Shown piece after piece: positions 1 through 64,000 of a stretch of 64,000 nt of DNA. The stretch covers positions 1-64,000 of the forward strand of contig NZ_AMZQ01000010.1 in the NCBI RefSeq assembly GCF_000313615.1. The letters run 5' to 3'. The DNA is from Campylobacter showae CSUNSWCD. GTDB taxonomy: Bacteria; Campylobacterota; Campylobacteria; Campylobacterales; Campylobacteraceae. Under the pieces are notes generated by a model. That model did not search any database and was not told the DNA's origin. It saw only the letters and a program-made list of their open reading frames with translations. The first letter of the stretch is position 1, and the number at the start of each line of letters is the position of its first letter. The translations under genes and the position numbers were made by a program.

Positions 1-128
1 AGATACAAAAACCTTCTATCATATTTTACTAAAGATGATAAGAGAGAATCCGCTTAACTTATCTTGAGCCAACTTATTTAAGCATTATTGATATACTCTT
101 GTTTTTATTTTAAAATCAAGGGAGAATA

Positions 129-2225
129 ATAAGACTTAGTATTTTTGCTTCAGTCGCTGTTTTAGCTACTTTTGCCGTTGCAGATACAAAGACGGACGGT
201 TATTCAGTGATGCTTCCAAGCGTCGAAGTCGAAGGCATTTCCGAGCAAGATAACCTAAAGGGCTACGTAGCTTACGATAGCGCAGAAGTAAACAGAAACG
301 GACTTAGCAACAAACAAACGCCTCAAACCATCGAAACTATCGATATCCAGAAAAAAATCGTAACTACGGCACGAACGATCTTTCAAGTATCCTCGAAGGA
401 AACGCCGGCATCGACGCGGGCTACGATATGCGCGGCGAGAGTATCAAATAAGAGGCTTTAGCGTAGACGGCGGAGACATATATAGAGACGGCGTGAGAGA
501 CTCGGGCCAAATCAGGCGTAGCACGGCAAACGTCGAGCGCGTCGAGATTTTAAAAGGACCAGCTTCTATCCTATACGGCAGGAGCGATGGCGGCGCGGTC
601 GTAAATTTAGTCAGTAAAAAGGCAAATTTTACCCCTGTTTATAAGGTCTCGGGCAGATACGGCAGCTGGAGCAGATGGGGGCTTGGCGCAGACGTAAACC
701 ACGCAGTAAATAATCAACTGGCCGTACGCCTAACTACCGACGGCGAGCGCGGTAAATCGTGGCGCGAAGGCATAAAATATAAAAATTTTATGATAAGCCC
801 TAGCGTCATCGTAACCAACCAAGGCGGCGACGTAAGCTTTGAGGCGCAGTATACGTACGACAACGCCTGGCGAGTACCCGATAGAACTCCGACCAAAGCC
901 GTCTACGATAAGCTAGGTATCGACTACAAAAAGGGCTTTTCTCACGAGGGCGACTTCGTGGAGGATAGACTGGACTTTTTCCGCACGGAGTTAAATGCCG
1001 AGCTAGCTAAAGAGCTAAATTTAAAATGGGTTTTCGGATACAGAAAGGCTAGCCAAAATTTCGATCACTTTTTTGCGGGCAGTATCGTTAGCGGCAACAG
1101 ACTAAGACAAAACTACGCAAAGCAAGAGACGGATAACGAAACTATCTCAAACGCCTTTACGCTCACCAAGGAGATAAATTTCGAGAGATTTAAGCACAAT
1201 ATCGCAGTCGGCTACGACAACAGCATCGAAACTCGCCATCCAAGGCTCTGGTATAGCAGAACCCATATGCAAGATATCGACCCATACGCATCTAGGGGCA
1301 GCTGGACGTCAAACAGAAACATCCCGCTCACGACCGATAACAAACACCGCGCGATCAATCACGGCGTGTTTTTCGAGGATCTAATCAGCCTTGACGACAC
1401 GTATAGGTTGATGCTAGGCGGCAGGCTTGATTTTTATAAATTTAAAACCAGAAATATAAAAGGCCAAACAAACAGCTACAATGGCAACTCGTTTAGCCCA
1501 AGGGTCGGCTTTTATGGGACTTTGCGACCGATCACACCGCTTACGTCTCGTATTCGCAGAGCTTTGCGCCCTACGGCGGTAGAGGCAATATCGGCATCAG
1601 CACCGAAGATACGTCAAAGCTTGATCTAAAACCGCAAAACAACGTCCAGTACGAAATCGGACTAAAAAGCACTTGGGCGGATAATAAATTTAGCTCAAAC
1701 ATCGCGGTGTTTCAGATCGAACATAAAAATATCCGCTATCAGCCAGACCCTACAAACGACCCATATACTTGGGCGGTTCGCGGCAAGGAGCGTAGCCGCG
1801 GTATCGAGCTAAACGTGCTAGGGCAAATTTACGAGAATTTATACCTGTGCAGCTCGCTTGACTACACGAACGCTAAGGTTACTAAAGACAACTCAAACTC
1901 GCTAAACGAAGGACTTAATCTAAATGAAACCACACGCTGGCAAGGCAATGTCTTTTTACGCTACGTAAACGCCGACAAATGGTACGTAGAAAGCGGCGTT
2001 ACCGGCTACTCCAAACGCTACTCCTACTCTACTAGCGGCGGTAGAATCCAAGAACAACACTTGCCAGGCTTTGCCAGAGTGGACGTGAGTGCGGGATACA
2101 GCTTCACCGAGCATGCGCAAATGACGCTAGCGATAAACAATCTCTTTGATAAAAAATACTGGCGTTCAAGCTCGAGGCTAGGCGACGAGAGATCGTTTAT
2201 GGTGAATTTCCACTATAATTTTTAA
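129..2225 (+). pseudogene. TonB-dependent siderophore receptor, broken
   Basis: This encodes an outer-membrane ferric-siderophore receptor, but not in one frame. The signal-peptide region (SIFASVAVLATFAVA) has no ATG, GTG or TTG start: an AAGGGAG ribosome site at 118-124 is followed by ATA codons at 126 and 129. The reading frame then changes three times. One A is missing from the A run at 351-357, one A at 446-448 and one T at 1510-1513. With those bases restored the product is continuous. It has a plug domain (KQTPQTIETID, then ERVEILKGPASILYGR), beta-barrel strands, a 'NNLFDKKYW' motif near the end and a terminal Phe. Siderophore specificity cannot be read. It may be a true pseudogene or an assembly with homopolymer errors; the lost start codon favours decay. 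Confidence 0.85.
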
Positions 2226-2235
2226 TTAAACCGTA

Positions 2236-2262
2236 AAAACGATAGGTTATCCTATCGTTTTT
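2236..2262 (+). terminator. Rho-independent terminator after the receptor remnant
   Basis: A perfect hairpin (AAACGATAGG, TTA loop, complementary arm) followed by a T run lies about 10 bases after the receptor stop codon. Confidence 0.85.
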
Positions 2263-2510
2263 TATCGGTTATAAAACCGCTTCATCCATCGCGCTCCAAA
2301 AGCTAAAAACTTAGTGCTAAACTATGGATCACGCCCGACGAATACAATAAATTTTACCTCCTAGCCTCCCGTGCACAAATACTATTAAACGACATGGTTA
2401 TTTTTATTATAAAAACACTACCAATTTTATAATAAAAATTCAACAAAATTTTTAGATATATGGTTTGAATGCCAAATATAAAATAATACTTAATGGGTTA
2501 ATAAGATCAG
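2263..2510. other. AT-rich spacer without a gene
   Basis: No gene is supported here. From 2322 one plus frame reads LWITPDEYNKFYLLASRAQ without a start codon, which looks like a coding scrap. The family was not recognised. Confidence 0.4.
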
Positions 2511-2544
2511 TATAATAATAGATAAATAAATTTTATACAAGGAG
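2511..2544 (+). promoter_or_regulatory. Promoter -10 box and ribosome site of the Sel1-repeat gene
   Basis: TATAAT at 2511-2516 lies about 35 bases before the ATG at 2551, and AAGGAG lies at 2539-2544. Both match the consensus well, so the broken gene downstream still has an intact control region. Confidence 0.6.
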
Positions 2545-2550
2545 ATAGCT

Positions 2551-3670
2551 ATGAAGAAACTAGTTTTCATCTTTTTTGTTGCACTGCTTGCAATATCCAC
2601 TCATGCGGAAAGCAATACACAAATTGCAAGCCAACTAAGATCAGCCGGCAAAACCGTAGAGTCTCTCGCCTACGATCAAGAGGGTTGCCTGAAAGAGAAA
2701 AGTTGGATATCTTGTGAGCGACTCGCGAAGCATTACGACACTACGAAACCGGATATGCCTTGCGATTCGAAAACGGTCAAGGAGTACTACAAAAAGTGTT
2801 GCGACTATTCAAAAAATAAGGTCCAGCTATGCTGCGATAAGGGCTATCCAAAAGAGCTTGAGGAAAAACGCGATGCGGCTTGCAAATCAAACGACGCTAA
2901 AAGTTGTGGCACGCTAGCCTCCATCGCACACAGATAAAAAAACTATGAGAAGTCGTTTAATTACGCAAAAAAGGCTGCGATGCTGGGAAAGACGATACTT
3001 CTTGTAAACTTCTTGCCTATATGTATTATTACGGTCAGGGCGTAGAGAAGGATTATAAAAAATCGTTTAATCTATATGAAGGATTGTGTAATAGAGATAT
3101 ATACGATATGTGCGCTATCCTGAGCCACTTCTATACGGACGGCGTAGGCATGAAACAAAACATCAAAAAAGGTAAGGAAATTTTAGAAGCACTTTGCTAC
3201 GATGAATATCCGGAAGGCTGCGGCAATCTAGCCGCGCTCTATGAAAGCGATAAATACGGCATGAAAGACGATAAAAAAGCTACGGAACTTTATACCATGG
3301 CTTGCAAACACAATCCAAAAGGCTCAGCGTGCGACAAGATAGGCGGCATGAACAAGAGGCTAGAATTTTTTTGCACAGAAAAAAAGAACGGTTATGATTG
3401 CTTTCAGGCAGCAGGCTCCTATCAAAACGATCCGGAAAAATGCTGTATTTTTACGACAAGTCTTGCGAATACGGATATAGCGACGGATGTCTCGAAGCTA
3501 TCAAATTTGTTCAAGAGGATAACAACAGAGCAATGACATATGCGTACAAGGCATGCGAGCTAAACGATCTCGCAACTTGCCGACAGATTAAGGAAATCGC
3601 CAAGAACGCTTGCGATGAAGGCGATCAAGACGGTTGCAAGTGGCTAGATACAATAAAAAATCGTAAATAA
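2551..3670 (+). pseudogene. Cysteine-rich Sel1-repeat (HcpA-like) secreted protein, broken
   Basis: The first frame has a signal peptide (MKKLVFIFFVALLAISTHA) and then Sel1-type helical repeats rich in Cys pairs, such as 'GQGVEKDYKKSFNLYEGLC', as in the Helicobacter Hcp family of disulfide-bridged secreted proteins. A TAA at 2935-2937 stops it. The same frame continues with NYEKSFNYAKKAAML, shifts near 2986-2990 (one base lost in GGGAAA) into the frame that runs to 3536, and shifts again at the A run 3436-3440 (one A lost) into the frame ending at 3670. With the bases restored the product is about 370 residues. Family members bind or present peptides in the periplasm or outside the cell; the role here is unknown. 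Confidence 0.8.
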
Positions 3671-3861
3671 ATTTAAATTTGAGCCGAGTTTAAATTTGCG
3701 CTCGACTCAAATAAACTAAAAGATTGCGGAATTTTTAGTTAAATATGCGACTTTAAATTTTCTACTAAAAAAGGTTTTAGTTTAAGCAAGACGCATGAAA
3801 GAAAGCAATCTAATAAAAAAGAAGTCAGAAACCGATAAAATTTCAAGAAGGAGGGTGTTTT

Positions 3862-3942
3862 ATGGTTTGCGAACATTTTATTTTACCACTTAAAATTCTT
3901 TTCGTTTTTACCGCTTTTTCCTCTAAGGAGGTGATCATATGA
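3862..3942 (+). CDS. 26-codon leader-like ORF coupled to the nucleotidase remnant
   Basis: This ORF has AAGGAGG at 3848-3854, seven bases before an ATG at 3862, and encodes MVCEHFILPLKILFVFTAF plus SSKEVII. Its TGA (3940-3942) overlaps the ATG of the next frame (3939) as ATGA, so translation could be coupled. The hydrophobic centre might be a small membrane segment. No homologue is recognised. It could be a leader peptide or chance. Confidence 0.35.
   Translation: MVCEHFILPLKILFVFTAFSSKEVII
3924..3936 (+). promoter_or_regulatory. Near-complete Shine-Dalgarno sequence
   Basis: TAAGGAGGTGATC is complementary to essentially the whole 3' tail of bacterial 16S rRNA (GATCACCTCCTTA) and is well spaced before the ATG at 3939. 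Matches of this length are uncommon and favour that start, although the gene itself is broken. Confidence 0.7.
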
Positions 3943-4449
3943 ATCCCACGCCAAATTTAAAAAAACTAACCCTGCTTCACTTCAATGATTTGCACGGAGA
4001 CTTTTTGGCTGAGCAAGTGGACGACAAGCTAGTAGGCGGCGTCTCTATGCTGTCCGGTTATATAAATCAAGTCCGTCAAACAGAAAAAAACGTCATCTAC
4101 GCTATCGCAGGCGATATGTTTCGAGGCTCGATTATCGATTCGGAGTATAAAGGGGTTTCTACGATCGAGATCATGAATGCTTTAGCGCCCGATATCGTTA
4201 AAAGGTAAAATTTTAAACGTCGAAAAATCGCGTTTAGATAAAATTTTAAAATCCGACGAAATAAAAAATATGATAACCGCGCTAGGTTGCGGTATCGGCG
4301 ATGAATTTGGCGTTAGCTTTGAATATGTAAAAACTTTCGGTACTCCCAAGATGATTGCTACTTCTTGCTTAGATATTTTGGAAGAGTACTTAAGCACGCA
4401 CAAAGCTATTCGGCAAGACATAGAGGGGCGATTAACAATTTTGGATTAA
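3939..4449 (+). pseudogene. 5'-nucleotidase/metallophosphatase remnant fused to a GyrB fragment
   Basis: Residues 1-86 (frame from 3939) match the start of a 5'-nucleotidase-type metallophosphatase: LLHFNDLHGDF is the first metal motif and AGDMFRGS the second. At [11 protein letters not shown] homology stops, just before the expected GNHE motif, and the frame ends with TAA at 4206. From about 4195, one frame over, the sequence becomes typical DNA gyrase B ([28 protein letters not shown]). It then passes into a tail ([32 protein letters not shown]) that could be the nucleotidase C-terminus, ending at 4447-4449. Most of the enzyme is missing. A deletion with recombination is the likely cause. 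Confidence 0.7.
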
Positions 4450-5042
4450 AAGTATTTTTGGTCGCCCATGCGACTTTTTAATATTTACCGTACAACTGCG
4501 GTTATATTTCCGCCGCATTCAGCGATAAGCGTAAAAGAACCGTCAAATGACTACGGGCTTGATTGTGGCAAATAAAGCCCCAACACTTAATGTCTAGAAG
4601 CTTTTTACGATCAACCCGGCTCTTATCGCAATTTAGTTCAAGATAGTTCTTTGCGTTTTTAGTTTTTGTTTTGATTTTAAAGGCTTATATTTAAGGATAT
4701 TTTTTGCTTTGAATTATGAGAAAAACAGCGACGGTTTTAGTAAATACGCTCTTTCCGGACGGCATACAGATCGTGGTCTATGAGTAAAATTTAACAAATT
4801 AGATGATAACTAATAAATATGCAAATAATCGGTTTAACGGTACGTAGAGAACAACAAAAACGTAAAAAATATACGCTTACGCTAGGTGCCGCACGCCAAG
4901 CTCGGAGAATCTTGATATCAGTACCGCTAAGTTTTCAGCAAATCCGAGACACGAGTTTAATAACCGGAACAAATACTAAAACGCCCCATGAGACATTATG
5001 TTATAGATTTAGACTATAAAATATTTTGCAAAGTTACAAATT
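4450..5042. other. Degenerate spacer before aquaporin
   Basis: No gene is supported. On the minus strand at about 4480-4650 a stop-bounded frame without a start reads KNYLELNCDKSRVDRKKLL, then DIKCWGFICHN, which may be a scrap of a small secreted protein. A 66-codon plus-strand frame at 4819-5019 lacks a ribosome site and familiar motifs. Confidence 0.4.
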
Positions 5043-5053
5043 TATGCTAAAAT
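5043..5053 (+). promoter_or_regulatory. Extended -10 promoter of aqpZ
   Basis: TATGCTAAAAT (TG plus TAAAAT at 5048-5053) fits the epsilonproteobacterial sigma-70 -10 region and lies about 35 bases before the aqpZ start. The ribosome site AAGGGAAG is at 5077-5084. Confidence 0.5.
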
Positions 5054-5086
5054 CGCCCGTTTTTAAATTTACCTAAAAGGGAAGAG

Positions 5087-5797
5087 ATGAAAAAATATTT
5101 AGCCGAGTTTTTTGGCACATTTTGGTTGGTTTTTGGAGGTTGCGGCAGTGCGATATTTGCTGCGGCTTTTCCGGAGCTTGGTATTGGCTTTGTAGGCGTT
5201 GCGTTTGCGTTTGGTCTTACAGTTCTTACTATGGCTTATGCAGTTGGTCACATCAGCGGCGGTCACTTCAATCCTGCTGTTTCGGTTGGCCTACTAGTTG
5301 GCGGAAGATTTGACAAAAAAGACTTCGTGCCTTACGTCATCGCACAAGTTATCGGAGCGATCGCAGCTGCTGCTGTGCTATATCTCATCGCTTCAGGCAA
5401 GGCTGGATTTGATGCTGCTGCGAGCGGTTTTGCTAGCAACGGATACGGCGAGCACTCACCAAATGGTTACAGCCTAGTTTCAGCGCTAGTTGCTGAGGCA
5501 GTTTTAACTGCGTTTTTCCTTATCATCATCTTAGGTGCAACTGATGAGCGTGCACCAAAAGGCTTTGCACCGATCGCTATTGGCCTTGGTTTGACACTTA
5601 TCCACCTTATCTCGATACCTATCACAAACACATCAGTTAACCCAGCTCGTTCAACTGGCGTTGCGATATTTCAGGGCGGTTGGGCGTTAGAGCAGCTTTG
5701 GCTTTTCTGGGTCGCACCTATCGTTGGAGCTATCATCGGAGCTATCATCTATAAAGTTATGGGCTGCACATGCGGCTGCTGCAAAAGCGCAAAATAA
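5087..5797 (+). CDS. aqpZ: Aquaporin Z
   Basis: This is an inner-membrane water channel of the MIP family, 236 residues with six membrane helices and two half-helices. Both NPA boxes are present (HFNPAVS, Asn62; SVNPARS, Asn185). The selectivity-filter residues fit water-specific AqpZ rather than a glycerol facilitator: Phe42, His173, Thr182 and Arg188. The C-terminus ends in an unusual Cys cluster ([11 protein letters not shown]), which could bind metal or be modified. The gene stands alone, with its own promoter and terminator. Its coding sequence looks less CG-rich than most neighbours, which may point to transfer from a related species, but this was judged by eye only. Confidence 0.95.
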
Positions 5798-5811
5798 TTA
5801 AATTTATACTT

Positions 5812-5832
5812 CAAGGGCGGTCTTCGCCCTTT
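5812..5832 (+). terminator. Terminator of aqpZ
   Basis: The hairpin AAGGGCG / CGCCCTT with a five-base loop starts 15 bases after the aqpZ stop and runs into TTTCTATTTTC. Confidence 0.8.
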
Positions 5833-6559
5833 CTATTTTCATAAAATTTTTAAAATTAAGATCAGTTAAGCGAATATAATAATCTATTTAACATATTACC
5901 GTTATTACATCTAACCTCTACTTCGCTATCATTCTAGCTTCGTCTTAACAAACAGTAAGCGCATCGCAATTAAATTATTCTTTGAGTTCTTTGTGTCACT
6001 ATAACCTCGTCTCCGCAATCCAACAAACCATCGTAAGCCTTCCGGTAATCATAATAGATAGCGGGTCATTAAAGTCGCTACATCTAGGCGACATCGGCAT
6101 CAATTCATTTGCAAAATAGTTTTAGGCTATATAAACAAACTTGAACGTCGCACTTTAGTATGCCGTTTTACTAGCAACCGCAAGCCAAGAAATGTTATAA
6201 AGTAGTAGGTTTTTAACCAAGTAGGCACACGAGCCAGAAATCTATTCTAAAATTAAATATTTTATCACGCACGCCGGCCATAAAATTCTGATATTTTTGG
6301 TTATTTTATCGATTTTTTTTATGAAATTTTAATAAACTCCGCTATTTTTACCACTTCCATATCGAGCTAAAAACACTATAAAATTTCTCTAAATTTCTTT
6401 TTCGGAATTTTTAAACGGACTATATATGTTTATTTTTTATCTCTACGCTTGTGATTTTTAAGAACATCGACAAGATCGTGATTTTTGTGTTTATACCTAC
6501 CTTCAACGAAAAGCTCCTTTGGAGATTTTTATATCGCATTCGGGCAAATTTACCCGCGC
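5833..6559. other. Long spacer without an intact gene
   Basis: No intact gene was seen in 727 bases. On the minus strand at about 5978-6066 a stop-bounded frame reads AIYYDYRKAYDGLLDCGDEV then IVTQRTQ. This resembles the core of Phd/YefM-type antitoxins (Tyr-x-x-hydrophobic-Arg, then Glu/Asp-Val-Ile-Val-Thr-Arg), but it has no start codon or partner toxin. Treat it as a possible antitoxin scrap. Confidence 0.35.
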
Positions 6560-7093
6560 CTACCTACACTCCAGCTTTGTTATAGTTTGCGTATTAGCAA
6601 AGTACGACGGATAGGGCATAGAGAGGCTAAAATTTCGTATTTGTTTAGGCGCGATATTTTTAGCGACGCTAGCGGTGATCTCAGCTACGTTTGAGCGCTC
6701 GTCGCCGCGCGAAAAGAGCGATAATCCGCTAGGCTTAAAGATAGAGCCCGCGATCGTCTCCTTGCTCACGGGGTTATTGATGAGCTTAACGGTCAGATCG
6801 CAGTTTGCGATGCCAAACGCGCCCGTATTTCGCACCGAGCCCTTAAACACGATGGTTTCGTTTCTTAGCACGCGGTGACCGGAAAACTCCGTTAGCACGG
6901 CCTTTTTGGTGTATTTATCCACGATCATCATGAAAAAATATCCAAGCGTTAGCGTCGCTATTACGTTTATCGCGATGTAAATTTTAAAAAATTTAGTATT
7001 TTTTTCGCCGCGGGCGATCAGCGCGAAAAGTACCGATAGTAGCGCCAAAACCGCAAGCGCGATGAAGTGAAATACGTTAAAATACCCTTCCAT
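6560..7093 (-). CDS. DUF2393 membrane protein (second of a pair)
   Basis: This is a 177-residue protein with two N-terminal membrane helices (FHFIALAVLALLSVLFALIA and the stretch around IYIAINVIATLTLGYFFMM). A soluble domain follows with the motif 'FKGSVRNTGAFGIANCDLTVKL', beta-rich like an FxLD/immunoglobulin-type fold. It belongs to the DUF2393 family of epsilonproteobacteria, whose role is unknown. I chose the ATG at 7093, which overlaps the TGA of the upstream gene as TGATG and gives translational coupling; a GTG nine bases earlier is possible. It is a divergent paralogue of the gene directly upstream, so the pair probably arose by duplication and may form a heteromer. Confidence 0.75.
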   Translation of the reverse strand: MEGYFNVFHFIALAVLALLSVLFALIARGEKNTKFFKIYIAINVIATLTLGYFFMMIVDKYTKKAVLTEFSGHRVLRNETIVFKGSVRNTGAFGIANCDLTVKLINNPVSKETIAGSIFKPSGLSLFSRGDERSNVAEITASVAKNIAPKQIRNFSLSMPYPSYFANTQTITKLECR

Positions 7094-7620
7094 CAAAAGC
7101 ACTCCGAACTTGTCGTGATATTATAGTCCTGCGTGCGAAAGTTATTTACCGCGTGCGTGATCTCGCGAGTCGCGTTTACGTCCAGCGCCTCTTTTAGCAC
7201 AATATTTTCCCTCAAAAACGGCTTTAGCTCGTTTGCGTATCGGCGCAGCGTATTGCCCGAGTTTTTGTAAAAGCTAAGGCCGATTTCGCAGTAGTTAAAC
7301 GGTTTTTTGGAGAGATTTGTGAGGCGCAGATCCACAAGCAACGTGTTTGAGTACTCAAGCTGCTTAGTTGAGACTAGCTCGAGCGAGCGAGTTCGCAAAT
7401 TTTCATCTAAAAGCTTAGGCATAAAATACGCCCCACACCCAAGCCCTGCGATAGTAACGATCATCAGCGCAAAGCCCGCGAAAAAGGACTTTGACGCGAC
7501 GTAAACACAAAGCGAAACGAGCGCTAAAAAGGTCAAAAACATCCAGATATAGGCGGCAAAATCCACCCAGCCAAGGTGCGTCAGATAGAAATTTAAGCCT
7601 TGTTTTAGTTCGTTTATCAT
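7093..7620 (-). CDS. DUF2393 membrane protein (first of a pair)
   Basis: This is a 175-residue protein with two N-terminal membrane helices (AAYIWMFLTFLALVSLCVYV and FFAGFALMIVTIAGLGCGAY). An extracytoplasmic beta-rich domain follows, with 'VDLRLTNLSKKPFNYCEIGL', parallel to the SVRNTG...CDLTVKL stretch of its neighbour. Each protein ends near a Cys (SSECF here, LECR in the neighbour), and each has a second Cys in the domain, which may form a disulfide outside the membrane. It sits downstream of hisIE and leads into its paralogue. The function is unknown. Confidence 0.75.
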   Translation of the reverse strand: MINELKQGLNFYLTHLGWVDFAAYIWMFLTFLALVSLCVYVASKSFFAGFALMIVTIAGLGCGAYFMPKLLDENLRTRSLELVSTKQLEYSNTLLVDLRLTNLSKKPFNYCEIGLSFYKNSGNTLRRYANELKPFLRENIVLKEALDVNATREITHAVNNFRTQDYNITTSSECF

Positions 7621-7699
7621 CTTGCCTCTTTGCTTCGTTTGCCTTGCGGCGAGCCAAATTTAAAATCCTCCTGCACAAAGCGTGCCAAATTTGACCGCT

Positions 7700-8578
7700 C
7701 TAGCCTTTTCGCGAGTTTTTTTCCTCTATGCCGCTTAGTCCAAAACGGCGTGCAAGCTCGGCCTTGACGCGGTCAGGATGCACTCCGTGTAGCGCTAGTG
7801 CCACGAGTGAGTGAAAGCATAGATCGGCCGCCTCGTAGATGATCTCCTCGGTCGGCGTTTTTGGCTTTTGGCTTTGATGCGCCGCGGTTTGGCTGTTTTG
7901 GTTTGCGGCGTTTTCGTTTGAAATTTTAGCAAAATTTTCGTTTTGGGTTAAATTTGACGAAATTTGGCCGCCGCTCGCGGCAGAGTTAAACTGCGCAGTT
8001 TCATTTTTGCGCGCCGAGGCGTCCTTACACGCCATCACGAGCTCCGTGGCCTCCTCGCCGACTTTTTTTAGGATTGCGTTTTCGCCTTTTTTAAATAGAC
8101 TCGCGACATATGAAGTCTGCGGATCGGCGTTTAGCTTGCGGTCTAATATCGCGTGATAAACCTCGTCGATTATGCCGTAGATCGGCTTTTTGGCTTGGTT
8201 TGGATTTTGTTCTTGCGTCAAATTTTGCCCGTCGGTGCTAGTTAAATTTGACTTGCCGCCGTCTCCAGAAATCTTTCTAAAAAAGCACGATTTTTCACCG
8301 GTATGGCACGCTATGCCACCGTTTTGAACGACTTTGAGCAAGATCGTGTCGTTGTCGCAGTCAAGGAAAATCTCATCTATCGCCTGCGTATTTCCGCTCT
8401 CCTCGCCCTTTTTCCAGATGCGGTTTTTCGTGCGCGAGAAATAGTGCGCAAAGCCCGTTTTTAGGCTCAAATTTAACGCTTCTTCGTTCATATAAGCAAG
8501 CATCAAAACCTCGCCGCTCGAGCTTTCTTGAACGATGGCGGGCAAAAGGCCGCCCACTTTTTCCCAGTCTATTTCCAT
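7700..8578 (-). CDS. hisIE: Bifunctional phosphoribosyl-AMP cyclohydrolase / phosphoribosyl-ATP pyrophosphatase HisIE
   Basis: This cytosolic enzyme catalyses steps 2 and 3 of histidine synthesis. Residues 1-105 are the HisI domain, with the Mg site DCDND (73-77) and zinc Cys in [14 protein letters not shown]. The HisE domain starts near 133 ([12 protein letters not shown]) and contains [15 protein letters not shown] and, after a break, [18 protein letters not shown]. Two Asn/Gln/Ser-rich insertions make the protein about 292 residues, against roughly 200-230 normally. The linker is 107-131. More strikingly, about 55 residues (188-243) interrupt the helical HisE domain. The metal-binding Glu residues lie on both sides, so activity may be kept if the insertion loops out. 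Confidence 0.93.
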
Positions 8579-8669
8579 TTTTTATTTCCTTTCGGCTACG
8601 GTTTTAACTCGGCGCGCGGGTAATTTTGAGCTGCATAAAAAATATCGCCGCTCGTTTAAATTTAGCAAA

Positions 8670-8709
8670 TTTTAAAGCTCAAATTTGACTTCAAATTTGA
8701 GCTTTAAAA
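8670..8709 (-). terminator. Hairpin between the SPFH gene and hisIE
   Basis: Seventeen-base perfect arms (TTTTAAAGCTCAAATTT and its complement) surround a six-base loop within the 322-base gap 8579-8900. The hairpin is downstream of the minus-strand SPFH gene and probably ends its transcript or protects its 3' end. The rest of the gap shows no gene. Confidence 0.6.
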
Positions 8710-8900
8710 GGCGAAGTTTTTTGCAAAAACATTTCGCTTCGCAAAAACCACACCTATTTCGAGATGATTTTGGAGCTACTTGGCCAAATTTAGCGGCAAA
8801 CATGGCTATTGCTTGTGATTGTAACCACAGGTGAAACAAAAACCACGCAAAAAGCGCTCGCCCGCAAAGCGCAAAAAAGGCGAGCCGCTCCAAACAAAAA

Positions 8901-10004
8901 TTATTGCGTTATCGCGCTTTGCTTCTCTTTATCCTTCGTGTCCACCCAGATATTCGGCACCGCTCCGCCAGGCGTTAAGAATATCTTCGCATCTTTATTT
9001 TCGCGTAACGCCTCGTTAAATTTGGCCTGCGTTTCGATCTGCTTTAAATTTAGCAAATTTTGATCTAGGCTTTTTGCGACCTCTTTGTTTGCGTATGCCT
9101 GTGCGTCGGCTTCGATTTTAGCCGCATCCGCACGACCCTGAGCCTCGATGATAGCGGCTTTTGCCGTACCTTCTGCGAGGGCTGCTTTTTTGAGCGCCTC
9201 TTGATTTGCGCGCTCTACTTCATACTTGGTTCGCTCGGCCTCTTGCTTAGCGATTTGTACGCGCTCGATCTGCTCTTTTACTTTTTCAGGCAGGATGATC
9301 TCGCGAAGCTGCACGGTTAGCAGTTCGACGGGTTTATTTGGCTGCGCGTCGATGTCCTTGCGGATGCCCTCGTCGATAGCCGTAGCTAGATCGTTTCGCT
9401 TCGTCGGAAGCTCCTCTGCGGTGTATTTACCAGCGATACTGCGCACGACGTCGCGTACGACGGGATCTACGATCTTGTTTTCCCAGCTAAGCCCCCAAGC
9501 CGCGATCGTTTGAGGCGCGTTTTCCGGATTTAGGCGGTACTGCACGGTTATGTCGATGCTAACAGGCAAGTTTCTCGCGTCCAAAACGGAGATCGAGTTT
9601 TTGCGGATGATGCCAGCTTGAGCCTGTGCGCCGTACTTTTGCGCCGCCTCGCCCATATCTTCGCCCGATGTGTAGTTGATGAGGCGCACGCGCGTATCGA
9701 CTACGATGACCTTTTGTAAGAACGGGATAAAGAAGTGCAGTCCCGGCTGCATCGGAGACGGGTCGTATTTACCCAAATTTGACTTGATACCCACTTCGCC
9801 CGAGTTTATCGTGACAAAAGGCTGCGTGAGCGCGATCACGGCCACGAGCGCGATGATGACGTAGGCAAAGGCCGAAATTTTACCAAATCCTTTAAAATCA
9901 GGCGTTTTAAAATTTACTTTTGGGCCTTTACTCTCGCCGCCGTTATCGTCTCCGCCGCTAGAGCCGCGTTTTTTATTAAAATAATCATTCAAATCTGCTG
10001 GCAT
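8901..10004 (-). CDS. SPFH/prohibitin-family membrane protein
   Basis: This 367-residue protein has a Gly-rich cytoplasmic N-terminus, one membrane helix (about 46-66, AFAYVIIALVAVIALTQPFV) and a band-7/prohibitin domain (INSGEVGIKSNLGKYDPS ... VDTRVRLINYTSG). A long Ala/Glu/Gln-rich coiled coil (about 250-320: EQIERVQIAKQEAERTKYEV) follows. Family members form rings that organise membrane microdomains and often control the FtsH protease. The gene lies eight bases after ilvE on the same strand, so they share a transcript. The same pairing is known in other campylobacters. The exact partner cannot be read from sequence. Confidence 0.88.
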   Translation of the reverse strand: MPADLNDYFNKKRGSSGGDDNGGESKGPKVNFKTPDFKGFGKISAFAYVIIALVAVIALTQPFVTINSGEVGIKSNLGKYDPSPMQPGLHFFIPFLQKVIVVDTRVRLINYTSGEDMGEAAQKYGAQAQAGIIRKNSISVLDARNLPVSIDITVQYRLNPENAPQTIAAWGLSWENKIVDPVVRDVVRSIAGKYTAEELPTKRNDLATAIDEGIRKDIDAQPNKPVELLTVQLREIILPEKVKEQIERVQIAKQEAERTKYEVERANQEALKKAALAEGTAKAAIIEAQGRADAAKIEADAQAYANKEVAKSLDQNLLNLKQIETQAKFNEALRENKDAKIFLTPGGAVPNIWVDTKDKEKQSAITQ

Positions 10005-10012
10005 TTCGTTCC

Positions 10013-10927
10013 TTAAATGTAAGTTAGCATTGAAGCGTATTTCGGATTGCGTCCGTAAACTACGTCAAAATACGCGTCTTGTAGGCGTTTAGTTACCGCG
10101 CCGCGCTCGCCCGTGCCGATAACGCGGTTGTCGATGTTGCTTATCGGAGTGACCTCAGCCGCCGTACCCGTGAAAAACGCCTCGTCCGCAGTGTATGCGC
10201 GGTCGCGGGTGATGCGCTCTCTGCGCACTTCGATACCTAGATCGCGGGCGATTTTGATGACGGTGTCTTGCGTGATGCTAGCTAGGCTGCTATCGTTTGG
10301 AGGAGTGATGAGCGCGCCGTCTTCCACGATGAAAAAGCACTCGCCCGGTCCCTCGGATATGTAGCCCTCGCTATCAAGCAGCAGCGCCTCGTCGTAGCCC
10401 GCATCTTTGGCTTCGTAGTTAGCCATTTGCGAGCAGAGGTAGTTCGAGCTTGATTTCGCGCGGCTCATTTGACCGCCGACGTTTAGTTTAGCAAAGCTGG
10501 AAATTTTCACGCGGATGCCTTTTTTTAGCCCCTCCTCGCCTAGATACGCACCCCACTCCCATGCCGCGATTGCTGTATTTACGGGAGCTTTTGTGTGGGC
10601 TAGACCCATGATGCCGTAGCCTAGATAAACGATCGGGCGCAGATATACGTTTGATTTAAATTTATTTGCGCGAAGCAGCTCGACCTGTGCGTCTTCGAGC
10701 TCTTTTTGCGTGTATTTGACGTTTAGGATCGTCATTTTGGCTGATTTTAGCAGGCGCGCGGTGTGGTCGCTTAGGCGAAATATCGCTAAGCCCTTATCCG
10801 TCATATAGGCTCTAGTGCCCTCAAATACAGCGTTTGCATAGTGAAGCGAGTGGGTTAAAACGTGGACTTTAGCGTCCTCCCATTTGACTAATTTTCCATC
10901 CATCCAGATAAATTCGGAAGGGTTCAT
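10013..10927 (-). CDS. ilvE: Branched-chain amino-acid aminotransferase
   Basis: This is a pyridoxal-phosphate enzyme of fold type IV, 304 residues. It catalyses the last step of leucine, isoleucine and valine synthesis and the first step of their breakdown. Visible signatures are FIWMDGKLVKWEDAKVHVLT at the start, HYANAVFEGTRAY, the catalytic-lysine stretch GGQMSRAKSSSNYLCS, and the cofactor motif SEGPGECFFIVEDG. The C-terminal FFTGTAAEVTPISNIDNR is also typical of the family. It is the first gene of a two-gene unit with the SPFH protein. Confidence 0.95.
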   Translation of the reverse strand: MNPSEFIWMDGKLVKWEDAKVHVLTHSLHYANAVFEGTRAYMTDKGLAIFRLSDHTARLLKSAKMTILNVKYTQKELEDAQVELLRANKFKSNVYLRPIVYLGYGIMGLAHTKAPVNTAIAAWEWGAYLGEEGLKKGIRVKISSFAKLNVGGQMSRAKSSSNYLCSQMANYEAKDAGYDEALLLDSEGYISEGPGECFFIVEDGALITPPNDSSLASITQDTVIKIARDLGIEVRRERITRDRAYTADEAFFTGTAAEVTPISNIDNRVIGTGERGAVTKRLQDAYFDVVYGRNPKYASMLTYI

Positions 10928-11043
10928 TTGACATCCTTTTTTTATAAAATTTGCTGAGTGTAGCTAAAATTTCTTTAAAATTTTGTAATGTTTAAGATTT
11001 CGGTCTAAAATTTTGAGCTTGCGAGGTAAAATTTACTCCGATT

Positions 11044-11883
11044 TTAGAGCTCATCGGCTACGGTGTCTTCGATATTTTCGGCAAACGGTAGCACGAGCGT
11101 CTTACGAGAGCCAAACGCGTTATGCCACAGAGCTTTTTTGATCGCTTCGTAAGGCGTATCATAAATTTTAGCCAGCTCTTGCAGTAGCTCCTCGGCCTTA
11201 TCGTCGCTTAAATTTTTACGGCGATAAAATAGCATTAACGTCGCGCCGATACCGATAAACTCAAATCCAAATCGCTCGTTCATCATCAAAATAAACGCGT
11301 ACGTCTGCTCAGGTTCAAAATCATCGGCAAAATACCCCTGTATCATCCGCGCAAAGGCGTCCGTACTGCGCTCGCAAGGGCACAGATACACGTCGATATC
11401 CTCGTCAAGAGCGTTATAATCGCGGGTATTTAGGCATTCTAAAGCCTTTAATTTATCGGGATAGTTTAGGCTAAATTTACCGTAAAATTCGCTCACTTCA
11501 GCCTTATACTCGGGATCGTTTAGTATGTCCAGCATCAAACAAAACTCCGCAGCCGGAAAGTCTCGAGCGTCCGGATTTTGCGCGCTATACTCTTCCTCGT
11601 CAAGCATCTCGAAACTAGAGCTTGCGTGCATATTCGTGTATTCGCACTGCGGAGCGTTTTCGATGATAAAAAGCGGCTTAAATCCCGTATGCTGCTCGCA
11701 CAAGCGATTATATGCGATCGTGACGGCGTTCATATTTTGATGAGCGTTAAGGACGCCGTATTTTAGGGTAAAATTCGCCTCTTTCGTGTAGCGCGGATCA
11801 GGCTTTGCAAACCTAAAAGAAATAAGCTTTTCCGGACGACAAACGGTGTAAAAAGCTAGTTTTAATTTCTCAAAAAACGACAT
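11044..11883 (-). CDS. Protein of unknown function, 279 residues
   Basis: I do not recognise this family. The protein looks soluble, acidic and mostly helical, with no signal peptide or membrane segment. The N-terminus is MSFFEKLKLAFYTVCRPEKL. A Cys pair occurs in DVYLCPCERSTDAF, and the C-terminal third has SDDKAEELLQELAKIYDTPY. AT-rich spacers flank it and it has no obvious operon partner. The clean start with a ribosome site (AAAGGAAAAAAT before the ATG) and full-length frame make it a real gene. Confidence 0.7.
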   Translation of the reverse strand: MSFFEKLKLAFYTVCRPEKLISFRFAKPDPRYTKEANFTLKYGVLNAHQNMNAVTIAYNRLCEQHTGFKPLFIIENAPQCEYTNMHASSSFEMLDEEEYSAQNPDARDFPAAEFCLMLDILNDPEYKAEVSEFYGKFSLNYPDKLKALECLNTRDYNALDEDIDVYLCPCERSTDAFARMIQGYFADDFEPEQTYAFILMMNERFGFEFIGIGATLMLFYRRKNLSDDKAEELLQELAKIYDTPYEAIKKALWHNAFGSRKTLVLPFAENIEDTVADEL

Positions 11884-11978
11884 ATTTTTTCCTTTTTAAA
11901 TAATTTAATTATTTAGTTTAAAGGGACAATTTAAATCAAAAACGGCTTAAATCTCAAATTTGACCGCAGACTTTTAAT

Positions 11979-12185
11979 CCAAATTTGACTTCAAATTTTA
12001 AATAAAAAACAATATAGCGAAGCATTTTACTTTTTACTTTACGCTTATGCTCGCAACAAGTATACGAAGCGGAAACTAGCCCGGCAGGATACATATAGTA
12101 GCAACCAAGTTTGGATGATATTTCCTTCCGTTTGCAGTTGCGACCGCAAGCATAAGTATAAGTAAAATACGAGTCGGCAAAACCG
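11979..12185 (-). repeat. Intergenic hairpin element, copy C
   Basis: Read on the minus strand, this starts right after the DUF3737 stop codon. It holds a long imperfect hairpin (arms around 12040-12065 and 12132-12165) with TACTATATGTAT at its tip, then a flank ending GCTTCGC ... AATTTGAAGTCAAATTTGG. Tip and flank match copy B at 23553-23746, and the flank also matches copy A at 19121-19316. Position directly behind a stop codon is shared by all three. Its function is unknown; a mobile miniature element, a terminator family or a structured RNA are possible. Confidence 0.55.
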
Positions 12186-13025
12186 CTATTTTTCTAAAAT
12201 TATCCTAGTAGCAGCCGGATCCACGCACTCCTCGTCCATTATAATTTCGCCTATCTCGCTTGCCCTTATCACGCCCGAGAGCGGATTTTTCACGCTAGCT
12301 ATGCTGCCTAAAATTTCCGCGTCCACGCTTGAGTACTCAAAGGCTAGCGTGGTATCTAGCGTTTGGCAGCCGCGCAGCACGAGATTTTGCACGTAGCAAA
12401 GCCCTTGCAGGCTTTCTATCACGCAGTTTTCAAAGGTCACGTTTTTGCTATTCCACGCGAGGTATTCGCCGCTTATAAAGCTATTTCGCACGGTCACGTT
12501 CTCGCAGTTCCAAAAGGCGTCTTTGCTAAGCAGTTTGCTATCCTCGACGAGCAGGTTTTTACAGCCGTCAAAGCCGTAGTTCCCGTCCAAATTTAGCCCG
12601 TAAACGCGCAGGTTTTCGCAGTTCATCGCAAAATAATCCCCGCGCGCGCAGACGTTTTTTATCTCCACGTCCTCACAGCTCCACAGCGTCTCCTCGGCCT
12701 GGGTCAAATTTACGCTTTCCAGCCTCAAATTTTGGCACCTGCGGAAGGATTTTGGCGCTTGGATTAGCGTATCTTTAAAGCTAACGTCCCGCGCATACCA
12801 GATGCCAGCGCGCGCCATCTGCATCAAAAACCCGTCCTCCACGGTGACGTTTTTGGTGTACCACAGCGGATATTTCCACTCGAAAGTGCAGTTTTTCAGG
12901 CGCAAATTTTGCCCGTGCTTTAGCGGCGACTCGCCTGCTGCAAACCCGCACCGCTCAAACTCCGCGTCCTTTACGCCAAACATCGCGCGCTCGCCGATAA
13001 ATTTTTGCTCGACAAATTTTTGCAT
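12186..13025 (-). CDS. DUF3737 right-handed beta-helix protein
   Basis: This 279-residue protein is built of about ten imperfect repeats of roughly 20 residues, each like 'NCENLRVYGLNLDGNYGFDG'. Regular (N/D)C(E/K)N(L/V) turns stack as in a single-stranded right-handed beta helix. It matches the DUF3737 family. No signal peptide or membrane helix is visible. The function of the family is not known. Aromatic residues (W/Y/F) recur at the same point of each coil, which could form a sugar-binding face. It stands alone on the minus strand, followed by repeat element C. Confidence 0.8.
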   Translation of the reverse strand: MQKFVEQKFIGERAMFGVKDAEFERCGFAAGESPLKHGQNLRLKNCTFEWKYPLWYTKNVTVEDGFLMQMARAGIWYARDVSFKDTLIQAPKSFRRCQNLRLESVNLTQAEETLWSCEDVEIKNVCARGDYFAMNCENLRVYGLNLDGNYGFDGCKNLLVEDSKLLSKDAFWNCENVTVRNSFISGEYLAWNSKNVTFENCVIESLQGLCYVQNLVLRGCQTLDTTLAFEYSSVDAEILGSIASVKNPLSGVIRASEIGEIIMDEECVDPAATRIILEK

Positions 13026-13434
13026 ATTTCGCCTCCGCCGTTTTTTACTTAGATTATATCGGTTTTACGGCAACAGGGGTGTAAATTTGAAAATTCAAAG
13101 CGAAATTTGTGAAGCAAACGTGTAAATTTAAGCAACAGAGAAAATCAAAGCGTTTGGGCATTGCTATTGTCTTTAGGAGTCCTATTTTCCCAAACGCTTG
13201 GCAGGAAAAGGTAAGATTTAGACTAGCGCAAAGGATGGAAACGCAAGCCTAAATTTTACCTTTTTGGCGGTCAAATTTGCCGTATCCACGCGGTGCGAGC
13301 GAGCGTCAAATTTGATCTAAATTTAAAGCTCGCGACCAGTCAAATTTGAGCGGGCAAATTTAACCCGGCCGCAAGCGCAAAATCCAAATTTACCAAAAGC
13401 GACCCGAAGCGCACCGGCCGGGAGCCGCTAAATT
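13026..13434. other. Spacer with two hairpins downstream of assT
   Basis: There is no gene here. One hairpin has 11-base arms (AAGCGTTTGGG at 13148-13158 and its complement at 13189-13199) with a 30-base loop. Next to it, AAAAGGTAAGATTTAG pairs imperfectly with CTAAATTTTACCTTTT around 13207-13263. Both lie downstream of the minus-strand sulfotransferase gene and may act in 3'-end formation or as a small structured RNA. Confidence 0.45.
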
Positions 13435-15282
13435 TTACTTCTCAAACGCCTTTTCTAGGCTAAACGGAAACGCCTGATAGCCCATCGCGTTGGTCATTTT
13501 GATCTCGATTGACGGCTCTTTTGCACCCCATTCAAACTCGTTGATGTGAGGGCTAGGCACGCCGACCGGACGGCCCTTGGCGATGTCAAACTGCATGCCA
13601 GCAACCGCTGAGTAAACCATCACGCTATCAAGGTCGTCTTGATACTGCGCAAGCGATGTGACCGAGCTGTACCACTCGCTGCCGCGCTGCTTGCCGTATT
13701 CCCAGACCTGCTCGACGGTTTTAGCTTTTTCGTCGATTTTATAAACGACCGCGCGGGAGTATTTCATACCCGCCATCGCAGGCTGCTCCATGCCGCGGGT
13801 GTCGCCGTTGTCAAAGACCGTTAGATAGACGACGCCCTTTTTAGACTTACTATCGATGCGGAATGCCGTGTGCTGCGTCCACTGCCAGTCAAATCCGCCC
13901 TTCTCGCTCTCATATCCTGGGCATTTTGAGTATTCGTCCTCGCAGACGATCTTTTTGCCGTCTTTATCTACAGGCTGGAGCAAGTAGCCCTTAAACTGAT
14001 CCTTCCAGCCTTTGTGCGCGCCCATTATCCACTTGATCTTTTTGTCGCGGCCGATCTTGATGACGGCGTCTTGGTGGCGGCTGGAGATGATGATACTATC
14101 ATCAGACGGGTCGTAGTCCACGCTATTTACGTGCGCCCAGTTGCGTCCGGGCCCCGAGCCCACGATGTCGCCCCATTTTTCGCTCAAATCCATCGCGGCT
14201 AGCTCGTCCGAGCTAGCGGTGTGGCCTGCTTTGCTAGCGTCGATGTTTAGGCACACCGCGCCCTGATCGAGCGTTTTTAGCACGATGTCGCGATACGGAT
14301 CTAAAATTTCATATAGCCTAAAATCATCCACGACGTTGCCGTCGCGATCGACCTCGACGATGACGTCGCGCACGGTGCGGACGTTTTTACCGTCGGCGCG
14401 TTTATAGTTAGCATTTGCCGCGCGCAGGAAGTAATGTCCGTTTTGCGCAACGTCCATGGAGTGCGAGAAGTCGTTGTAGCCCGCAGGCAGTTCGCGGTTA
14501 AAAATTTCGCGGCCCATTATGTCGTATTTGGCGTATCTTTGGCCATATCCCCACGTCATCGCGCCATCGTCGTTTTGCTTAAAGCCCATCATGACGCCAG
14601 CGCTAAAGGGCTGTTTGAGGTCGTAAATTTTACTCGGCTCCATATACCAGCGCACTTCGCCTTTGGTGTCTAGCACGAAGTTATTTGGGCTGTAGTTCCA
14701 CTCGATCGCGCCGCCTGCAGGGTTGTTCCACACGACCTTGGTGCCTTTGCCTGTTTTATTTACGAAGTTATTTACGTAGTAGAGGCGGTTTGCAAATTTC
14801 GCGCTCGGAGCCTTCACGACTTCGATTTTATCAAACAGCGCGCCCTTTTGAGACGGCATACCGGAGCTCTCCAAATAAATCGCAGGAGCGTAAATTTTAT
14901 AGGTTTCTTTTATACGCTCGGTTTGTCCCTTGTAAATTTTATCGTACTCGACCTCGACGGTGTTTTGATAGTCAGGGTAAAGTCCAAAAACGGGAATTCC
15001 GCCGTGCGTGCGCAGATGTTTGTCGGCGACTTTATAGCTGATAACTTGACCGCCCGGCTTTGGCACGATGGTGACTTTCGCGTTTGCTAGCGTGTAGCCG
15101 CCGTTTTTGATGACCGCCGTTAGAGGCGCGATGTCGTACGGATTTACGACCACTTCGCCGATCTTGCCAGGGACGGCGTAGTCGATGTGCGCGCCGCTAG
15201 GTCCGCCGATAGCAAGTGCTGCCGTGCTTAGACCGCCGAGTAACGCCACAGCTAGGGCGACTGACGATAGAGTTCTTTTCAT
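13435..15282 (-). CDS. assT: Arylsulfate sulfotransferase (AssT), copy 1
   Basis: This periplasmic enzyme moves sulfate from one phenolic ester to another phenol without PAPS. It has 615 residues with a signal peptide (MKRTLSSVALAVALLGG...ALA). The beta-propeller family's His and Arg motifs are present in order: DFSHSMDVAQNGHY, RNWAHVNSVDYDPSDD, IISSRHQDAVIKIGRD and WQWTQHTAF, where the last His is the likely sulfate-accepting residue. Cys pairs near CEDEYSKCPG suggest a structural disulfide made by DsbA. The gene is divergent from dsbA-dsbI across 241 bases, the arrangement expected for a dedicated oxidative-folding module. A strong ribosome site (AAAGGAG) precedes it. Confidence 0.93.
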   Translation of the reverse strand: MKRTLSSVALAVALLGGLSTAALAIGGPSGAHIDYAVPGKIGEVVVNPYDIAPLTAVIKNGGYTLANAKVTIVPKPGGQVISYKVADKHLRTHGGIPVFGLYPDYQNTVEVEYDKIYKGQTERIKETYKIYAPAIYLESSGMPSQKGALFDKIEVVKAPSAKFANRLYYVNNFVNKTGKGTKVVWNNPAGGAIEWNYSPNNFVLDTKGEVRWYMEPSKIYDLKQPFSAGVMMGFKQNDDGAMTWGYGQRYAKYDIMGREIFNRELPAGYNDFSHSMDVAQNGHYFLRAANANYKRADGKNVRTVRDVIVEVDRDGNVVDDFRLYEILDPYRDIVLKTLDQGAVCLNIDASKAGHTASSDELAAMDLSEKWGDIVGSGPGRNWAHVNSVDYDPSDDSIIISSRHQDAVIKIGRDKKIKWIMGAHKGWKDQFKGYLLQPVDKDGKKIVCEDEYSKCPGYESEKGGFDWQWTQHTAFRIDSKSKKGVVYLTVFDNGDTRGMEQPAMAGMKYSRAVVYKIDEKAKTVEQVWEYGKQRGSEWYSSVTSLAQYQDDLDSVMVYSAVAGMQFDIAKGRPVGVPSPHINEFEWGAKEPSIEIKMTNAMGYQAFPFSLEKAFEK

Positions 15283-15523
15283 CTTTTCTCCTTTATAATG
15301 ATAAATTGTTTCATTGCCGTAATTTTAGTGAATCTTTCTAACGTGAAAATCACGCTATTATTATAAATAGCTTAAATCTAGAAAATAATTCAAATTTTTA
15401 TATTTTCCACTAAAATTTAGCCCAAATTTTACGAATTTAATCTAAAATTTATCTTAGCGTGAGTTTTGCGGCGGCGAGAGGATATAAAATTAACTCAGAC
15501 AAAATCATTTTAAGGAGCACTCC

Positions 15524-16180
15524 ATGAACCTACTTTCTAAATTTAGCAAAGGCTTTCTAGCCGTTGCGATGTTTGGCGCTCTTAGCGCTGCCGCGTTTAC
15601 CGAGGGCGAGGACTACGTCAAGCTAGAAAAACCGCTATCAGTGGAGCAAAACACGCTAGTTAAGATATTTAGCTACGCATGCCCGTTTTGCTACAAATAC
15701 GACAAAACCGTCACACCAAAGGTCGTAGAAAAGGTCGCGGGGCTAAAATACGTGCCGTTTCATCTAAAAACCAAGGGCGAATACGGCGAGCTCGGAAGTA
15801 AAATTCTAGCCGTTTTAGCCGTGATGGACGAGGAAAAAGGCGTGAGTCTGCTAGATGAAAACTCGCTGTTTAAAAAAGCAAAATTTGCCTACTACAAGGC
15901 CTATCACGATCAAAAGCAACGCTGGAGCGACGGCAAGGACGAGGCTGCGTTTTTAAAGACTGGGCTTGATGCGGCCGGCGTCAGCGAAGCGGACTATCAA
16001 AAAAAGCTAGAGGATCCAAAAGTCGCCGAACTGCTTAAAAAATGGGACGAGAGCTACGACGTAGCCAAGATCCAAGGCGTGCCGGCGTTCGTCGTAAACG
16101 GCAAATACCTCATCATGACGAAGTCCATCACCTCCCTAGACGGCATGGCGCAGCTAATCGAAGAGCTGCTCAAAAAATAG
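15524..16180 (+). CDS. dsbA: Periplasmic thiol oxidase DsbA (DsbL-like), copy 1
   Basis: This 218-residue thioredoxin-fold oxidase has a signal peptide and the redox site CPFC (Cys53, Cys56) in SYACPFCYKYDKTVTPK. The cis-Pro loop is IQGVPAFVVNGKY. It forms disulfides in exported proteins. Divergence from assT and co-transcription with a DsbB-family partner resemble the assT-dsbL-dsbI set of uropathogenic E. coli, so AssT is its likely main client. TAAGGAG is well placed before the ATG, and a TATAAA box lies at about 15483. Confidence 0.94.
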   Translation: MNLLSKFSKGFLAVAMFGALSAAAFTEGEDYVKLEKPLSVEQNTLVKIFSYACPFCYKYDKTVTPKVVEKVAGLKYVPFHLKTKGEYGELGSKILAVLAVMDEEKGVSLLDENSLFKKAKFAYYKAYHDQKQRWSDGKDEAAFLKTGLDAAGVSEADYQKKLEDPKVAELLKKWDESYDVAKIQGVPAFVVNGKYLIMTKSITSLDGMAQLIEELLKK

Positions 16181-16189
16181 GGCGCGAGC

Positions 16190-16813
16190 ATGAAATTTGC
16201 GCAAAAGTTAGCGAAATTTGGCGATAGCCGCCTGCCGTGGGCGATCCTCATAGCGGTGAGCGCGGGGCTTGTTATCCTCGCGCACTCGCTGTTTCAAAAC
16301 TACGTCTATATGCCGCCTTGCGAGCAGTGCGTTTATATCCGCTTTGCCTTTTTGTGCATGGCGCTAGGAGGCCTGGTCGCGATCATAAATACTAAAAATT
16401 TACTCCTCGCGCTCGCAGGCTACCTGCTAGCGTTTTGGGGCGCGATCCAGGGCATAATGTATAGCGCCAAACTAATCAAAATCCACGACGCCGTCCACGG
16501 AGACGATCCGTTCGGCGTGCAGGGCTGCTCGACTGAGCCGCACTATCCGTTTGGCTTGCCGCTTGAGCGATGGGCGCCTGATTGGTTCTTGCCTACGGGC
16601 GACTGCGGCTACGATAACCCGATGGTTCCAGACGGCGTCACGCTAGACGGCTTTCAGAAGTATCTCGTCGATCTTTACGAGGACGGCTGGTATCTGATCC
16701 CCTCAAGCAAATTTATGTCGATGGCCGACTGCACGCTGATCGGCTTTGGAGTCTGCTTCGTCGTGCTCGCCGCGATGTTTATTTGCAAAATTTTAACTCT
16801 AAAAAAAGCTTAA
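16190..16813 (+). CDS. dsbI: DsbI/DsbB-like disulfide-generating membrane protein
   Basis: This inner-membrane protein of 207 residues reoxidises DsbA using quinone. It has four to five membrane helices. The first periplasmic redox pair is CEQC (Cys44, Cys47) in MPPCEQCVYIRF. The second pair (Cys113, Cys139) lies in a long loop, GCSTEPHYPFG ... FLPTGDCGYDN, as in DsbI rather than short-loop DsbB. The gene begins nine bases after dsbA and ends at a terminator, so it is an operon partner. Confidence 0.9.
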   Translation: MKFAQKLAKFGDSRLPWAILIAVSAGLVILAHSLFQNYVYMPPCEQCVYIRFAFLCMALGGLVAIINTKNLLLALAGYLLAFWGAIQGIMYSAKLIKIHDAVHGDDPFGVQGCSTEPHYPFGLPLERWAPDWFLPTGDCGYDNPMVPDGVTLDGFQKYLVDLYEDGWYLIPSSKFMSMADCTLIGFGVCFVVLAAMFICKILTLKKA

Positions 16814-16838
16814 ATCGGTCTAAATTTAGACCGATTTT
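16812..16838 (+). terminator. Terminator after dsbI
   Basis: A perfect palindrome, AAATCGGTCTAAA and its complement, overlaps the end of the dsbI stop codon and is followed by TTTTGC. It separates dsbI from the sensor kinase starting 15 bases later. Confidence 0.8.
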
Positions 16839-16852
16839 GCTATACTCGCCGC

Positions 16853-18502
16853 ATGAGAGCCTTACGCGAGCATAATTTTAAAATTTACTTCATCATCATT
16901 TTCGCAAGCCTTTTCGTGGTGCTTTTGGGCATGAAAAACTACGAGGACGCCAAGGCGCAGATCACGGCGCTCGCAGATAAAAACAAGATCGCCGCGAGCG
17001 AAAATATGGTAGGGAATTTCTCACTTTGGCTGGACGAGCGGCTGCACTCGCTGGTGCGCGCAGCTAAATTTATAGAAAACGCGGGCGTCTCGCAAGATAG
17101 CGAAAAGCTGGGCGACTTCATACGACTTTTCAAAGAAAACTCCGCAGAATTTGACGCCTTGCAGTTTTTGCGCGAAGACGGAGAAATTTTCGTGGACGGC
17201 AAGGAGCTAGGTGACGATGAAGCGATGCCAAAGAGCCTTCGCGCGGGGCTTGTATGGTTTGAAGAGACCAAAAGCACGCTCGCACCCACGGTAAATTTTA
17301 TGCAGCGCCATAAAATTTTAGGCGAACCGACGCTAAATTTATGCGTGCCCGTGCTGGACGGCGGCTCGTTTGCGGGGGTGTTTTGCGGCGTGGTGAAACT
17401 GCAAAACATACTAAAAAATATGGAAAAATTTAAGCTCGCGCCCGACTCCTACGCCTTTATCGTTACGCACGGCGGCGAAATTTTAACGCCGATGAAGGAC
17501 GCGGCGCTAAAAAAGCAGATCGAGGATAAATTTAAAGAGCTTTTTTTGCGCGATGAGGACATCACGAGCCTAAATATCGGCTCAAATTTCATCTCCGTCG
17601 CCGAGATCCCCACACTAAACTGGTTCATAGGAGCCGGCACCGATAACGAAAAGGAGCTCGCCGCACTGCTTAACTCCGCGCTAAAAAACGCCCTCATCCT
17701 GCTTTTTGCGTTCGCGGCGCTAGCGCTGGTGGCAAATTTCCTCCACAACTTTATGTATTCGAAAATCAAAAACTTGCAAGACGACTACGAAGCTCTGCTC
17801 AAGCACAAAGCCCGTATGAGTGAGGCGGGCGAGCTAATCAGCGGCATAAATCATCAGTTTATCCAGCCGGTTAATTCGCTAAATTTAATGATCTCAAGCC
17901 TGCTCATGCTGCAAAAAGACGGCAAGCTAGATGCCGCGACGCTAGAGAGTATGCTGCAAAAAGGGCAGGCTGCGACCGTGCTTTTAAGCGACACGATCGA
18001 GATTTTTAGAAATTTTTATAAAAGCAGCGACAGTCCGCAAAAATTTAGCGTGCAACGCTGTATCAAAGACCTACTAAAGCTCATGCACACCGAGCTTAGC
18101 AAAGCAAACGTCACGGTAAGCCTGCGCGAGTTTCAAGACAAAGAGGCCACGCAGCGGATGGGCATCGTGCAGCAAATTTTACTCATCCTCATTCACAACG
18201 CCAAAGACGCGGTCGTGGAGAGATACAAAGACGAGATCGCCAAACGGCAAGTTTTTTTGGATGTCAAATTTGAAAACGGCACGTGCAAGATATCCGTCAC
18301 GGACTACGGCAGCGGCGTGAGCAAGGAGCTTCGGGATAAAATTTTAACCCAACCCAAAACCACTAAAAAGCAAGGAAGCGGCATCGGGCTGTATTTTGGC
18401 AAAAAGCTAGCAAACGAAAAGCTCGCAGGCGATGTCAAGCTACTAAGCGCGGGCGATCCGACGACGTTTGAGCTGAGCTTTGAGATAAATTTAAAGGAAT
18501 AA
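16853..18502 (+). CDS. Membrane sensor histidine kinase
   Basis: This 549-residue kinase has a helix at 11-27, a large periplasmic sensor of Cache type (28-276) and a second helix at 277-300. A dimerisation/phosphoacceptor helix pair follows, with His334 in GINHQFIQPVNSLNL. The catalytic ATPase domain shows HNAKDAV (N box), DYGSGVS (G1) and GSGIGLYFGKKL (G2). The His is followed by Gln rather than the usual Glu (HQ instead of HE), which may alter phosphatase or phosphotransfer activity. The ligand is unknown. Its place between the two sulfotransferase loci makes aryl sulfates or redox stress candidate signals, as inference only. The response regulator starts two bases after its stop. Confidence 0.88.
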   Translation: MRALREHNFKIYFIIIFASLFVVLLGMKNYEDAKAQITALADKNKIAASENMVGNFSLWLDERLHSLVRAAKFIENAGVSQDSEKLGDFIRLFKENSAEFDALQFLREDGEIFVDGKELGDDEAMPKSLRAGLVWFEETKSTLAPTVNFMQRHKILGEPTLNLCVPVLDGGSFAGVFCGVVKLQNILKNMEKFKLAPDSYAFIVTHGGEILTPMKDAALKKQIEDKFKELFLRDEDITSLNIGSNFISVAEIPTLNWFIGAGTDNEKELAALLNSALKNALILLFAFAALALVANFLHNFMYSKIKNLQDDYEALLKHKARMSEAGELISGINHQFIQPVNSLNLMISSLLMLQKDGKLDAATLESMLQKGQAATVLLSDTIEIFRNFYKSSDSPQKFSVQRCIKDLLKLMHTELSKANVTVSLREFQDKEATQRMGIVQQILLILIHNAKDAVVERYKDEIAKRQVFLDVKFENGTCKISVTDYGSGVSKELRDKILTQPKTTKKQGSGIGLYFGKKLANEKLAGDVKLLSAGDPTTFELSFEINLKE

Positions 18503-18503
18503 G

Positions 18504-19115
18504 ATGCAAGAGCATTTAAAGCTGCTTAAAGACCTAACCGTCCTCATCGTCGAGGACGACGAGATCGCAAGGGAGCTGCTAATAGGCGGGCTAAAGCCCT
18601 ACTGCCTAAGCGTCTGGGGCGCGGGTGACGGGCTAGAGGGACTGGAGCGCTTTAAAAAGCTAGCTCCCGCCGTCGTCATCACCGACATCCACATGCCCGC
18701 GATGAACGGCTTTGAGATGATGAAGGAGATGATGCGCATAAAGCCCGCGCAAAAATTTATCGTCTTTACCTCCTACGACACCGACGACAACCTCATCAAA
18801 AGCATCGAGCACGGCGCGGCGTCGTTTCTAAAAAAGCCGGTCGATATCGCCGCTCTGTGCCGCCTGCTCGTGGCTCTAACCTACGAAAAGGACGAAAAGC
18901 TCGTGCGCTTAAGCCCGCAAACTAGCATAAATCTCACCAAAGAAAAGATCTACAAAAACGGCGAGGAAATTTATCTCTCGTTTTTGCAAAACAAGCTCTT
19001 TTGGCTCTTTGCGTATAATCTAAACAAGCTCGTGAGCTACGAGATGATCGAGGAGTTCGTCTACGAAGGCGAGCAAACAAGCAAGAGTGGGTATATCCTG
19101 CTAAGCGGCGAATAA
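18504..19115 (+). CDS. Response regulator with a shortened winged-helix domain
   Basis: Residues 1-125 are a receiver domain: acidic pair Asp18/Asp19 (VEDDE), phospho-acceptor Asp61 in ITDIHMPAMNGF, FTSYD, and Lys110-111 in FLKKPVD. Residues 136-203 begin like an OmpR-type winged helix (NGEEIYLSFLQNKLFWLFAY, then NLNKLVSYEMIEEF). The protein stops at KSGYILLSGE, before the recognition helix and wing. It may be truncated: the plus-one frame stays open well past the stop, and repeat element A begins eight bases downstream. As it stands it may not bind DNA in the usual way. It is the partner of the kinase upstream. Confidence 0.82.
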   Translation: MQEHLKLLKDLTVLIVEDDEIARELLIGGLKPYCLSVWGAGDGLEGLERFKKLAPAVVITDIHMPAMNGFEMMKEMMRIKPAQKFIVFTSYDTDDNLIKSIEHGAASFLKKPVDIAALCRLLVALTYEKDEKLVRLSPQTSINLTKEKIYKNGEEIYLSFLQNKLFWLFAYNLNKLVSYEMIEEFVYEGEQTSKSGYILLSGE

Positions 19116-19120
19116 ATTTG

Positions 19121-19316
19121 ATTTGCGGCTTGGCTCGCGAGCGCTTTTTAATGAGTTTTGTTTTTGCTCCTGCGGCAACCTATTTGGTTAGCCTTTGTCG
19201 CAAAAACTGCAACAACATTAAAAATCATCTCGCGATACTTCGCCTTGACGTTTTACGTTCGAATTTGAAGTTAAATTTGTCATTTTGAGTCGCCGAGACC
19301 CGCCCATCGAAAATGC
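19121..19316 (+). repeat. Intergenic hairpin element, copy A
   Basis: It starts with TTGCGGCTTG (19123-19132) just after the response-regulator stop. A long imperfect hairpin follows (CTCGCGAG...CTTTTTAATG pairing with CATTAAAAA...CTCGCGA). The flank after it contains ATACTTCGCCTTGACG, TTCGAATTTGAAGT and GTCGCCGAGACCC. Both flanks match copy B at 23553-23746 closely while the hairpin differs. The next 80 bases show no gene. Confidence 0.6.
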
Positions 19317-19392
19317 CAAATTTGAGTTTTTAAATTTGTAAATTTAGTAAGCTATGAGATAAATATTCAAGACGGATTATGTGTAGTTTGAA

Positions 19393-19459
19393 TAGTTTTT
19401 GGCGGATACGACGGGAGCGGACTGGTCGTCCGTGACCCGAGTATCCTAGCCGAAAACTA
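19393..19459 (-). terminator. Large hairpin downstream of the membrane-protein gene
   Basis: TAGTTTTTGGCGGATAC pairs imperfectly with GTATCCTAGCCGAAAACTA around an inner GGACTGGTCGTCC stem. It lies about 35 bases beyond the stop of the minus-strand gene at 19495 and could end the second sulfotransferase operon. Confidence 0.5.
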
Positions 19460-19494
19460 CTTTTAAAATCCAGCCGAGCTGGGGAATCTTAGAT

Positions 19495-20016
19495 TTAAAT
19501 TCGATTGATTTCGCTACTGCGCGCATTATACACAAACCAGCTCAAAATCATCACCAGACAAAACGCCCCAAACACCGCAAAAAACGCAAAATTCGCCCAC
19601 GAGTAAATTTTGATAAATCCAGCCTCGTTCGCCGCACTAAAATCAGGCGCAAACAGGCTCGGGTAAATTTCATTTAGCGGTAGCGCAAAAGGAAAGCTAA
19701 TCTCGCTAACGCCACTAAAATCGCTAGTGGAGTAATCAAGCCCAAATATCACGCCCAAAAAAATCAGGAAAAATCCCACTAGCTTGACGCCAAATACCTT
19801 AGGTGCACACATCGCCACGCACACGCCAAACGCCGCAAACAGCGTTGCAAAACGCAGCTTCACCACAAGTGCGTCCGCAACCGCACCACCCAAAAACAGC
19901 TCGCACAAGATAAATTTAACCGCTAAAACTGCGAGCAACGCCGCCCAAAACGCCCGCCTTCGCTGCAAGTTATACACAAAGCAGACAAAGCCCTTGTTTT
20001 CGATATTGTAGTCCAT
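19495..20016 (-). CDS. Four-helix membrane protein paired with DsbA copy 2
   Basis: This 173-residue protein has about four membrane helices (AFWAALLAVLAVKFILCELF; FATLFAAFGVCVAM; VGFFLIFLGVIFGL; FAFFAVFGAFCLVMILSWFV) and a periplasmic loop of about 45 residues. It occupies the place a DsbB/DsbI would have: its ATG overlaps the dsbA stop as TAATG. However, it lacks the two Cys pairs of that family. Its Cys are single, apart from CVAMC, which is spaced four residues apart. It may be a different quinone or electron partner, a scaffold, or unrelated. I do not recognise the family. Confidence 0.7.
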   Translation of the reverse strand: MDYNIENKGFVCFVYNLQRRRAFWAALLAVLAVKFILCELFLGGAVADALVVKLRFATLFAAFGVCVAMCAPKVFGVKLVGFFLIFLGVIFGLDYSTSDFSGVSEISFPFALPLNEIYPSLFAPDFSAANEAGFIKIYSWANFAFFAVFGAFCLVMILSWFVYNARSSEINRI

Positions 20017-20672
20017 TATTTTGCCAGCAGCTCCTTGACTGCCGCCGCCATCGCGTCTACCGAGCCGATCGCCTTCACGTTTATGAGATACTTGCCACCG
20101 ACCACGTACGCAGGCACGCCCTGGATCTTCGCCACGTCGTAGCTATTGTTCCACGCTTTTAAAATTTCTTGAGCGCGCTCGCTAGCTAGAGCCTTGTCGT
20201 AGTCTGCGTCGCTCACGCCTGCTGCGCTAAGAGCCGTCTGGATAAATCTCGCCTTGTCCTTGCCGTCGTTAAAATCGTCGTTCTTGTCGTGAGTAGCCTT
20301 GTAGATCGCAAATTTGGCTTTTTTAAATTTAGACTTGTCGCTTAGCAAACTAACGTCGCTAACCTCGTCTAAAACGATCATTGCGGCAAAAATTTTGCTC
20401 GCCGTTTCGCCCAGCTTGCCTTTGGTTTTTAAGTGATACGGGATAAATTTGACTCCGTCTAGCTCGCTAAAGAGTTTGGGCGTGACGGTTTTATCGAATT
20501 TATAGCAGTGCGGACACTCGTAGCTAAAAACCTTTACGACGCTATCTTTGGGTACGTTTAGAGGCTTTTCTAGCACTTGGTAGTCCGTGCCCTCCTCTAG
20601 CGCGTTTGCGCCGATGCCGAGCAGACAAACGGCAACCAAAATTCGTATAAATTTGGAAACCCTTTTCATCAA
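20016..20672 (-). CDS. dsbA: Periplasmic thiol oxidase DsbA, copy 2
   Basis: This 218-residue DsbA has a signal peptide (KFIRILVAVCLLGIGANA) and the active site CPHC (Cys53, Cys56) in SYECPHCYKFDKTVTPK. The cis-Pro loop is IQGVPAYVVGGKY. It aligns along its full length with copy 1 at 15524-16180. CPHC, like E. coli DsbA, should be more oxidising than the CPFC of copy 1. It lies downstream of assT copy 2 on the same strand, separated by 208 bases with a hairpin, and is coupled to the membrane protein that follows. The likely client is that sulfotransferase. Confidence 0.93.
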   Translation of the reverse strand: MMKRVSKFIRILVAVCLLGIGANALEEGTDYQVLEKPLNVPKDSVVKVFSYECPHCYKFDKTVTPKLFSELDGVKFIPYHLKTKGKLGETASKIFAAMIVLDEVSDVSLLSDKSKFKKAKFAIYKATHDKNDDFNDGKDKARFIQTALSAAGVSDADYDKALASERAQEILKAWNNSYDVAKIQGVPAYVVGGKYLINVKAIGSVDAMAAAVKELLAK

Positions 20673-20772
20673 ATTCCTTTGCGGTAAATTTTAAAGATTG
20701 TATAAAAGAAAGGGTAAATTTGAGATTAAGCGAGCTAAACTCGGTAAATTTAACGAGCTAAATTTAAACAAA

Positions 20773-20810
20773 GCGGCGAGTCAAATTTCATTTCAAATTT
20801 AACTCGCCGC
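20773..20810 (-). terminator. Hairpin between assT copy 2 and dsbA copy 2
   Basis: Nine-base perfect arms (GCGGCGAGT and ACTCGCCGC), extended by pairing AAATTT stretches, lie 71 bases after the assT stop. It may be a partial terminator, lowering dsbA relative to assT, or an RNA-stability element. Confidence 0.6.
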
Positions 20811-20880
20811 ACAATTACCGAATCCAGCCGCGCGCCTAGTTTTGACGGCGGCTAGAAAAACTAAACCAGAAAGGTTAAAT

Positions 20881-22653
20881 TTAATATTCAAAGATATTTG
20901 GATCGATCACCATCGCGCGGTATGCCACGTCGTCTCTAGACGCAGACTCAACGTCCATTTCAAATTTGATGTCGTTTGTTTTCGGATCGATCTCCACGAG
21001 CACCATTTTGATCGTTTTATCAGGCTTTAGCAGATAGACGTTCGAGCTTGAGATGAAGTACGTGCTTTTATCCTTTTGCCACTCCACGACGCTCGTAACC
21101 GCGCTATAGAAGTCAAATCCGCGCTCCTTGCCAAACTCCCACGTCTGTTCTACCGTGCCCTTTTTCTCGTCGATCTTGTACTCGACCGCGCGAGAGTATT
21201 TTTCCTCTTTTAGCGCAGGCTGCTCCATACCGCGGCCGTCGCCGTTGTCAAATACGCTGATGTGCTTTACGCTGCCCTTGTTATCGTAGCGCGGGGTGAG
21301 CCACGCGGTGTGCTGCGTCCACGACCAGTCGAAGTCGCCCTCGCATCTTGAGTTTTCGCATTTGATCTTGTTGCCGTTTTTATCCACCGGAGTGAGCACT
21401 TTTTCTTTAAAGTCCGCGCTCCAGCCTTCAGGCGACGCCAGGATCCATTTTACTTTTTTGTCGCGGCCGATCTTAACTATGCCTTGGTGGCGAAGCGAGA
21501 GGATGATACCGTCGTCGCTAGGATCGTGCGAGATCGAGTTTACGTGCGCCCAGTTGCGTCCCGTGCCGGTCGAGGTCACGTCGCCAAAAGGCAGATCGTC
21601 GCTGATTTTGATCTCTTTGGCGTCCATATCGATATTTAGGCACACGGCGCGAGCGTCAAGAGCCTTGATGAGGTTGCTACGATAAACGTTTTTGCCGAAA
21701 ATTTCATTCAGATCCCACTCGTCCACGACCTTGCCGCTGCCGTCCACTTCGATGATGTGATCTCTGATCGTGTGCGAGAGCCTACCGTCTGCGTGGTGGT
21801 AGTTGTATTTGCCGACGCGAAGCAGTAAGTGATCGCCTTTTAGCGGCATCACCTCGTGGCTAAGGTCGATGTAGCCGCGCGGCAGCTCGCGATTATACAC
21901 CTCCTTGCCCATCATATCGTAGCGCATATATCGCTGCGCCATACCCCAGCTCAGATCGCCGTTTGGCAGCTGATGAAAGCCCATCATCATGCCGCCGTCC
22001 ATCACTCTACGCTCGCTGCGGTCGTAAAATTTCTGATAGTCCAGATACCATCTGACCTCGCCCTGCGTATCGACGACGAAATTTTCGGTGAAATCATTCC
22101 AGCTAGCAGCACCGCCGTTTTTCCAATCAAGCGGCTTATAAACGCTCGTGATAGTGTTGTTGATGAGATAGAGCCTGTTTTTAAACGCAGGATCGACCTT
22201 TTTAACCTTCATCTTTTGCATGTGGCTAAATCTATAATCGCGGCTATACGTCACGATCGGCTGAGCGTAAATTTTATACTTTTCGACCTTCTTTTCGCCG
22301 TTAAAAACGTAGCTTACTTCGACCTCGTTTAGATAGTCCGGATACAACCCCCAGATCGGCACGCCGTCATGCGTCAGCAGCGCATGCTCGGAGACGTTAT
22401 ATGAGATGTCGATGCCGCCATTTGGCTTACCCAGCACCCGCACGTGGATATCCTTGATGTCCTTGCCGGCGCGATCAATGACGGCGGTTAGTGGCGCCAC
22501 GTCGTATGGGTTGATAAACACCGAGCCAAGCTCGCCCTGGGTTTTTACCTGATGCGCCAAAACGCCCGCACTCGCAGTCTGCGGCACCGCTATAAACGCG
22601 CCGCCCACTAAGGCCACAGCCAAAACGATAGAACCGAAAAAATTCTTACGCAT
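20881..22653 (-). CDS. assT: Arylsulfate sulfotransferase (AssT), copy 2
   Basis: This 590-residue periplasmic enzyme has a signal peptide (SIVLAVALVGGAFIAVPQTASA). It is a paralogue of the protein at 13435-15282, with the same ordered motifs: DLSHEVMPLKGDH, RNWAHVNSISHDPSDD, ILSLRHQGIVKIGRDKK and DWSWTQHTAW. A likely structural Cys pair is CENSRCEGD. The overall layout is shared, but many residues differ, so it is an old duplication or separate acquisition rather than a recent copy. Substrate choice may differ. It heads an assT-dsbA-membrane protein unit, with AAAAGGAG before the ATG. Confidence 0.93.
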   Translation of the reverse strand: MRKNFFGSIVLAVALVGGAFIAVPQTASAGVLAHQVKTQGELGSVFINPYDVAPLTAVIDRAGKDIKDIHVRVLGKPNGGIDISYNVSEHALLTHDGVPIWGLYPDYLNEVEVSYVFNGEKKVEKYKIYAQPIVTYSRDYRFSHMQKMKVKKVDPAFKNRLYLINNTITSVYKPLDWKNGGAASWNDFTENFVVDTQGEVRWYLDYQKFYDRSERRVMDGGMMMGFHQLPNGDLSWGMAQRYMRYDMMGKEVYNRELPRGYIDLSHEVMPLKGDHLLLRVGKYNYHHADGRLSHTIRDHIIEVDGSGKVVDEWDLNEIFGKNVYRSNLIKALDARAVCLNIDMDAKEIKISDDLPFGDVTSTGTGRNWAHVNSISHDPSDDGIILSLRHQGIVKIGRDKKVKWILASPEGWSADFKEKVLTPVDKNGNKIKCENSRCEGDFDWSWTQHTAWLTPRYDNKGSVKHISVFDNGDGRGMEQPALKEEKYSRAVEYKIDEKKGTVEQTWEFGKERGFDFYSAVTSVVEWQKDKSTYFISSSNVYLLKPDKTIKMVLVEIDPKTNDIKFEMDVESASRDDVAYRAMVIDPNIFEY

Positions 22654-22816
22654 ATTCGCTCCTTTTGGATAAATTTAGCTAATTTTACTACTACCAAATC
22701 ACATAATAATCATACTAGCTTTAAACTTTACTTAAATATAAAATTTAAATCTATATTTTAATAAAAAGGCTTAAATTTTAAAACGAGAGCGAGCCGGATA
22801 ACGGGTCAAATTTTGA

Positions 22817-22849
22817 TATAATTAGCCCGAATTTATCAAATTTAAGGAG
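22817..22849 (+). promoter_or_regulatory. Promoter -10 box and ribosome site for the tautomerase-bcp operon
   Basis: TATAAT at 22817-22822 is preceded by TTTTGA, and AAGGAG at 22844-22849 lies before the ATG at 22855. Confidence 0.6.
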
Positions 22850-22854
22850 AAAAA

Positions 22855-23058
22855 ATGCCTTTCATAAACGTAAAAATGGCAGGCCCGGAGCCGACAAAAG
22901 AGCAAAAGCAAAAGCTGGTCGAGGAGATGACCGACACTATGGTGCGCGTGCTGGGCAAAAACCGCGAACGAGTGCAAATTTATATCGAGACATACGACGC
23001 AAGCTCGATAGGCTCGGGCGGCAAGACGCTTGAGGAGATTAGAAAGGAGCAAAAATGA
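22855..23058 (+). CDS. 4-oxalocrotonate tautomerase-like protein
   Basis: This 67-residue member of the tautomerase superfamily keeps the catalytic Pro as the residue after Met (MPFINVKMAGPEPTKEQKQK), which becomes the free N-terminus. Arg residues around KNRERVQIYIE and the end EEIRKEQK resemble the small DmpI-type subfamily of epsilonproteobacteria. These form hexamers and convert enols to ketones; the natural substrate is unknown. Its TGA overlaps the ATG of bcp (ATGA), so both are translated together. Confidence 0.88.
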   Translation: MPFINVKMAGPEPTKEQKQKLVEEMTDTMVRVLGKNRERVQIYIETYDASSIGSGGKTLEEIRKEQK

Positions 23059-23552
23059 GCGAATTTTCAAAAGAGGACCTAGAGCGCAAGATCACGCTAG
23101 CAGCGGGCGATACGGCGCCAAATTTTACCCTAGAAAACAGCGACGGCGTTAGCATCAGCCTAAAAGACTTCGTCGGCAAAAACGTCGTGCTGTACTTTTA
23201 CCCAAAGGATAACACCCCGGGCTGCACGACCGAGGCATGCGAATTTAGCGCACTTTACGACGATTTTATCGCCAAAGACACCGTGATCGTGGGCGTTAGT
23301 CCCGATAGCGTCAAATCACACGCCGGCTTTGCGCAAAAACAGGGCCTAAAACACATCCTGCTAAGTGACCCCACGCACGAAGTCGCCAAACTCTACGGCG
23401 TCTGGCAGGTGAAAAAAAACTACGGCAAAGAGTATCTGGGTATCGCGCGCTCGACCTTTGTGATCGGCAAAGACGGCAAAGTCGCGAAGGTGTATAAGAG
23501 CGTGAAGGCGAAGGAGCATGCGGCGAAGGTTTTGGCCGATCTTGTGAAGTGA
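23055..23552 (+). CDS. bcp: Thiol peroxidase Bcp (peroxiredoxin)
   Basis: This 165-residue cytosolic peroxiredoxin of the Bcp/PrxQ type reduces hydrogen peroxide and organic peroxides. The peroxidatic Cys is in YPKDNTPGCTTEACEFS; a second Cys five residues later fits the atypical two-Cys mechanism. Other family signatures are GDTAPNFTLENSDG and VVLYFYPKD. It is co-transcribed with the tautomerase. The repeat element copy B begins directly at its stop codon. Confidence 0.95.
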   Translation: MSEFSKEDLERKITLAAGDTAPNFTLENSDGVSISLKDFVGKNVVLYFYPKDNTPGCTTEACEFSALYDDFIAKDTVIVGVSPDSVKSHAGFAQKQGLKHILLSDPTHEVAKLYGVWQVKKNYGKEYLGIARSTFVIGKDGKVAKVYKSVKAKEHAAKVLADLVK

Positions 23553-23746
23553 TTGCGGCTTGTCTTTTTCCTTTATACTTCGTTAGAAATTTCGCCGAAG
23601 CTCGGTTACATACTATATGTATGCGCCCTCGCTCGGCTCATTTCCGCCTCGTCTAAAGGAAAAATACTTCGCCTTACCGTTTTATACTCGAATTTGAAGT
23701 CAAATTTGCAAATTTGAGTCACTGAGACCCACATTTTGAAAATGCA
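23553..23746 (+). repeat. Intergenic hairpin element, copy B
   Basis: It starts at the bcp stop with TTGCGGCTTG. A long imperfect hairpin has CTTTTTCCTTTA pairing with TAAAGGAAAAA and the tip CATACTATATGTATG at about 23609-23623. The flank ATACTTCGCCTTACCG, TCGAATTTGAAGTCAAATTTG and GAGTCACTGAGACCC follows. Flanks match copy A; tip and inner arm match copy C. Confidence 0.65.
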
Positions 23747-23759
23747 AATTTTAAACCTG

Positions 23760-24060
23760 CGACGCTTTACTCGCAGAGCAAAGCAGTGTCGCCACCTCTA
23801 ACGTGCAGTGGGGCTGGAGAGGGCTTGGGAGAGGGTCTGTCTTGGACAGTTACGAGCGCAAAGCGCGAAGTAAAGGAAGGCGACGCTTCGTAAGTAGGTC
23901 TGCTTTGCAGTTACGAGCCGCAGGCGAAGTAAAGCCCCTTCCTCTCCCTAAAAAAGAGAAAGGCGGATATAAAAGGGTGCTCTTTTGCTTCGGCTTTGCC
24001 TCGCAACTGCAAGGCAGAGCGCCATTCAAGCCCCCACCCCCTTTACAATAAAGTAAAAAA
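23760..24060. repeat. Mosaic repeat region
   Basis: This stretch carries two copies of a motif reading CAGTTACGAGC...CGAAGTAAAG, at about 23847-23875 and 23908-23934. It also has opposing purine and pyrimidine runs (GGGAGAGGG and CCTCTCCC) that can pair. Open frames on both strands (82 codons each) overlap head to head and lack ribosome sites, so I read the region as non-coding repeat debris. Confidence 0.5.
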
Positions 24061-24120
24061 ACAACCTTAGACGGTTGCCTTTTGCTCAAGGAAACCAAAC
24101 TCGCAATGCCAAATTTGACA

Positions 24121-24160
24121 AAACCAAATTTAGCATTGTAAATCTGCGGGTCTCGGCAAG
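24121..24160 (-). repeat. Partial inverted copy of the element flank (copy F)
   Basis: GCGGGTCTCGGC at 24146-24157 is the reverse complement of GCCGAGACCCGC in copy A, and the nearby GCATT/TAAATTTGG also aligns. Only the distal flank is present, in opposite orientation to copy B. Confidence 0.45.
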
Positions 24161-24220
24161 TAAAATTTAAAATATTTCCCCAAATTTAACCTAAAAATCC
24201 TGTCAAATTTCCGCTCAAAT

Positions 24221-24252
24221 TTTTGATAACGATTATTTTCTAATTATCAAAA
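24221..24252. promoter_or_regulatory. Inverted repeat upstream of aldehyde dehydrogenase
   Basis: Perfect nine-base arms TTTTGATAA and TTATCAAAA are separated by 14 bases and end 55 bases before the dehydrogenase ATG. It could be an operator. GATAAcgATTATT is loosely like a Fur or PerR box, but the match is weak. Confidence 0.4.
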
Positions 24253-24307
24253 TATTTATAATGGAGGAGTAATATTTCAGTTATTAAATAATTTTAAAGG
24301 AGAAAAA

Positions 24308-25768
24308 ATGGTTAAGTTACAAGAAAAATACGGCCTTTTTATAAACGGCGAATTCGCCCCCGCAAGCAGCGGCAAGACGCTAGATACGTTTGATCCGGCC
24401 ACCGGCAAAAAGCTAGCCGCGATCGCGGACGCGAGCAAAGAGGATGTGGATGCGGCGGTTAAGGCGGCTCGAGAAGCGTTTAAGACGTTTCGTCACAGCA
24501 CCGTAAGTGAGCGAAGCAGAATTTTGCTCAAAATCGCCGATATAATCGACGCAAACAAGGACTTTTTGGCCGCGGTCGAGACGATGGATAACGGCAAGCC
24601 TATCCGCGAGACGTTAAACGTGGACGTGCCGTACGCGGCGGAGCATTTTAGGTATTTTGCCGGCGTGATCCAGGGCGAAGAGGGTAGCGCAAACGTACTC
24701 GAGGAAAAGCACCTCTCGCTCATATTGCGCGAGCCTATCGGCGTCGTAGCGCAGATCGTGCCGTGGAATTTCCCATTTTTGATGGTGGCGTGGAAACTAG
24801 CTCCGGTTATCGCCGCGGGCGACACGAGCGTGCTAAAACCGTCGTCTGAAACGAGCTTGAGCGTGCTAGAGCTAATGCGCCTCATCAAAGACGTGCTACC
24901 AAAAGGCGTCGTAAACGTGATCACGGGCAAAGGCAGCGGCGCGGGCGAGTTTTTGCAAAAGCATAGCGGCATCGACAAGATCGCATTTACCGGCTCGACC
25001 GAGATCGGACGCGAGATCGCTATCTCAGCGGCTGAAAAAATCATCCCAGCAACGCTCGAGCTAGGTGGCAAATCAGCCAACATCATCTATGCCGACGCGG
25101 ACTTTGACCTGGCTCTAGACGGCGTTCAGATGGGCATTTTGTTTAACCAAGGGCAAGTTTGCTGCGCGGGCAGTAGGATATTTGTCGAGGAGAAAATTTA
25201 CGACAAATTTATCGCCGCGGCTGTGGAGAAATTTAAAAATCTAAAAGTCGGCGATCCTCTGGATCCAAAGACACAGATGGGCTCTCAAATCAACGCCAAA
25301 CAAGCCGCCAAAATCGTCGAGTACATCAATATCGGCGTCAAAGAAGGCGCTAAAATCGCCGTCGGAGGCAAACTCGCGGCTGCGGGCGATAGCTTCGTCG
25401 AGCCGACGCTGCTAGTTGACGTGAGCAACGATATGCGCGTAGCTAGAGAGGAAATCTTCGGCCCTGTGGGCGTCGTGATCAAATTTAAAAACGAAGACGA
25501 GCTCATCAAAATGGTAAACGACAGCGAATACGGCCTAGGCGGCGGCGTCTTCACGCAGGACATCACTCGCGCTATCCGCACCGCTCGCGCGATGGAGACG
25601 GGCCGCGTGTGGATAAACTGCTACAACCAGATCCCGGCGGGCAGCCCATTTGGCGGCTACAAGAGCTCTGGCATCGGCCGCGAAACGCACAAAGTCATCC
25701 TCGAGCACTACACTCAGATGAAAAATATCATGATAAATTTGACGGGCAAGGTTAGTTCGTTTTATTAA
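24308..25768 (+). CDS. NAD(P)-dependent aldehyde dehydrogenase
   Basis: This 486-residue cytosolic enzyme oxidises aldehydes to acids. The cofactor site is IVPWNFPFLMVAWKLAPVIA with Lys in SVLKPSSETS, and FTGSTEIGREI is also typical. The general base Glu is in LELGGKSANII and the nucleophile is in GQVCCAGSRIFV. The C-terminal PFGGYKSSGIGRETHK is standard. The sequence is closest in style to AldA/AcoD-type acetaldehyde or glycolaldehyde dehydrogenases; the substrate is not certain. A ribosome site (AAAGGAGAAAAA) precedes the ATG. The gene is a single transcription unit with its own terminator. Confidence 0.93.
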   Translation: MVKLQEKYGLFINGEFAPASSGKTLDTFDPATGKKLAAIADASKEDVDAAVKAAREAFKTFRHSTVSERSRILLKIADIIDANKDFLAAVETMDNGKPIRETLNVDVPYAAEHFRYFAGVIQGEEGSANVLEEKHLSLILREPIGVVAQIVPWNFPFLMVAWKLAPVIAAGDTSVLKPSSETSLSVLELMRLIKDVLPKGVVNVITGKGSGAGEFLQKHSGIDKIAFTGSTEIGREIAISAAEKIIPATLELGGKSANIIYADADFDLALDGVQMGILFNQGQVCCAGSRIFVEEKIYDKFIAAAVEKFKNLKVGDPLDPKTQMGSQINAKQAAKIVEYINIGVKEGAKIAVGGKLAAAGDSFVEPTLLVDVSNDMRVAREEIFGPVGVVIKFKNEDELIKMVNDSEYGLGGGVFTQDITRAIRTARAMETGRVWINCYNQIPAGSPFGGYKSSGIGRETHKVILEHYTQMKNIMINLTGKVSSFY

Positions 25769-25788
25769 AATTTGCTAGCACAAATTTG

Positions 25789-25815
25789 GGTCGGGCGGTT
25801 TGCTCGACCTTTTTT
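25789..25815 (+). terminator. Terminator of the aldehyde dehydrogenase gene
   Basis: GGTCGGGC and GCTCGACC form the stem (one mismatch) around GGTTT, followed by TTTTTT. Confidence 0.85.
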
Positions 25816-26010
25816 GGATTTGACGAAGCTCTTATAAATTTGAATAAATTTAGAACCGATTTTTATCTACTTTCGTTTTAAATTTAATATCAAGCCGGTG
25901 ATTTTACATTAAACAAAATTACTCCCTGAACTGCAAATTTAGCCAAATTTGGTTTTATGCATTTTGATAGTTAAATTGCCAAATTTTAGAAGCCGGACTC
26001 TCACAACTCA

Positions 26011-26821
26011 TTACAAATTTTTCCGCAAATTTGCCGAAAAACGATACTCCGAACCGGCCTGCACAATCACGTCTAAAAAATCGCCCACGCGCGTAGTATA
26101 AATGCCGCCCGCACAACTCACGCCTCTATCAAAAAGCGCTTTAGGCGACATCAAAACGGTTGGACCTACGACGATGACGTCGGCACCGCTCTTTTTTAGA
26201 CTCACTATCTCCTCCAGCGTGTCGTTTAGTAGCGTGACGACGGTTATGCTGAGATTGTCGGCCGCCCCGATCGCGTCCACAGCCTCTTCTTGCGGTAAAA
26301 ATACTTGAGATCATCGACTTTTAGCGCGCTCTTATCAAGCTCCAAGATACAAAAATCAAGGCTGTTTTTCTTCATAAATTTGATGTAAGGCACCAGTGCA
26401 CCCACGATCACGCTAAACGAGCTGCGCTTGATAGCTAGCTCGTCAAAAGGATCGGCCTTAAATTTAGTCACATAGGACTACCAGAGCGCTCATAACGCGT
26501 CTGCAAAAGCACGATTTAGAACAGGCTACAGTCATGGGCTTTTAAAAGGCCTGCCGCTAATTAATCCTTTAAAAGCGTTTTTACGTTTTTGCCGCAGATG
26601 TTGCCAGAATTTGGCATTACCGCGGTTTGCGACGGACAGCAAACAGCCTGCGGAAAGGCCTTTAGTGGGGTGAGGCTCACGCCGCAAACGCCATTGCTTA
26701 GCTTTACGCCCGTGAAAAACAGCCCTACCACAATGCGCTACACGTTTAAATTTTTTATTTCGTCGCCCAAATTTTTATAAATTTGACTTAGGTTGTCGCT
26801 TAAAATTTGACCCACGGCAAT
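26011..26821 (-). pseudogene. DUF4213/DUF364 protein (putative heavy-metal chelation family), decayed
   Basis: The minus strand encodes the whole family layout with many lesions. The N-terminal DUF4213 part reads QILSDNLSQIYKNLGDEI, a TAG, then VVGLFFTGVKLSNGVCGVSL and QAVCCPSQTAVMPNSGNICG, then a TAA. After a frame change with TGA and TAG codons comes VTKFKADPFDELAIKRSS, and after one lost T (near 26300) the DUF364 part: DNLSITVVTLLNDTLEEIV, GADVIVVGPTVLMSP, GVSCAGGIYTTRV. The expected start codon at 26819-26821 reads ATT behind AAGGAG. Several stops and shifts make this a true pseudogene rather than a sequencing slip. The family is thought to act in metal handling or cofactor metabolism. 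Confidence 0.85.
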
Positions 26822-26993
26822 CTCCTTTTGGCGATGTAAATAGTTAAATTTTATGAAAATTTTATAGCAAAATATTTTAAATTATATTAATCTATATCAT
26901 ATTTGCATCTAAAATAGATGGCGCCCAACGGCATAAACTTAGTCAAATTTTGAGCCTAAATTAATATCTAGCTTAATTACTTCTCCTTGCGAG

Positions 26994-27326
26994 TTAAAAT
27001 TTATCTTGTTTTTTTTGATTCTTTAAATTTTGGTATTGATTGAAAAGTATGTCCGTCTCATGTTTATAATCATATAAATTTTTATTATAAAATATCGTTT
27101 TATAATCGAGATTGTTCCCCTTGTCGTATATTGAAATGAAAGAAAATATATATTCTCTATCGCAATCTATATTTTCATCAATTATCTTTTTATAGTTATA
27201 GCAAAACGGGTATATACTCTTTTCTTGTTGATAAAATATATCCCTAAATATAGAGTTTAAAAGCCTTCTATAACATCTGTTTTCTGGAGTAATTATGTCA
27301 AATTTTTTAGTTTTTGTTTCGTGCAT
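26994..27326 (-). CDS. Orphan AT-rich ORF, possibly the 3' part of a broken gene
   Basis: This 110-residue product is rich in Lys, Asn, Tyr and Ile with no recognised domain (TPENRCYRRLLNSIFRDIFY; INIDCDREYIFSFI-like centre). There is no clear ribosome site. Just upstream another frame (27460 down to 27293) reads YGNFIENFIYMRFGDGANHS and then FDLFTDFVFISKM, so one gene may have been broken by a frameshift. The composition differs strongly from core neighbours, suggesting foreign origin. Confidence 0.45.
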   Translation of the reverse strand: MHETKTKKFDIITPENRCYRRLLNSIFRDIFYQQEKSIYPFCYNYKKIIDENIDCDREYIFSFISIYDKGNNLDYKTIFYNKNLYDYKHETDILFNQYQNLKNQKKQDKF

Positions 27327-27460
27327 AATTGGTAATTGTATGTCATTTTACTTATAAATACAAAATCAGTAAATAGGTCGAATGAGTGGTTGGCGCCATC
27401 TCCAAACCTCATATATATAAAATTCTCTATAAAATTTCCATATTCGTCAATCAAATGCTT

Positions 27461-27913
27461 TTACTCCCAAGGATAAAAGAGCCGTAGTTTTAAAACCTCG
27501 TCGTTTTCTACGATTTCTTCGGCGTTTTGTATAGGTTTGCCGTCTTTGCAAATTTTGGAGCCCAGATTCATAAGATAATCGAAATTTAGCCTTTTATCCA
27601 GCTTCCAAAATTCGCATCTGTTATCAGGATATTTATCGCCGTTGCACCATGAAAATCTTACTCCCTCATAGCCGTTTTTGTCTAAGTGAATATCTGCCAT
27701 CTTGCCAAAATCTATTTGCGGATAATTATCTAAGTAGTGAATCTTTTTTAGGTAATCTTTTAAATTTAGCTCTACAAGCTCTCTTTGCGTCAGGTTTTTA
27801 TCGCTAAAATCAATCGCTTCTAAGATTGCCGAAATTCTATATGCGGGTAGCAAGGCAATAAATATACAGAGCCAGATTAGAAAAACTATTATATAAAAGT
27901 ATTTCAGACGCAA
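27461..27913 (-). CDS. Small membrane-anchored protein of unknown function
   Basis: This 150-residue protein starts at TTG (27913) after AGGAGC. It has one N-terminal membrane helix (YFYIIVFLIWLCIFIALLPA) and an extracytoplasmic domain with two Cys-containing stretches (FSWCNGDKYPDNRCEF and SKICKDGKPI). No family is recognised. Beyond its TAA the same frame stays open for about 55 codons to 27293, so the present stop may be secondary. It is AT-rich, like the rest of this stretch. Confidence 0.55.
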   Translation of the reverse strand: MRLKYFYIIVFLIWLCIFIALLPAYRISAILEAIDFSDKNLTQRELVELNLKDYLKKIHYLDNYPQIDFGKMADIHLDKNGYEGVRFSWCNGDKYPDNRCEFWKLDKRLNFDYLMNLGSKICKDGKPIQNAEEIVENDEVLKLRLFYPWE

Positions 27914-27921
27914 ATTTGCTC

Positions 27922-28300
27922 CTATGTGACATATTTATTTTTATGGACTATGCGGTAAATCTCGTATCGATCCATTATATTCTTGCCTTCTTCGCCGTAT
28001 ATAGTATAGTCTCCTTTGCTACCCGCAAATTCATACGCATATGATATTACTGTCCTATTGGTATCGTGTTTGTGGATAAAAATTTTCAAGCCAGCCCAAG
28101 CCCAGCTCGTCTCCTGTAAAATTTGACCTTTTAAGATTTGTATCTCCGCCGCCTAAAAGATGTTCTCTATATAGCATGGCATGCAAAAAACTTGATTTCC
28201 CAGAGCTATTGGGGCCATATACTAAAGTTATAGGCTTATCTGAAAATTTCTGCAAATTTTCTCCAAATGCCTTAAAGTTATTAAATCCCACTTTTACCAT
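27922..28300 (-). pseudogene. AAA/SMC-like ATPase, N-terminal remnant
   Basis: The first 70 residues are a typical ABC/SMC-type ATPase start, VGFNNFKAFGENLQKFSD, with Walker A LVYGPNSSGKSSFLHAM. The frame then drifts and stops at 28055. The next frame continues sensibly (LKIFIHKHDTNRTVISYAYE, then FAGSKGDYTIYGEE) to a TAG at 27922, so one frameshift is present. The rest of the ATPase, including the signature motif and Walker B, is missing. Such ATPases are common in defence and mobile islands. Nearby tRNA genes fit an old integration site. Confidence 0.7.
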
Positions 28301-28613
28301 TTTAGCCCCTCGATGTATTTTTTGTTTACCGTGATTATACTATAGTTTATTTTTGGTGCTCTTAAATATTGCTAGAATTAAGCGTTATACTTTGCAACGC
28401 CTGAGCATCATAGACATAATTACAAAATAGTATTCAGGCGACCTGTCAAGGCAAAACCTCTAATGATAAAATGTGTCAATATAGGATACTCTAGAATATT
28501 AAATAAATCCGGGAGAAATCAATTTGAAAAACAATAATAAGAAGTTGGGTTACCTCTCGGGTTACCTTTTGAAAGCTTAAGTCTTGAGATGTCGTATTTT
28601 AGGGAGTTTTGGA

Positions 28614-28698
28614 TGGTGCGGATGAAAGGACTTGAACCTTCACGCCGTGGGGCACCAGATCCTAAGTCTGGCGTGTCTGCCAATTTCACCACATCCGC
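28614..28698 (-). tRNA. tRNA-Leu (anticodon UAG)
   Basis: The cloverleaf is intact, with anticodon loop CTTAGGA in stem CCAGA/TCTGG, a long variable arm, TTCAAGTCC T loop and encoded CCA. It is the last of five tRNA genes on the minus strand. Confidence 0.96.
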
Positions 28699-28713
28699 AC
28701 AACAATAATAAAA

Positions 28714-28790
28714 TGGTACGCCCATCAGGATTCGAACCTGAGGCCTACGGCTTAGAAGGCCGTTGCTCTATCCAGCTGAGCTATGAGCGC
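28714..28790 (-). tRNA. tRNA-Arg (anticodon UCU)
   Basis: The anticodon loop is CTTCTAA, the T loop is GGTTCGAATCC, and the acceptor is GCGCTCA with encoded CCA. Confidence 0.97.
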
Positions 28791-28802
28791 ATAAAAACAA
28801 AG

Positions 28803-28879
28803 TGGCGCGCCCGATAGGAGTCGAACCCATAACCTACAGATCCGAAGTCTGTCGCTCTATCCAATTGAGCTACGAGCGC
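28803..28879 (-). tRNA. tRNA-Arg (anticodon UCG)
   Basis: The anticodon loop is CTTCGGA in stem ACAGA/TCTGT, and the acceptor GCGCTCG pairs with CGGGCGC before GCCA. Confidence 0.95.
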
Positions 28880-28884
28880 CCAAG

Positions 28885-28962
28885 TGGGGTGAGTGATGGG
28901 AATCGAACCCACGACCCTCAGGACCACAATCTGATGCTCTAACCGACTGAGCTACACTCACC
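28885..28962 (-). tRNA. tRNA-His (anticodon GUG)
   Basis: The anticodon loop is TTGTGGT. The extra 5' G of tRNA-His (GGTGAGTG) and an encoded CCA are present. Confidence 0.97.
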
Positions 28963-28972
28963 ATCTAACAAA

Positions 28973-29050
28973 TGGTCGGGGTGAAAGGATTCGAACCTTC
29001 GGCCCTCTGGTCCCAAACCAGATGCGCTAACCAGCCTGCGCTACACCCCG
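28973..29050 (-). tRNA. tRNA-Pro (anticodon UGG)
   Basis: The anticodon loop is TTTGGGA in stem TCTGG/CCAGA, the acceptor is CGGGGTG, and CCA is encoded. It is first in the transcribed order of the cluster. Confidence 0.97.
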
Positions 29051-29158
29051 AGGCATTGCGAGTTTAGCCTACTTATTGAAAAGGCGCATTGTAGCCAAAA
29101 AAATACTCTTTGTCAAGAAAAATAAGCTTAAAATTGAAAATTTGCAAAAATTTTCGCT

Positions 29159-30484
29159 TTAACCCGCACAAATTCGGCTAAGAACAAATTTGGTGTAAAA
29201 GAAAAAAGTTAGCCCGATCAGCCAAACGTTAAAAAACATCGCCTTAAAAATATCTTGCAACTCGCCGCCAAAAACATCGGCTACAAGCGAGTAGAGCGCT
29301 ATTTGAAGCACTATCTGACGGGTAAAATTTAAAACAAAAACCGCCGCGGGTCTTTTTACGCCTTGAAGCGTCGAGCCGGAGAGATTTATGAGCGCGTAAC
29401 CCATAAACGCCAGCGAATTTAGCGTAAAATAGCTCCTTGCCGCGCTCACGACCTCTGGCGTCTCGTCAAAAAACCCGACCAAAATCCCGCCGAGCCCCAG
29501 GCAAAAAGCCGCCGCAAAAACGCAGTAAACCGCTAGAAATTTGACCGCATAGGAGTAGCAGCCGCGCACTCTGGCGTATTCGCGCGCGCCGAAGTTTTGC
29601 GATACGATACCAAGCACAGCCGATGCGATGCCAGTTGTGGGCAGCATCACGATCTGCTCGATGCGAAGAGCTAGGCCATAACCTGCAACCGCGTGCGTGC
29701 CGTAGCGGCTGATAAAATGCATGAGCACGAGTCCGCCAAGCGACATCGAAAGGTAGTTTAGGCACGCGGGCAAGGCTTGGGCTAAAATTTTACGGTAGAT
29801 GGCGAGCTCTGGCGCAAATGAGCGTAAATTTAAAAAATTTATCATGCCTGTTTTTGAGACCTTGACGCCTAAAAATAGCGAACCCAAAAGCTGCACCGAA
29901 GCCGTTGCTAGCGCTATCCCGCCGACACCCAGCCCGCAAAAATCCACGTAAAAAAAGCAAAAGCCCAAATTTATAAAAAGTCCCGCAAAAAGCCAGTTTC
30001 GCAGGCTCTTTGTGTCGCCTGTAGCCACTAGCACGCCGTTTAAGGATTTTATGAGTAAGAAAAATGGCGAGGCAAGGAATATCACGCGGTTATACGCCAT
30101 GGCTTCGCGCAAAAACTCATCGTTTGCGCCTAAAATTTTAAGCAAATGCGGCGTAAAAATAAATCCCGAAAGCCCCATAAAAAGTGCGCAAAGAAGCACG
30201 AAAAATACACCCTTTGCGGCGTAAATTTTTGCGAGTTTTTCTTTGCCGCCGCCAAGCGCGTTGCCAACAAGCGCGGTTAATGCAGAGCCAAAGCCAAGCC
30301 CCACGCCCACGACGCTGATGTAGAGTAAAAAACTCATCGAAAAGCCCGCCAGCGCCTGCGTCGATATGTGCGCGGCAAAAAACACGCCCGTCACGTTATA
30401 AAGCGTGTTAAAGCTCATCGCAACGCCCGCTGGCGCGGCTAAGCGCAGCACGAGCTTGTTTACGGGCTCTTTTGTGAGATTCAC
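29159..30484 (-). CDS. MATE-family multidrug/Na+ antiporter
   Basis: This 441-residue inner-membrane exporter has about twelve helices in two homologous halves. The family signatures are LRLAAPAGVAMSFNTLYNVT at the start, AALVG-like GSALTALVGNALGGG, and in the second half LPTTGIASAVLGIVSQNFGA. It would export organic cations or drugs in exchange for Na+ or H+. The substrate cannot be read. Its ATG overlaps the stop of the AlkD gene upstream by four bases, so both are probably translated from one message. Confidence 0.9.
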   Translation of the reverse strand: MNLTKEPVNKLVLRLAAPAGVAMSFNTLYNVTGVFFAAHISTQALAGFSMSFLLYISVVGVGLGFGSALTALVGNALGGGKEKLAKIYAAKGVFFVLLCALFMGLSGFIFTPHLLKILGANDEFLREAMAYNRVIFLASPFFLLIKSLNGVLVATGDTKSLRNWLFAGLFINLGFCFFYVDFCGLGVGGIALATASVQLLGSLFLGVKVSKTGMINFLNLRSFAPELAIYRKILAQALPACLNYLSMSLGGLVLMHFISRYGTHAVAGYGLALRIEQIVMLPTTGIASAVLGIVSQNFGAREYARVRGCYSYAVKFLAVYCVFAAAFCLGLGGILVGFFDETPEVVSAARSYFTLNSLAFMGYALINLSGSTLQGVKRPAAVFVLNFTRQIVLQIALYSLVADVFGGELQDIFKAMFFNVWLIGLTFFFYTKFVLSRICAG

Positions 30485-31149
30485 TTGATTTTGAGCTCCA
30501 AAAGCGCGTCTTTTGCCTCTTTTGTCACGCGGTAGCTGTCGCGGATCTTTGAGATCGTTTTGTTGTGGGTAAATTTACTCAGTCGCCCGCTCTCCAGTAG
30601 CTCTCGCCCCGCGCCGTCAAATTTGATAAAAACCTCGGCTAAACACAAAGCAGCCGCCATTTGCACGTAGTAGCGCTCGTCTTTTTCCTCGGCGCAAATT
30701 TCAAAAAACCGCTCAAGCGGAAGCGCATTAAAATTGCGCATAAAATAAACGTAAAAAAATCGCTTTTCGTATTCTAAATTTGAGCCTAGAGCCTGTTTTA
30801 GCAGCGCATCTATGTAGCATGCACTCGCAAATTTAGGCTCAAAGCCGTCCGTCACCGCCCAGTTTGGCATCGTTTTGATAAACTCGCTAGCTAGCTTAAA
30901 TTTGGCCTCGTCATCTTTAACGAGCATTATCAAAAAACCCTTTAACATGAACTCCTCATGAAAAAAGGGCTCGTATTCGGCGATCTGCTTTAAATTTAGC
31001 CGAGCGAAATTTCGCTTTGCCAGGCGTCTTAGTTCGGGAGTTTTTACGCCTAAAATTTCGGGACTTTTGATGAGCTTTTGCGAAAATGCCGCCAGCTTTT
31101 CACTCTTAAGCCCCTCTAAAATCTCTAAAAATTCGCCTTTTACGTCCAC
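30481..31149 (-). CDS. AlkD-like DNA alkylation repair protein
   Basis: This 222-residue all-helical HEAT-like repeat protein belongs to the AlkC/AlkD DNA glycosylase family. Recognisable parts are ILGVKTPELRRLAKRNFARL, FHEEFMLKGFLIMLV, NWAVTDGFEPKF and the C-terminal THNKTISKIRDSYRV. The family removes bulky or cationic alkylated bases such as 3- and 7-alkylpurines without flipping the base. The Trp-Asp pair in NWAVTDGF fits the catalytic Trp/Asp of AlkD. It is upstream of and overlaps the MATE exporter, perhaps as a small toxic-compound defence pair. Confidence 0.85.
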   Translation of the reverse strand: MDVKGEFLEILEGLKSEKLAAFSQKLIKSPEILGVKTPELRRLAKRNFARLNLKQIAEYEPFFHEEFMLKGFLIMLVKDDEAKFKLASEFIKTMPNWAVTDGFEPKFASACYIDALLKQALGSNLEYEKRFFYVYFMRNFNALPLERFFEICAEEKDERYYVQMAAALCLAEVFIKFDGAGRELLESGRLSKFTHNKTISKIRDSYRVTKEAKDALLELKIK

Positions 31150-31259
31150 GCTAGCTCCTTTGCTTTTTAAATTTACCGCTCAAATTCGTCATGCTTAAAT
31201 TTGACGCGTCAAAAGCCAAAGCGTCAAATTTGTCGCCCTGCGCACCCAAAAGCAAATTT

Positions 31260-31285
31260 AAAGGCTCAAATTTTACTTTTGAGCC
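31260..31285 (-). terminator. Terminator overlapping the terC stop codon
   Basis: AGGCTCAAA and TTTGAGCCT form a perfect stem around the stop region of terC, followed by T residues on the minus strand. The 3' arm lies outside the gene and the 5' arm inside it. Confidence 0.7.
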
Positions 31286-32010
31286 TCTTGCGCGCGTTTT
31301 GCCGACTTTTTGCGAGCGTAGATGTTGATGAGCTCCACGCCCAGTGAAAACGCCATCGCAAAGTAAACGTAGCCCTTAGGCACGTGCATACCAAGTCCCT
31401 CACCCACTAGCGTAAAGCCGATCAAGATCAAAAACGCAAGTGCTAGAATCTTGATCGTCGGGTTGTTGTCGACGAAATTTGATATGCTCTTAGACGCGAA
31501 CATCATCACGCCCACCGCGAGCATCACGGCTAAAATCATGATCTCTATGTGGTTTGCCATGCCCACTGCGGTGATGACGCTATCGAGCGAAAAGACGATA
31601 TCAAGCACGGCGATCTCTGCGATAACGACCCAAAAACTTGCATGCCCTTTGCTCGCCGAGTGCTCCTCGTGCTCGCCGCTGACGCTTGAGTGAATCTCGA
31701 GCGTGGACTTGCCGATAAGAAAAAGTCCGCCTAAAATCAGCACCAAATCGCGCCCCGTGATCGTAAAGTCAAACACGCTAAATAGCGGCTTTGTAAGCTT
31801 CATAATCCAAAATAGCGAAAGCAAAAGCGCAATCCTCGTTAGCATCGCAAGCGAAAGCCCTAGTATACGGCCTTTGTCGCGCTGCTCAGGCGGGAGCTTG
31901 CCGACTAGGATCGCGATAAATATGATGTTATCGATACCAAGCACGATCTCAAGCCCAGTTAGCGTCACGAGCGACAGCCACGCCTCGGGCGAAAAAATCC
32001 AATCGAACAT
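31273..32010 (-). CDS. TerC-family integral membrane protein
   Basis: This 245-residue protein has seven or more helices and the two acidic TerC motifs: LEIVLGIDNIIFIAILVGKL near the start and AEIAVLDIVFSLDSVITAVG in the middle. Asp residues inside the helices suggest metal-ion (for example Mn2+) transport. Recent work on TerC proteins links them to Mn export and metalation of secreted proteins. It is a single gene between AlkD and tRNA-Glu. Confidence 0.9.
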   Translation of the reverse strand: MFDWIFSPEAWLSLVTLTGLEIVLGIDNIIFIAILVGKLPPEQRDKGRILGLSLAMLTRIALLLSLFWIMKLTKPLFSVFDFTITGRDLVLILGGLFLIGKSTLEIHSSVSGEHEEHSASKGHASFWVVIAEIAVLDIVFSLDSVITAVGMANHIEIMILAVMLAVGVMMFASKSISNFVDNNPTIKILALAFLILIGFTLVGEGLGMHVPKGYVYFAMAFSLGVELINIYARKKSAKRAQEAQK

Positions 32011-32306
32011 TTTTTTCCTTTTTTATAAATTAGGGCGCGATTATAGCCAAAACGGGTTTAAATTTGATTGAGCGGGCAGGCGCGGGCGTTTGGTGATCAA
32101 ATTTTACGATTAAATTTGGCTGGTTTTTGTTTATTTGGCGGAGATTAAAATTTGACGCAATGAAATTTGAGCTTACAAAATACGGCGCAAACGGTTTTGA
32201 GGTTAAATTTTAGAAAATCCGAATTTAAGAAAAATTGTATTTAGATAAAGGGCGTTTAAGCGATAAGCGGATAAAATTAAAATCTTTTGTGAAATTTAAA
32301 ATGAAG

Positions 32307-32381
32307 TGGTGACCCCTACGAGACTCGAACTCGTGTTACCGCCGTGAAAGGGCGATGTCCTAACCGCTAGACGAAGGGGCC
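32307..32381 (-). tRNA. tRNA-Glu (anticodon UUC)
   Basis: The anticodon loop is CTTTCAC, the T loop is AGTTCGAGTCT, the acceptor GGCCCCT pairs with AGGGGTC, and CCA is encoded. Confidence 0.97.
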
Positions 32382-32450
32382 ACAAATTAGCGGAAATGGG
32401 ATTTTACATTAAAGATAATAAAAAATAGCTTAAACCAAGGATAAAGAATC

Positions 32451-32930
32451 ATGAAAAAATTTTCAAAATTTGCTTTAGCTGCGCTCGCTTGCCTTGCATT
32501 TGACGGTTGCGCCGCGCTACAAAGCCAAAAATCATCGGACAAATTTACCGTCACCATCCTCACTCCGCCGTTAAAAATCAACGACGTGGGCTTCCTGCAT
32601 AAAACCGCAAACCAGCTAAATTTGCAAATTTACAGCTCTGGCGTAAATACGGTAAATCTAAAAATAAACGACAAAATTTGCATGAACGGCGCGTGTTTTG
32701 AGAAAAAAGAATTTAACAAAAAGTTCTTTTTAGAGGAGAGATACGACGACTTTTTCGCGGAAATTTTGGAGCGCAAACCGCTGTATGACGGCATAAATGT
32801 AATGACAAATTCGTGCGGTTTTATACAAGATATAAGTAAATATTCAATAAAATACGAAGTTTGCGGTAAAAATATCAGCTTTTTCGACACTAAAAACCGC
32901 ATAAAAATCATCATAAAAGAGCTTCAATGA
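32451..32930 (+). CDS. Predicted lipoprotein upstream of nfo
   Basis: This 159-residue protein has a lipoprotein signal peptide with lipobox FDGC (Cys about 20) in [16 protein letters not shown]. The mature part is basic, with a Cys pair ([13 protein letters not shown]) and two later Cys (NSCGF, YEVCGK). It would be anchored in a membrane, facing the periplasm. Its last codons overlap the start of nfo by four bases, so the two are coupled. The family is unknown to me, but the pairing of a small lipoprotein with nfo fits other campylobacters. Confidence 0.8.
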
Positions 32931-33766
32931 AATTTATCGGCGCGCATGTGAGCATCGCGGGCGGCGTAGAAAACGCTCCGCTAAATGCGGCAAATATCGG
33001 CGCAAACGCCTTTGCAATGTTCGTCAAAAATCAGCGCCAATGGGAGGCCAAGCCGCTAACCATAGAAAATATCTCCAAATTTAAACAAAATTTAAAAGCC
33101 GCCGGCATCGAGCCCAGGCACGTTTTGCCGCACAACGGCTACCTTATAAATTTAGGCCATCCAAACGAGCAGCAGCGTCAAAAGTCCATTAACGCCTTTT
33201 TGGACGAAATTTACCGCGTAGAGGCGCTCGGACTTGAGATGATAAATTTTCACCCAGGCTCGTATCTAAACGAAATTTCGCCCGAAATTTGCCTAGAAAA
33301 TATCGCAAATTCCGTAAATCTCCTACTCGAAAATAGCCAAAACGTAAAGCTAGTTATCGAAAATACCGCGGGTCAGGGCTCAAATTTGGGCTTTAAATTT
33401 GAACACCTAGCCTACATCATCAAACGCTGTACCGATAAAAGCAGGATCGGCGTGTGCCTGGATACCTGTCATACCTTTGCCGCAGGATACGATATCAGAG
33501 ATAACTACGAGCGCGTGATGAGCGAATTTGACGAGATAGTCGGGCGCGAGATGCTGCGGGGTATGCATATAAACGATACGAAATTTGACCTAGCCAGCAA
33601 AAAGGACCGCCACGAGAGCCTAGGCAAAGGCTTTTTGGGCTTAAAAACATTTGAAAACATCATAAACGACCCCCGCACGGACGATATCCCGCTAGTTTTA
33701 GAAACGATCGACGAGAGCATCTGGGCGGACGAGATAAAAATTTTAAGAAACTTTAAAGGAGAGTAA
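32927..33766 (+). CDS. nfo: Endonuclease IV (AP endonuclease)
   Basis: This 279-residue TIM-barrel enzyme with three zinc ions cuts DNA 5' of abasic sites in base-excision repair. All metal-site motifs are present: [89 protein letters not shown] and LETIDES. The fadL gene follows with no gap (stop at 33766, ATG at 33767). It is the second gene of a five-gene plus-strand unit. Confidence 0.97.
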
Positions 33767-35014
33767 ATGAGAAAATACATCGGCGTGTGCCTCGCGACTT
33801 GCTGCTGCCTAAATGCGGCGGGCTTTAAAATCCCCGAGCAAAGCGGCGATAGTATCGCGCTTTTAAACTCAAACATCGCGACGAGTTTCGGTCCCGACGC
33901 AGCCTATAACAACCCGGCAAATATGATATTTCTGGGCGGCGGACACTACCTAGAGAGCTCGCTAACCTACCTGCGCATGTCAAAGACGAAGTATAGGCAC
34001 TATAACGGCGACAAACTCACCTCCAAAAGAGCAAACGCGCTCGTACCTACCTTTCACTTCGTGACGCCACAGTTTGATGACTGGCGCTTTGGTCTATCAG
34101 TCGTCGTGCCGGCCGGAATGTCGATGAGATGGGACGAAAATCTCCCTAAAGCCACCTCTAAAAAATTCGATCTAAAAGTGATCGAGGTAAATCCTAGCGT
34201 CGCCTACGCGCTAACCGATAATATCGCGCTAGGTTTTGGCCTGCGCGCCGTTTACGCTAGAGGAGAGGCCGTGCAGGAGGTCTCAGGCGCCCTACCCGTC
34301 TCGCAGGATATCAAAGGCTACCGCATAAATTTCGGCTATAATGCGGCAATCACCTATAAACCGACCTCAAATTTGAGCCTAGCGGCCACCTACCGCTCAA
34401 AAGTAAATATGAATCTAAAAGGCGACACCGAAATCAGCGCGCCGGCGCATCCGCTAGGACGATTTCCGAGCGGCTCGTATAGCGGCAGCGCAAAGCTATC
34501 CGTACCGCTACCTGCGAGCTTAAATTTAGCCCTATCGTACAAAATCGCAAATACCACGCTGTTATTTGACTTTGAGAGAACCTATTGGTCTGCGTGGAAA
34601 GAGCTTGACTTCAACTACCCTGGCGCCTCGGCCGCTCACTACCGCAACCCGTTTTTTGCGGCATTTGACGCATCTAAAAAGCGCGACTGGAAGGACAGCA
34701 ACGCCTACCGCATCGGCGTAGCGCACGACGCAACGGACAAACTCCGCCTGATGGGCGCGGTTACGTTTGACGAGGCCGCATCCAGAGCCGATACTGCGGG
34801 CTTTGACCTGCCAGACACCAAAGCCGTCATCTATGCAGCGGGCTTTAACTACAAATTTACAGACGCTTTGGAGCTGGGAGCTAGCTACTTCTACCAAGAC
34901 AGAAAAGAGCGCAACGTGAGCTACTACTCAAACGCGTCAGGACTCTATCCAAACGGCAAATTTGAACGCGGCAACGCTCAGGCGATAAATTTGAACGTAA
35001 AATATAAATTTTAA
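33767..35014 (+). CDS. FadL-type outer-membrane transporter for hydrophobic compounds
   Basis: This 415-residue outer-membrane beta barrel of the OMPP1/FadL/TodX family imports long-chain fatty acids or aromatic hydrocarbons. After the signal peptide the family start is AAGFKIPEQSGDSIALLNSN, then FGPDAAYNNPANM; this N-terminal part normally plugs the barrel. The last strand ends in Phe (NLNVKYKF). It is followed ten bases later by an acyl-CoA synthetase, the natural cytoplasmic partner that traps incoming fatty acids. FadL proteins are not universal in campylobacters, so this is an informative accessory trait. Confidence 0.9.
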   Translation: MRKYIGVCLATCCCLNAAGFKIPEQSGDSIALLNSNIATSFGPDAAYNNPANMIFLGGGHYLESSLTYLRMSKTKYRHYNGDKLTSKRANALVPTFHFVTPQFDDWRFGLSVVVPAGMSMRWDENLPKATSKKFDLKVIEVNPSVAYALTDNIALGFGLRAVYARGEAVQEVSGALPVSQDIKGYRINFGYNAAITYKPTSNLSLAATYRSKVNMNLKGDTEISAPAHPLGRFPSGSYSGSAKLSVPLPASLNLALSYKIANTTLLFDFERTYWSAWKELDFNYPGASAAHYRNPFFAAFDASKKRDWKDSNAYRIGVAHDATDKLRLMGAVTFDEAASRADTAGFDLPDTKAVIYAAGFNYKFTDALELGASYFYQDRKERNVSYYSNASGLYPNGKFERGNAQAINLNVKYKF

Positions 35015-35023
35015 GGCGCAGCC

Positions 35024-36568
35024 ATGAACTACCCTTACGAAAATTTCGAGGATATGCTAAACGCCGCAGTCGATAAAAACGGCGGCGGCATCGCGATCTA
35101 TACGGAAACTAGCAAGATTAGCTACAAGCAGCTACGCACAGATGCCTTTACGCTAGCTGCGTTTTTGCAAGGTATGGGCATAAAAAAAGGCGACCGCGTC
35201 GCGATGATCGTAAACAACTCGCCCGAGTTTATCGCCAGCTACTTTGCCATCACGCTACTTGGCGCGATCGCAGTGCCAATAAATACCTTTTTAAAATACG
35301 AAGAATTCGAATACATCATAAACGACTGCGGGGCGAAATTTCTCTTTGCTTCGGTCGAACTCGCAAAAGAGATAAAAGGGCTAGATAGCAAAACCGCGAT
35401 CAAAAAGATCGTCTGGATCGGCGATAGAGCCGAATTTGACGAAAACAATATCAGCTACGCGCACGCGCTAAACTGTAAAATCGAGCTAAATTTGACCGAC
35501 CGACCGAGTATCGACGACCTAGCCCACATCATCTACACATCAGGCACCACAGGCAAGCCAAAAGGCGCGATGATCAGCTACCGCAACCTCATCTCAAACG
35601 TCCAGGGCGCGCACGAGGTCTTTCACGTGCGTATGAAAGATAGATTTGCCGTGTTTTTGCCGATGTTTCACAGCTTTACTCTCACGGCGATGGTGCTACT
35701 GCCGATATTTGCGGCGTGTTCGCTTATTTTGGTGAAGTCCATTTTCCCGTTTTCAAACGTCCTAAAACAAGTCCTGCTCAAGCGCGCGACCGTATTTTTA
35801 GGCGTGCCGGCGATCTACACGGCTATCGGAAAGGCAAAAATCCCGTGGTATTTTCGCTGGTTTAACTGCGTTAGGATTTTCATCAGCGGCGGCGCGCCTT
35901 TGGCCGAGCAGACTATTACCGATTTTCGCGTTAAATTTCCGCGCGCGGTGCTGATAGAAGGCTACGGCCTTAGCGAATGCTCGCCTATCGTCTCGGCAAA
36001 TACGATGCAAAAACAAAAAGTCTCAAGCGTCGGCTTACCGCTGCCTGGCTACGAAGTAAAATGCATAAACGACGAGATGATGGAGCTACCAGCAGGCGAG
36101 GTCGGCGAGCTAATCGTAAAAGGCGACTGCGTGATGCAGGGCTACCTAAATATGCCAGACGCCACCGACGAGGCGATCGTAAACGGCTGGCTGCGCACGG
36201 GCGACCTTGTTAGGATCGACGAGGAGGGCTATATCTTTATCGTCGACCGCAAAAAAGACCTCATCATCTCAAAAGGCATCAATATCTATCCGCGCGAGAT
36301 CGAGGAGGTGCTGTTTAAGCTGCCAGAAGTCGAAGCCGCCGCAGTTATCGGCGTCAAAGACGAACACGCGGACGAGGAGGTCACGGCGTTTATTCAGTTT
36401 AAAGAAAATATGAGCCTGGACGAAAAAGATATCCGCGCGCATCTAAAAAAACACTTGGCAAATTTTAAAATTCCAAAGACGATTTATTTTAAAGACGAAC
36501 TGCCTAAAAATGCGACGGGCAAGGTGCTTAAGCGCGTTTTAAAGGATCAGATAAGGGGTGAAATTTAG
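35024..36568 (+). CDS. Fatty acid--CoA ligase (acyl-CoA synthetase)
   Basis: This 514-residue adenylate-forming enzyme activates fatty acids to acyl-AMP and then acyl-CoA. Motifs in order are the P-loop IIYTSGTTGKPKGAMISYRN, FLPMFHSFTLTAMVLLPIF, GYGLSECSPIVS, LRTGDLVRIDEEGYIFIVDR and the C-terminal catalytic Lys in PKNATGKVLKRVLKDQI. The frame is complete. Its TAG overlaps the GTG start of the AAA+ ATPase gene by one base (TAGTG). With FadL upstream it forms a vectorial uptake-activation pair. No beta-oxidation genes are in this window, so the acyl-CoA may go straight to lipids. Confidence 0.92.
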   Translation: MNYPYENFEDMLNAAVDKNGGGIAIYTETSKISYKQLRTDAFTLAAFLQGMGIKKGDRVAMIVNNSPEFIASYFAITLLGAIAVPINTFLKYEEFEYIINDCGAKFLFASVELAKEIKGLDSKTAIKKIVWIGDRAEFDENNISYAHALNCKIELNLTDRPSIDDLAHIIYTSGTTGKPKGAMISYRNLISNVQGAHEVFHVRMKDRFAVFLPMFHSFTLTAMVLLPIFAACSLILVKSIFPFSNVLKQVLLKRATVFLGVPAIYTAIGKAKIPWYFRWFNCVRIFISGGAPLAEQTITDFRVKFPRAVLIEGYGLSECSPIVSANTMQKQKVSSVGLPLPGYEVKCINDEMMELPAGEVGELIVKGDCVMQGYLNMPDATDEAIVNGWLRTGDLVRIDEEGYIFIVDRKKDLIISKGINIYPREIEEVLFKLPEVEAAAVIGVKDEHADEEVTAFIQFKENMSLDEKDIRAHLKKHLANFKIPKTIYFKDELPKNATGKVLKRVLKDQIRGEI

Positions 36569-38295
36569 TGCGGTTTTTGATAGAGTTTATCGGCGGCAAG
36601 CAAAATTCTAAAATTTCCTCGCTCATAAAATGTAGCGAAAACGAGGCGAAAATTTTACGCCACCTGAGCAAAAGCTACGTCGAGGGCACTCCGCAAAGTA
36701 GCGCTTACGACGTGCTTTGCGCGGTTTTTGGTAGCGAGGAGTATAAATTTTTAGCAGGCCTTGCAGACGTAAAAAACCTGTTAGAGAGCGGCTGGATCGT
36801 GCAGGGCTTTTCTATATTTAAAAACCCTAACGCAGACAGCGCGGGCTCAAATTTACTCGGTCTGCTTCACAGCGAGATCTCGCTCTCGCCGCTTTTTCTT
36901 AAAATTTTAGAAGAGGGCGAGTTTGGACTTACGCTACCTGCAGTCGTGCCCTACGCCGATCATCTTGATTATCTAAAAGATCAGTTTTTGCGCGTGGAGC
37001 TTTACGGCAAGCTCTCGTTTTTTAGCAAAAACGTATCAAGCGACGCCAAAAGCCGCCTCGAAAAAGACGTGAAAGAGCTAGAAGCCATCATCGAAAAACG
37101 GCTAAATTTAAGCAAAATTTCGATCTCCGTCGAGCAAATTTTCAAAGATAACTCCCTAAACGACAAGGAACAGCTTATTTTCCTCGCACTTTTAAAGGAA
37201 GAGTATGTCGGCGAAACGGATGCAAACCGCGACCTAAACGCACTTGTAGGGATTTTGAGCGCGGATGAATTTGAGCGCATCAAAAACCGCGCCCTGCTAG
37301 ACGAGGGCTCAAAGCTGATCGAAAACGGCCTCATCGACTACGACGAGTCGCTAAACGCTTACGGCGGCTTTAGCAGGACGTTTTACATAACCGACGAAAT
37401 TTTACAAAGCGTAATGCACCCAAAAACCGAGAGCAAAAGCAAAAAACTAGCACTAGAAACTCTCGTAAAAGAGCAGGAGATATTTGAGCTCATCGAGCCC
37501 TCGACCGACATAAACGACGTCGTGCTGGATGTCAAAGTAAAGGAGCTACTGGACGCGATCCTAAAGCAAGTAGATCGCCGCGTGCTGGCACGCCTATCTA
37601 GCTGGGGCATCAAGTCGCGTAAAAACGTGGATGCCAAAATCATCTTTTACGGGCCGCCGGGTACGGGCAAAACCATGAGCGCACTAAGCCTCGCAAAGAG
37701 CCTAAAAAAGCAGGTTCTTAGCTTTGACTGTTCTAAAATTTTGAGCAAATACGTCGGCGAAAGCGAGCAAAACGTGCGTAAAATTTTCGACACGTACAAA
37801 GAAATCTGCGCCAAAAGCAAGAGCGAGCCCGTGCTGCTGCTAAACGAAGCCGATCAGTTTCTAAGCACGCGCGTCGAGGGCGGCAGCGGCGCAGACAAGA
37901 TGCACAACCAAATGCAAAATATATTTTTGGAGCAAATCGAGCGGTTTGAGGGCGTGCTCATCGCCACGACGAACTTCTTGCAAAGCCTGGATATCGCGTT
38001 TTCTCGCAGGTTTGATTATAAGATCGAGTTTAAAAAGCCCGACCTCGCCGCTCGTCTTGCGATCTGGCGCAAAGTGCTGCCCGAAAATGCGAGCTTTGAG
38101 GAAAATTTCGACGTCAAACAGCTAGCTAAATTTGAGCTAAGCGGCGCGCAAATCATGCTCGCGCTCAAAAACACAGCGTTAAAAGTCGCCGTGCGCGAGG
38201 ACGGGATATTTACGATCGGCGACTTTGAAAGCGAGATCAAACGCGAGATGAGCTCAAATTTCGGCGAGGATAAGAAGGTTGGGTTTGACGGATAA
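36568..38295 (+). CDS. AAA+ ATPase with a long N-terminal domain
   Basis: This 575-residue protein starts at GTG. Residues 1-330 are helical and unrecognised. The AAA+ module has Walker A IIFYGPPGTGKTMSALS (about residue 360), Walker B PVLLLNEADQFL with Asn-Glu in place of Asp-Glu, sensor 1 GVLIATTNFLQSLD and arginine finger FSRRFDYKIEF. The sequence resembles remodelling ATPases of the spastin/katanin/VPS4 type. Substitution of the Walker B Asp by Asn could slow Mg2+ binding. The substrate is unknown. It is the last gene of the nfo-fadL-ligase unit. Confidence 0.85.
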   Translation: MRFLIEFIGGKQNSKISSLIKCSENEAKILRHLSKSYVEGTPQSSAYDVLCAVFGSEEYKFLAGLADVKNLLESGWIVQGFSIFKNPNADSAGSNLLGLLHSEISLSPLFLKILEEGEFGLTLPAVVPYADHLDYLKDQFLRVELYGKLSFFSKNVSSDAKSRLEKDVKELEAIIEKRLNLSKISISVEQIFKDNSLNDKEQLIFLALLKEEYVGETDANRDLNALVGILSADEFERIKNRALLDEGSKLIENGLIDYDESLNAYGGFSRTFYITDEILQSVMHPKTESKSKKLALETLVKEQEIFELIEPSTDINDVVLDVKVKELLDAILKQVDRRVLARLSSWGIKSRKNVDAKIIFYGPPGTGKTMSALSLAKSLKKQVLSFDCSKILSKYVGESEQNVRKIFDTYKEICAKSKSEPVLLLNEADQFLSTRVEGGSGADKMHNQMQNIFLEQIERFEGVLIATTNFLQSLDIAFSRRFDYKIEFKKPDLAARLAIWRKVLPENASFEENFDVKQLAKFELSGAQIMLALKNTALKVAVREDGIFTIGDFESEIKREMSSNFGEDKKVGFDG

Positions 38296-38725
38296 ATTCG
38301 GCCAAATTTGAAGCGCGGCGGATTAAATTTAGCTAAATTTCGCCTAACGTTTTTGTTAAATTTGAGTGGGTTTTATAGCGCTTGCTCTAAATTTGCGCTA
38401 CTTACTCGGCTTTATAGCCGTTCTTGCAATTTTAAGCGTTAAATTCGTAGCTCGGCAGGCGCAAATTTGGCAAGCGATTCAAATTTTCGCGATTCTTGCA
38501 ACTCAATTTCAGGGAATTTAATCAAACGCAGGCAAATTTCACCACACCGCGCCAAGCTACTTTAGGTATCGCAGCTGTTTGCGCTGCGCTGAGTGCAGTT
38601 GTCTACTTCAGTATTTCGACTAAATTTTAGTCGGCGCTTTCGTCCTTTACGCCATAACGACGACAAAAAGCCCGTTTGGGAGCAAATTTTAACTTGGCTT
38701 TCAAATATAGTTTAGATCGACGCGC
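38296..38725. other. Spacer without a firm gene
   Basis: No gene is firmly supported. A 51-codon plus-strand frame at 38366-38521 starts at GTG and would encode one hydrophobic helix (YLLGFIAVLAILSVKFVARQ), but no ribosome site is visible. Confidence 0.4.
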
Positions 38726-40573
38726 TTAAACGAGATCTTGCCCGCTAAACCTCTCGCCCGCTTTTAAAATTTCATCCCTTAGCTTCTCGTGTCCTGCAGA
38801 TAGAGCTGCGATCTTAGCTAGTTTTTCGTCCTTTATCTGCGCAAATTCGCTCTTTAATGCCGATAAAATTTTATTTAAAAACGACGCGTTGCCAAGCATC
38901 TCGTTTTCAAATTCGTATAAATTTAGCGACGTCAAAACGCGGTCTTGCACCTCGTCAAAGCTCGGGATAAAGAGTGCAAAGCCGTTTTGCTCGTGCGCGC
39001 GCATCGAGCCTGCGATCTTTTCTTTTAGAAAATACACGGCGATTTTAACGGCGTTTTCGTAGTTTGCGGCAACTTTGAGGTTTAGCTTTTCAAAAAACAG
39101 CGCCGTCTTTTGCAGTCCTTTAAATTTCGCCATCTCATAGTCTCGCAAAAACGTCCTATAAACCTGCCCCGCATACGTCCTAACGTCGGCAAACACGGTA
39201 TCGGAGTGCGTTTCGTCTTCCTTTTGCGCGTTTTCAAATTCCGATTTATAAATCATAAATTCACGCTCCAACCGAGCGTAAATTTCATCCAGCGCCGCGC
39301 CGATTTCTTCTTGCAACGCACTTAGGCCGCGCTTATACGTCCTAAAAAATTTGGCGAATTTTACGTCGTTGTAGATGAGTTTTGAAAATACCTCGTCGCT
39401 GTCAAAATCCACCGCCTCATACGAGCTAGCTTCAAAATACTCGCCCTTTAGCAGCGTTTTTCGCGGCGCGTATTTATACTTTTTCACGCTTTTTAAGCTG
39501 GCTAGGATCTCGTCTGCAACGAGCTTTGCGACGTGTTTTAGCTCGTTAAAGGCTAGCTCGATTTTCGGTTTAAAATTTTCTTGCACGGCTTTTAAATTTG
39601 ACTCTAGTTCGGTGTCAAATTTGGAGATTATCTCGCCGGCTTTTTCGTAAATTTTAGCGATTTTTTCGTGCTGATCTGCGTTTACGGCAACCAGTCTAGC
39701 GCACTTTTCGCGCACAAATTTTTCTTTTATCTCTTCGCCACCAAAAAGCTCGCGGACCGCGCCTATCACTTCGCTAAAATTTGACTCCGCCAAAAGTGCC
39801 GCGTCGCCATTTGCCTGCGCCGTTACAGCTTGCTTGGCAGAAACTGCGATGATGCGCCCAAAAAATCGCCCGTAGGTCGTTTGCGCGTGGTTTTTGAGGC
39901 GCTCAAGCTCGTCCTTGCTTAGCTTATCTTTTTGATTTAGCAAGCAGATCGCCGTTTTGCCTCCGCCAGCTAAAAATTCCTCGATCTGCGCGGCTTCGCT
40001 AGCGCGCGCGGCGTTATCGGCGAGGCTTAGCCAGATGACGCCCGCGACGTCTTTTAGCACCTCGTGCGTGACGGCGGTGTCGGCCTTTGAGAGCGAGTTT
40101 AGCCCCGGCGTATCGACGAAATTTACCAGCTTTAAAATCTCAGAGGGCGCATAAACGCAAAGCCTGCTCACGTCGTCGCCAAACACACGCTGATCGACGA
40201 ATCGCCCTATCTCCTCGACGCCCAGATAAAGCTCCCTGCCATTTTCGTAAAGCACGCTAAGCCCGGGCGCGGCGCCGTATCTGATAAAAGTCGGCTTCGA
40301 GGTCACGGGAGTTAAACCCGAGGGCAAGATCTCGCTACCCAAAAGCGCGTTTAAAAACGTAGATTTGCCACTAGAAAACTGTCCAACTATAGCGACTGTA
40401 AGCGGGCTAGATAAAAATAGATCGAGTTTATTTAGCTCACGCTCTAGCTCTGAGCTTGGGTGAAATTTAGGCTCGGTTAGCTCGTTTTGCAGCCGTCTAA
40501 ATCGTCCGCGAAAATCGTCCGAAAATATCTTAAAATACCGCGTTTTATACGCGTTTATAAACTCCTCAAACAC
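38726..40573 (-). CDS. Dynamin-like GTPase, shorter partner (DLP2-like)
   Basis: This 615-residue large GTPase has P-loop VGQFSSGKST (64-73), switch Thr in LTPVTSKPTFIRYG, G3 FVDTPGLNSLSKAD and G4 LNQKDKLS. Long helical regions follow (stalk and paddle), with a weakly hydrophobic stretch near the end (NGFALFIPSF). It overlaps the end of the longer GTPase gene by eight bases. In C. jejuni a similar adjacent pair (DLP1 and DLP2) assembles into a hetero-oligomer that tethers membranes; the size order here fits this one being DLP2. Membrane remodelling or repair is the likely role. Confidence 0.88.
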   Translation of the reverse strand: MFEEFINAYKTRYFKIFSDDFRGRFRRLQNELTEPKFHPSSELERELNKLDLFLSSPLTVAIVGQFSSGKSTFLNALLGSEILPSGLTPVTSKPTFIRYGAAPGLSVLYENGRELYLGVEEIGRFVDQRVFGDDVSRLCVYAPSEILKLVNFVDTPGLNSLSKADTAVTHEVLKDVAGVIWLSLADNAARASEAAQIEEFLAGGGKTAICLLNQKDKLSKDELERLKNHAQTTYGRFFGRIIAVSAKQAVTAQANGDAALLAESNFSEVIGAVRELFGGEEIKEKFVREKCARLVAVNADQHEKIAKIYEKAGEIISKFDTELESNLKAVQENFKPKIELAFNELKHVAKLVADEILASLKSVKKYKYAPRKTLLKGEYFEASSYEAVDFDSDEVFSKLIYNDVKFAKFFRTYKRGLSALQEEIGAALDEIYARLEREFMIYKSEFENAQKEDETHSDTVFADVRTYAGQVYRTFLRDYEMAKFKGLQKTALFFEKLNLKVAANYENAVKIAVYFLKEKIAGSMRAHEQNGFALFIPSFDEVQDRVLTSLNLYEFENEMLGNASFLNKILSALKSEFAQIKDEKLAKIAALSAGHEKLRDEILKAGERFSGQDLV

Positions 40574-42836
40574 TTTGCAGCTCCAAATTTATAGCATTTA
40601 TCGCCTCGCTTTGCGAGTTTAGGCGCTCTAGCTCCCGCGAGCTCGCTCCGCTAGTTTGCGCTAGCTGGGCTAGCTCGTTTTTTAGGGCTTCTTCGCTGAT
40701 TTCGAGCGTCTTTTCTTGCTCTTTTAGCGCGGCTTCGATATGCTTTTTAAACTCGCTTTTTTCAAATTCGCTAAGCTCGAAAACGAAATTTTTGATCCGC
40801 TGGGCGCCCAAAAACTCCTCGGCAGCTAGTTTGGCGGCCTCGGATACGCCTTGCGCGCCCGAGTTTGCCGCGCCGGACACCGCATCTGCGACCTCTATGC
40901 ACTCTAAATTTATCCCTTTTGAGCTCAAATAATCGTTTATGCTAAAGACCTTGGCCGCTGCCGTTTTACCCTCAAATTCGCCAAATTTTAGCGCGATATT
41001 TTGCGCGCACACGTCGATTTGCCGCATGATTTCGTTGCGGTTTTGACGCATTAGGACGATGACGCCGTCTTTGATCGTAGTTTGCGCGATGCGAGCCAGA
41101 CGCTGCGGGTCGATCTTTTGTTTTTTAGAGACCGCATAGTTTACGTCATCCGCAATGCGCTGCTTTAGCGTTTGCGCCAAAGACCTTAGCCCTAGCTCGT
41201 AGCTGGCGGCCGTCTTAGCCGTATCTAGGCGCTCCAGCTCCTCTTTTACTGAGCCTCTTACCTCCTCTAGGCGGCTAGTTAGCGCAGCTTTTTGCTCGTT
41301 TAGCTCGGCGAGCTTTTGCGACAAGCTCAAATTTGAGCCCGTTAGCTTTAAAATCTCGCTTTGCGTATCCGCCGCAAACTGCGCGCAGACGCGGCCGAGC
41401 TCCTTTTTATAGGCCTCGATGCCAAGGCGAGATTTTTGGCTATTAGGGCCAAAAAGCGTTTCGTAAAGATACTGCTTAAACTCCTCGACGCCGCTGTTTT
41501 GCCCGCCTTCAAAGTAGCTTTTGGCGCTCACGGCGAAAAACTCCGCCCCAATACCCAGCTCCCGCGTGCGCCCCTCGACGCTCTTTTTGGCGTAGGCGGC
41601 GACCTCGTTTAGCTCGCCGTCCTTTAGCACGTCGGCGTGAGTTAGCAACACGGCGAGCTTTACGGCGTGCGAGTTTTGCAGGCTTGAAACGATAAAGTCC
41701 AGATCCTTTTGCGTGGCGCTTTGCGAGACGTTCATCAGGTGCACCATCAAGTCGCACTCCCGCATAAATCTTCGCACCAGCTCCTCGCGCGCAGCCACCG
41801 CGTCGTCGATGCCGGGCGTGTCGATGATGCGCACGTTATCCTTTAAAAGCTCCAAATTTTCGTAGAGCTCGACGCTTTTTACAAATTTAGCGTATTTGGA
41901 GTCCGCCGAAGTGTAGAGCTTGATCTCGTCAGTTTTAACCGTTTTGCTAGCGGGCTGGTTGGAGCAAATTTGGCCCGAGTTAGAGCTTTTAAATGTGGTT
42001 TTTGATTCGTCCTCCGCGCCAAATTTGCCGCTTAAATTTTGCACCGTTTCGCTCGGATCGCCCTCAAATTTGACGCCTGTTTCGCCATAAATTTGAGCTA
42101 TTTCATCATCTTGATCTTGCGCTATGCCAAGCTCTTTTAGCTCCGCTTCGCTCCAAAAATTTACCTTCGCAAAAGGCTTGGGCGAGTATTTTAGCACCGT
42201 TAAATTTACGGTTTCTGGCACGTTTGAAGCACCCAGGATTTTTTTGCCCAGCAGTGCGTTTAGCAGGGTTGATTTGCCTGCGTTTATGACGCCAGTGGCC
42301 GCGACGTTAAACTCGAGCTCATGCGCTTTTTGCCTCGCTTTTGCTGCCGCGTTTGCGACGTGCGCGCCCGGATTTAGCGATAAAATTCGCTCGCAGATAT
42401 CGTTTAGCGCGTCTATTTTTTGATGGAAGACGTCTGATTTTTTAAAATTTGCGCCCTCTTGCTCGTTCCCTGCGGTCAAATCTGCGCCAAGAGAGCGCAA
42501 AAACTCCGCAAGCCTGCTAAAATGCGCGGCGGAGATTATATTTTCGGTTTGCAGGATTTCTAAGGCGGCCAGGAGCTTTGATTTTGAAATTTTAGCGGAT
42601 TTTAGAGCGTTTATCGCGCCTAGCTGGGCGCACTGCAGGCTGTATATGTCGGCCTTTAGCCCAAGCGCGTGAAGGATATCCCTAAACTCCTTTAGCGCCA
42701 TAAATCTATCGAAATTTTCAGCATCTGCCGCAAGTAAAACAGCGAGGCTTCGCTCGTCTGCGAGAATTTGCGTTTTGGGATCCAAAAATAGCTTAAGAGC
42801 GCCCCAAATTTCGCTTAAAAATTTATCCGTATCCAC
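40566..42836 (-). CDS. Dynamin-like GTPase, longer partner (DLP1-like)
   Basis: This 756-residue protein has an N-terminal helical extension of about 175 residues, then P-loop ATGVINAGKSTLLNALLG, switch PETVNLTVLKYSPKP, G3 IIDTPGIDDAVAARE and G4 LLTHADVLKDG. Long coiled stalk helices follow. A low-complexity Ser/Thr/Asn-rich insertion of about 50 residues (around 250-300, including SSNSGQICSNQPASK) sits between switch 1 and G3, inside the GTPase domain, and is not expected in the family. It is the first gene of the pair and probably forms asymmetric complexes with the downstream protein. Confidence 0.88.
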   Translation of the reverse strand: MDTDKFLSEIWGALKLFLDPKTQILADERSLAVLLAADAENFDRFMALKEFRDILHALGLKADIYSLQCAQLGAINALKSAKISKSKLLAALEILQTENIISAAHFSRLAEFLRSLGADLTAGNEQEGANFKKSDVFHQKIDALNDICERILSLNPGAHVANAAAKARQKAHELEFNVAATGVINAGKSTLLNALLGKKILGASNVPETVNLTVLKYSPKPFAKVNFWSEAELKELGIAQDQDDEIAQIYGETGVKFEGDPSETVQNLSGKFGAEDESKTTFKSSNSGQICSNQPASKTVKTDEIKLYTSADSKYAKFVKSVELYENLELLKDNVRIIDTPGIDDAVAAREELVRRFMRECDLMVHLMNVSQSATQKDLDFIVSSLQNSHAVKLAVLLTHADVLKDGELNEVAAYAKKSVEGRTRELGIGAEFFAVSAKSYFEGGQNSGVEEFKQYLYETLFGPNSQKSRLGIEAYKKELGRVCAQFAADTQSEILKLTGSNLSLSQKLAELNEQKAALTSRLEEVRGSVKEELERLDTAKTAASYELGLRSLAQTLKQRIADDVNYAVSKKQKIDPQRLARIAQTTIKDGVIVLMRQNRNEIMRQIDVCAQNIALKFGEFEGKTAAAKVFSINDYLSSKGINLECIEVADAVSGAANSGAQGVSEAAKLAAEEFLGAQRIKNFVFELSEFEKSEFKKHIEAALKEQEKTLEISEEALKNELAQLAQTSGASSRELERLNSQSEAINAINLELQSV

Positions 42837-43000
42837 CGCTTCGCCTTTGATAAAATTTGCGCCCGCAAGGTCGCTTTCGGGGCGAAATTTAGCATAAATT
42901 AAATTTAAACAAGCTTGGGCGGGTTATTTTCGCGATAAATTTAAAGCAGTCTGCGTAAAAAGCAAATTTGATGGCAAAATCGCGTCAAATTTACTCAAAT

Positions 43001-44365
43001 TTACATAGCGGCTCGTGGCTGAATGATGTTTTGATCAAATTTTTGCTCGGTGTCTTCGCTCATGATGTGAAGCACCTTGCTGCGTTTGATCTTCGCGTCA
43101 TCCTTAAATATCGCGCGCACCTTGTCCATGCCAGCGTAGAAGTCGCGCATGAGCACGACGCAGATGTATTTGCCAAAAAATGTTGGCTTGATAACGCCGT
43201 TTTCTTCATAGATCGCATTTACAAGTTTTAGCAAGCTAAGCTCGACAAATAGGTCTTTGTTGATGTTTGCCTCGTTTTGCTCGTTGTAGGTTTTGATATC
43301 GACTGCGCCGTCAAAAAGCCTTGTTAAAAATGTATATTTTAGTCTCTCTTTTTTGCTAAATGCGCATTTTGCGATGACTGGGCTTTGTTTTTCTTTGATC
43401 TTTCTGCCGTAGTCAAGTAGGTTAAAGGCATTTATCACAAGCTCGCCGTTTAAGAAGCTAAACGCCCCGCTACCAACGCCCACGTACTCTAAATTTGAGC
43501 CTACATATTCGTCGCGAAGCTCTGCACTTTTTTCATTTGAAAATGCCCAGGCGTTGCTTTGCTTATAGCCACCTTTAGCAAATTCACTCACGATGATCTC
43601 GTAAAATTCGCGCTCATTATCGACGTTTGAGATGCCTAGTGCGCGAGCGATGTTCTCTCTTGTTAGCTCTGATTTCATGAGCGGATAGAAGGTGATTTGC
43701 TGCGGGGAGATCGATTTTGCAGTGTTTATGTCATTTATTAGCTGCTCTTTTGTTTGATTTGGTAGGTTAAAGATGAGATCTAGGCTGATGACTGGTATCT
43801 TGCCGATAGCCTGCTCAAGCTTTCTTTTTGTCTCTTTGGCTGAGCCAAATTTATCGTATCTGCCAACTCTTTTTAATGTCTCATCATCAAAGCTTTGCAC
43901 GCCAACGCTTAAGCGGTTGATGAGCCCATCAAAACGGCTTAGGCTCTCTGGCGAGATGTGATTTGGGTCGCTCTCTGCTGAGACATCCTCTATGCTAAAG
44001 AGATCTTTTGCGAGTTTTAGCGTTTTTTCAAGCTCTGGCTCGTTTATAAGCGTCGTGCCACCGCCCACATAAAGCGAGTCAAAGTCAAAGCCAGCCTCTT
44101 TTATCTGCCTCATCTCCTCGCGTAAATTTTCAAAGTAAATTTTCGCAAGCTCCTGCTCGTAGTGGTACTTATGAAACGAGCAATACGGGCAAAATGTGTG
44201 ACAAAATGGCACGTGAGCGTATAGCATATACTTTTTGTCTTTTTTTGGAGTTTTGGTGTAAGTCGTGTTTAAAATGTCTATGTTAAATTCGTTGTATAGC
44301 GATTTTTGTATAGAATTATGAGCGTAATTTACAGCAAAACTCTCAATGATATTTTTAAAAATCAT
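43001..44365 (-). CDS. HemW/HemN-like radical SAM protein
   Basis: This 454-residue protein has the radical SAM cluster motif CHTFCPYC (Cys-x3-Cys-x2-Cys) in AHVPFCHTFCPYCSFH. Other features are the SAM-binding stretch SLYVGGGTTLINEPEL, AESDPNHISPESL, INRLSVGVQSFDDETLKRVG and ISLDLIFNLPNQT. A C-terminal HemN-type domain follows (GVGSGAFSFLNG). It is annotated in relatives as a coproporphyrinogen III oxidase family protein. HemW proteins mainly carry haem to target enzymes, whereas true HemN oxidises coproporphyrinogen without oxygen; sequence alone does not separate these here. It stands alone. The composition appears less CG-rich than genes to its right. Confidence 0.85.
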   Translation of the reverse strand: MIFKNIIESFAVNYAHNSIQKSLYNEFNIDILNTTYTKTPKKDKKYMLYAHVPFCHTFCPYCSFHKYHYEQELAKIYFENLREEMRQIKEAGFDFDSLYVGGGTTLINEPELEKTLKLAKDLFSIEDVSAESDPNHISPESLSRFDGLINRLSVGVQSFDDETLKRVGRYDKFGSAKETKRKLEQAIGKIPVISLDLIFNLPNQTKEQLINDINTAKSISPQQITFYPLMKSELTRENIARALGISNVDNEREFYEIIVSEFAKGGYKQSNAWAFSNEKSAELRDEYVGSNLEYVGVGSGAFSFLNGELVINAFNLLDYGRKIKEKQSPVIAKCAFSKKERLKYTFLTRLFDGAVDIKTYNEQNEANINKDLFVELSLLKLVNAIYEENGVIKPTFFGKYICVVLMRDFYAGMDKVRAIFKDDAKIKRSKVLHIMSEDTEQKFDQNIIQPRAAM

Positions 44366-44555
44366 AATTAATCGCCTTAAATAAGTTAGTTTTAATTTAG
44401 TCCATTAGGATAGCCAAATTTTAATAAATTTAGCCTTGCATTAACGTAAATTTTGAGTAAAAAATGCAATCATTTTTTAAATTTTCTATTTTTACAAACC
44501 TGCGATTTTTACATATCTAGCTCGCTTTTGCTCTATAAATTTAAGCTTAGCCTAC

Positions 44556-45875
44556 TTACTCTTTAACCCTTGAAATGACCTTACTTGAGTCAAGCTCAAA
44601 TTTCTCTCCGTTTTTTGCCTGCAGATAGTAAAATTTACCGATATTGCAAAGTGATTTTATGCCATAAATTTTAACTGCTTTCTCATCTATCTCGCAAGGC
44701 ATTTGCTCTTTGTCTTTTGCCTCACAAAGTGACTTTGGCAGGGCATTTAGCGCACTTTTATCTACAAGTAAAAATTTATAATCCACATCGCCTATGTTAA
44801 ATATTTTGGCTGAGTATTTGACAAATAAAAGCGAGTTTGAAACTATCATAAGAATGATCGCAGTATAAAATATAAATGAAAAATCCCTAGTCTCTTTGAT
44901 GCTCGCAACGCCCAGCATAAATGAGAGCATAAACGAGCAAAATAACATCCAAAGTGCAAAAAACTCACTAAAGTCACTTGAAACAATATTAAGTGCAATA
45001 AATAAAGCAACCACCAAGCAAGATAAAACTCCTATAGCCAAATTTGGTCTATCTTTAAAGAAAACTGCTAAATTTACCCCAGTGTAAGATAACAAAAGTA
45101 GCGATAAAATAGCGCCCCAGCCGTAGTTTAGCCTGAAAGCCGCAAAGGCCAAAATGGCAAAAGAGATGAGCGTTAAAATGTAGATGAAATTTGAGTTATA
45201 AAAAAACAGAAATTTTGGCTTTTTAAATTTATACTTTTTATCGTCTTTTTGGTATAAAAATGAGATAAAAACTAGAACCAATATCTCAAAAACGGTGACA
45301 AATGCAGTCGCACAAAAGAGCAAAATGCCTGTAAATATCATCTCCGCGCTATGTAAATTTGGAAAATATCGGGTCTCAAAGCCAAAATAATAAAAGTAGC
45401 AAAGCACGCTGATGATAGGCACGATAAAATTTGAGTGTTTAAAGAAAAAAGCAACACACTCTTTTATGAAATTTGCCTTTAATTTTGCCGAGTGCTCGCC
45501 CAAATGGCTCTCGAAAAACGAGTTTAAAAGTAGCTCATTTTTGACCTTTTCAAGCTCCTCTGGCTCTTTTGAGAGCGCCTTTTTGTAAATTTCGTAGTTT
45601 TGCTCGCCAAAGTCTTTTGTGATCTCATCTTTGATATCCAAAATGACAAGAGTGATCTGCTCTTTTATCTCGCCAAGCCTCTTTGAAACTTCAGCAAAAT
45701 TTGTCCTATTTAGCCTATCAAAAAGGTCGTTTTCTTCGTTTAAAAGTGCGATCAAGCGCGCTTGTTTGCTGCTTCTTATCTCGCAGTTTGAAAAATTTGC
45801 CTTTAAGAAATTTACAAATTTTTTAGCGTTTTTAACGCTCTCATCTTTTTCATCTAAAATATCTTGGTAGTTCAA
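44556..45875 (-). CDS. Multi-helix membrane protein with N-terminal coiled coil
   Basis: This 439-residue protein of unknown family has a cytoplasmic coiled coil in the first 150 residues (LNEENDLFDRLNRTNFAEVS ... LGEIKEQITLVILDIKDEIT). About eight to ten membrane helices follow (HSNFIVPIISVLCYFYYFGF; ILLFCATAFVTVFEILVLVF; LAIGVLSCLVVALFIALNIV). The C-terminal extracytoplasmic domain of about 85 residues has KFLLVDKSALNALPKSLCEA and a Cys pair (MPCEI and SLCNIGKFYYLQA). It aligns along its whole length with the broken gene directly upstream, so the two are tandem paralogues. The C-terminal domain ends in 'KFELDSSKVISR'. Confidence 0.75.
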   Translation of the reverse strand: MNYQDILDEKDESVKNAKKFVNFLKANFSNCEIRSSKQARLIALLNEENDLFDRLNRTNFAEVSKRLGEIKEQITLVILDIKDEITKDFGEQNYEIYKKALSKEPEELEKVKNELLLNSFFESHLGEHSAKLKANFIKECVAFFFKHSNFIVPIISVLCYFYYFGFETRYFPNLHSAEMIFTGILLFCATAFVTVFEILVLVFISFLYQKDDKKYKFKKPKFLFFYNSNFIYILTLISFAILAFAAFRLNYGWGAILSLLLLSYTGVNLAVFFKDRPNLAIGVLSCLVVALFIALNIVSSDFSEFFALWMLFCSFMLSFMLGVASIKETRDFSFIFYTAIILMIVSNSLLFVKYSAKIFNIGDVDYKFLLVDKSALNALPKSLCEAKDKEQMPCEIDEKAVKIYGIKSLCNIGKFYYLQAKNGEKFELDSSKVISRVKE

Positions 45876-45878
45876 AAT

Positions 45879-47165
45879 TTACCTTTCTAATATAGGACCT
45901 GGTGTTATTTTGCTGGCATCAAGTTTGAATTTAATCTTTTTATCTGTTACATTACCATCTGCTTCTAAATAATAAAATTTTCCAGGAGTTGAAAGTACTT
46001 TAATATTATAAATTTTTATAACATTTTTTGCTTCTTTTTCATTATAGTATGTCTTACTAGTATTGCAATCTTTGTTACAAATTTCTATTGGTAGTGCCTC
46101 TCTTATGCTTTTTTCAACAGTTAAATATTTATATTTAATATTTCCAAGATCAGAAATTTGGATAACCTTATCGCTAATTAGACAAACTAATATTAAATTA
46201 ATAACAGCAAAAGCATAAAACCAAAATGCAAAATAATATAAATCTTTTTCTAGCAATAGAAAGAAAAGCAATATTATTGCCAATAGTATAAAAATAGATA
46301 CTATAACTATGTTCTCTATAGAATCATTACTTACTCTACTATAAACTAATAAAAATATCACAAATGGGCTAAAGATAGATATAAAGCCATGAAAAGCTAG
46401 TAGCCAAAACTGCTCGCTTTTAAAAATCATTAATTTCTGACTCTTTGTTTTAAATAACAAACCAATATATATGAGAAAAATATCAATAATATAAAAAGAA
46501 ACAAAACTTAGTTCTAAATTTTTTTAAATCCAACTAATGTCGTTTAATATCAAAACAATTAATGCTACAGATAAAATTATCGAAAGAAGAAAAACTGGCA
46601 AGATACCTTTAATATCTCGCATATAAAATACAACAGCCAACTGTAATATTGGCATAAGATATAATATAAATAGCAAACTAAGCCCTGCTAAAGCTAGCGA
46701 AACTAGAATCGAGAATATGTCACCACTTTCAGGCAATGGAATGTAACCTATGTTTCTATTAAGAACAAAATACATTATAAATGGCATTAAGCCAAGTAAT
46801 GCTATTAGACTTTTGTAGTGTTTTTTTGCAAAATCTATTTTTTTAAAAATAAATTTGATTTTCTGCTGATCCCTATATTCATATCCAAATTTTTCTAGTG
46901 TAAACTTTGCTTCTTGACTATTTTGTTTTTCTAATAAAACAATTTGTCTGTAAATTTTCTCGTCAAGATTCTCTATGGATAGTGTTGATTCTTTATAATT
47001 ATCATACTTTAATTCTAAGTATTTTTCTTTCTTCTCTGAAAGTAACTTAATTAAAGTTGAAATACCACTAGTTTGCAATGAAATGTCTTTGAGTTCTTTA
47101 ATAAAATTGTCGCAATCTTTAATAACTCTATTTTTATCTTCAACCAATCTCTCAAAACTTTTCAT
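45879..47165 (-). pseudogene. Tandem paralogue of the membrane protein, split by one stop codon
   Basis: Two pieces lie in the same frame. The first (47165 to 46524, 213 residues) has the coiled-coil start FERLVEDKNRVIKDCDNFIK and several helices, ending NDISWI. The second (46460 to 45879, 193 residues) has more helices and the C-terminal domain (KYKYLTVEKSIREALPIEIC ... LSTPGKFYYLEADG). Between them a single TAA (46524-46526) interrupts continuous coding sequence; the bridge reads NLELSFVSFYIIDIFLIYIG. Joined, they give about 428 residues, matching the 439-residue paralogue next door. It could be one nonsense mutation, two interacting half-proteins (the second with an ATG at 46460), or a sequencing error. 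The DNA is very AT-rich. Confidence 0.75.
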
Positions 47166-47201
47166 ATTTCAAACCTTTTTTGTTTAAAAATTCTTTGCCA
47201 A

Positions 47202-47993
47202 CTATGCAAGCACCTTTGCAATGTGCTTCCAACCCAAATTTTCAGCAAATTCAGCCGCCGTTTTGCCACTTTTCGTGCGGGCATTTTTATTAGCGCCATA
47301 TTTTAGCAAGAGATTTACAAGGTTTAAATTTCCAGCGATCGCCTCGTGATGAAGCTGTGTGTATCCAAACTCATCGGCGTCTGTAGCTATGCTTGGGTGC
47401 TCTTTTGCGTAGTTTTCAAACTGCTCGGTCATATTTTTACTCATCGGATGCTCTATCAAATTTTCTGGATGCTCTTTTTGCTCGTAAACTACCAAAATAT
47501 CGTTAAAATCGCCAAAATCAAGCCCCCAAGCCGCGTCATGCTCGGCTAGCTCATCTTTTTGCATGCGTGAGCGCATCGCCTGCACGCTAAATCCGCCATA
47601 TGCGCGCCCGCCAATGGCAAAGAGCCAGTCGCTCATCTCTTCTATCTTTGCGCTTACTTGATCGCCAACTTTCACGTTTTGCACTGTGTCTGGCTCATTT
47701 ACGAGCGTGCCATATATCGTTTCGCCGTCAAATTCTACGTCGTTTATCCACATGTGTTCGCCCACCTCTTCGCCGTTTATGGTGTCAAGAAAGCAAATTT
47801 TTACCATCGCATAGTCAAGTGCTGGCACGATCCTGCGGCGCTCCCAGTAAAGCTCACGCCAAAAATACCTAAAACTCTCGCGAGCTTGCTCAAATGCGTG
47901 CTGCATGTAGTCTTCGTCATTGCTTACAAAATAGATCGGCATCTGCTCGCCAAGATCGACTTGCTTGCCAAAAATTTTCTTAAAAAAGCTCAT
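47202..47993 (-). CDS. DUF2314 and ankyrin-repeat protein
   Basis: This 263-residue soluble protein joins two domains. Residues 25-135 are DUF2314 (HAFEQARESFRYFWRELYWE; FLDTINGEEVGEHMWINDVE; VGDQVSAKIEEMSDWLFA). Residues about 205-263 form two ankyrin repeats (DEFGYTQLHHEAIAGNLNLV; LLKYGANKNARTKSGKTAAE). Both domains occur in immunity-type or effector-modulating proteins, but no function is proven. It is 36 bases upstream of the membrane-protein paralogues on the same strand, so it probably leads their operon and may regulate or protect them. Confidence 0.8.
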   Translation of the reverse strand: MSFFKKIFGKQVDLGEQMPIYFVSNDEDYMQHAFEQARESFRYFWRELYWERRRIVPALDYAMVKICFLDTINGEEVGEHMWINDVEFDGETIYGTLVNEPDTVQNVKVGDQVSAKIEEMSDWLFAIGGRAYGGFSVQAMRSRMQKDELAEHDAAWGLDFGDFNDILVVYEQKEHPENLIEHPMSKNMTEQFENYAKEHPSIATDADEFGYTQLHHEAIAGNLNLVNLLLKYGANKNARTKSGKTAAEFAENLGWKHIAKVLA

Positions 47994-48128
47994 TTTTTAT
48001 CCTTAGTGAAATAAATTTAAGTGTAAATTTGCAAAAAACTGCCAAATTTAAAACGAAACCGGCCAAATTTTGAATGAAAAAACAGGCGACAGTTTTGCAA
48101 ATTTAATGACAAAGCGAAACACAAAATA

Positions 48129-48228
48129 TCGTGAGATGGATTTAAATGTTGCGACGAAAAATCAAGCATGCGCTAGGCACATAGCCTGCGGAGTGAGAAT
48201 TTTTCTAGCTCATTTAAAGACACTCACG
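48129..48228 (-). repeat. Long imperfect hairpin after yajQ (possible fourth element)
   Basis: The arms TCGTGAG...TTTAAATG...GAAAAAT and their complements enclose a GCTAGGCACATAGCC tip. It begins eight bases after the yajQ stop codon, the same position as elements A to C. The downstream flank resembles theirs only weakly (TTTCGCTTTGTCATTAAATTTG). Confidence 0.45.
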
Positions 48229-48236
48229 AGAAGCTG

Positions 48237-48734
48237 TTATTTTAGGTTTTTAAAGCTTATCGGAAGTTCTAAATTTAACCCCCTCACCAGCTTTATACAC
48301 TCCTGCAGATCATCTATGCTTTTGCTTGTCACTCTGATCTCTTCGCCCCTGATCTGCGCGCTCACCTTGATCTTTGAGTCTTTGATCGCTTTGGTGATCT
48401 TTTTTGAGTTTTCGCCGTCAAGCGTGTCGTTTAGCTTTAGCGTCGCCTTTAAATTTCCACCGCTCGCTGGCTCTCTTTTTGTCTCGGTGATCGCAACTGG
48501 TGGGATATTTCGCTTGATAAGTTTTGAGATCACTATATCTTTTAGTGCGTCGATCTTGTTGTCGCTTGAGCTAAGAAGCGTGATAAATTTCTCTTTTTCA
48601 TTTAGCTCCACTTCAGCCGCCAGCCCCTTAAAGTCATATCTAGCAGCGATCTCTTTTTTCGCCGTCTCAAGAGCGTTTTTAACCTCCATCATATCGACCG
48701 CTGCGCTTATATCAAAACTATGCTCAGTTGCCAT
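48237..48734 (-). CDS. YajQ-family (DUF520) nucleotide-binding protein
   Basis: This 165-residue cytosolic protein has two ferredoxin-like domains. Signatures are [64 protein letters not shown] and [20 protein letters not shown]. Some homologues (Xanthomonas, Pseudomonas) bind cyclic di-GMP and modulate a transcription factor; others bind RNA or nucleotides. It starts two bases after the hydroxyacid dehydrogenase stop on the same strand. Confidence 0.93.
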
Positions 48735-48736
48735 TT

Positions 48737-49666
48737 TTATCCTTTCAAAAATTCTTTTATATTTTCCGCGATCATCGCTACGAGCCGCTCTCTAGCCTCA
48801 AAACTCGCCCACGCTACGTGCGGAGTGAGTATCAAATTTTCCTTATTTTTGATACGAAGTAGCGGATGATCCGCGCGCATGGGCTCGGTCTCCAGCACGT
48901 CCGAGGCAAATCGCAAATTCCGCCCATCTATCGCGCGGGCTACGGCGCTCTCATCCACGATGCCGCCGCGTCCGAAGTTCATCAGTATGGCGCCCTCTTT
49001 CATTAAATTTAACTCCCGCTCACCGATCAAATTTCGCGTTTTTTCATTTAGTGGAGCGTGGATACTCACGATGTCGCAGCCGCTTAGAAGCTCGCCCAAA
49101 TTTAGCCTTTTAAACTCGGCGTTTGCGTTTGCACCACTAGTTGAGTAATAGCTCACTCTCGCGCCAAATGCCGCCGCTATGCGCGCCACGCCCCTGCCAA
49201 TCTCGCCAAGCCCGATGACGCCAAAGCTCTTGCCCGCTATCTCGCCGATACTGCGGTCTAGATTCGTAAAAATTTCGCTCTTCGCCCACTCGCCGCTTTG
49301 CGTGTAATTATCGTAAAATTTGATGCGATTAGTCAGCGCAAAAAGGCAAGCAAACGTATGCTGCACGACGCTAGCGGTGGAGTAGCCCGCGACGTTTTTT
49401 ACCGCGATACCTTTTGCCGCGGCGTACGCGAGATCGACGTTGTTCATGCCAGTTGCACTTATGCAGATTAGCTTTAAATTTGAAGCATCCATCACGGCTT
49501 TGTCGATGACGACCTTGTTCGTGATGACGACATCCGCGCCCTTTAGTCGCTCTATGCGCTCGGCCGCGGCGGTCGTCTCAAAGCTAACAAACTCGCCAAA
49601 CTGCCCAAAAACATCCAAATTTACGTCGCTTCCAAGCGTCGCGGCATCGAGGCAGACTAATTTCAT
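48737..49666 (-). CDS. D-2-hydroxyacid dehydrogenase
   Basis: This 309-residue NAD(P)-dependent enzyme reduces 2-keto acids, probably hydroxypyruvate/glyoxylate or similar. The dinucleotide motif is [20 protein letters not shown]. The catalytic set is Arg in [12 protein letters not shown], Glu in [11 protein letters not shown] and His in LTPHVAWAS. It lies between an ATP-grasp gene and yajQ, an order shared with C. jejuni. No PLP or serine-pathway genes are nearby, so the substrate remains open. Confidence 0.92.
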
Positions 49667-49675
49667 TTTGCATCC

Positions 49676-50854
49676 TTATTTGATAAAATGCCCCACGAAT
49701 TTGGAGTAGTTATCTAAAATTTCGCCACCTCTACGGTATCCCAGCGCGCACGCCTCGTATGCGAAAAAGACGCCCGCTTGATAGCTATTTCCGGCGACGT
49801 CTTTATTAAATTCGTAAAATTCCTGATAGATCGCGCGGTTTTGGCCGTAGTCGCCGCCGTTTTGCGAGCTAATGCTACCGTCAGCCTCGATCACGCTCAC
49901 GTTTGCGCCCTCTCGCCCAAAAACCGGCTTTTTCACGCACTTTTTGCCTGCGATCGGCTTGTCGCTAGCCTGCAGTAAAAGCGGGTGATTCGGATATAGA
50001 TCCCATAAAATTTTCAAGATGCCTTTGCTTTGAAAAAGCAGTGTGTATGCGGGATTTAGGATGATGGCTTTTTGATTTTGGACGATGTTTTTTAGGATGA
50101 TAGCTAGCTCGCCTTCCTCTATGGCGATGTCCTCCCACGGCACGAGCTTGAACCAGTACTCGTAGTTTTCGCCGTCGAAAAATACGCCCTCCTCGTCGTT
50201 AAATACGACCTCATCGACATAGGCAAACGCCGTGTGAAAGCCCGCCTCCTCGGCGATATATTGCAGTAGCTTCACGGTCTGCTCGTCCTCGCTACTGCCG
50301 GCCACCGAGCTAAATAAAATTTTCCAGCCCTCATAGTGCTCGTTAAAACTCTCAGTCTCCTCATCTAGCGTCACTAGGCGCTTGAAGTTTTGTTTTAGCG
50401 CGTCATAAAGGTCGTTAAACTGCGCACTCTCGTCCATGCGGTTAAACTTAAGCGCCGCCCACTGGATGATCGCCGTCTCAAACACGGCAGTCGGCGTGTC
50501 GGCGTTAAATTCGATCAGTTTTATCGGTTTGCCATCCAGCCCGCCTGCCAGGTCAAATCTACCGTAGAGGTGCCAGTGCACGTCGTTTTCCCAGCTTTCG
50601 CGCACGAGATCAACTAGATTAAACGGGATGCCGACCTCGTGATAGAGGTTGTTGTCGATGATGTGCTGAGCGGCTGCGACGAACATATCGTATAGCTCGT
50701 TTACGGCGTTATAATACGCCTCAGCCTGCGCCTCGCTAACCTCTACTAGCTCATCTGCTACGTAATCGCTGCCGTCCGGATCCGTGTGCCACGTAAAGCC
50801 GATCTCGCCTAAAAATTCGTTATTTAACGGGTTGATTTTTTTTAAATTTATCAT
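49676..50854 (-). CDS. Glutathionylspermidine synthase-like ATP-grasp enzyme
   Basis: This 392-residue protein is homologous to the synthetase domain of glutathionylspermidine synthase and to YgiC/YjfC. Motifs are NPLNNEFLGEIGFTWHTDPD, VHWHLYGRFDLAGG, LIEFNADTPTAVFETAIIQW, and the ATP-grasp end KKPVFGREGANVSVIEADGS. No amidase domain is attached, so it should only ligate. The substrate may be a peptide or protein rather than glutathione, which most campylobacters lack. It follows the UPF0323 lipoprotein gene by two bases, like the ygiB-ygiC pair of E. coli, suggesting the two work together. Confidence 0.9.
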   Translation of the reverse strand: MINLKKINPLNNEFLGEIGFTWHTDPDGSDYVADELVEVSEAQAEAYYNAVNELYDMFVAAAQHIIDNNLYHEVGIPFNLVDLVRESWENDVHWHLYGRFDLAGGLDGKPIKLIEFNADTPTAVFETAIIQWAALKFNRMDESAQFNDLYDALKQNFKRLVTLDEETESFNEHYEGWKILFSSVAGSSEDEQTVKLLQYIAEEAGFHTAFAYVDEVVFNDEEGVFFDGENYEYWFKLVPWEDIAIEEGELAIILKNIVQNQKAIILNPAYTLLFQSKGILKILWDLYPNHPLLLQASDKPIAGKKCVKKPVFGREGANVSVIEADGSISSQNGGDYGQNRAIYQEFYEFNKDVAGNSYQAGVFFAYEACALGYRRGGEILDNYSKFVGHFIK

Positions 50855-50856
50855 TC

Positions 50857-51507
50857 TCAGCCTCCAAAACTTGAGCTCGAGCTTGAGCTTGATTTTGAGC
50901 TTGAGCTACTAGACCCGCCGAAAAATCCGCTCTTTCCGCCGCTTGATTTGCCCGCCGAGCTCGTAGCTTTTGCTTTGTTAAAGCTATCGACGCTCCTTGA
51001 GTAGGCGCTTGGGTTTTTATACGCGCTTTGGCGCTGCGACTGATAGCCCGGGTTGTTAAATAGCTTGTTACCGATCCAGCTGCCGATGATCGCGCCTGCA
51101 GCCGAGGCTAGAAGCGTCTCGCCAAGGCTCATACCGCCGCTTGAAAGTTGCGCGTTTTGAGCGTTTGGACTCGTCAAATTTGACGTTCCGGCGTCGATTT
51201 TAGCGTTTTCCTCGGCGATTAGCTTATCCATCTCCTCTTTGCTCAGCACGCGCTCGGTACCGTTGATGTCCTTTAGCACTACGCGCGTTTCGCTACTTGG
51301 GTACTCTTCTAGGACTTTATATTTGCCCGGAGCGGTTTCCTCGATGATGACGAATGCTCCCGTTTTTTGCGCCGCTTCGTTTAGTGCGCTACTTTCGCCG
51401 CCGTTATCGCTGCTACCGCAACCGGCCAGCCCGGCCGCTACCACCGCGCCAAAGCCGCCCACGGCAGCGTAGCTGGCTACTTTTTTGATATGCTTAAAAA
51501 CTCTCAT
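50857..51507 (-). CDS. UPF0323 (YgiB-like) lipoprotein
   Basis: This 216-residue lipoprotein has the lipobox AGLAGCGSS (Cys about 30). The mature part has a folded region (APGKYKVLEEYPSSETRVVL), a Gly-rich hydrophobic stretch (MSLGETLLASAAGAIIGSWI) and a low-complexity tail of Ser, Gly and Lys ending SSFGG. It matches Cj0371-type proteins, reported to affect motility and virulence in C. jejuni. It overlaps the upstream HTH gene by four bases and precedes the ATP-grasp enzyme, which could modify it. Confidence 0.9.
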   Translation of the reverse strand: MRVFKHIKKVASYAAVGGFGAVVAAGLAGCGSSDNGGESSALNEAAQKTGAFVIIEETAPGKYKVLEEYPSSETRVVLKDINGTERVLSKEEMDKLIAEENAKIDAGTSNLTSPNAQNAQLSSGGMSLGETLLASAAGAIIGSWIGNKLFNNPGYQSQRQSAYKNPSAYSRSVDSFNKAKATSSAGKSSGGKSGFFGGSSSSSSKSSSSSSSSFGG

Positions 51508-52169
51508 TTTTTATCTAGCTCCTTTGAAATTTTCTTGCTTTTGACCATTATCACGCCTTTTTTAAATTTGATAAATTTTGATTTTCCGATGTTTTTTATG
51601 ATTTTATTTTGCGTTTTTTTGAGGCTCTTGCCGCTTAAATTTTGCGATTTTAAAAACTCAGCCAGGCTCGTCCATTTGCCCTCGTTTTCAGGCTTGCTCT
51701 CGACGAATTCGACGTCGATTGGGGCTACGTATTCGCCGTTTTGACGCGCTAGTAGCGGACGCTCGAGCATGCTTAGAAATCCCCTTAGTTTCTCGTCTCT
51801 TTCGCGGTAAATTTGAGCTATTTCAGTTTTATTGTTTAGTAAAATTTGCTCTTTTTCGCGAAAAAGCCTCTCTTTGTCGGCTTGCAAATTTTGATTTTGT
51901 TCTTTTAGTTCGCCAATTTGCGAGAGTAGAAATTCATTGACGTCAAATTCGCCAGCTTTCGCAGCTTTTTTTGACTCCGAGCTTTTAGCGGATTTTGAAG
52001 TTTTGGGCGCTGATTTGGGTGCGGCTTGGGGCTCGTAGCCGTCCAAAACCACGTATTTTACGCCGTCTTTTTCAAAGGTTTTTAGCGTTCCGCGACGAAT
52101 GCGGTTGTAGACGGCTTCCTTGGTTACGCCTAAGATTTCCGCGGCCTCGCTCACGGGCACTTTGGACAT
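51504..52169 (-). CDS. Helix-turn-helix and coiled-coil protein (probably DUF3972)
   Basis: This 221-residue protein has an excisionase/MerR-like helix-turn-helix at 1-50 (VPVSEAAEILGVTKEAVYNR; RRGTLKTFEKDGVKYVVLDG). A Ser/Lys/Ala-rich linker, a coiled coil (about 85-140: QIGELKEQNQNLQADKERLF) and a basic tail (KTQNKIIKNIGKSKFIKFKK) follow. It probably binds DNA as a dimer. The combination is seen in a family limited to epsilonproteobacteria, likely DUF3972; targets are unknown. It heads the lipoprotein, ATP-grasp, dehydrogenase and yajQ series. Confidence 0.75.
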   Translation of the reverse strand: MSKVPVSEAAEILGVTKEAVYNRIRRGTLKTFEKDGVKYVVLDGYEPQAAPKSAPKTSKSAKSSESKKAAKAGEFDVNEFLLSQIGELKEQNQNLQADKERLFREKEQILLNNKTEIAQIYRERDEKLRGFLSMLERPLLARQNGEYVAPIDVEFVESKPENEGKWTSLAEFLKSQNLSGKSLKKTQNKIIKNIGKSKFIKFKKGVIMVKSKKISKELDKK

Positions 52170-52244
52170 ATTTTTCCTTTGATCGTTAAATTTGGCGTAG
52201 ATTATGGCAAATTTTGGCTTTGATGCGAGTTAAACGGGAGTTTG

Positions 52245-52275
52245 AAAAAAGAAAAGGCCGCCGAAGCGACCCTTT
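52245..52275 (-). terminator. Terminator of rpsU
   Basis: On the minus strand AAAAGGGTCGC, a TTCG tetraloop, GCGGCCTTTT and a T run form a classic terminator directly after the S21 stop codon. Confidence 0.88.
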
Positions 52276-52278
52276 TGG

Positions 52279-52491
52279 TTAGAGCTTTGACTCGTAGCGT
52301 CTAAGCATATATAGACGTTTAAGCATTTTCTTGCGAGCCGCGATTTTTTGTTTTTTGCGGATCTCGGTCATAGGCTCGAAAAAGCGTCTTGCGCGAACTT
52401 CAGTCACGACAAGATTCCTGTCGGTTTGCTTTTTGAACTTTCTGTAAGCTTCGTCAAAAGACTCGTTAGGATGTACCTTGATACCAGGCAA
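52279..52491 (-). CDS. rpsU: 30S ribosomal protein S21
   Basis: This basic 70-residue ribosomal protein helps initiation. [20 protein letters not shown] and [20 protein letters not shown] are diagnostic. S21 normally begins MPGIKV. In this frame the first residue of that stretch is encoded by TTG (52491), preceded by GGTGAGG as ribosome site. Upstream GTG codons at 52503 and 52500 would add four residues not seen in the family, so I take the TTG start. The terminator follows directly. Confidence 0.95.
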
Positions 52492-52627
52492 CGTCCTCAC
52501 CACCTTTCAATTAAAATAGACGGCGATTATAGCAGAAATTTAGTAAATTTGAGAATTTATAAAAAATTAATCGCATTAAAACTATAATCTATCAAAAATT
52601 ATCACTACTTTGTAATCAGGATGAATT

Positions 52628-53980
52628 ATGACGAAAGAAGAATATAAAAATTATTTCAAATTTGCTAGCAAACGCTATATCGCCTACATCCTGATAACCT
52701 GTACCGCGCTGATTTTACCTTTTATATCTATCGGCGGAAATCAATTTTTCCTATTAAGCTTTGAGCGCAGCGAGCTGCATCTGTTTTTTGCTAAATTTAA
52801 CGTTCAAGAGCTATTTTTGATGCCTTTCGTGCTCATCATTTTTTTTATTTTTATATTTTTTATGACGAATTTAGGCGGCCGCGTCTGGTGCGGCTGGAGC
52901 TGCCCGCAGACGATATTTCGCGCGATCTACCGCGACCTTATACAAACTAAAATTTTAAAAATCCGCAAAAGCGTCTCAAACAAACAAACAATTGCCGAGA
53001 GCGGCGTCAAAAACGCGCTAGCAGTCGCGATCTGGAGCGTTTTGGCTTTTATCGCGGCAGCGAATTTTCTCTGGTTTTTCGTCCCGCCGCAGGACTTTTT
53101 CGCTCAAATTTCAAATCCCGCCGAGCATAAAATTTTACTTGGAGCTTGGCTTGTTATCGCTGCGTTTTTGATATTTGACGTCGCGTTTTTGGGCGAAAAC
53201 TTTTGCGTTTACGTCTGTCCGTACGCTAGAGTGCAGTCCGTGATGATCGATGCCGACAGCGTGCAGGTGATCTACGACGAGGCTCGCGGCGGTAAAATTT
53301 ACGATGGTCAAACCAAACTCTGGAAAAAGCCGCCTGACCCGCAAAGCGAGTGCACCGGCTGCGAAGCCTGCGTGAAAATTTGCCCGACACACATCGACAT
53401 CAGAAAAGGCATGCAGCTAGAGTGCATAAACTGCCTAGAGTGCGTGGATGCCTGTACAAAAACAATGTCGGGGCTAAATTTGCCTAGTCTAATTAGCTGG
53501 ACTAGCTCAAATTCGCTAAAAACCAAGCAAAAAGTGCGGTATTTGCGCTTTAAAACAATCGGTTACTGCGCCGCCATCGCTATCGCCGCAACCGCGCTAA
53601 CGCTAATGAGCGCCAAAAAAGAGAGCATGCTGCTAAACATAAACCGCACAAGCGAGCTGTATAAGGTAAATAAAAGCGGCCAGATCGAAAACGCATACGT
53701 ATTTTTGTTTGAAAACACCGACGCGCACGCGCATGAGTTTTATTTTGACGTTAGCGCAGAGGAAGCTAAAGCGCCGATAAAAATCGAGCGCCCAAAGACT
53801 CAAATTTCGTTAAAAGCGGGCGAAAAAAAGAGAGTCGTAGTCGTGCTAAGCGCGCCTAAAGCGGCATTTACCGGTACAAATGAGCAAACAACGAAGATAG
53901 AAATCTCAGCCTACGCAGCGGATAACAAAGAAAAAATAAATGTTAAGAGGCGGACGATTTTTGCCCATCCAAGTGAGTAA
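52628..53980 (+). CDS. ccoG: Cytochrome c oxidase accessory protein CcoG
   Basis: This 450-residue inner-membrane iron-sulfur protein of the CcoG/FixG/RdxA family helps assemble cbb3-type oxidase, probably by reducing copper. It has about four membrane helices plus one near residue 320. The NapH-like Cys motifs are GGRVWCGWSCPQTIFR and GENFCVYVCPYARVQ. Two [4Fe-4S] ferredoxin motifs are present: CTGCEACVKICPTH and CINCLECVDACTK. A periplasmic immunoglobulin-like domain closes the protein. The gene stands before cmeR, as in C. jejuni. Confidence 0.95.
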   Translation: MTKEEYKNYFKFASKRYIAYILITCTALILPFISIGGNQFFLLSFERSELHLFFAKFNVQELFLMPFVLIIFFIFIFFMTNLGGRVWCGWSCPQTIFRAIYRDLIQTKILKIRKSVSNKQTIAESGVKNALAVAIWSVLAFIAAANFLWFFVPPQDFFAQISNPAEHKILLGAWLVIAAFLIFDVAFLGENFCVYVCPYARVQSVMIDADSVQVIYDEARGGKIYDGQTKLWKKPPDPQSECTGCEACVKICPTHIDIRKGMQLECINCLECVDACTKTMSGLNLPSLISWTSSNSLKTKQKVRYLRFKTIGYCAAIAIAATALTLMSAKKESMLLNINRTSELYKVNKSGQIENAYVFLFENTDAHAHEFYFDVSAEEAKAPIKIERPKTQISLKAGEKKRVVVVLSAPKAAFTGTNEQTTKIEISAYAADNKEKINVKRRTIFAHPSE

Positions 53981-54042
53981 AAAATTATTTTTTTATAGTA
54001 TAATCATACTTTAAGATTTTTTAAAATTTGGGGGCTATAAAA

Positions 54043-54675
54043 ATGGATACGAAACCGACGAAACGAAGCGCCGAGAGAAAAGAGAAATTCATCCAAGCCG
54101 GGCTTGAAATTTTCCTCGAAAACGGCTACGAAAACACGAGTTTAACGGATATCATCAAAAAAAGCGGCGGGTCGCTGGCTAGCATCTACAAATTTTTTGA
54201 AAATAAAGAAGGGCTCTTTCGCGCTATCGTAGAGCGCGGATTTGACGACTTTAGAATGCAGATAGACGAAAAAATCGATCTAAATTTGCCGCATAAGCTG
54301 GATGATTTTTTAACCAAATTTGCGATGATATTTTTCGACATCATCTGTGAAAAGAAAACCACGCTAATCTCAAGAGTGATGATGAGCGAAGGCGCAAAAA
54401 ACGACGGCCTTTTAGGTAAAGAGTTTTTGGATCAAATTTTAAGCAAAATCGATAAAATTTTAATCGATTTTTTCGAGCGCGAAGATATAAGAGTCCAACT
54501 AAATCCATGTATCTCTCCTTACGTCGCAGCCAAGGCGTTTGCCGCAGTCGTTAGAGAGCCTTATCATTATAATGCCATTTTGCTAAACGAGGACATAACG
54601 CTAAGCGCAGAAGAGCGCGAAGAGCACGTAAAAACGCGCATAGATATGTTTTTGCACGGCGTAAAAAAACGCTAA
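54043..54675 (+). CDS. cmeR: TetR-family repressor CmeR
   Basis: This 210-residue regulator has an N-terminal DNA-binding domain (FIQAGLEIFLENGYENTSLT, then DIIKKSGGSLASIYKFF) and a large ligand-binding helical domain. In C. jejuni CmeR represses cmeABC and is released by bile salts. A TTG 15 bases upstream could extend the frame, but the ATG at 54043 after the GGGGG run gives the standard 210-residue length. The product probably acts at the inverted repeat 54735-54749 and may also control other genes. Confidence 0.93.
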   Translation: MDTKPTKRSAERKEKFIQAGLEIFLENGYENTSLTDIIKKSGGSLASIYKFFENKEGLFRAIVERGFDDFRMQIDEKIDLNLPHKLDDFLTKFAMIFFDIICEKKTTLISRVMMSEGAKNDGLLGKEFLDQILSKIDKILIDFFEREDIRVQLNPCISPYVAAKAFAAVVREPYHYNAILLNEDITLSAEEREEHVKTRIDMFLHGVKKR

Positions 54676-54734
54676 ATTCGCCCCTCAAAAATTTGACTTT
54701 TCATTTAAATAAGAGTAGAATAGCCAACTTTATT

Positions 54735-54768
54735 TGTAATAAATTTACATACCAAATTTTTGTATAAT
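54735..54768 (+). promoter_or_regulatory. CmeR operator and cmeABC promoter
   Basis: TGTAATAAATTTACA (54735-54749) is an inverted repeat (TGTAA, five bases, TTACA) very close to the 16-base CmeR site known from C. jejuni. Fourteen bases on, TATAAT (54763-54768) is a consensus -10 box, so the operator covers the -35 region. cmeA starts 26 bases after the -10 box. Confidence 0.8.
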
Positions 54769-54794
54769 ATCCCAAAAAAATTAAAGGCAAATTT

Positions 54795-55979
54795 ATGAGA
54801 AATTTTAAAACCCTTTCGGTTTTGTTATTGGCGTCGTTGCTTTTTACGGCATGCTTTGATGGTAACGATAAAAAAAGCGCGGCCGCAGCCGGACAACAAC
54901 GACAAATGCCGCCGTCAAAAGTCGATGTATTCGTAGCTAAAAAATCAGACGTGCCGATCAGCTTTGATTACACCGCGACCCTAACGAGCCAGCAAGACGT
55001 AATCATATATCCAAAAGTAAGCGGCACGGTAACCAAGCAGTTTTTTAAACCAGGCGACAACGTAAAAGCAGGCGACAAGCTGTTTTTGATAGATCCCGAA
55101 AAATACCAAGCCAGCTACGACGCGCTTGAGGCTGCTATCGGCGTAGCAAACGCAAATTTAAAAAATGCTCAGACCGAATTTAACAGAATTTCAAATTTAT
55201 ATAAGAAAAACGCCGTTTCGCAAAAAGAGTACGACGCGGCAGTTTCGGCGCTCGAGATCGCAAACGCAAATTTACTAAGCGCTAGAGCAAACGCTAAAAA
55301 CGCCAAAATAGACCTAGGCTACACGAGTATCGCCGCGCCTTTTGACGGCGTTTTGGGCGATAACCTAGTAGACGTGGGCTCGCTAGTCGTAGCAAACACG
55401 ACTCAGCTCGTGCGTCTAACCAAAATCAACCCGATCGAGGCGCACTTCCACATCTCCGACGTCGATAATCTAAACCGCGTCAAAATGCAAGAAAGCGGCC
55501 TCTGGGCGCAGACAAATTCGGAAGCCGTGCTAAAAGTCGGCCCGGGAGAGTTTAACGGCAAGGTAAATTTCATCGATAACGTCGTAAATACAAATATGGG
55601 CACCGTTTTAGCCAAGGCTGAATTTAACAACGACGAGGGCAAGCTGCTACCTGGCATGTTCGGCCACGTGACGATGGGCGGATTTTACCAAAAAGACGGA
55701 TTTAAAATCCCTCAAGTAGCACTCCAACAAACCGACGTCAAGACCTACGTACTAGTCGTAGAGGACGGCAAAGTAGCCTCCAAAGACGTAAAAATCACCT
55801 ATCAAACCAAAGACGCCGCAGTCGTTAGCGAGGGGTTAAACGAAAATGATAAAATCATCTTAAACAACTTCCTAAAAATCGGCGTAGGTGCACCCGTCGA
55901 GATAGACAAGGACCTAACCGCAAGCTTTGGCAAAGGTACAAATTTAGAGCCTAAAAACGAGCAAGAAAAGGCTAAGTGA
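54795..55979 (+). CDS. cmeA: Periplasmic adaptor of the multidrug efflux pump, CmeA
   Basis: This 394-residue RND membrane-fusion protein is lipid-anchored, with a lipobox at LLFTACFDG (Cys about 20). It has the split lipoyl domain (VIIYPKVSGTVTKQFFKPGD ... IDLGYTSIAAPFDGVLGDNL), a coiled-coil hairpin (YDALEAAIGVANANLKNAQT) and beta-barrel parts. It links the inner-membrane pump CmeB with the outer-membrane channel CmeC. Its TGA overlaps the cmeB ATG (TGATG). Confidence 0.95.
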   Translation: MRNFKTLSVLLLASLLFTACFDGNDKKSAAAAGQQRQMPPSKVDVFVAKKSDVPISFDYTATLTSQQDVIIYPKVSGTVTKQFFKPGDNVKAGDKLFLIDPEKYQASYDALEAAIGVANANLKNAQTEFNRISNLYKKNAVSQKEYDAAVSALEIANANLLSARANAKNAKIDLGYTSIAAPFDGVLGDNLVDVGSLVVANTTQLVRLTKINPIEAHFHISDVDNLNRVKMQESGLWAQTNSEAVLKVGPGEFNGKVNFIDNVVNTNMGTVLAKAEFNNDEGKLLPGMFGHVTMGGFYQKDGFKIPQVALQQTDVKTYVLVVEDGKVASKDVKITYQTKDAAVVSEGLNENDKIILNNFLKIGVGAPVEIDKDLTASFGKGTNLEPKNEQEKAK

Positions 55980-58900
55980 TGTTTTCTAAATTTTTTATAA
56001 ATCGCCCGATATTCGCCACCGTCGTATCTATCATCATAGTTATCGCGGGTGCAATGGCGATAAAGGGGCTTCCCATCGAGGAGTATCCCAAGCTAACCCC
56101 GCCTCAAATTTCCGTTAGTGCCGTCTACACGGGCGCCGACGCTCAGACCATCTCCGACTCCGTAGCCAGCGCGATCGAGGACCAGATAAACGGCGTAGAA
56201 AACATGCTCTATATGCAAAGCACCTCAAGCTCGAGCGGTTCGCTAAATATCAACGTTTATTTTAAAATCGGTACCTCAGCCAAACAAGCCACGATCGACG
56301 TAAACAACCGCGTCCAGGCAGCGCTCTCAAGGCTACCTCAAGAGGTGCAAAATATGGGCGTGACCGTGCGCGAACGCAGCGGCTCGATCCTAGAGGTAGT
56401 CGGCTTTACGAGCTCAAACATGGACTTAGTCGAGCTGTATAACTACGTAAATTTAAACATCGCGGACGAGGTTAAAAGGGTTAACGGCGTAGGCGACACG
56501 GCGCTAATCGGTAGCAAAGAGTACTCGATGAGAATTTGGCTAAAACCAGACAAACTAGCCTACTACAAGCTAACTCCTAGCGACGTCATCGCTCAAGTAA
56601 AAATCCAAAACAGCCAATACGCCGCCGGTAAAATAGGCGAGCAGCCCTCAGACGGGGATAATCCTTACGTTTATTCCGTTCGCTCGGACGGCCGTCTAAA
56701 AAATGCCGCGCAGTTTGGCGATATAGTAATCAAAAGCGCCGACGGAGCGGTGCTAAAGCTAAAAGACGTAGCGACCGTGGAGCTAGGAGCGGCTAGCTAC
56801 GCATCTGACTCGATGCTAAACGGTCAAGACTCTATACCGCTTTTAATCTTTATGCAAAATGACGCCAACGCCTTAGCCACGGCGCAAGCAGTAAATGCAA
56901 AGCTTGATGAGCTAAGTAAAAATTTCCCCGCAGGCTTTAAACACACGATCGCGTATAACCCGACCGAATTTATCGAAGTTTCTATCCAAGAGGTTATAAA
57001 AACTTTCATCGAGGCGATGATCCTAGTTATCATTGTTATGTATATGTTTTTAAAGAGCTTCCGCGCCACTATCATCCCGATACTAGCCGTTCCTGTGTCT
57101 ATCATCGGCACGTTTGGCGGACTATACGCGATGGGATTTAGTATAAATTTGATTACGCTTTTTGCACTCATACTTGCCATCGGTATCGTCGTGGACGACG
57201 CCATCATCGTTATCGAAAACGTGGAGAGAATTTTACACGAGGATAAAAATATAACTGTCAAAGAAGCGACATATAAGGCGATGGAGGAGGTGCAAACGCC
57301 CGTCATCTCTATCGTTCTCGTTCTCTCGGCCGTTTTTATCCCCGTTTCTTTTATGGAGGGCTTTGTCGGCGTGATCCAGCGCCAGTTCGCGCTTACGCTC
57401 GTTACTTCAGTTTGTATCTCGGGCTTTGTGGCGCTTACGCTTACTCCTGCGCTTTGCGGCGTTATGCTAAAAAAACAAGAGAGCAAGCCGTTTTGGTTTG
57501 TGCAGAAATTTAACGACTTTTTCGACTGGAGTACGAAAATTTTCACTGCGGGCGTAGCAACGGTACTTCGCCACGTTATCATCAGCCTTATTTTGATAGG
57601 CATTATGGGTTTTGCGACTTATGAGCTGTTTAAAAAAGTCCCAAGCGGCCTCGTACCGTCCGAGGATAAAGGTGCGTTGATGGTTATCACTTCGCTACCG
57701 CCGTCGTCAAATATGCTAAAAACCAAAAAAGAAGTTCAAAATATCAACCAAGCTATCCTTAGCAACCCAAATGTCGAGTTTATGATGAGTTTTGCGGGAT
57801 ACGATATGCTTGCGGGCGCGCTTAGAGAAAATTCGGCCATCAGCTTTATCAAGCTAAAAGACTGGAGCGAGAGAAAAACGCCAGATAGCCAAGCAGACGC
57901 ATTAACAGGGCCTTTTAACGGCATGCTTTGGGGCTCGAAGGAGTCGATGAGTTTTGTCGTAAACGTCCCGCCTATCATGGGTCTTTCGATGACGGGCGGC
58001 TTTGAGATGTATCTGCAAAACAAAAGCGGCAAAAGCTACGCCCAGATCGAAGCCGACGTGAAAAAAGTAGTCGCCGCGGCAAACGCTCGCCCGGATCTAA
58101 CCAGCGTACGCTCGACGCTAGAAACTAATTACCGCCAGTTTAAAATCGACATCGATAGGCAAAAAGCCCAGATGTTTGGCGTGAGCGAGAGCGAAATATT
58201 TAGCGCGATAGGCTCGACTTTCGGTTCTTACTATATCAACGACTTTAGCCTTTTTGGCAAATCCTACCGCGTCTATGCCAGAGGCGAGGACGGTTTTAGA
58301 AACAATCCCGAAGATCTGCGTAAAATTTACGTCCGCTCAAGTGGCGGCGAGATGATACCGCTAAACTCCGTCGCCACCCTAACCAGAATTTTGGGTCCCG
58401 ATATCGTGGATAGATTTAACCTTTTCCCGGCGGCTAAGATCCAAGGCGACCCGAAACCTGGCTACACGTCTGGAGACGCGATAAAAGCTATACAAGAGGT
58501 GGTCGAGCAGACGCTAAGCACTGAGGAATACTCCATCAGCTGGGCGGGCACCGCGTATCAGGAGGTTAGCTCGCAAGGCACGGGCTCTACGGCGTTTATA
58601 TTCGGTATGATTTTCGTATTTTTGATCCTAGCGGCGCAGTATGAGCGCTGGCTCATCCCACTAGCCGTTATCACGGCCGTTCCGTTCGCGGTTTTTGGCT
58701 CACTAGTCGCTGTTTGGGCTAGAGGGCTAACAAACGACATTTACTTCCAGATCGGACTACTGCTTCTCATCGGTCTGTCTGCCAAAAACGCGATCCTCAT
58801 CGTCGAATTTGCGATGCAAGAAAGACTAGCGGGCAAGAGCGTATTTGACGCTGCCGTTAATGCAGCCAGACTTCGCTTCCGCCCGATCGTCATGACCTCG

Positions 58901-59116
58901 CTCGCATTTACCTTGGGCGTTTTCCCGATGGTTATCAGTACGGGTGCTGGCGCTGCGTCTCGCCACTCGCTGGGCACGGGCGTGATCGGCGGTATGATAG
59001 CGGCCACTACGATAGCGATATTTTTCATACCGATGTTTTACTATCTGCTAGAAAAGCTAAACAACAAAGTCTGGGATAAAAAACCAAGCGGAGCACAGGA
59101 GGTCAAAAATGTATAA
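55979..59116 (+). CDS. cmeB: RND multidrug efflux transporter CmeB
   Basis: This 1045-residue inner-membrane proton antiporter is of the HAE1 (AcrB) type, with twelve helices and two large periplasmic loops. Motifs include MFSKFFINRPIFATVVS at the start, the proton-relay Asp pair in LAIGIVVDDAIIVIENVERI, and the second-half LIGLSAKNAILIVEFAMQ. It exports bile salts and many antibiotics. I chose the ATG at 55979 overlapping the cmeA stop; a GTG three bases earlier is less likely. It overlaps cmeC by eight bases. Confidence 0.96.
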   Translation: MFSKFFINRPIFATVVSIIIVIAGAMAIKGLPIEEYPKLTPPQISVSAVYTGADAQTISDSVASAIEDQINGVENMLYMQSTSSSSGSLNINVYFKIGTSAKQATIDVNNRVQAALSRLPQEVQNMGVTVRERSGSILEVVGFTSSNMDLVELYNYVNLNIADEVKRVNGVGDTALIGSKEYSMRIWLKPDKLAYYKLTPSDVIAQVKIQNSQYAAGKIGEQPSDGDNPYVYSVRSDGRLKNAAQFGDIVIKSADGAVLKLKDVATVELGAASYASDSMLNGQDSIPLLIFMQNDANALATAQAVNAKLDELSKNFPAGFKHTIAYNPTEFIEVSIQEVIKTFIEAMILVIIVMYMFLKSFRATIIPILAVPVSIIGTFGGLYAMGFSINLITLFALILAIGIVVDDAIIVIENVERILHEDKNITVKEATYKAMEEVQTPVISIVLVLSAVFIPVSFMEGFVGVIQRQFALTLVTSVCISGFVALTLTPALCGVMLKKQESKPFWFVQKFNDFFDWSTKIFTAGVATVLRHVIISLILIGIMGFATYELFKKVPSGLVPSEDKGALMVITSLPPSSNMLKTKKEVQNINQAILSNPNVEFMMSFAGYDMLAGALRENSAISFIKLKDWSERKTPDSQADALTGPFNGMLWGSKESMSFVVNVPPIMGLSMTGGFEMYLQNKSGKSYAQIEADVKKVVAAANARPDLTSVRSTLETNYRQFKIDIDRQKAQMFGVSESEIFSAIGSTFGSYYINDFSLFGKSYRVYARGEDGFRNNPEDLRKIYVRSSGGEMIPLNSVATLTRILGPDIVDRFNLFPAAKIQGDPKPGYTSGDAIKAIQEVVEQTLSTEEYSISWAGTAYQEVSSQGTGSTAFIFGMIFVFLILAAQYERWLIPLAVITAVPFAVFGSLVAVWARGLTNDIYFQIGLLLLIGLSAKNAILIVEFAMQERLAGKSVFDAAVNAARLRFRPIVMTSLAFTLGVFPMVISTGAGAASRHSLGTGVIGGMIAATTIAIFFIPMFYYLLEKLNNKVWDKKPSGAQEVKNV

Positions 59117-60485
59117 AATTTTAACTTTAGCCGCGGCGCTATTTTTAGCCGGTTGCTCGTTTCGACCCGAGATCCCCGAGGTTGATACGAAATTTGAATC
59201 TACGTATAAATTTGAAACTAGCGACATCAGAGACGAGTGGTGGAAGGAGTTTGGCGACGAAAATCTAAACGCCCTCGTAGCTAGCGCGCTAGAGAAAAAC
59301 ACCGACCTTCGCACGGCTTATTTAAATTTACAAAAAGCGGCCGCAAGCCTAGGCATCTCTGAGGCCGATCTTTTTCCTAGCGTAAATTTAAACGTCGGCT
59401 ACACCAAAGCAAAAAGCAGCGGCGAGACCTACACCAAACAGCCCCAAACGCGCTACCGAAACTCTGAAATAAATTTAGGCCTTAGCTACGAGATAGATCT
59501 GTGGGGCAGAGTGCGAAACAGCGTCGAGTCGGCTAAAGCCAGTCTAAACGCGACCAAGCTCGACTACGCCACCGCGCGCCTTAGCATAAGCTCTAGTGTG
59601 GCTAAAAGCTACTTCGCGCTCGTGGCTCTAAATATGCGCGAAGCCGTGCTAAAAGACACGCTAAAAACCTACGAGGAGACGCTGGCGCTTCGCAAAACAC
59701 AGCTTGATCTAGGCGGCATAAACGAAACGACCTATCTACAAAGCAAAGCGGCCGTCGAAAGCGCCAAAGTAAGCCTGCTAGAGGTGCAAACCTCGCTGTC
59801 TCAGGCTCTAACGTCATTAGCGATACTAACGGGTAAATCAAACGACGAGATCCTAAAAGGTTCCGTGCAGAGCGCTAAAATGCTACCTAAAGAGCCCGAA
59901 GTGAGTGCGGGCGTGAGCGCAGATATACTACTGCGAAGGAGCGACGTAGCTAAAGCCTACGCCGATCTAAACGCGACTAACGCGCTAATCGGCGTCGCAA
60001 AGGCCGATTATCTACCGTCCATCTCGCTAACGGGACTTTTTGGATTTTCCAGCGTGGATTTTGAAAATATATTTATCAGCAACGCAAACACGTGGAGCAT
60101 AGGCGGATCTTTGGTGCAGAAAATTTTCGACTACGGCAGAACCAAAAACAACGTCCGCATAGCCGAAACTAACGAGCAAATCGCAGCCGTAGCCTACGAA
60201 GCGGCGGTCAAAAAGGCTCTGGGCGAGGTTAGAGACGCGCTAAACAACCGTAAAAACGCCAAACTAACGCTAAATCAAGTCAAAGAGCTCCTGCACTCGC
60301 AAGAAAAAATCTATAAGCTAGCCAAGGATCAGTTTGAAGAAGGCTACACGGGGCACCTGGAGCTACTCGACGCACAACGCAACCTACTCTCGGTTAGACT
60401 CCAAGACATCGCGGCAAATTTAAACCTCATCGACTCGGTCGTGGACGTATATAAGGCATTTGGTGGCGGATTTAGGGCCGAATAA
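59109..60485 (+). CDS. cmeC: Outer-membrane efflux channel CmeC
   Basis: This 458-residue TolC-like protein of the NodT subfamily has a lipoprotein signal (LAAALFLAGCSFRPEIPE). It has two repeats of long helices and beta strands with family stretches EWWKEFGDENLNAL-like DEWWKEFGDENLNALVASAL, LSYEIDLWGRVRNSVESAKA, LLRRSDVAKAYADLNATNA and SIGGSLVQKIFDYGRTKNNV. It forms a trimeric channel with CmeA and CmeB. It is the last gene of the operon, followed by a strong terminator. Confidence 0.95.
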   Translation: MYKILTLAAALFLAGCSFRPEIPEVDTKFESTYKFETSDIRDEWWKEFGDENLNALVASALEKNTDLRTAYLNLQKAAASLGISEADLFPSVNLNVGYTKAKSSGETYTKQPQTRYRNSEINLGLSYEIDLWGRVRNSVESAKASLNATKLDYATARLSISSSVAKSYFALVALNMREAVLKDTLKTYEETLALRKTQLDLGGINETTYLQSKAAVESAKVSLLEVQTSLSQALTSLAILTGKSNDEILKGSVQSAKMLPKEPEVSAGVSADILLRRSDVAKAYADLNATNALIGVAKADYLPSISLTGLFGFSSVDFENIFISNANTWSIGGSLVQKIFDYGRTKNNVRIAETNEQIAAVAYEAAVKKALGEVRDALNNRKNAKLTLNQVKELLHSQEKIYKLAKDQFEEGYTGHLELLDAQRNLLSVRLQDIAANLNLIDSVVDVYKAFGGGFRAE

Positions 60486-60495
60486 TTTTACTTTT

Positions 60496-60524
60496 GGGCG
60501 GAGATTCTCCGCCTCTTTCTTTTT
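60496..60524 (+). terminator. Terminator of cmeABC
   Basis: GGGCGGAG, ATT, CTCCGCCT and a T-rich tail start 11 bases after the cmeC stop. Confidence 0.88.
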
Positions 60525-60912
60525 GAATTTCTTTTTGCTTTTCGGTTTTAAATTTGACGCGGCCTTGGGTGCAAATTTAGATATTTAACCTGTTTATTGT
60601 CGTAACTTATTTTGCTTTTCGACTTTAAATTTTCAGATATTACTAAGAGATAAATTTGTATTTAAAGACGTAAATTTGTTTCAAATTTGAGCTATAGGCA
60701 AAGCTGTCAAATTCGCATCGCACTATCCAGTATGTACATTTTGCCAAATTTGCAAATTTACCGCTTCAAATTTAGCTCGGTCATACAATTTTGGCAAGTG
60801 GTGCCATGAATCATATTGCCGCAAATTTACGTTTTAAACTTTTAAATTTGCAACCCAGAAATTAGCGAAATTTGGAAAGAAACGACAACGCTACTCTAGA
60901 TTTCGTTAAATT
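60525..60912. other. Spacer between convergent cmeC and purN
   Basis: I see no gene here. The stretch is rich in AAATTT and CAAATTTG units and has no clear coding frame or strong hairpin. Confidence 0.6.
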
Positions 60913-61494
60913 TTACTCTTTGTCCGTCAAAATTTGCACGATAGTTTCGGGCAAAACTTCATGCTCTATTGCGTGGATTTTTGCTTCAAATTCCTCAAGG
61001 CTCATCCCCGCGCTCTTTTCAAACGCGCGCTGAGCGATGATTTTGCCGCCGTCTAGCTCCTCGCTCACCCAGTGCACGCTCACGCCGCCCACCTTCATAT
61101 CGCTCTCAAAGCTCTCTTTTATCGCGTGCGCGCCCTTAAAAAGCGGCAGTAGCGACGGGTGTAAATTTATCGCGCGAACTTGGCTTGTAAAAACGGGCGT
61201 GAGGATACGCATAAAGCCTGCAAGCACCGTTAAATCGACGTTTGCGTGCTTGATTTCCTCTACGACCGCGGCGTCAAATTCCTCTCTCGAGGTAAAATTA
61301 ACGTGCTCGATGACGACGCTTTTTAGGCCGTATTTCGCGGCTTTTGCGATGCCGCCTGCGTTAGCTTTATTTGTTAGCGTTAGCGCGACTTCGATCCTAG
61401 TTTCGCCAAAAACTTTGCCGTGCAGCCCCTCTAAAATCGCCTCTAAATTCGAGCCGCCGCCGCTAAATAAAACCGCTATTTTTTTCGTAAGCAT
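60913..61494 (-). CDS. purN: Phosphoribosylglycinamide formyltransferase
   Basis: This 193-residue enzyme of purine synthesis moves a formyl group from 10-formyl-tetrahydrofolate to GAR. Signatures are the phosphate loop VLFSGGGSNLEAILEGL, LAGFMRILTPVFTSQ, the catalytic stretch INLHPSLLPLFKGAHAI, and GVSVHWVSEELDGGKIIAQR with the essential Asp. Its start overlaps the end of the NAD(P)HX repair gene by 19 bases. Confidence 0.95.
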   Translation of the reverse strand: MLTKKIAVLFSGGGSNLEAILEGLHGKVFGETRIEVALTLTNKANAGGIAKAAKYGLKSVVIEHVNFTSREEFDAAVVEEIKHANVDLTVLAGFMRILTPVFTSQVRAINLHPSLLPLFKGAHAIKESFESDMKVGGVSVHWVSEELDGGKIIAQRAFEKSAGMSLEEFEAKIHAIEHEVLPETIVQILTDKE

Positions 61495-62897
61495 TTGAGT
61501 CCTTTGATGACGTCCGCGGCCGTGAGCGCGTAGTCGTTGATTTTGATTTTGCGAGCGGCTAGAGCGTGAGCTAGCGTACCCGAGATCGCGGCATTTAGCG
61601 GGCTATAACCCTGCGCGAGTAGCCCCGCAACGATACCGCTTAGCGCGTCTCCGCTACCGCCTTTTGCGAGCGCAGCGCTACCCTGCGTCATGACGTAGAC
61701 CTCGCCGCCTTGTGCGATTAGGGTGTTTGCACCTTTTAACACAAGCACGCATTTAAAATTTCTACTAAAAACTTGAGCGAGTTTGAAGCGATTTTTTTGC
61801 ACTTCGCCGGCATCAAATTTGCCCAGATTAGCAAGCCCTAGCAAGCTCGCAAACTCTTTTGGATGTGGCGTTATCACGACTTTTTCGCTGTTTAAAAGCC
61901 CAAGCGTGCGCGGCTCGTAGCAAAGATCGGCGTCGATAACGAGCGCATCTTTTGTTTTTAGCTCGCTAAAAAGCTCGTCTTTTTGCGCCTTACTAAGCTC
62001 GCCAAGCCCCATGCCGACGGCACCGACTCGCATTTTTGACGTTATGCGCGCGCTTTGCATCAAAACGGGCTCGAGGTCTAAATTTTCGCCCACGACGCTA
62101 ACGAGTCCCGCACCGATAGTTAGTGCGGCAAGTCCCGCTATACGCGCCGCTCCGACCTTTTCGCCGCTAACGATAAACACGTGGCCAAAGTCGCCCTTGT
62201 TAGCGTTTTGCTTTACGCGAAACGGTAAATTTAAATCGCTCTTGCCAAGCTTATAAAAGCTCGTCTGCGTCTCGTAAAGCTCACGCGAGAAGCCTAAATT
62301 TGCGACTTTTACGCACCCGACGAAATCCTTTGCAAAATCGCTATAAAGCGCGAGTTTTAGCGCGCCCATCGTCACGGTCGTATCCGCCTTAAAGACCGCG
62401 CCTTGCGATAAACCGTTTTTATCGAGTCCGCTCGGGATGTCGCAGGCGAGCTTGTAGCCGGGTTTTGCGTTTAGTAGATTTATCAAATTTATCGTTCGCT
62501 CGTCTAGCTCGCGGCTAAGCCCCGTACCAAAAATCCCATCGATGATGCAGTCAAATTCGCCGCTTTCCGTCAAATTTGAGATCAAATTTACGCCGCATTT
62601 TAGCGCCCTAGTTAGCTCGGTTTTTGAGGTTTCGTTTTGTTTGTCGCTGGCTAAAAATGCGAAACAATCAAATTTGCCGCCCAAAAGTCTAAGCGCGGCG
62701 AGCACGTCTGCACCGTTGTTTCCGCTGCCGACTACGCCTAAAATTTTACCGCGCTTGGTCGATGATTTTTTAAACCTAGTTCGCACGACATTAGCTAACG
62801 CGTTAGCGGCGTTTTGCATCAAAACTTCGGTGCTAAGCCCAAACTCGCTCACGGCTCTAGCGTCAAGCTCCGCCGTATCCCAAAATAGCTTTTTCAT
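61476..62897 (-). CDS. nnr: Bifunctional NAD(P)H-hydrate epimerase / dehydratase
   Basis: This 473-residue repair enzyme restores hydrated NADH and NADPH. Residues 1-210 are the YjeF-N epimerase (GVVGSGNNGADVLAALRLLG; IIDGIFGTGLSRELDERT; LACDIPSGLDKNGL). Residues 215-473 are the ADP/ATP-dependent dehydratase (GHVFIVSGEKVGAARIAGLA; VITPHPKEFASLL; the catalytic GGSGDALSGIVAGLLAQGYS). It is in a row with purN and the ComM-like gene, overlapping both. Confidence 0.95.
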   Translation of the reverse strand: MKKLFWDTAELDARAVSEFGLSTEVLMQNAANALANVVRTRFKKSSTKRGKILGVVGSGNNGADVLAALRLLGGKFDCFAFLASDKQNETSKTELTRALKCGVNLISNLTESGEFDCIIDGIFGTGLSRELDERTINLINLLNAKPGYKLACDIPSGLDKNGLSQGAVFKADTTVTMGALKLALYSDFAKDFVGCVKVANLGFSRELYETQTSFYKLGKSDLNLPFRVKQNANKGDFGHVFIVSGEKVGAARIAGLAALTIGAGLVSVVGENLDLEPVLMQSARITSKMRVGAVGMGLGELSKAQKDELFSELKTKDALVIDADLCYEPRTLGLLNSEKVVITPHPKEFASLLGLANLGKFDAGEVQKNRFKLAQVFSRNFKCVLVLKGANTLIAQGGEVYVMTQGSAALAKGGSGDALSGIVAGLLAQGYSPLNAAISGTLAHALAARKIKINDYALTAADVIKGLKCLRKK

Positions 62898-64000
62898 GCG
62901 CCCTCCTGCTTCACTCGGTAGCTCAAAGCCTCCAAAATATGCGGCTTTTTGATTATGCGCGAGCCCTCGATGTCAGCGATCGTGCGGGCGACTTTTAGGG
63001 TTTTATTAATAGCGCGGCGGCTGAGTGAAAATCTCTGCGTCGCATTATCTAGCACGCCGCTCGCCTCGTCGTCGCAAATGCAAAATTTGGCTATCTCTTC
63101 GTCGTCAAGCTTGCCGTTTAGCTCGCTTTGAGAGCGCGAGATTTGCGCCTCAAATACGCGCAGCACGGTCTGCCACATCGATTCGCTCGTGACATCGCTC
63201 TTGTCGCTCGCGGCCACCTCATCCATCTGTACGTGAAGGTCGATGCGGTCTAGTATGGGTGCCGAAATACGCGATTTATAGCGCTTGATCTCGAGCTCCG
63301 AGCATTTGCACTCTAGATTTTTTGAGAGTAGATTACCGCATGGGCACGGGTTCATCGCGGCTACGAACATAAATTTGGTCTCATACGTGATTTTTGAGTT
63401 TACCCGCGAAATGTTGATTTTATAGTCCTCCAGCGGCTCGCGCAGGCTCTCTAAAATTTGCGGCGCAAAGTGCGGAAGCTCGTCGAAAAAAAGTATCCCG
63501 CCGTTGGCCAGCCCAACCTCGCCGATCCTAGCTGCGCTCGATCCGCCGCCAAATATCGAGCTGCGCGTGCTCGTATGATGGGGCGAACGAAAGGCGCGGA
63601 GTGCAGAAAATTCGCTCTCCTGTTGATTTAGCGAACTATAGGCGCAGCTGAGCAAAATTTCATCTAAGCTTTGCGGTGGCAAAATGTATCGCAGGCGCTT
63701 GGCGCTCATGCTTTTGCCGCATCCCGGGCTTCCCTCAAAGATAATATTATGCATACCGCAAGCGGCCACCAGGCAGGCTCTTTTTGCCCTACTCTGGCCT
63801 TTAACGTCGCTAAAATTTAGCTCGAAATTTTGATTTTTTACGAAGCTTTTTTCGCCGATTTTGATTAAATTTGAAAAAAGCGGATGAATGGCGCCGACTT
63901 TGCGCGAGGCGGCGAATTCGGGCTCGAGGAAAAATTTGATCGCCTCGGCCAAATTTGAAACGGCGTAAATTTCTAAATTCGGTATGGCGCCCGCTTTTTG
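62894..64000 (-). CDS. ComM/YifB-like Mg-chelatase-type AAA+ ATPase (5' end outside the window)
   Basis: The visible 368 residues cover the middle and end of this family (full length about 500). The frame stays open to the window edge; its first residues read QKAGAIPNLEIYAVSNLAEA, so an apparent TTG start at 63952 is internal. Walker A is IIFEGSPGCGKSMSAKRL, Walker B GGILFFDELPHFAPQILESL, and SPHHTSTRSSIFGGG, AAMNPCPCGNLL and a C-terminal Mg-chelatase domain (LSRRAINKTLKVARTIADIE) follow. ComM is a hexameric helicase aiding branch migration in natural transformation, a well-known trait of campylobacters. Its stop overlaps the next gene by four bases. Confidence 0.92.
   Translation of the reverse strand, partial: QKAGAIPNLEIYAVSNLAEAIKFFLEPEFAASRKVGAIHPLFSNLIKIGEKSFVKNQNFELNFSDVKGQSRAKRACLVAACGMHNIIFEGSPGCGKSMSAKRLRYILPPQSLDEILLSCAYSSLNQQESEFSALRAFRSPHHTSTRSSIFGGGSSAARIGEVGLANGGILFFDELPHFAPQILESLREPLEDYKINISRVNSKITYETKFMFVAAMNPCPCGNLLSKNLECKCSELEIKRYKSRISAPILDRIDLHVQMDEVAASDKSDVTSESMWQTVLRVFEAQISRSQSELNGKLDDEEIAKFCICDDEASGVLDNATQRFSLSRRAINKTLKVARTIADIEGSRIIKKPHILEALSYRVKQEGA

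Follow-up and report, generated by a model that had tools for sequence, protein, structure and literature searches.

The attC sites of integrons are known for a folded bottom strand, a variable core and a location directly behind a stop codon. Small folded sequences also interrupt rRNA genes, and the origin of these intervening sequences (IVSs), as well as the route by which they enter rRNA genes, is an old question. In the portion of PMC2801512 drawn on here, IVSs were described in rRNA genes only. The part of PMC4990558 concerned with Coxiella reported that RNase III removes the IVS from the rRNA precursor, and the same text proposed horizontal transfer of IVSs from their patchy distribution.

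The copies discussed here were found in a window of 64,000 nucleotides, the whole stretch of Campylobacter showae CSUNSWCD DNA that was analysed, and they belong to one genus-wide, dispersed family of small folded elements, in which a folded unit of ~120 nt is followed by a tail of ~80-90 nt. The first-pass annotation had described two copies, A (19121-19316) and B (23553-23746), as sharing GCGGCTTG, ATACTTCGCCTT, GAATTTGAAGT, AAATTTG and GAGACCC around different central hairpins. These motifs were confirmed, and the hairpins indeed differed, since A matched covariance model R1 and B matched model R2. The hairpin unit of A (19127..19246, better folding on the minus strand) was of type 1, with an AACC/GGTT tip, and scored 108.8 bits (E 1e-27), with covariation, while that of B (23557..23675, minus strand) was of type 2 and scored 115.4 bits (E 1.3e-29). 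The tail of A (19247..19323, plus strand), which runs from a AAATTTGAAG-like segment through GAGACCC to AAAATGCC, and that of B (23676..23752, plus strand) were 80-81% identical, as measured over the right 89 nt of both copies (E 1.3e-16). The membership of copy C (11979..12185, minus strand) could be upheld only in part. It has the tip TACTATATGTAT in common with B, and BLAST linked two stretches of it, and no others, to B, one in the tail (11980-12034, E 5.9e-5) and one in the core (12061-12124, E 0.03); however, it is a degenerate relative that matched neither R1 nor R2 up to E 1 with the filters off.

The initial list of copies was correct for A and B as full members but incomplete. It had overlooked a full type-1 hairpin unit, copy D (48118..48236, plus strand; R1 89.4 bits, E 2.4e-22), which immediately follows the TAA of an ORF on the minus strand (48237-48734), and a degenerate type-2 hairpin (19369..19480, plus strand; R2 32.1 bits, E 1.7e-6), which lies opposite copy A within one convergent spacer. 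The partial inverted flank reported at 24121-24160 was present and longer than claimed: it spans 61 nt at the far end of a composite spacer (24112..24172, minus strand) and is 72% complementary to 19277-19337 in the tail of A. Moreover, a tail-like fragment (8680..8722, minus strand) was linked by BLAST to the tail of B (E 5.9e-5). An Rfam scan of the window returned only six tRNAs at the gathering score, and no other family.

Dozens of copies had been expected, and both BLAST and covariance-model searches gave dozens of matches. Searched by BLAST with B (E up to 1), the host genome yielded 66 matches, and with a second copy as query (E up to 0.01) it yielded 65; these figures represent aligned pieces, including the query itself and palindromic back-matches, rather than a copy count. 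Among 41 genomes of the genus, R1 found matches in 38 and R2 in 36, and R1 matches reached 50-63 in four genomes (G000, G005, G021 and G023); these counts are not exact copy numbers, since at most 88-89 candidates were scored per genome under strict filters and the models cross-match. Across the order, R1 matches (E up to 1e-5) were present in 7 of 100 genomes, including G000 and G011, the other five being viewed as alignments only. The units compared below were gathered by motif first, which gave 91 rows with classification errors. Seven named false matches were removed, as were duplicates, rows whose left end was doubled and units that did not measure 116-124 nt; the final set comprised 80 units from 64 loci (56 of type 1 and 24 of type 2, orthologous copies included), and was used for the strand and gene-edge counts. 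Copies from relatives were taken around the listed best matches only, so that the comparison of sites is no census.

The hairpin unit is conserved as a structure, in which the internal loops are nearly fixed, the helices vary and both arms change together. In hand-chosen alignments of 26 and 25 rows (A1 and A2, the latter taking in L112 and L078:119-235), 98.7% of the type-1 cells paired, against at most 49.3% in slid versions, and 95.4% of the type-2 cells did so. The compensatory changes that had been sought were found in both core types, with 25 of 41 type-1 pairs and 21 of 33 type-2 pairs changed on both sides; two-sided type-1 cells numbered 206, compared with 71.6 in shuffles. The earlier guess of a structured element was thus well supported, but the better fold lay on the strand opposite to the one first read, in 54 of 56 type-1 units and in all 24 of type 2. 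The helices also behaved as modules: after three of the 56 type-1 rows were dropped (L078_1304, L112_2194 and L054_1338), both arms of the outer helix carried matching alleles in 52 of 53 units, where 24.3 would be expected if they were independent, and the same inner helix was combined with different outer helices.

The comparison with related genomes revealed orthologous sites that carried another core. At these sites the upstream gene was kept; the core was nearly identical (identity >=0.93) in 12 of 49 pairs and different (<=0.82) in 37; the 49 pairs correspond to 36 locus pairs, as tandem units place some loci in several pairs, and identity was computed over the longer unit, so that nested insertions lower the value. 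At one such site (L018 and L061), a hairpin had been inserted at the tip of a hairpin, and this 32-nt insert accounted for a core identity of 0.78. Among the 28 orthologous pairs devoid of long insertions, the core was kept in 11 and different in 17. One of the same-core pairs (L152/L172, 158 nt) may be no typical unit. A scan for empty sites among the fetched loci yielded mostly indels in downstream repeats; between L139 and L156, a whole facing unit was missing from one, which reads as the loss or gain of one unit.

The only clean comparison of empty and filled sites came from rRNA. The same hairpin unit makes up the body of the 23S rRNA insert in some relatives: this insert contained a family member in five genomes (G005, G024, G003, G019 and G011; R1 46.3-112.6 bits). 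The units located inside the LSU (L251, L252 and L253) were those of relatives and not copies of the window. At the helix-45 site, read in 18 genomes from one or two operons each, 12 genomes had an empty 9-nt loop, five had an insert with the unit and one (G020) had an insert without it. Helix numbers were assigned from position, and the link to the published IVSs rests on position and hairpin fold, as given in the portion of PMC2801512 used here.

Altogether, the family would rather probably represent a non-autonomous hairpin element of modular build, which also makes up some 23S rRNA IVSs; we infer that it has moved, and it is probably selfish. Such a selfish element would persist where the transcript tolerates an extra hairpin, and such places may lie after stop codons, ahead of ribosome-binding sites, next to tRNA and 23S genes and in rRNA loops that are expendable. 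A core could change when recombination lets one copy overwrite another, the source being the same genome or imported DNA; in addition, small hairpins may insert at hairpin tips. Copying to new sites would require an enzyme acting in trans, which perhaps recognises the folded single strand, and RNase III would remove a unit that interrupts rRNA, in the way published for other IVSs. A point against this reading is that the transcribed strand of the 23S copies is the less well folding one, which is hard to square with selection acting on the rRNA transcript. A bolder version, of which we are doubtful, is that these elements constitute a new mobile-element class spread as a folded single strand, in which nested hairpin modules enter hairpin tips and gene edges, swap at fixed internal loops, are moved by a novel enzyme and are the source of the rRNA IVSs of the genus.

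The alternative that survives best, although it appears unlikely, is a structured RNA or gene-end element serving the host, such as a terminator, a processing site or a regulator, which would be selected at each site while its cores drift under structural constraint. The very strong covariation agrees with such a role, as does the position at gene edges. A gene was predicted on the GGCTTGTC side of 78 units, and in 71 of these the GGCTTGTC end lay <=25 nt from the gene edge, being after a stop codon in 60 and before a start codon in 11. The statement that the elements always follow a stop codon, therefore, was too strong for the family; it holds for A, B and C, each of which starts shortly after one, as had been noted (TAA 19113-19115, TGA 23550-23552 and TAG 12186-12188, respectively). 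Set distances in rRNA operons point in the same direction: in four operons read, five of six copies in the 16S-23S spacer ended 3-4 nt ahead of a tRNA gene and three copies began 33 nt after the 23S gene. Many element sites were common to several species, which also suits a host function and makes recent movement to new sites look rare. However, R1 matches ranged from 0 to 63 across a single genus, with none in 3 of 41 genomes, namely G008, G010 and G042, the genes ahead of A, B and C come from families that are unrelated, the elements lie in either orientation to their genes, and cores at one site were more often different than kept.

It is improbable that the units are merely palindromes kept symmetrical by mutation, through template switching in hairpins and in the absence of selection, even though the two arms of a unit are almost perfect matches, AAATTT words abound in the spacers and small palindromes occur inside the units. 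Some unpaired internal-loop columns are invariant, which argues against mutation as the full explanation, and the helices differ, by eye, as discrete alleles common to several sites. Moreover, wobble-type cells in the pairs common to the consensus of both strands favoured the strand opposite to that first read (30 against 10 and 23 against 3), although the plus-strand consensus of type 2 alone, with 52 GT and 25 AC cells, pointed to the other strand.

Movement of REP/BIME-like elements by a Y1 transposase (RAYT/IS200-type) is more improbable still. Intergenic palindromes, mosaics with inverted units and a single-strand fold are all consistent with it, but the units are ~120 nt long and carry tails, and the Y1 transposase domain PF01797 was absent from all 41 genus genomes (E up to 0.001; 5 of 14 controls positive), which contradicts an enzyme encoded there; a helper from outside these genomes might still act. 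Integron attC-like sites behind gene cassettes are scarcely credible, for the bottom-strand structure and the place directly behind stop codons, which are generally known attC features, are accompanied by dispersed copies and by no match to the integron integrase model TIGR02249 over the cut-off in eight of eight genomes (best 50.6 bits, cut-off 265), the weaker matches in all eight, as in 14 of 14 controls, being those expected of general tyrosine recombinases.

Other candidates were set aside. The suggestion of a retron-like module was abandoned, as a retron calls for a genome-encoded reverse transcriptase and the PF00078 domain was absent from the four high-copy genomes G000, G005, G021 and G023; it was present in 11 of the 41 genus genomes. 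As for a terminator, no clear T run was seen by eye after the units, and the best-folding strand points to the neighbouring gene.

The non-autonomous hairpin element preferred here resembles integron attC sites in that its bottom strand folds, its core varies and it follows a stop codon, whereas in its genomes no integrase exceeded the cut-off (eight genomes) and no cassette array was seen. With the MITEs of Coxiella (QMITE1/2), as described in the part of PMC5896051 consulted, it has in common short, dispersed copies located mainly in spacers and behind genes. However, MITEs are defined by terminal inverted repeats and the target duplication of a resident transposon, whereas the ends of the present family showed, by eye, no simple terminal inverted repeat, the right end being diffuse and followed by other repeats after the tail. 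The earlier proposal of a miniature mobile element is plausible, but no Y1 transposase was found in the 41 genus genomes. REP/BIME elements are likewise dispersed intergenic palindromes forming mosaics with inverted partners; the present unit differs in that it is longer, its internal loops are almost fixed and its helices exchangeable, and no Y1 transposase was found in those same genomes. The family is also a large natural collection of covarying hairpins, in which modules are reassorted at fixed places. It resembles the Campylobacter 23S IVSs too, as inserts with the family unit occupy the IVS sites reported in the relevant part of PMC2801512 (helices 25 and 45) and fold as a long hairpin, whereas dozens of further matches of the present family lie outside rRNA. 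Since the folded unit that some species have in their 23S gene also occupies dozens of ordinary spacers, in these genomes or in related ones, the origin and movement of IVSs become traceable within one genus.

Copies A (19121-19316) and B (23553-23746) were found to have shared flanks and differing hairpins, as the first-pass annotation had described. In both, a hairpin unit of ~120 nt lies between a GGCTTGTCT-like sequence and ATACTTCGCC, and the tail behind it terminates near GAGACCC...AAAATGC; the two tails present 80-81% identity, and the hairpins are of two different types. Copy C (11979-12185, minus strand), proposed as a third copy, indeed has the tail and, like B, the tip motif, but as a degenerate member. 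A fourth full copy, immediately after a TAA stop, was observed at 48118-48236, and copy A is faced by a degenerate unit (19369-19480). Around copy A, there are also two probably paralogous gene pairs, one of 218-aa ORFs on opposite strands (15524-16180 and 20016-20672; 152-nt inverted repeat, 70%) and the other of ORFs of 615 and 590 aa (13435-15282 and 20881-22653; 107-nt direct repeat, 70%), assigned by Pfam to arylsulfotransferase. After B's tail, the segment 23753-24111 is composed of other repeats in a mosaic arrangement, with GCGACGCTTTGC-like, CGTGCAGTGGGG and CCCTTCC-like ones as well as an AACAACC stem. This mosaic recurs behind other copies too.

It is well supported that these copies represent a family of modular hairpins that spans the genus and is related to rRNA intervening sequences (IVSs). 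BLAST searches of the own genome yielded 66 aligned pieces with B (E up to 1) and 65 with another copy (E up to 0.01). DNA matches were obtained in 16 of 41 genomes, all 16 within the genus, to which 25 of those searched belonged (E up to 1e-4). Covariance models reached further among relatives, with R1 (type 1) matching 38 and R2 (type 2) 36 of 41 genus genomes (E up to 0.001). The R1 counts were 50, 63, 51 and 51 in G000, G005, G021 and G023, 21 in G046 and 0-9 in other genus genomes, and those of R2 were 24, 51, 35 and 38 in the same four, 17 in G004, 16 in G020 and 0-10 elsewhere; these models cross-match and at most 88-89 candidates were scored per genome, so that the counts are not exact copy numbers. 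At the order level, R1 matched seven of 100 genomes (E up to 1e-5), including G000 and G011, the other five with 1-3 weaker matches each. In C. showae CC57C, the motif occurred in two stretches aligning to own-genome loci at about 90-94%. A copy lies just upstream of a start that by eye is adenylate kinase-like in the low-copy relatives G007 (L068), G022 (L069), G017 (L070), G013 (L071) and G002 (L073), where the last holds another core.

The conserved structure was evident in hand-chosen alignments of 26 type-1 and 25 type-2 units, in which standard pairs occupied 98.7% and 95.4% of cells, with both-sided change in 25 of 41 and 21 of 33 pairs, respectively. Slid versions reached at most 49.3% and 44.9%, a control that flatters these structures, since they were derived from the same alignments. 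Two-sided changes were far outside the shuffles for both types (206 cells versus 71.6, s.d. 7.3, and 163 versus 55.2); the count of further pair types in type 1 was not unusual, being reached by 68 of 500 shuffles. Helices were variable and internal loops nearly fixed, as for GCGAAGUAU opposite AGACAAGC on the better-folding strand. This strand was opposite to the one on which the copies were first described in 54 of 56 type-1 and 24 of 24 type-2 units, a difference to which the energy model's treatment of purine-rich loops may have contributed. At pairs common to both strands' consensus, departures were mostly wobbles on that opposite strand (30 versus 10 and 23 versus 3 cells, which are not independent); in the type-2 plus-strand consensus alone, the balance was reversed (52 GT versus 25 AC cells).

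Different cores were observed at kept sites. Among 85 units from four genomes, 49 orthologous pairs (36 locus pairs) were defined by a local match within 300 nt upstream with an identity of 0.89-0.97. Core identity was ≥0.93 in 12 pairs and ≤0.82 in 37, with none between, and the 28 pairs without long insertions were divided into 11 high and 17 low by these bounds. The end of the upstream gene at B's site was near-identical in G000, G021 and G005, with a type-2 core in the first two and a type-1 core in G005; the four genomes G000, G021, G005 and G023 all differed at A's site. In farther genus members, the element was absent at both sites, some loci being viewed in the wrong orientation, and other downstream genes were found in most cases. 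Units also kept to gene edges. Of the 78 units that had a predicted gene next to the GGCTTGTC end, 71 had its edge ≤25 nt away (a stop in 60, and in 11 a start at 13-20 nt), by mechanical ORF calls and with orthologous copies not independent. At the ATACTTCGCC end, where the tail follows, a gene came within 0-25 nt in 2 of 78.

The type-1 outer helix presented three alleles, whose arms were concordant in 52 of 53 units (24.3 expected under free assortment of arms), and inner helices were found with more than one outer allele, such as an inner type with four CGCG and six TTTT; therefore, it appears that both arms of a module move together in an exchange. Mismatched outer arms were carried by one unit (L180_1503), and L151_1506 looked by eye like a chimera across the tip. 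A small palindrome of about 32 nt, TTGCTTCG...CGCAACTGCAAGCAGA, was detected inside 13 of 85 units, and only one of the two orthologous sites L018 and L061 has it inserted at the hairpin tip. This palindrome family was also seen nested in tips and stems of larger units (L015, L025, L061, L146) and in the composite spacer behind B (23899-24018); pattern matches in the window numbered three versus 0.61 expected.

Movement of the family is inferred. The hairpin element would spread selfishly, its cores may be replaced through recombination between copies, and the larger unit would insert at hairpin tips. Y1 transposases were found in none of 41 genus genomes, reverse transcriptases in none of the four high-copy genomes (G000, G005, G021, G023) and integron integrases above the cut-off in none of eight genomes.

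The family was also present in rRNA operons. In four of them (L251, L252, L253, L256), a tRNA gene began 3-4 nt beyond the same end of five of six 16S-23S spacer copies, the exception being L251 2291-2410, and three copies began 33 nt behind the 23S gene. A further unit (L253 5118-5236, plus strand; 90.8 bits) ended 22 nt upstream of the G003 5S rRNA gene, and in the own genome the Rfam antisense RNA HPnc0260 was matched at L255 2216-2362 (minus strand; 82.1 bits), overlapping a tRNA gene. Inside the LSU gene, R1 matched twice in G005 (L251, 3311-6800) and once each in G024 (L252) and G003 (L253). The helix-45 site, helix numbers being assigned from position and PMC2801512, was inspected in one or two operons of each of 18 genomes. 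The 9-nt loop AGTTTTACT was found in 12, and an insert holding the unit in five (46.3 bits with R1 in G011; 85.5-107.1 in G024, G003, G019 and G005); the site query had no match in G042 or G016. The 23S insert of G020 (L267), lacking an R1 match, had the closing stem GCACTTAAT/ATTAAGTGC in common with those of G024 and G003 and otherwise different contents, again fixed ends with other contents. All six 23S units seen had one orientation, their better-folding strand being the antisense strand, and the helix-25 unit of G005 presented 95% identity over 111 nt to the helix-45 unit of G024. Such rRNA copies would be removed by RNase III.

In its abstract, Results and Discussion, PMC2801512 reported helix-45 IVSs in several Campylobacter species, those of helix 25 being confined to C. 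sputorum, and treated them within rRNA genes only, and no papers tying Campylobacter IVSs to dispersed repeats were found in open-licence PubMed Central. Dispersed relatives of 23S inserts are not new as such, because PMC2672173 reported, for Nostoc and Deinococcus, 23S inserts that encode a transposase and exist in further copies.
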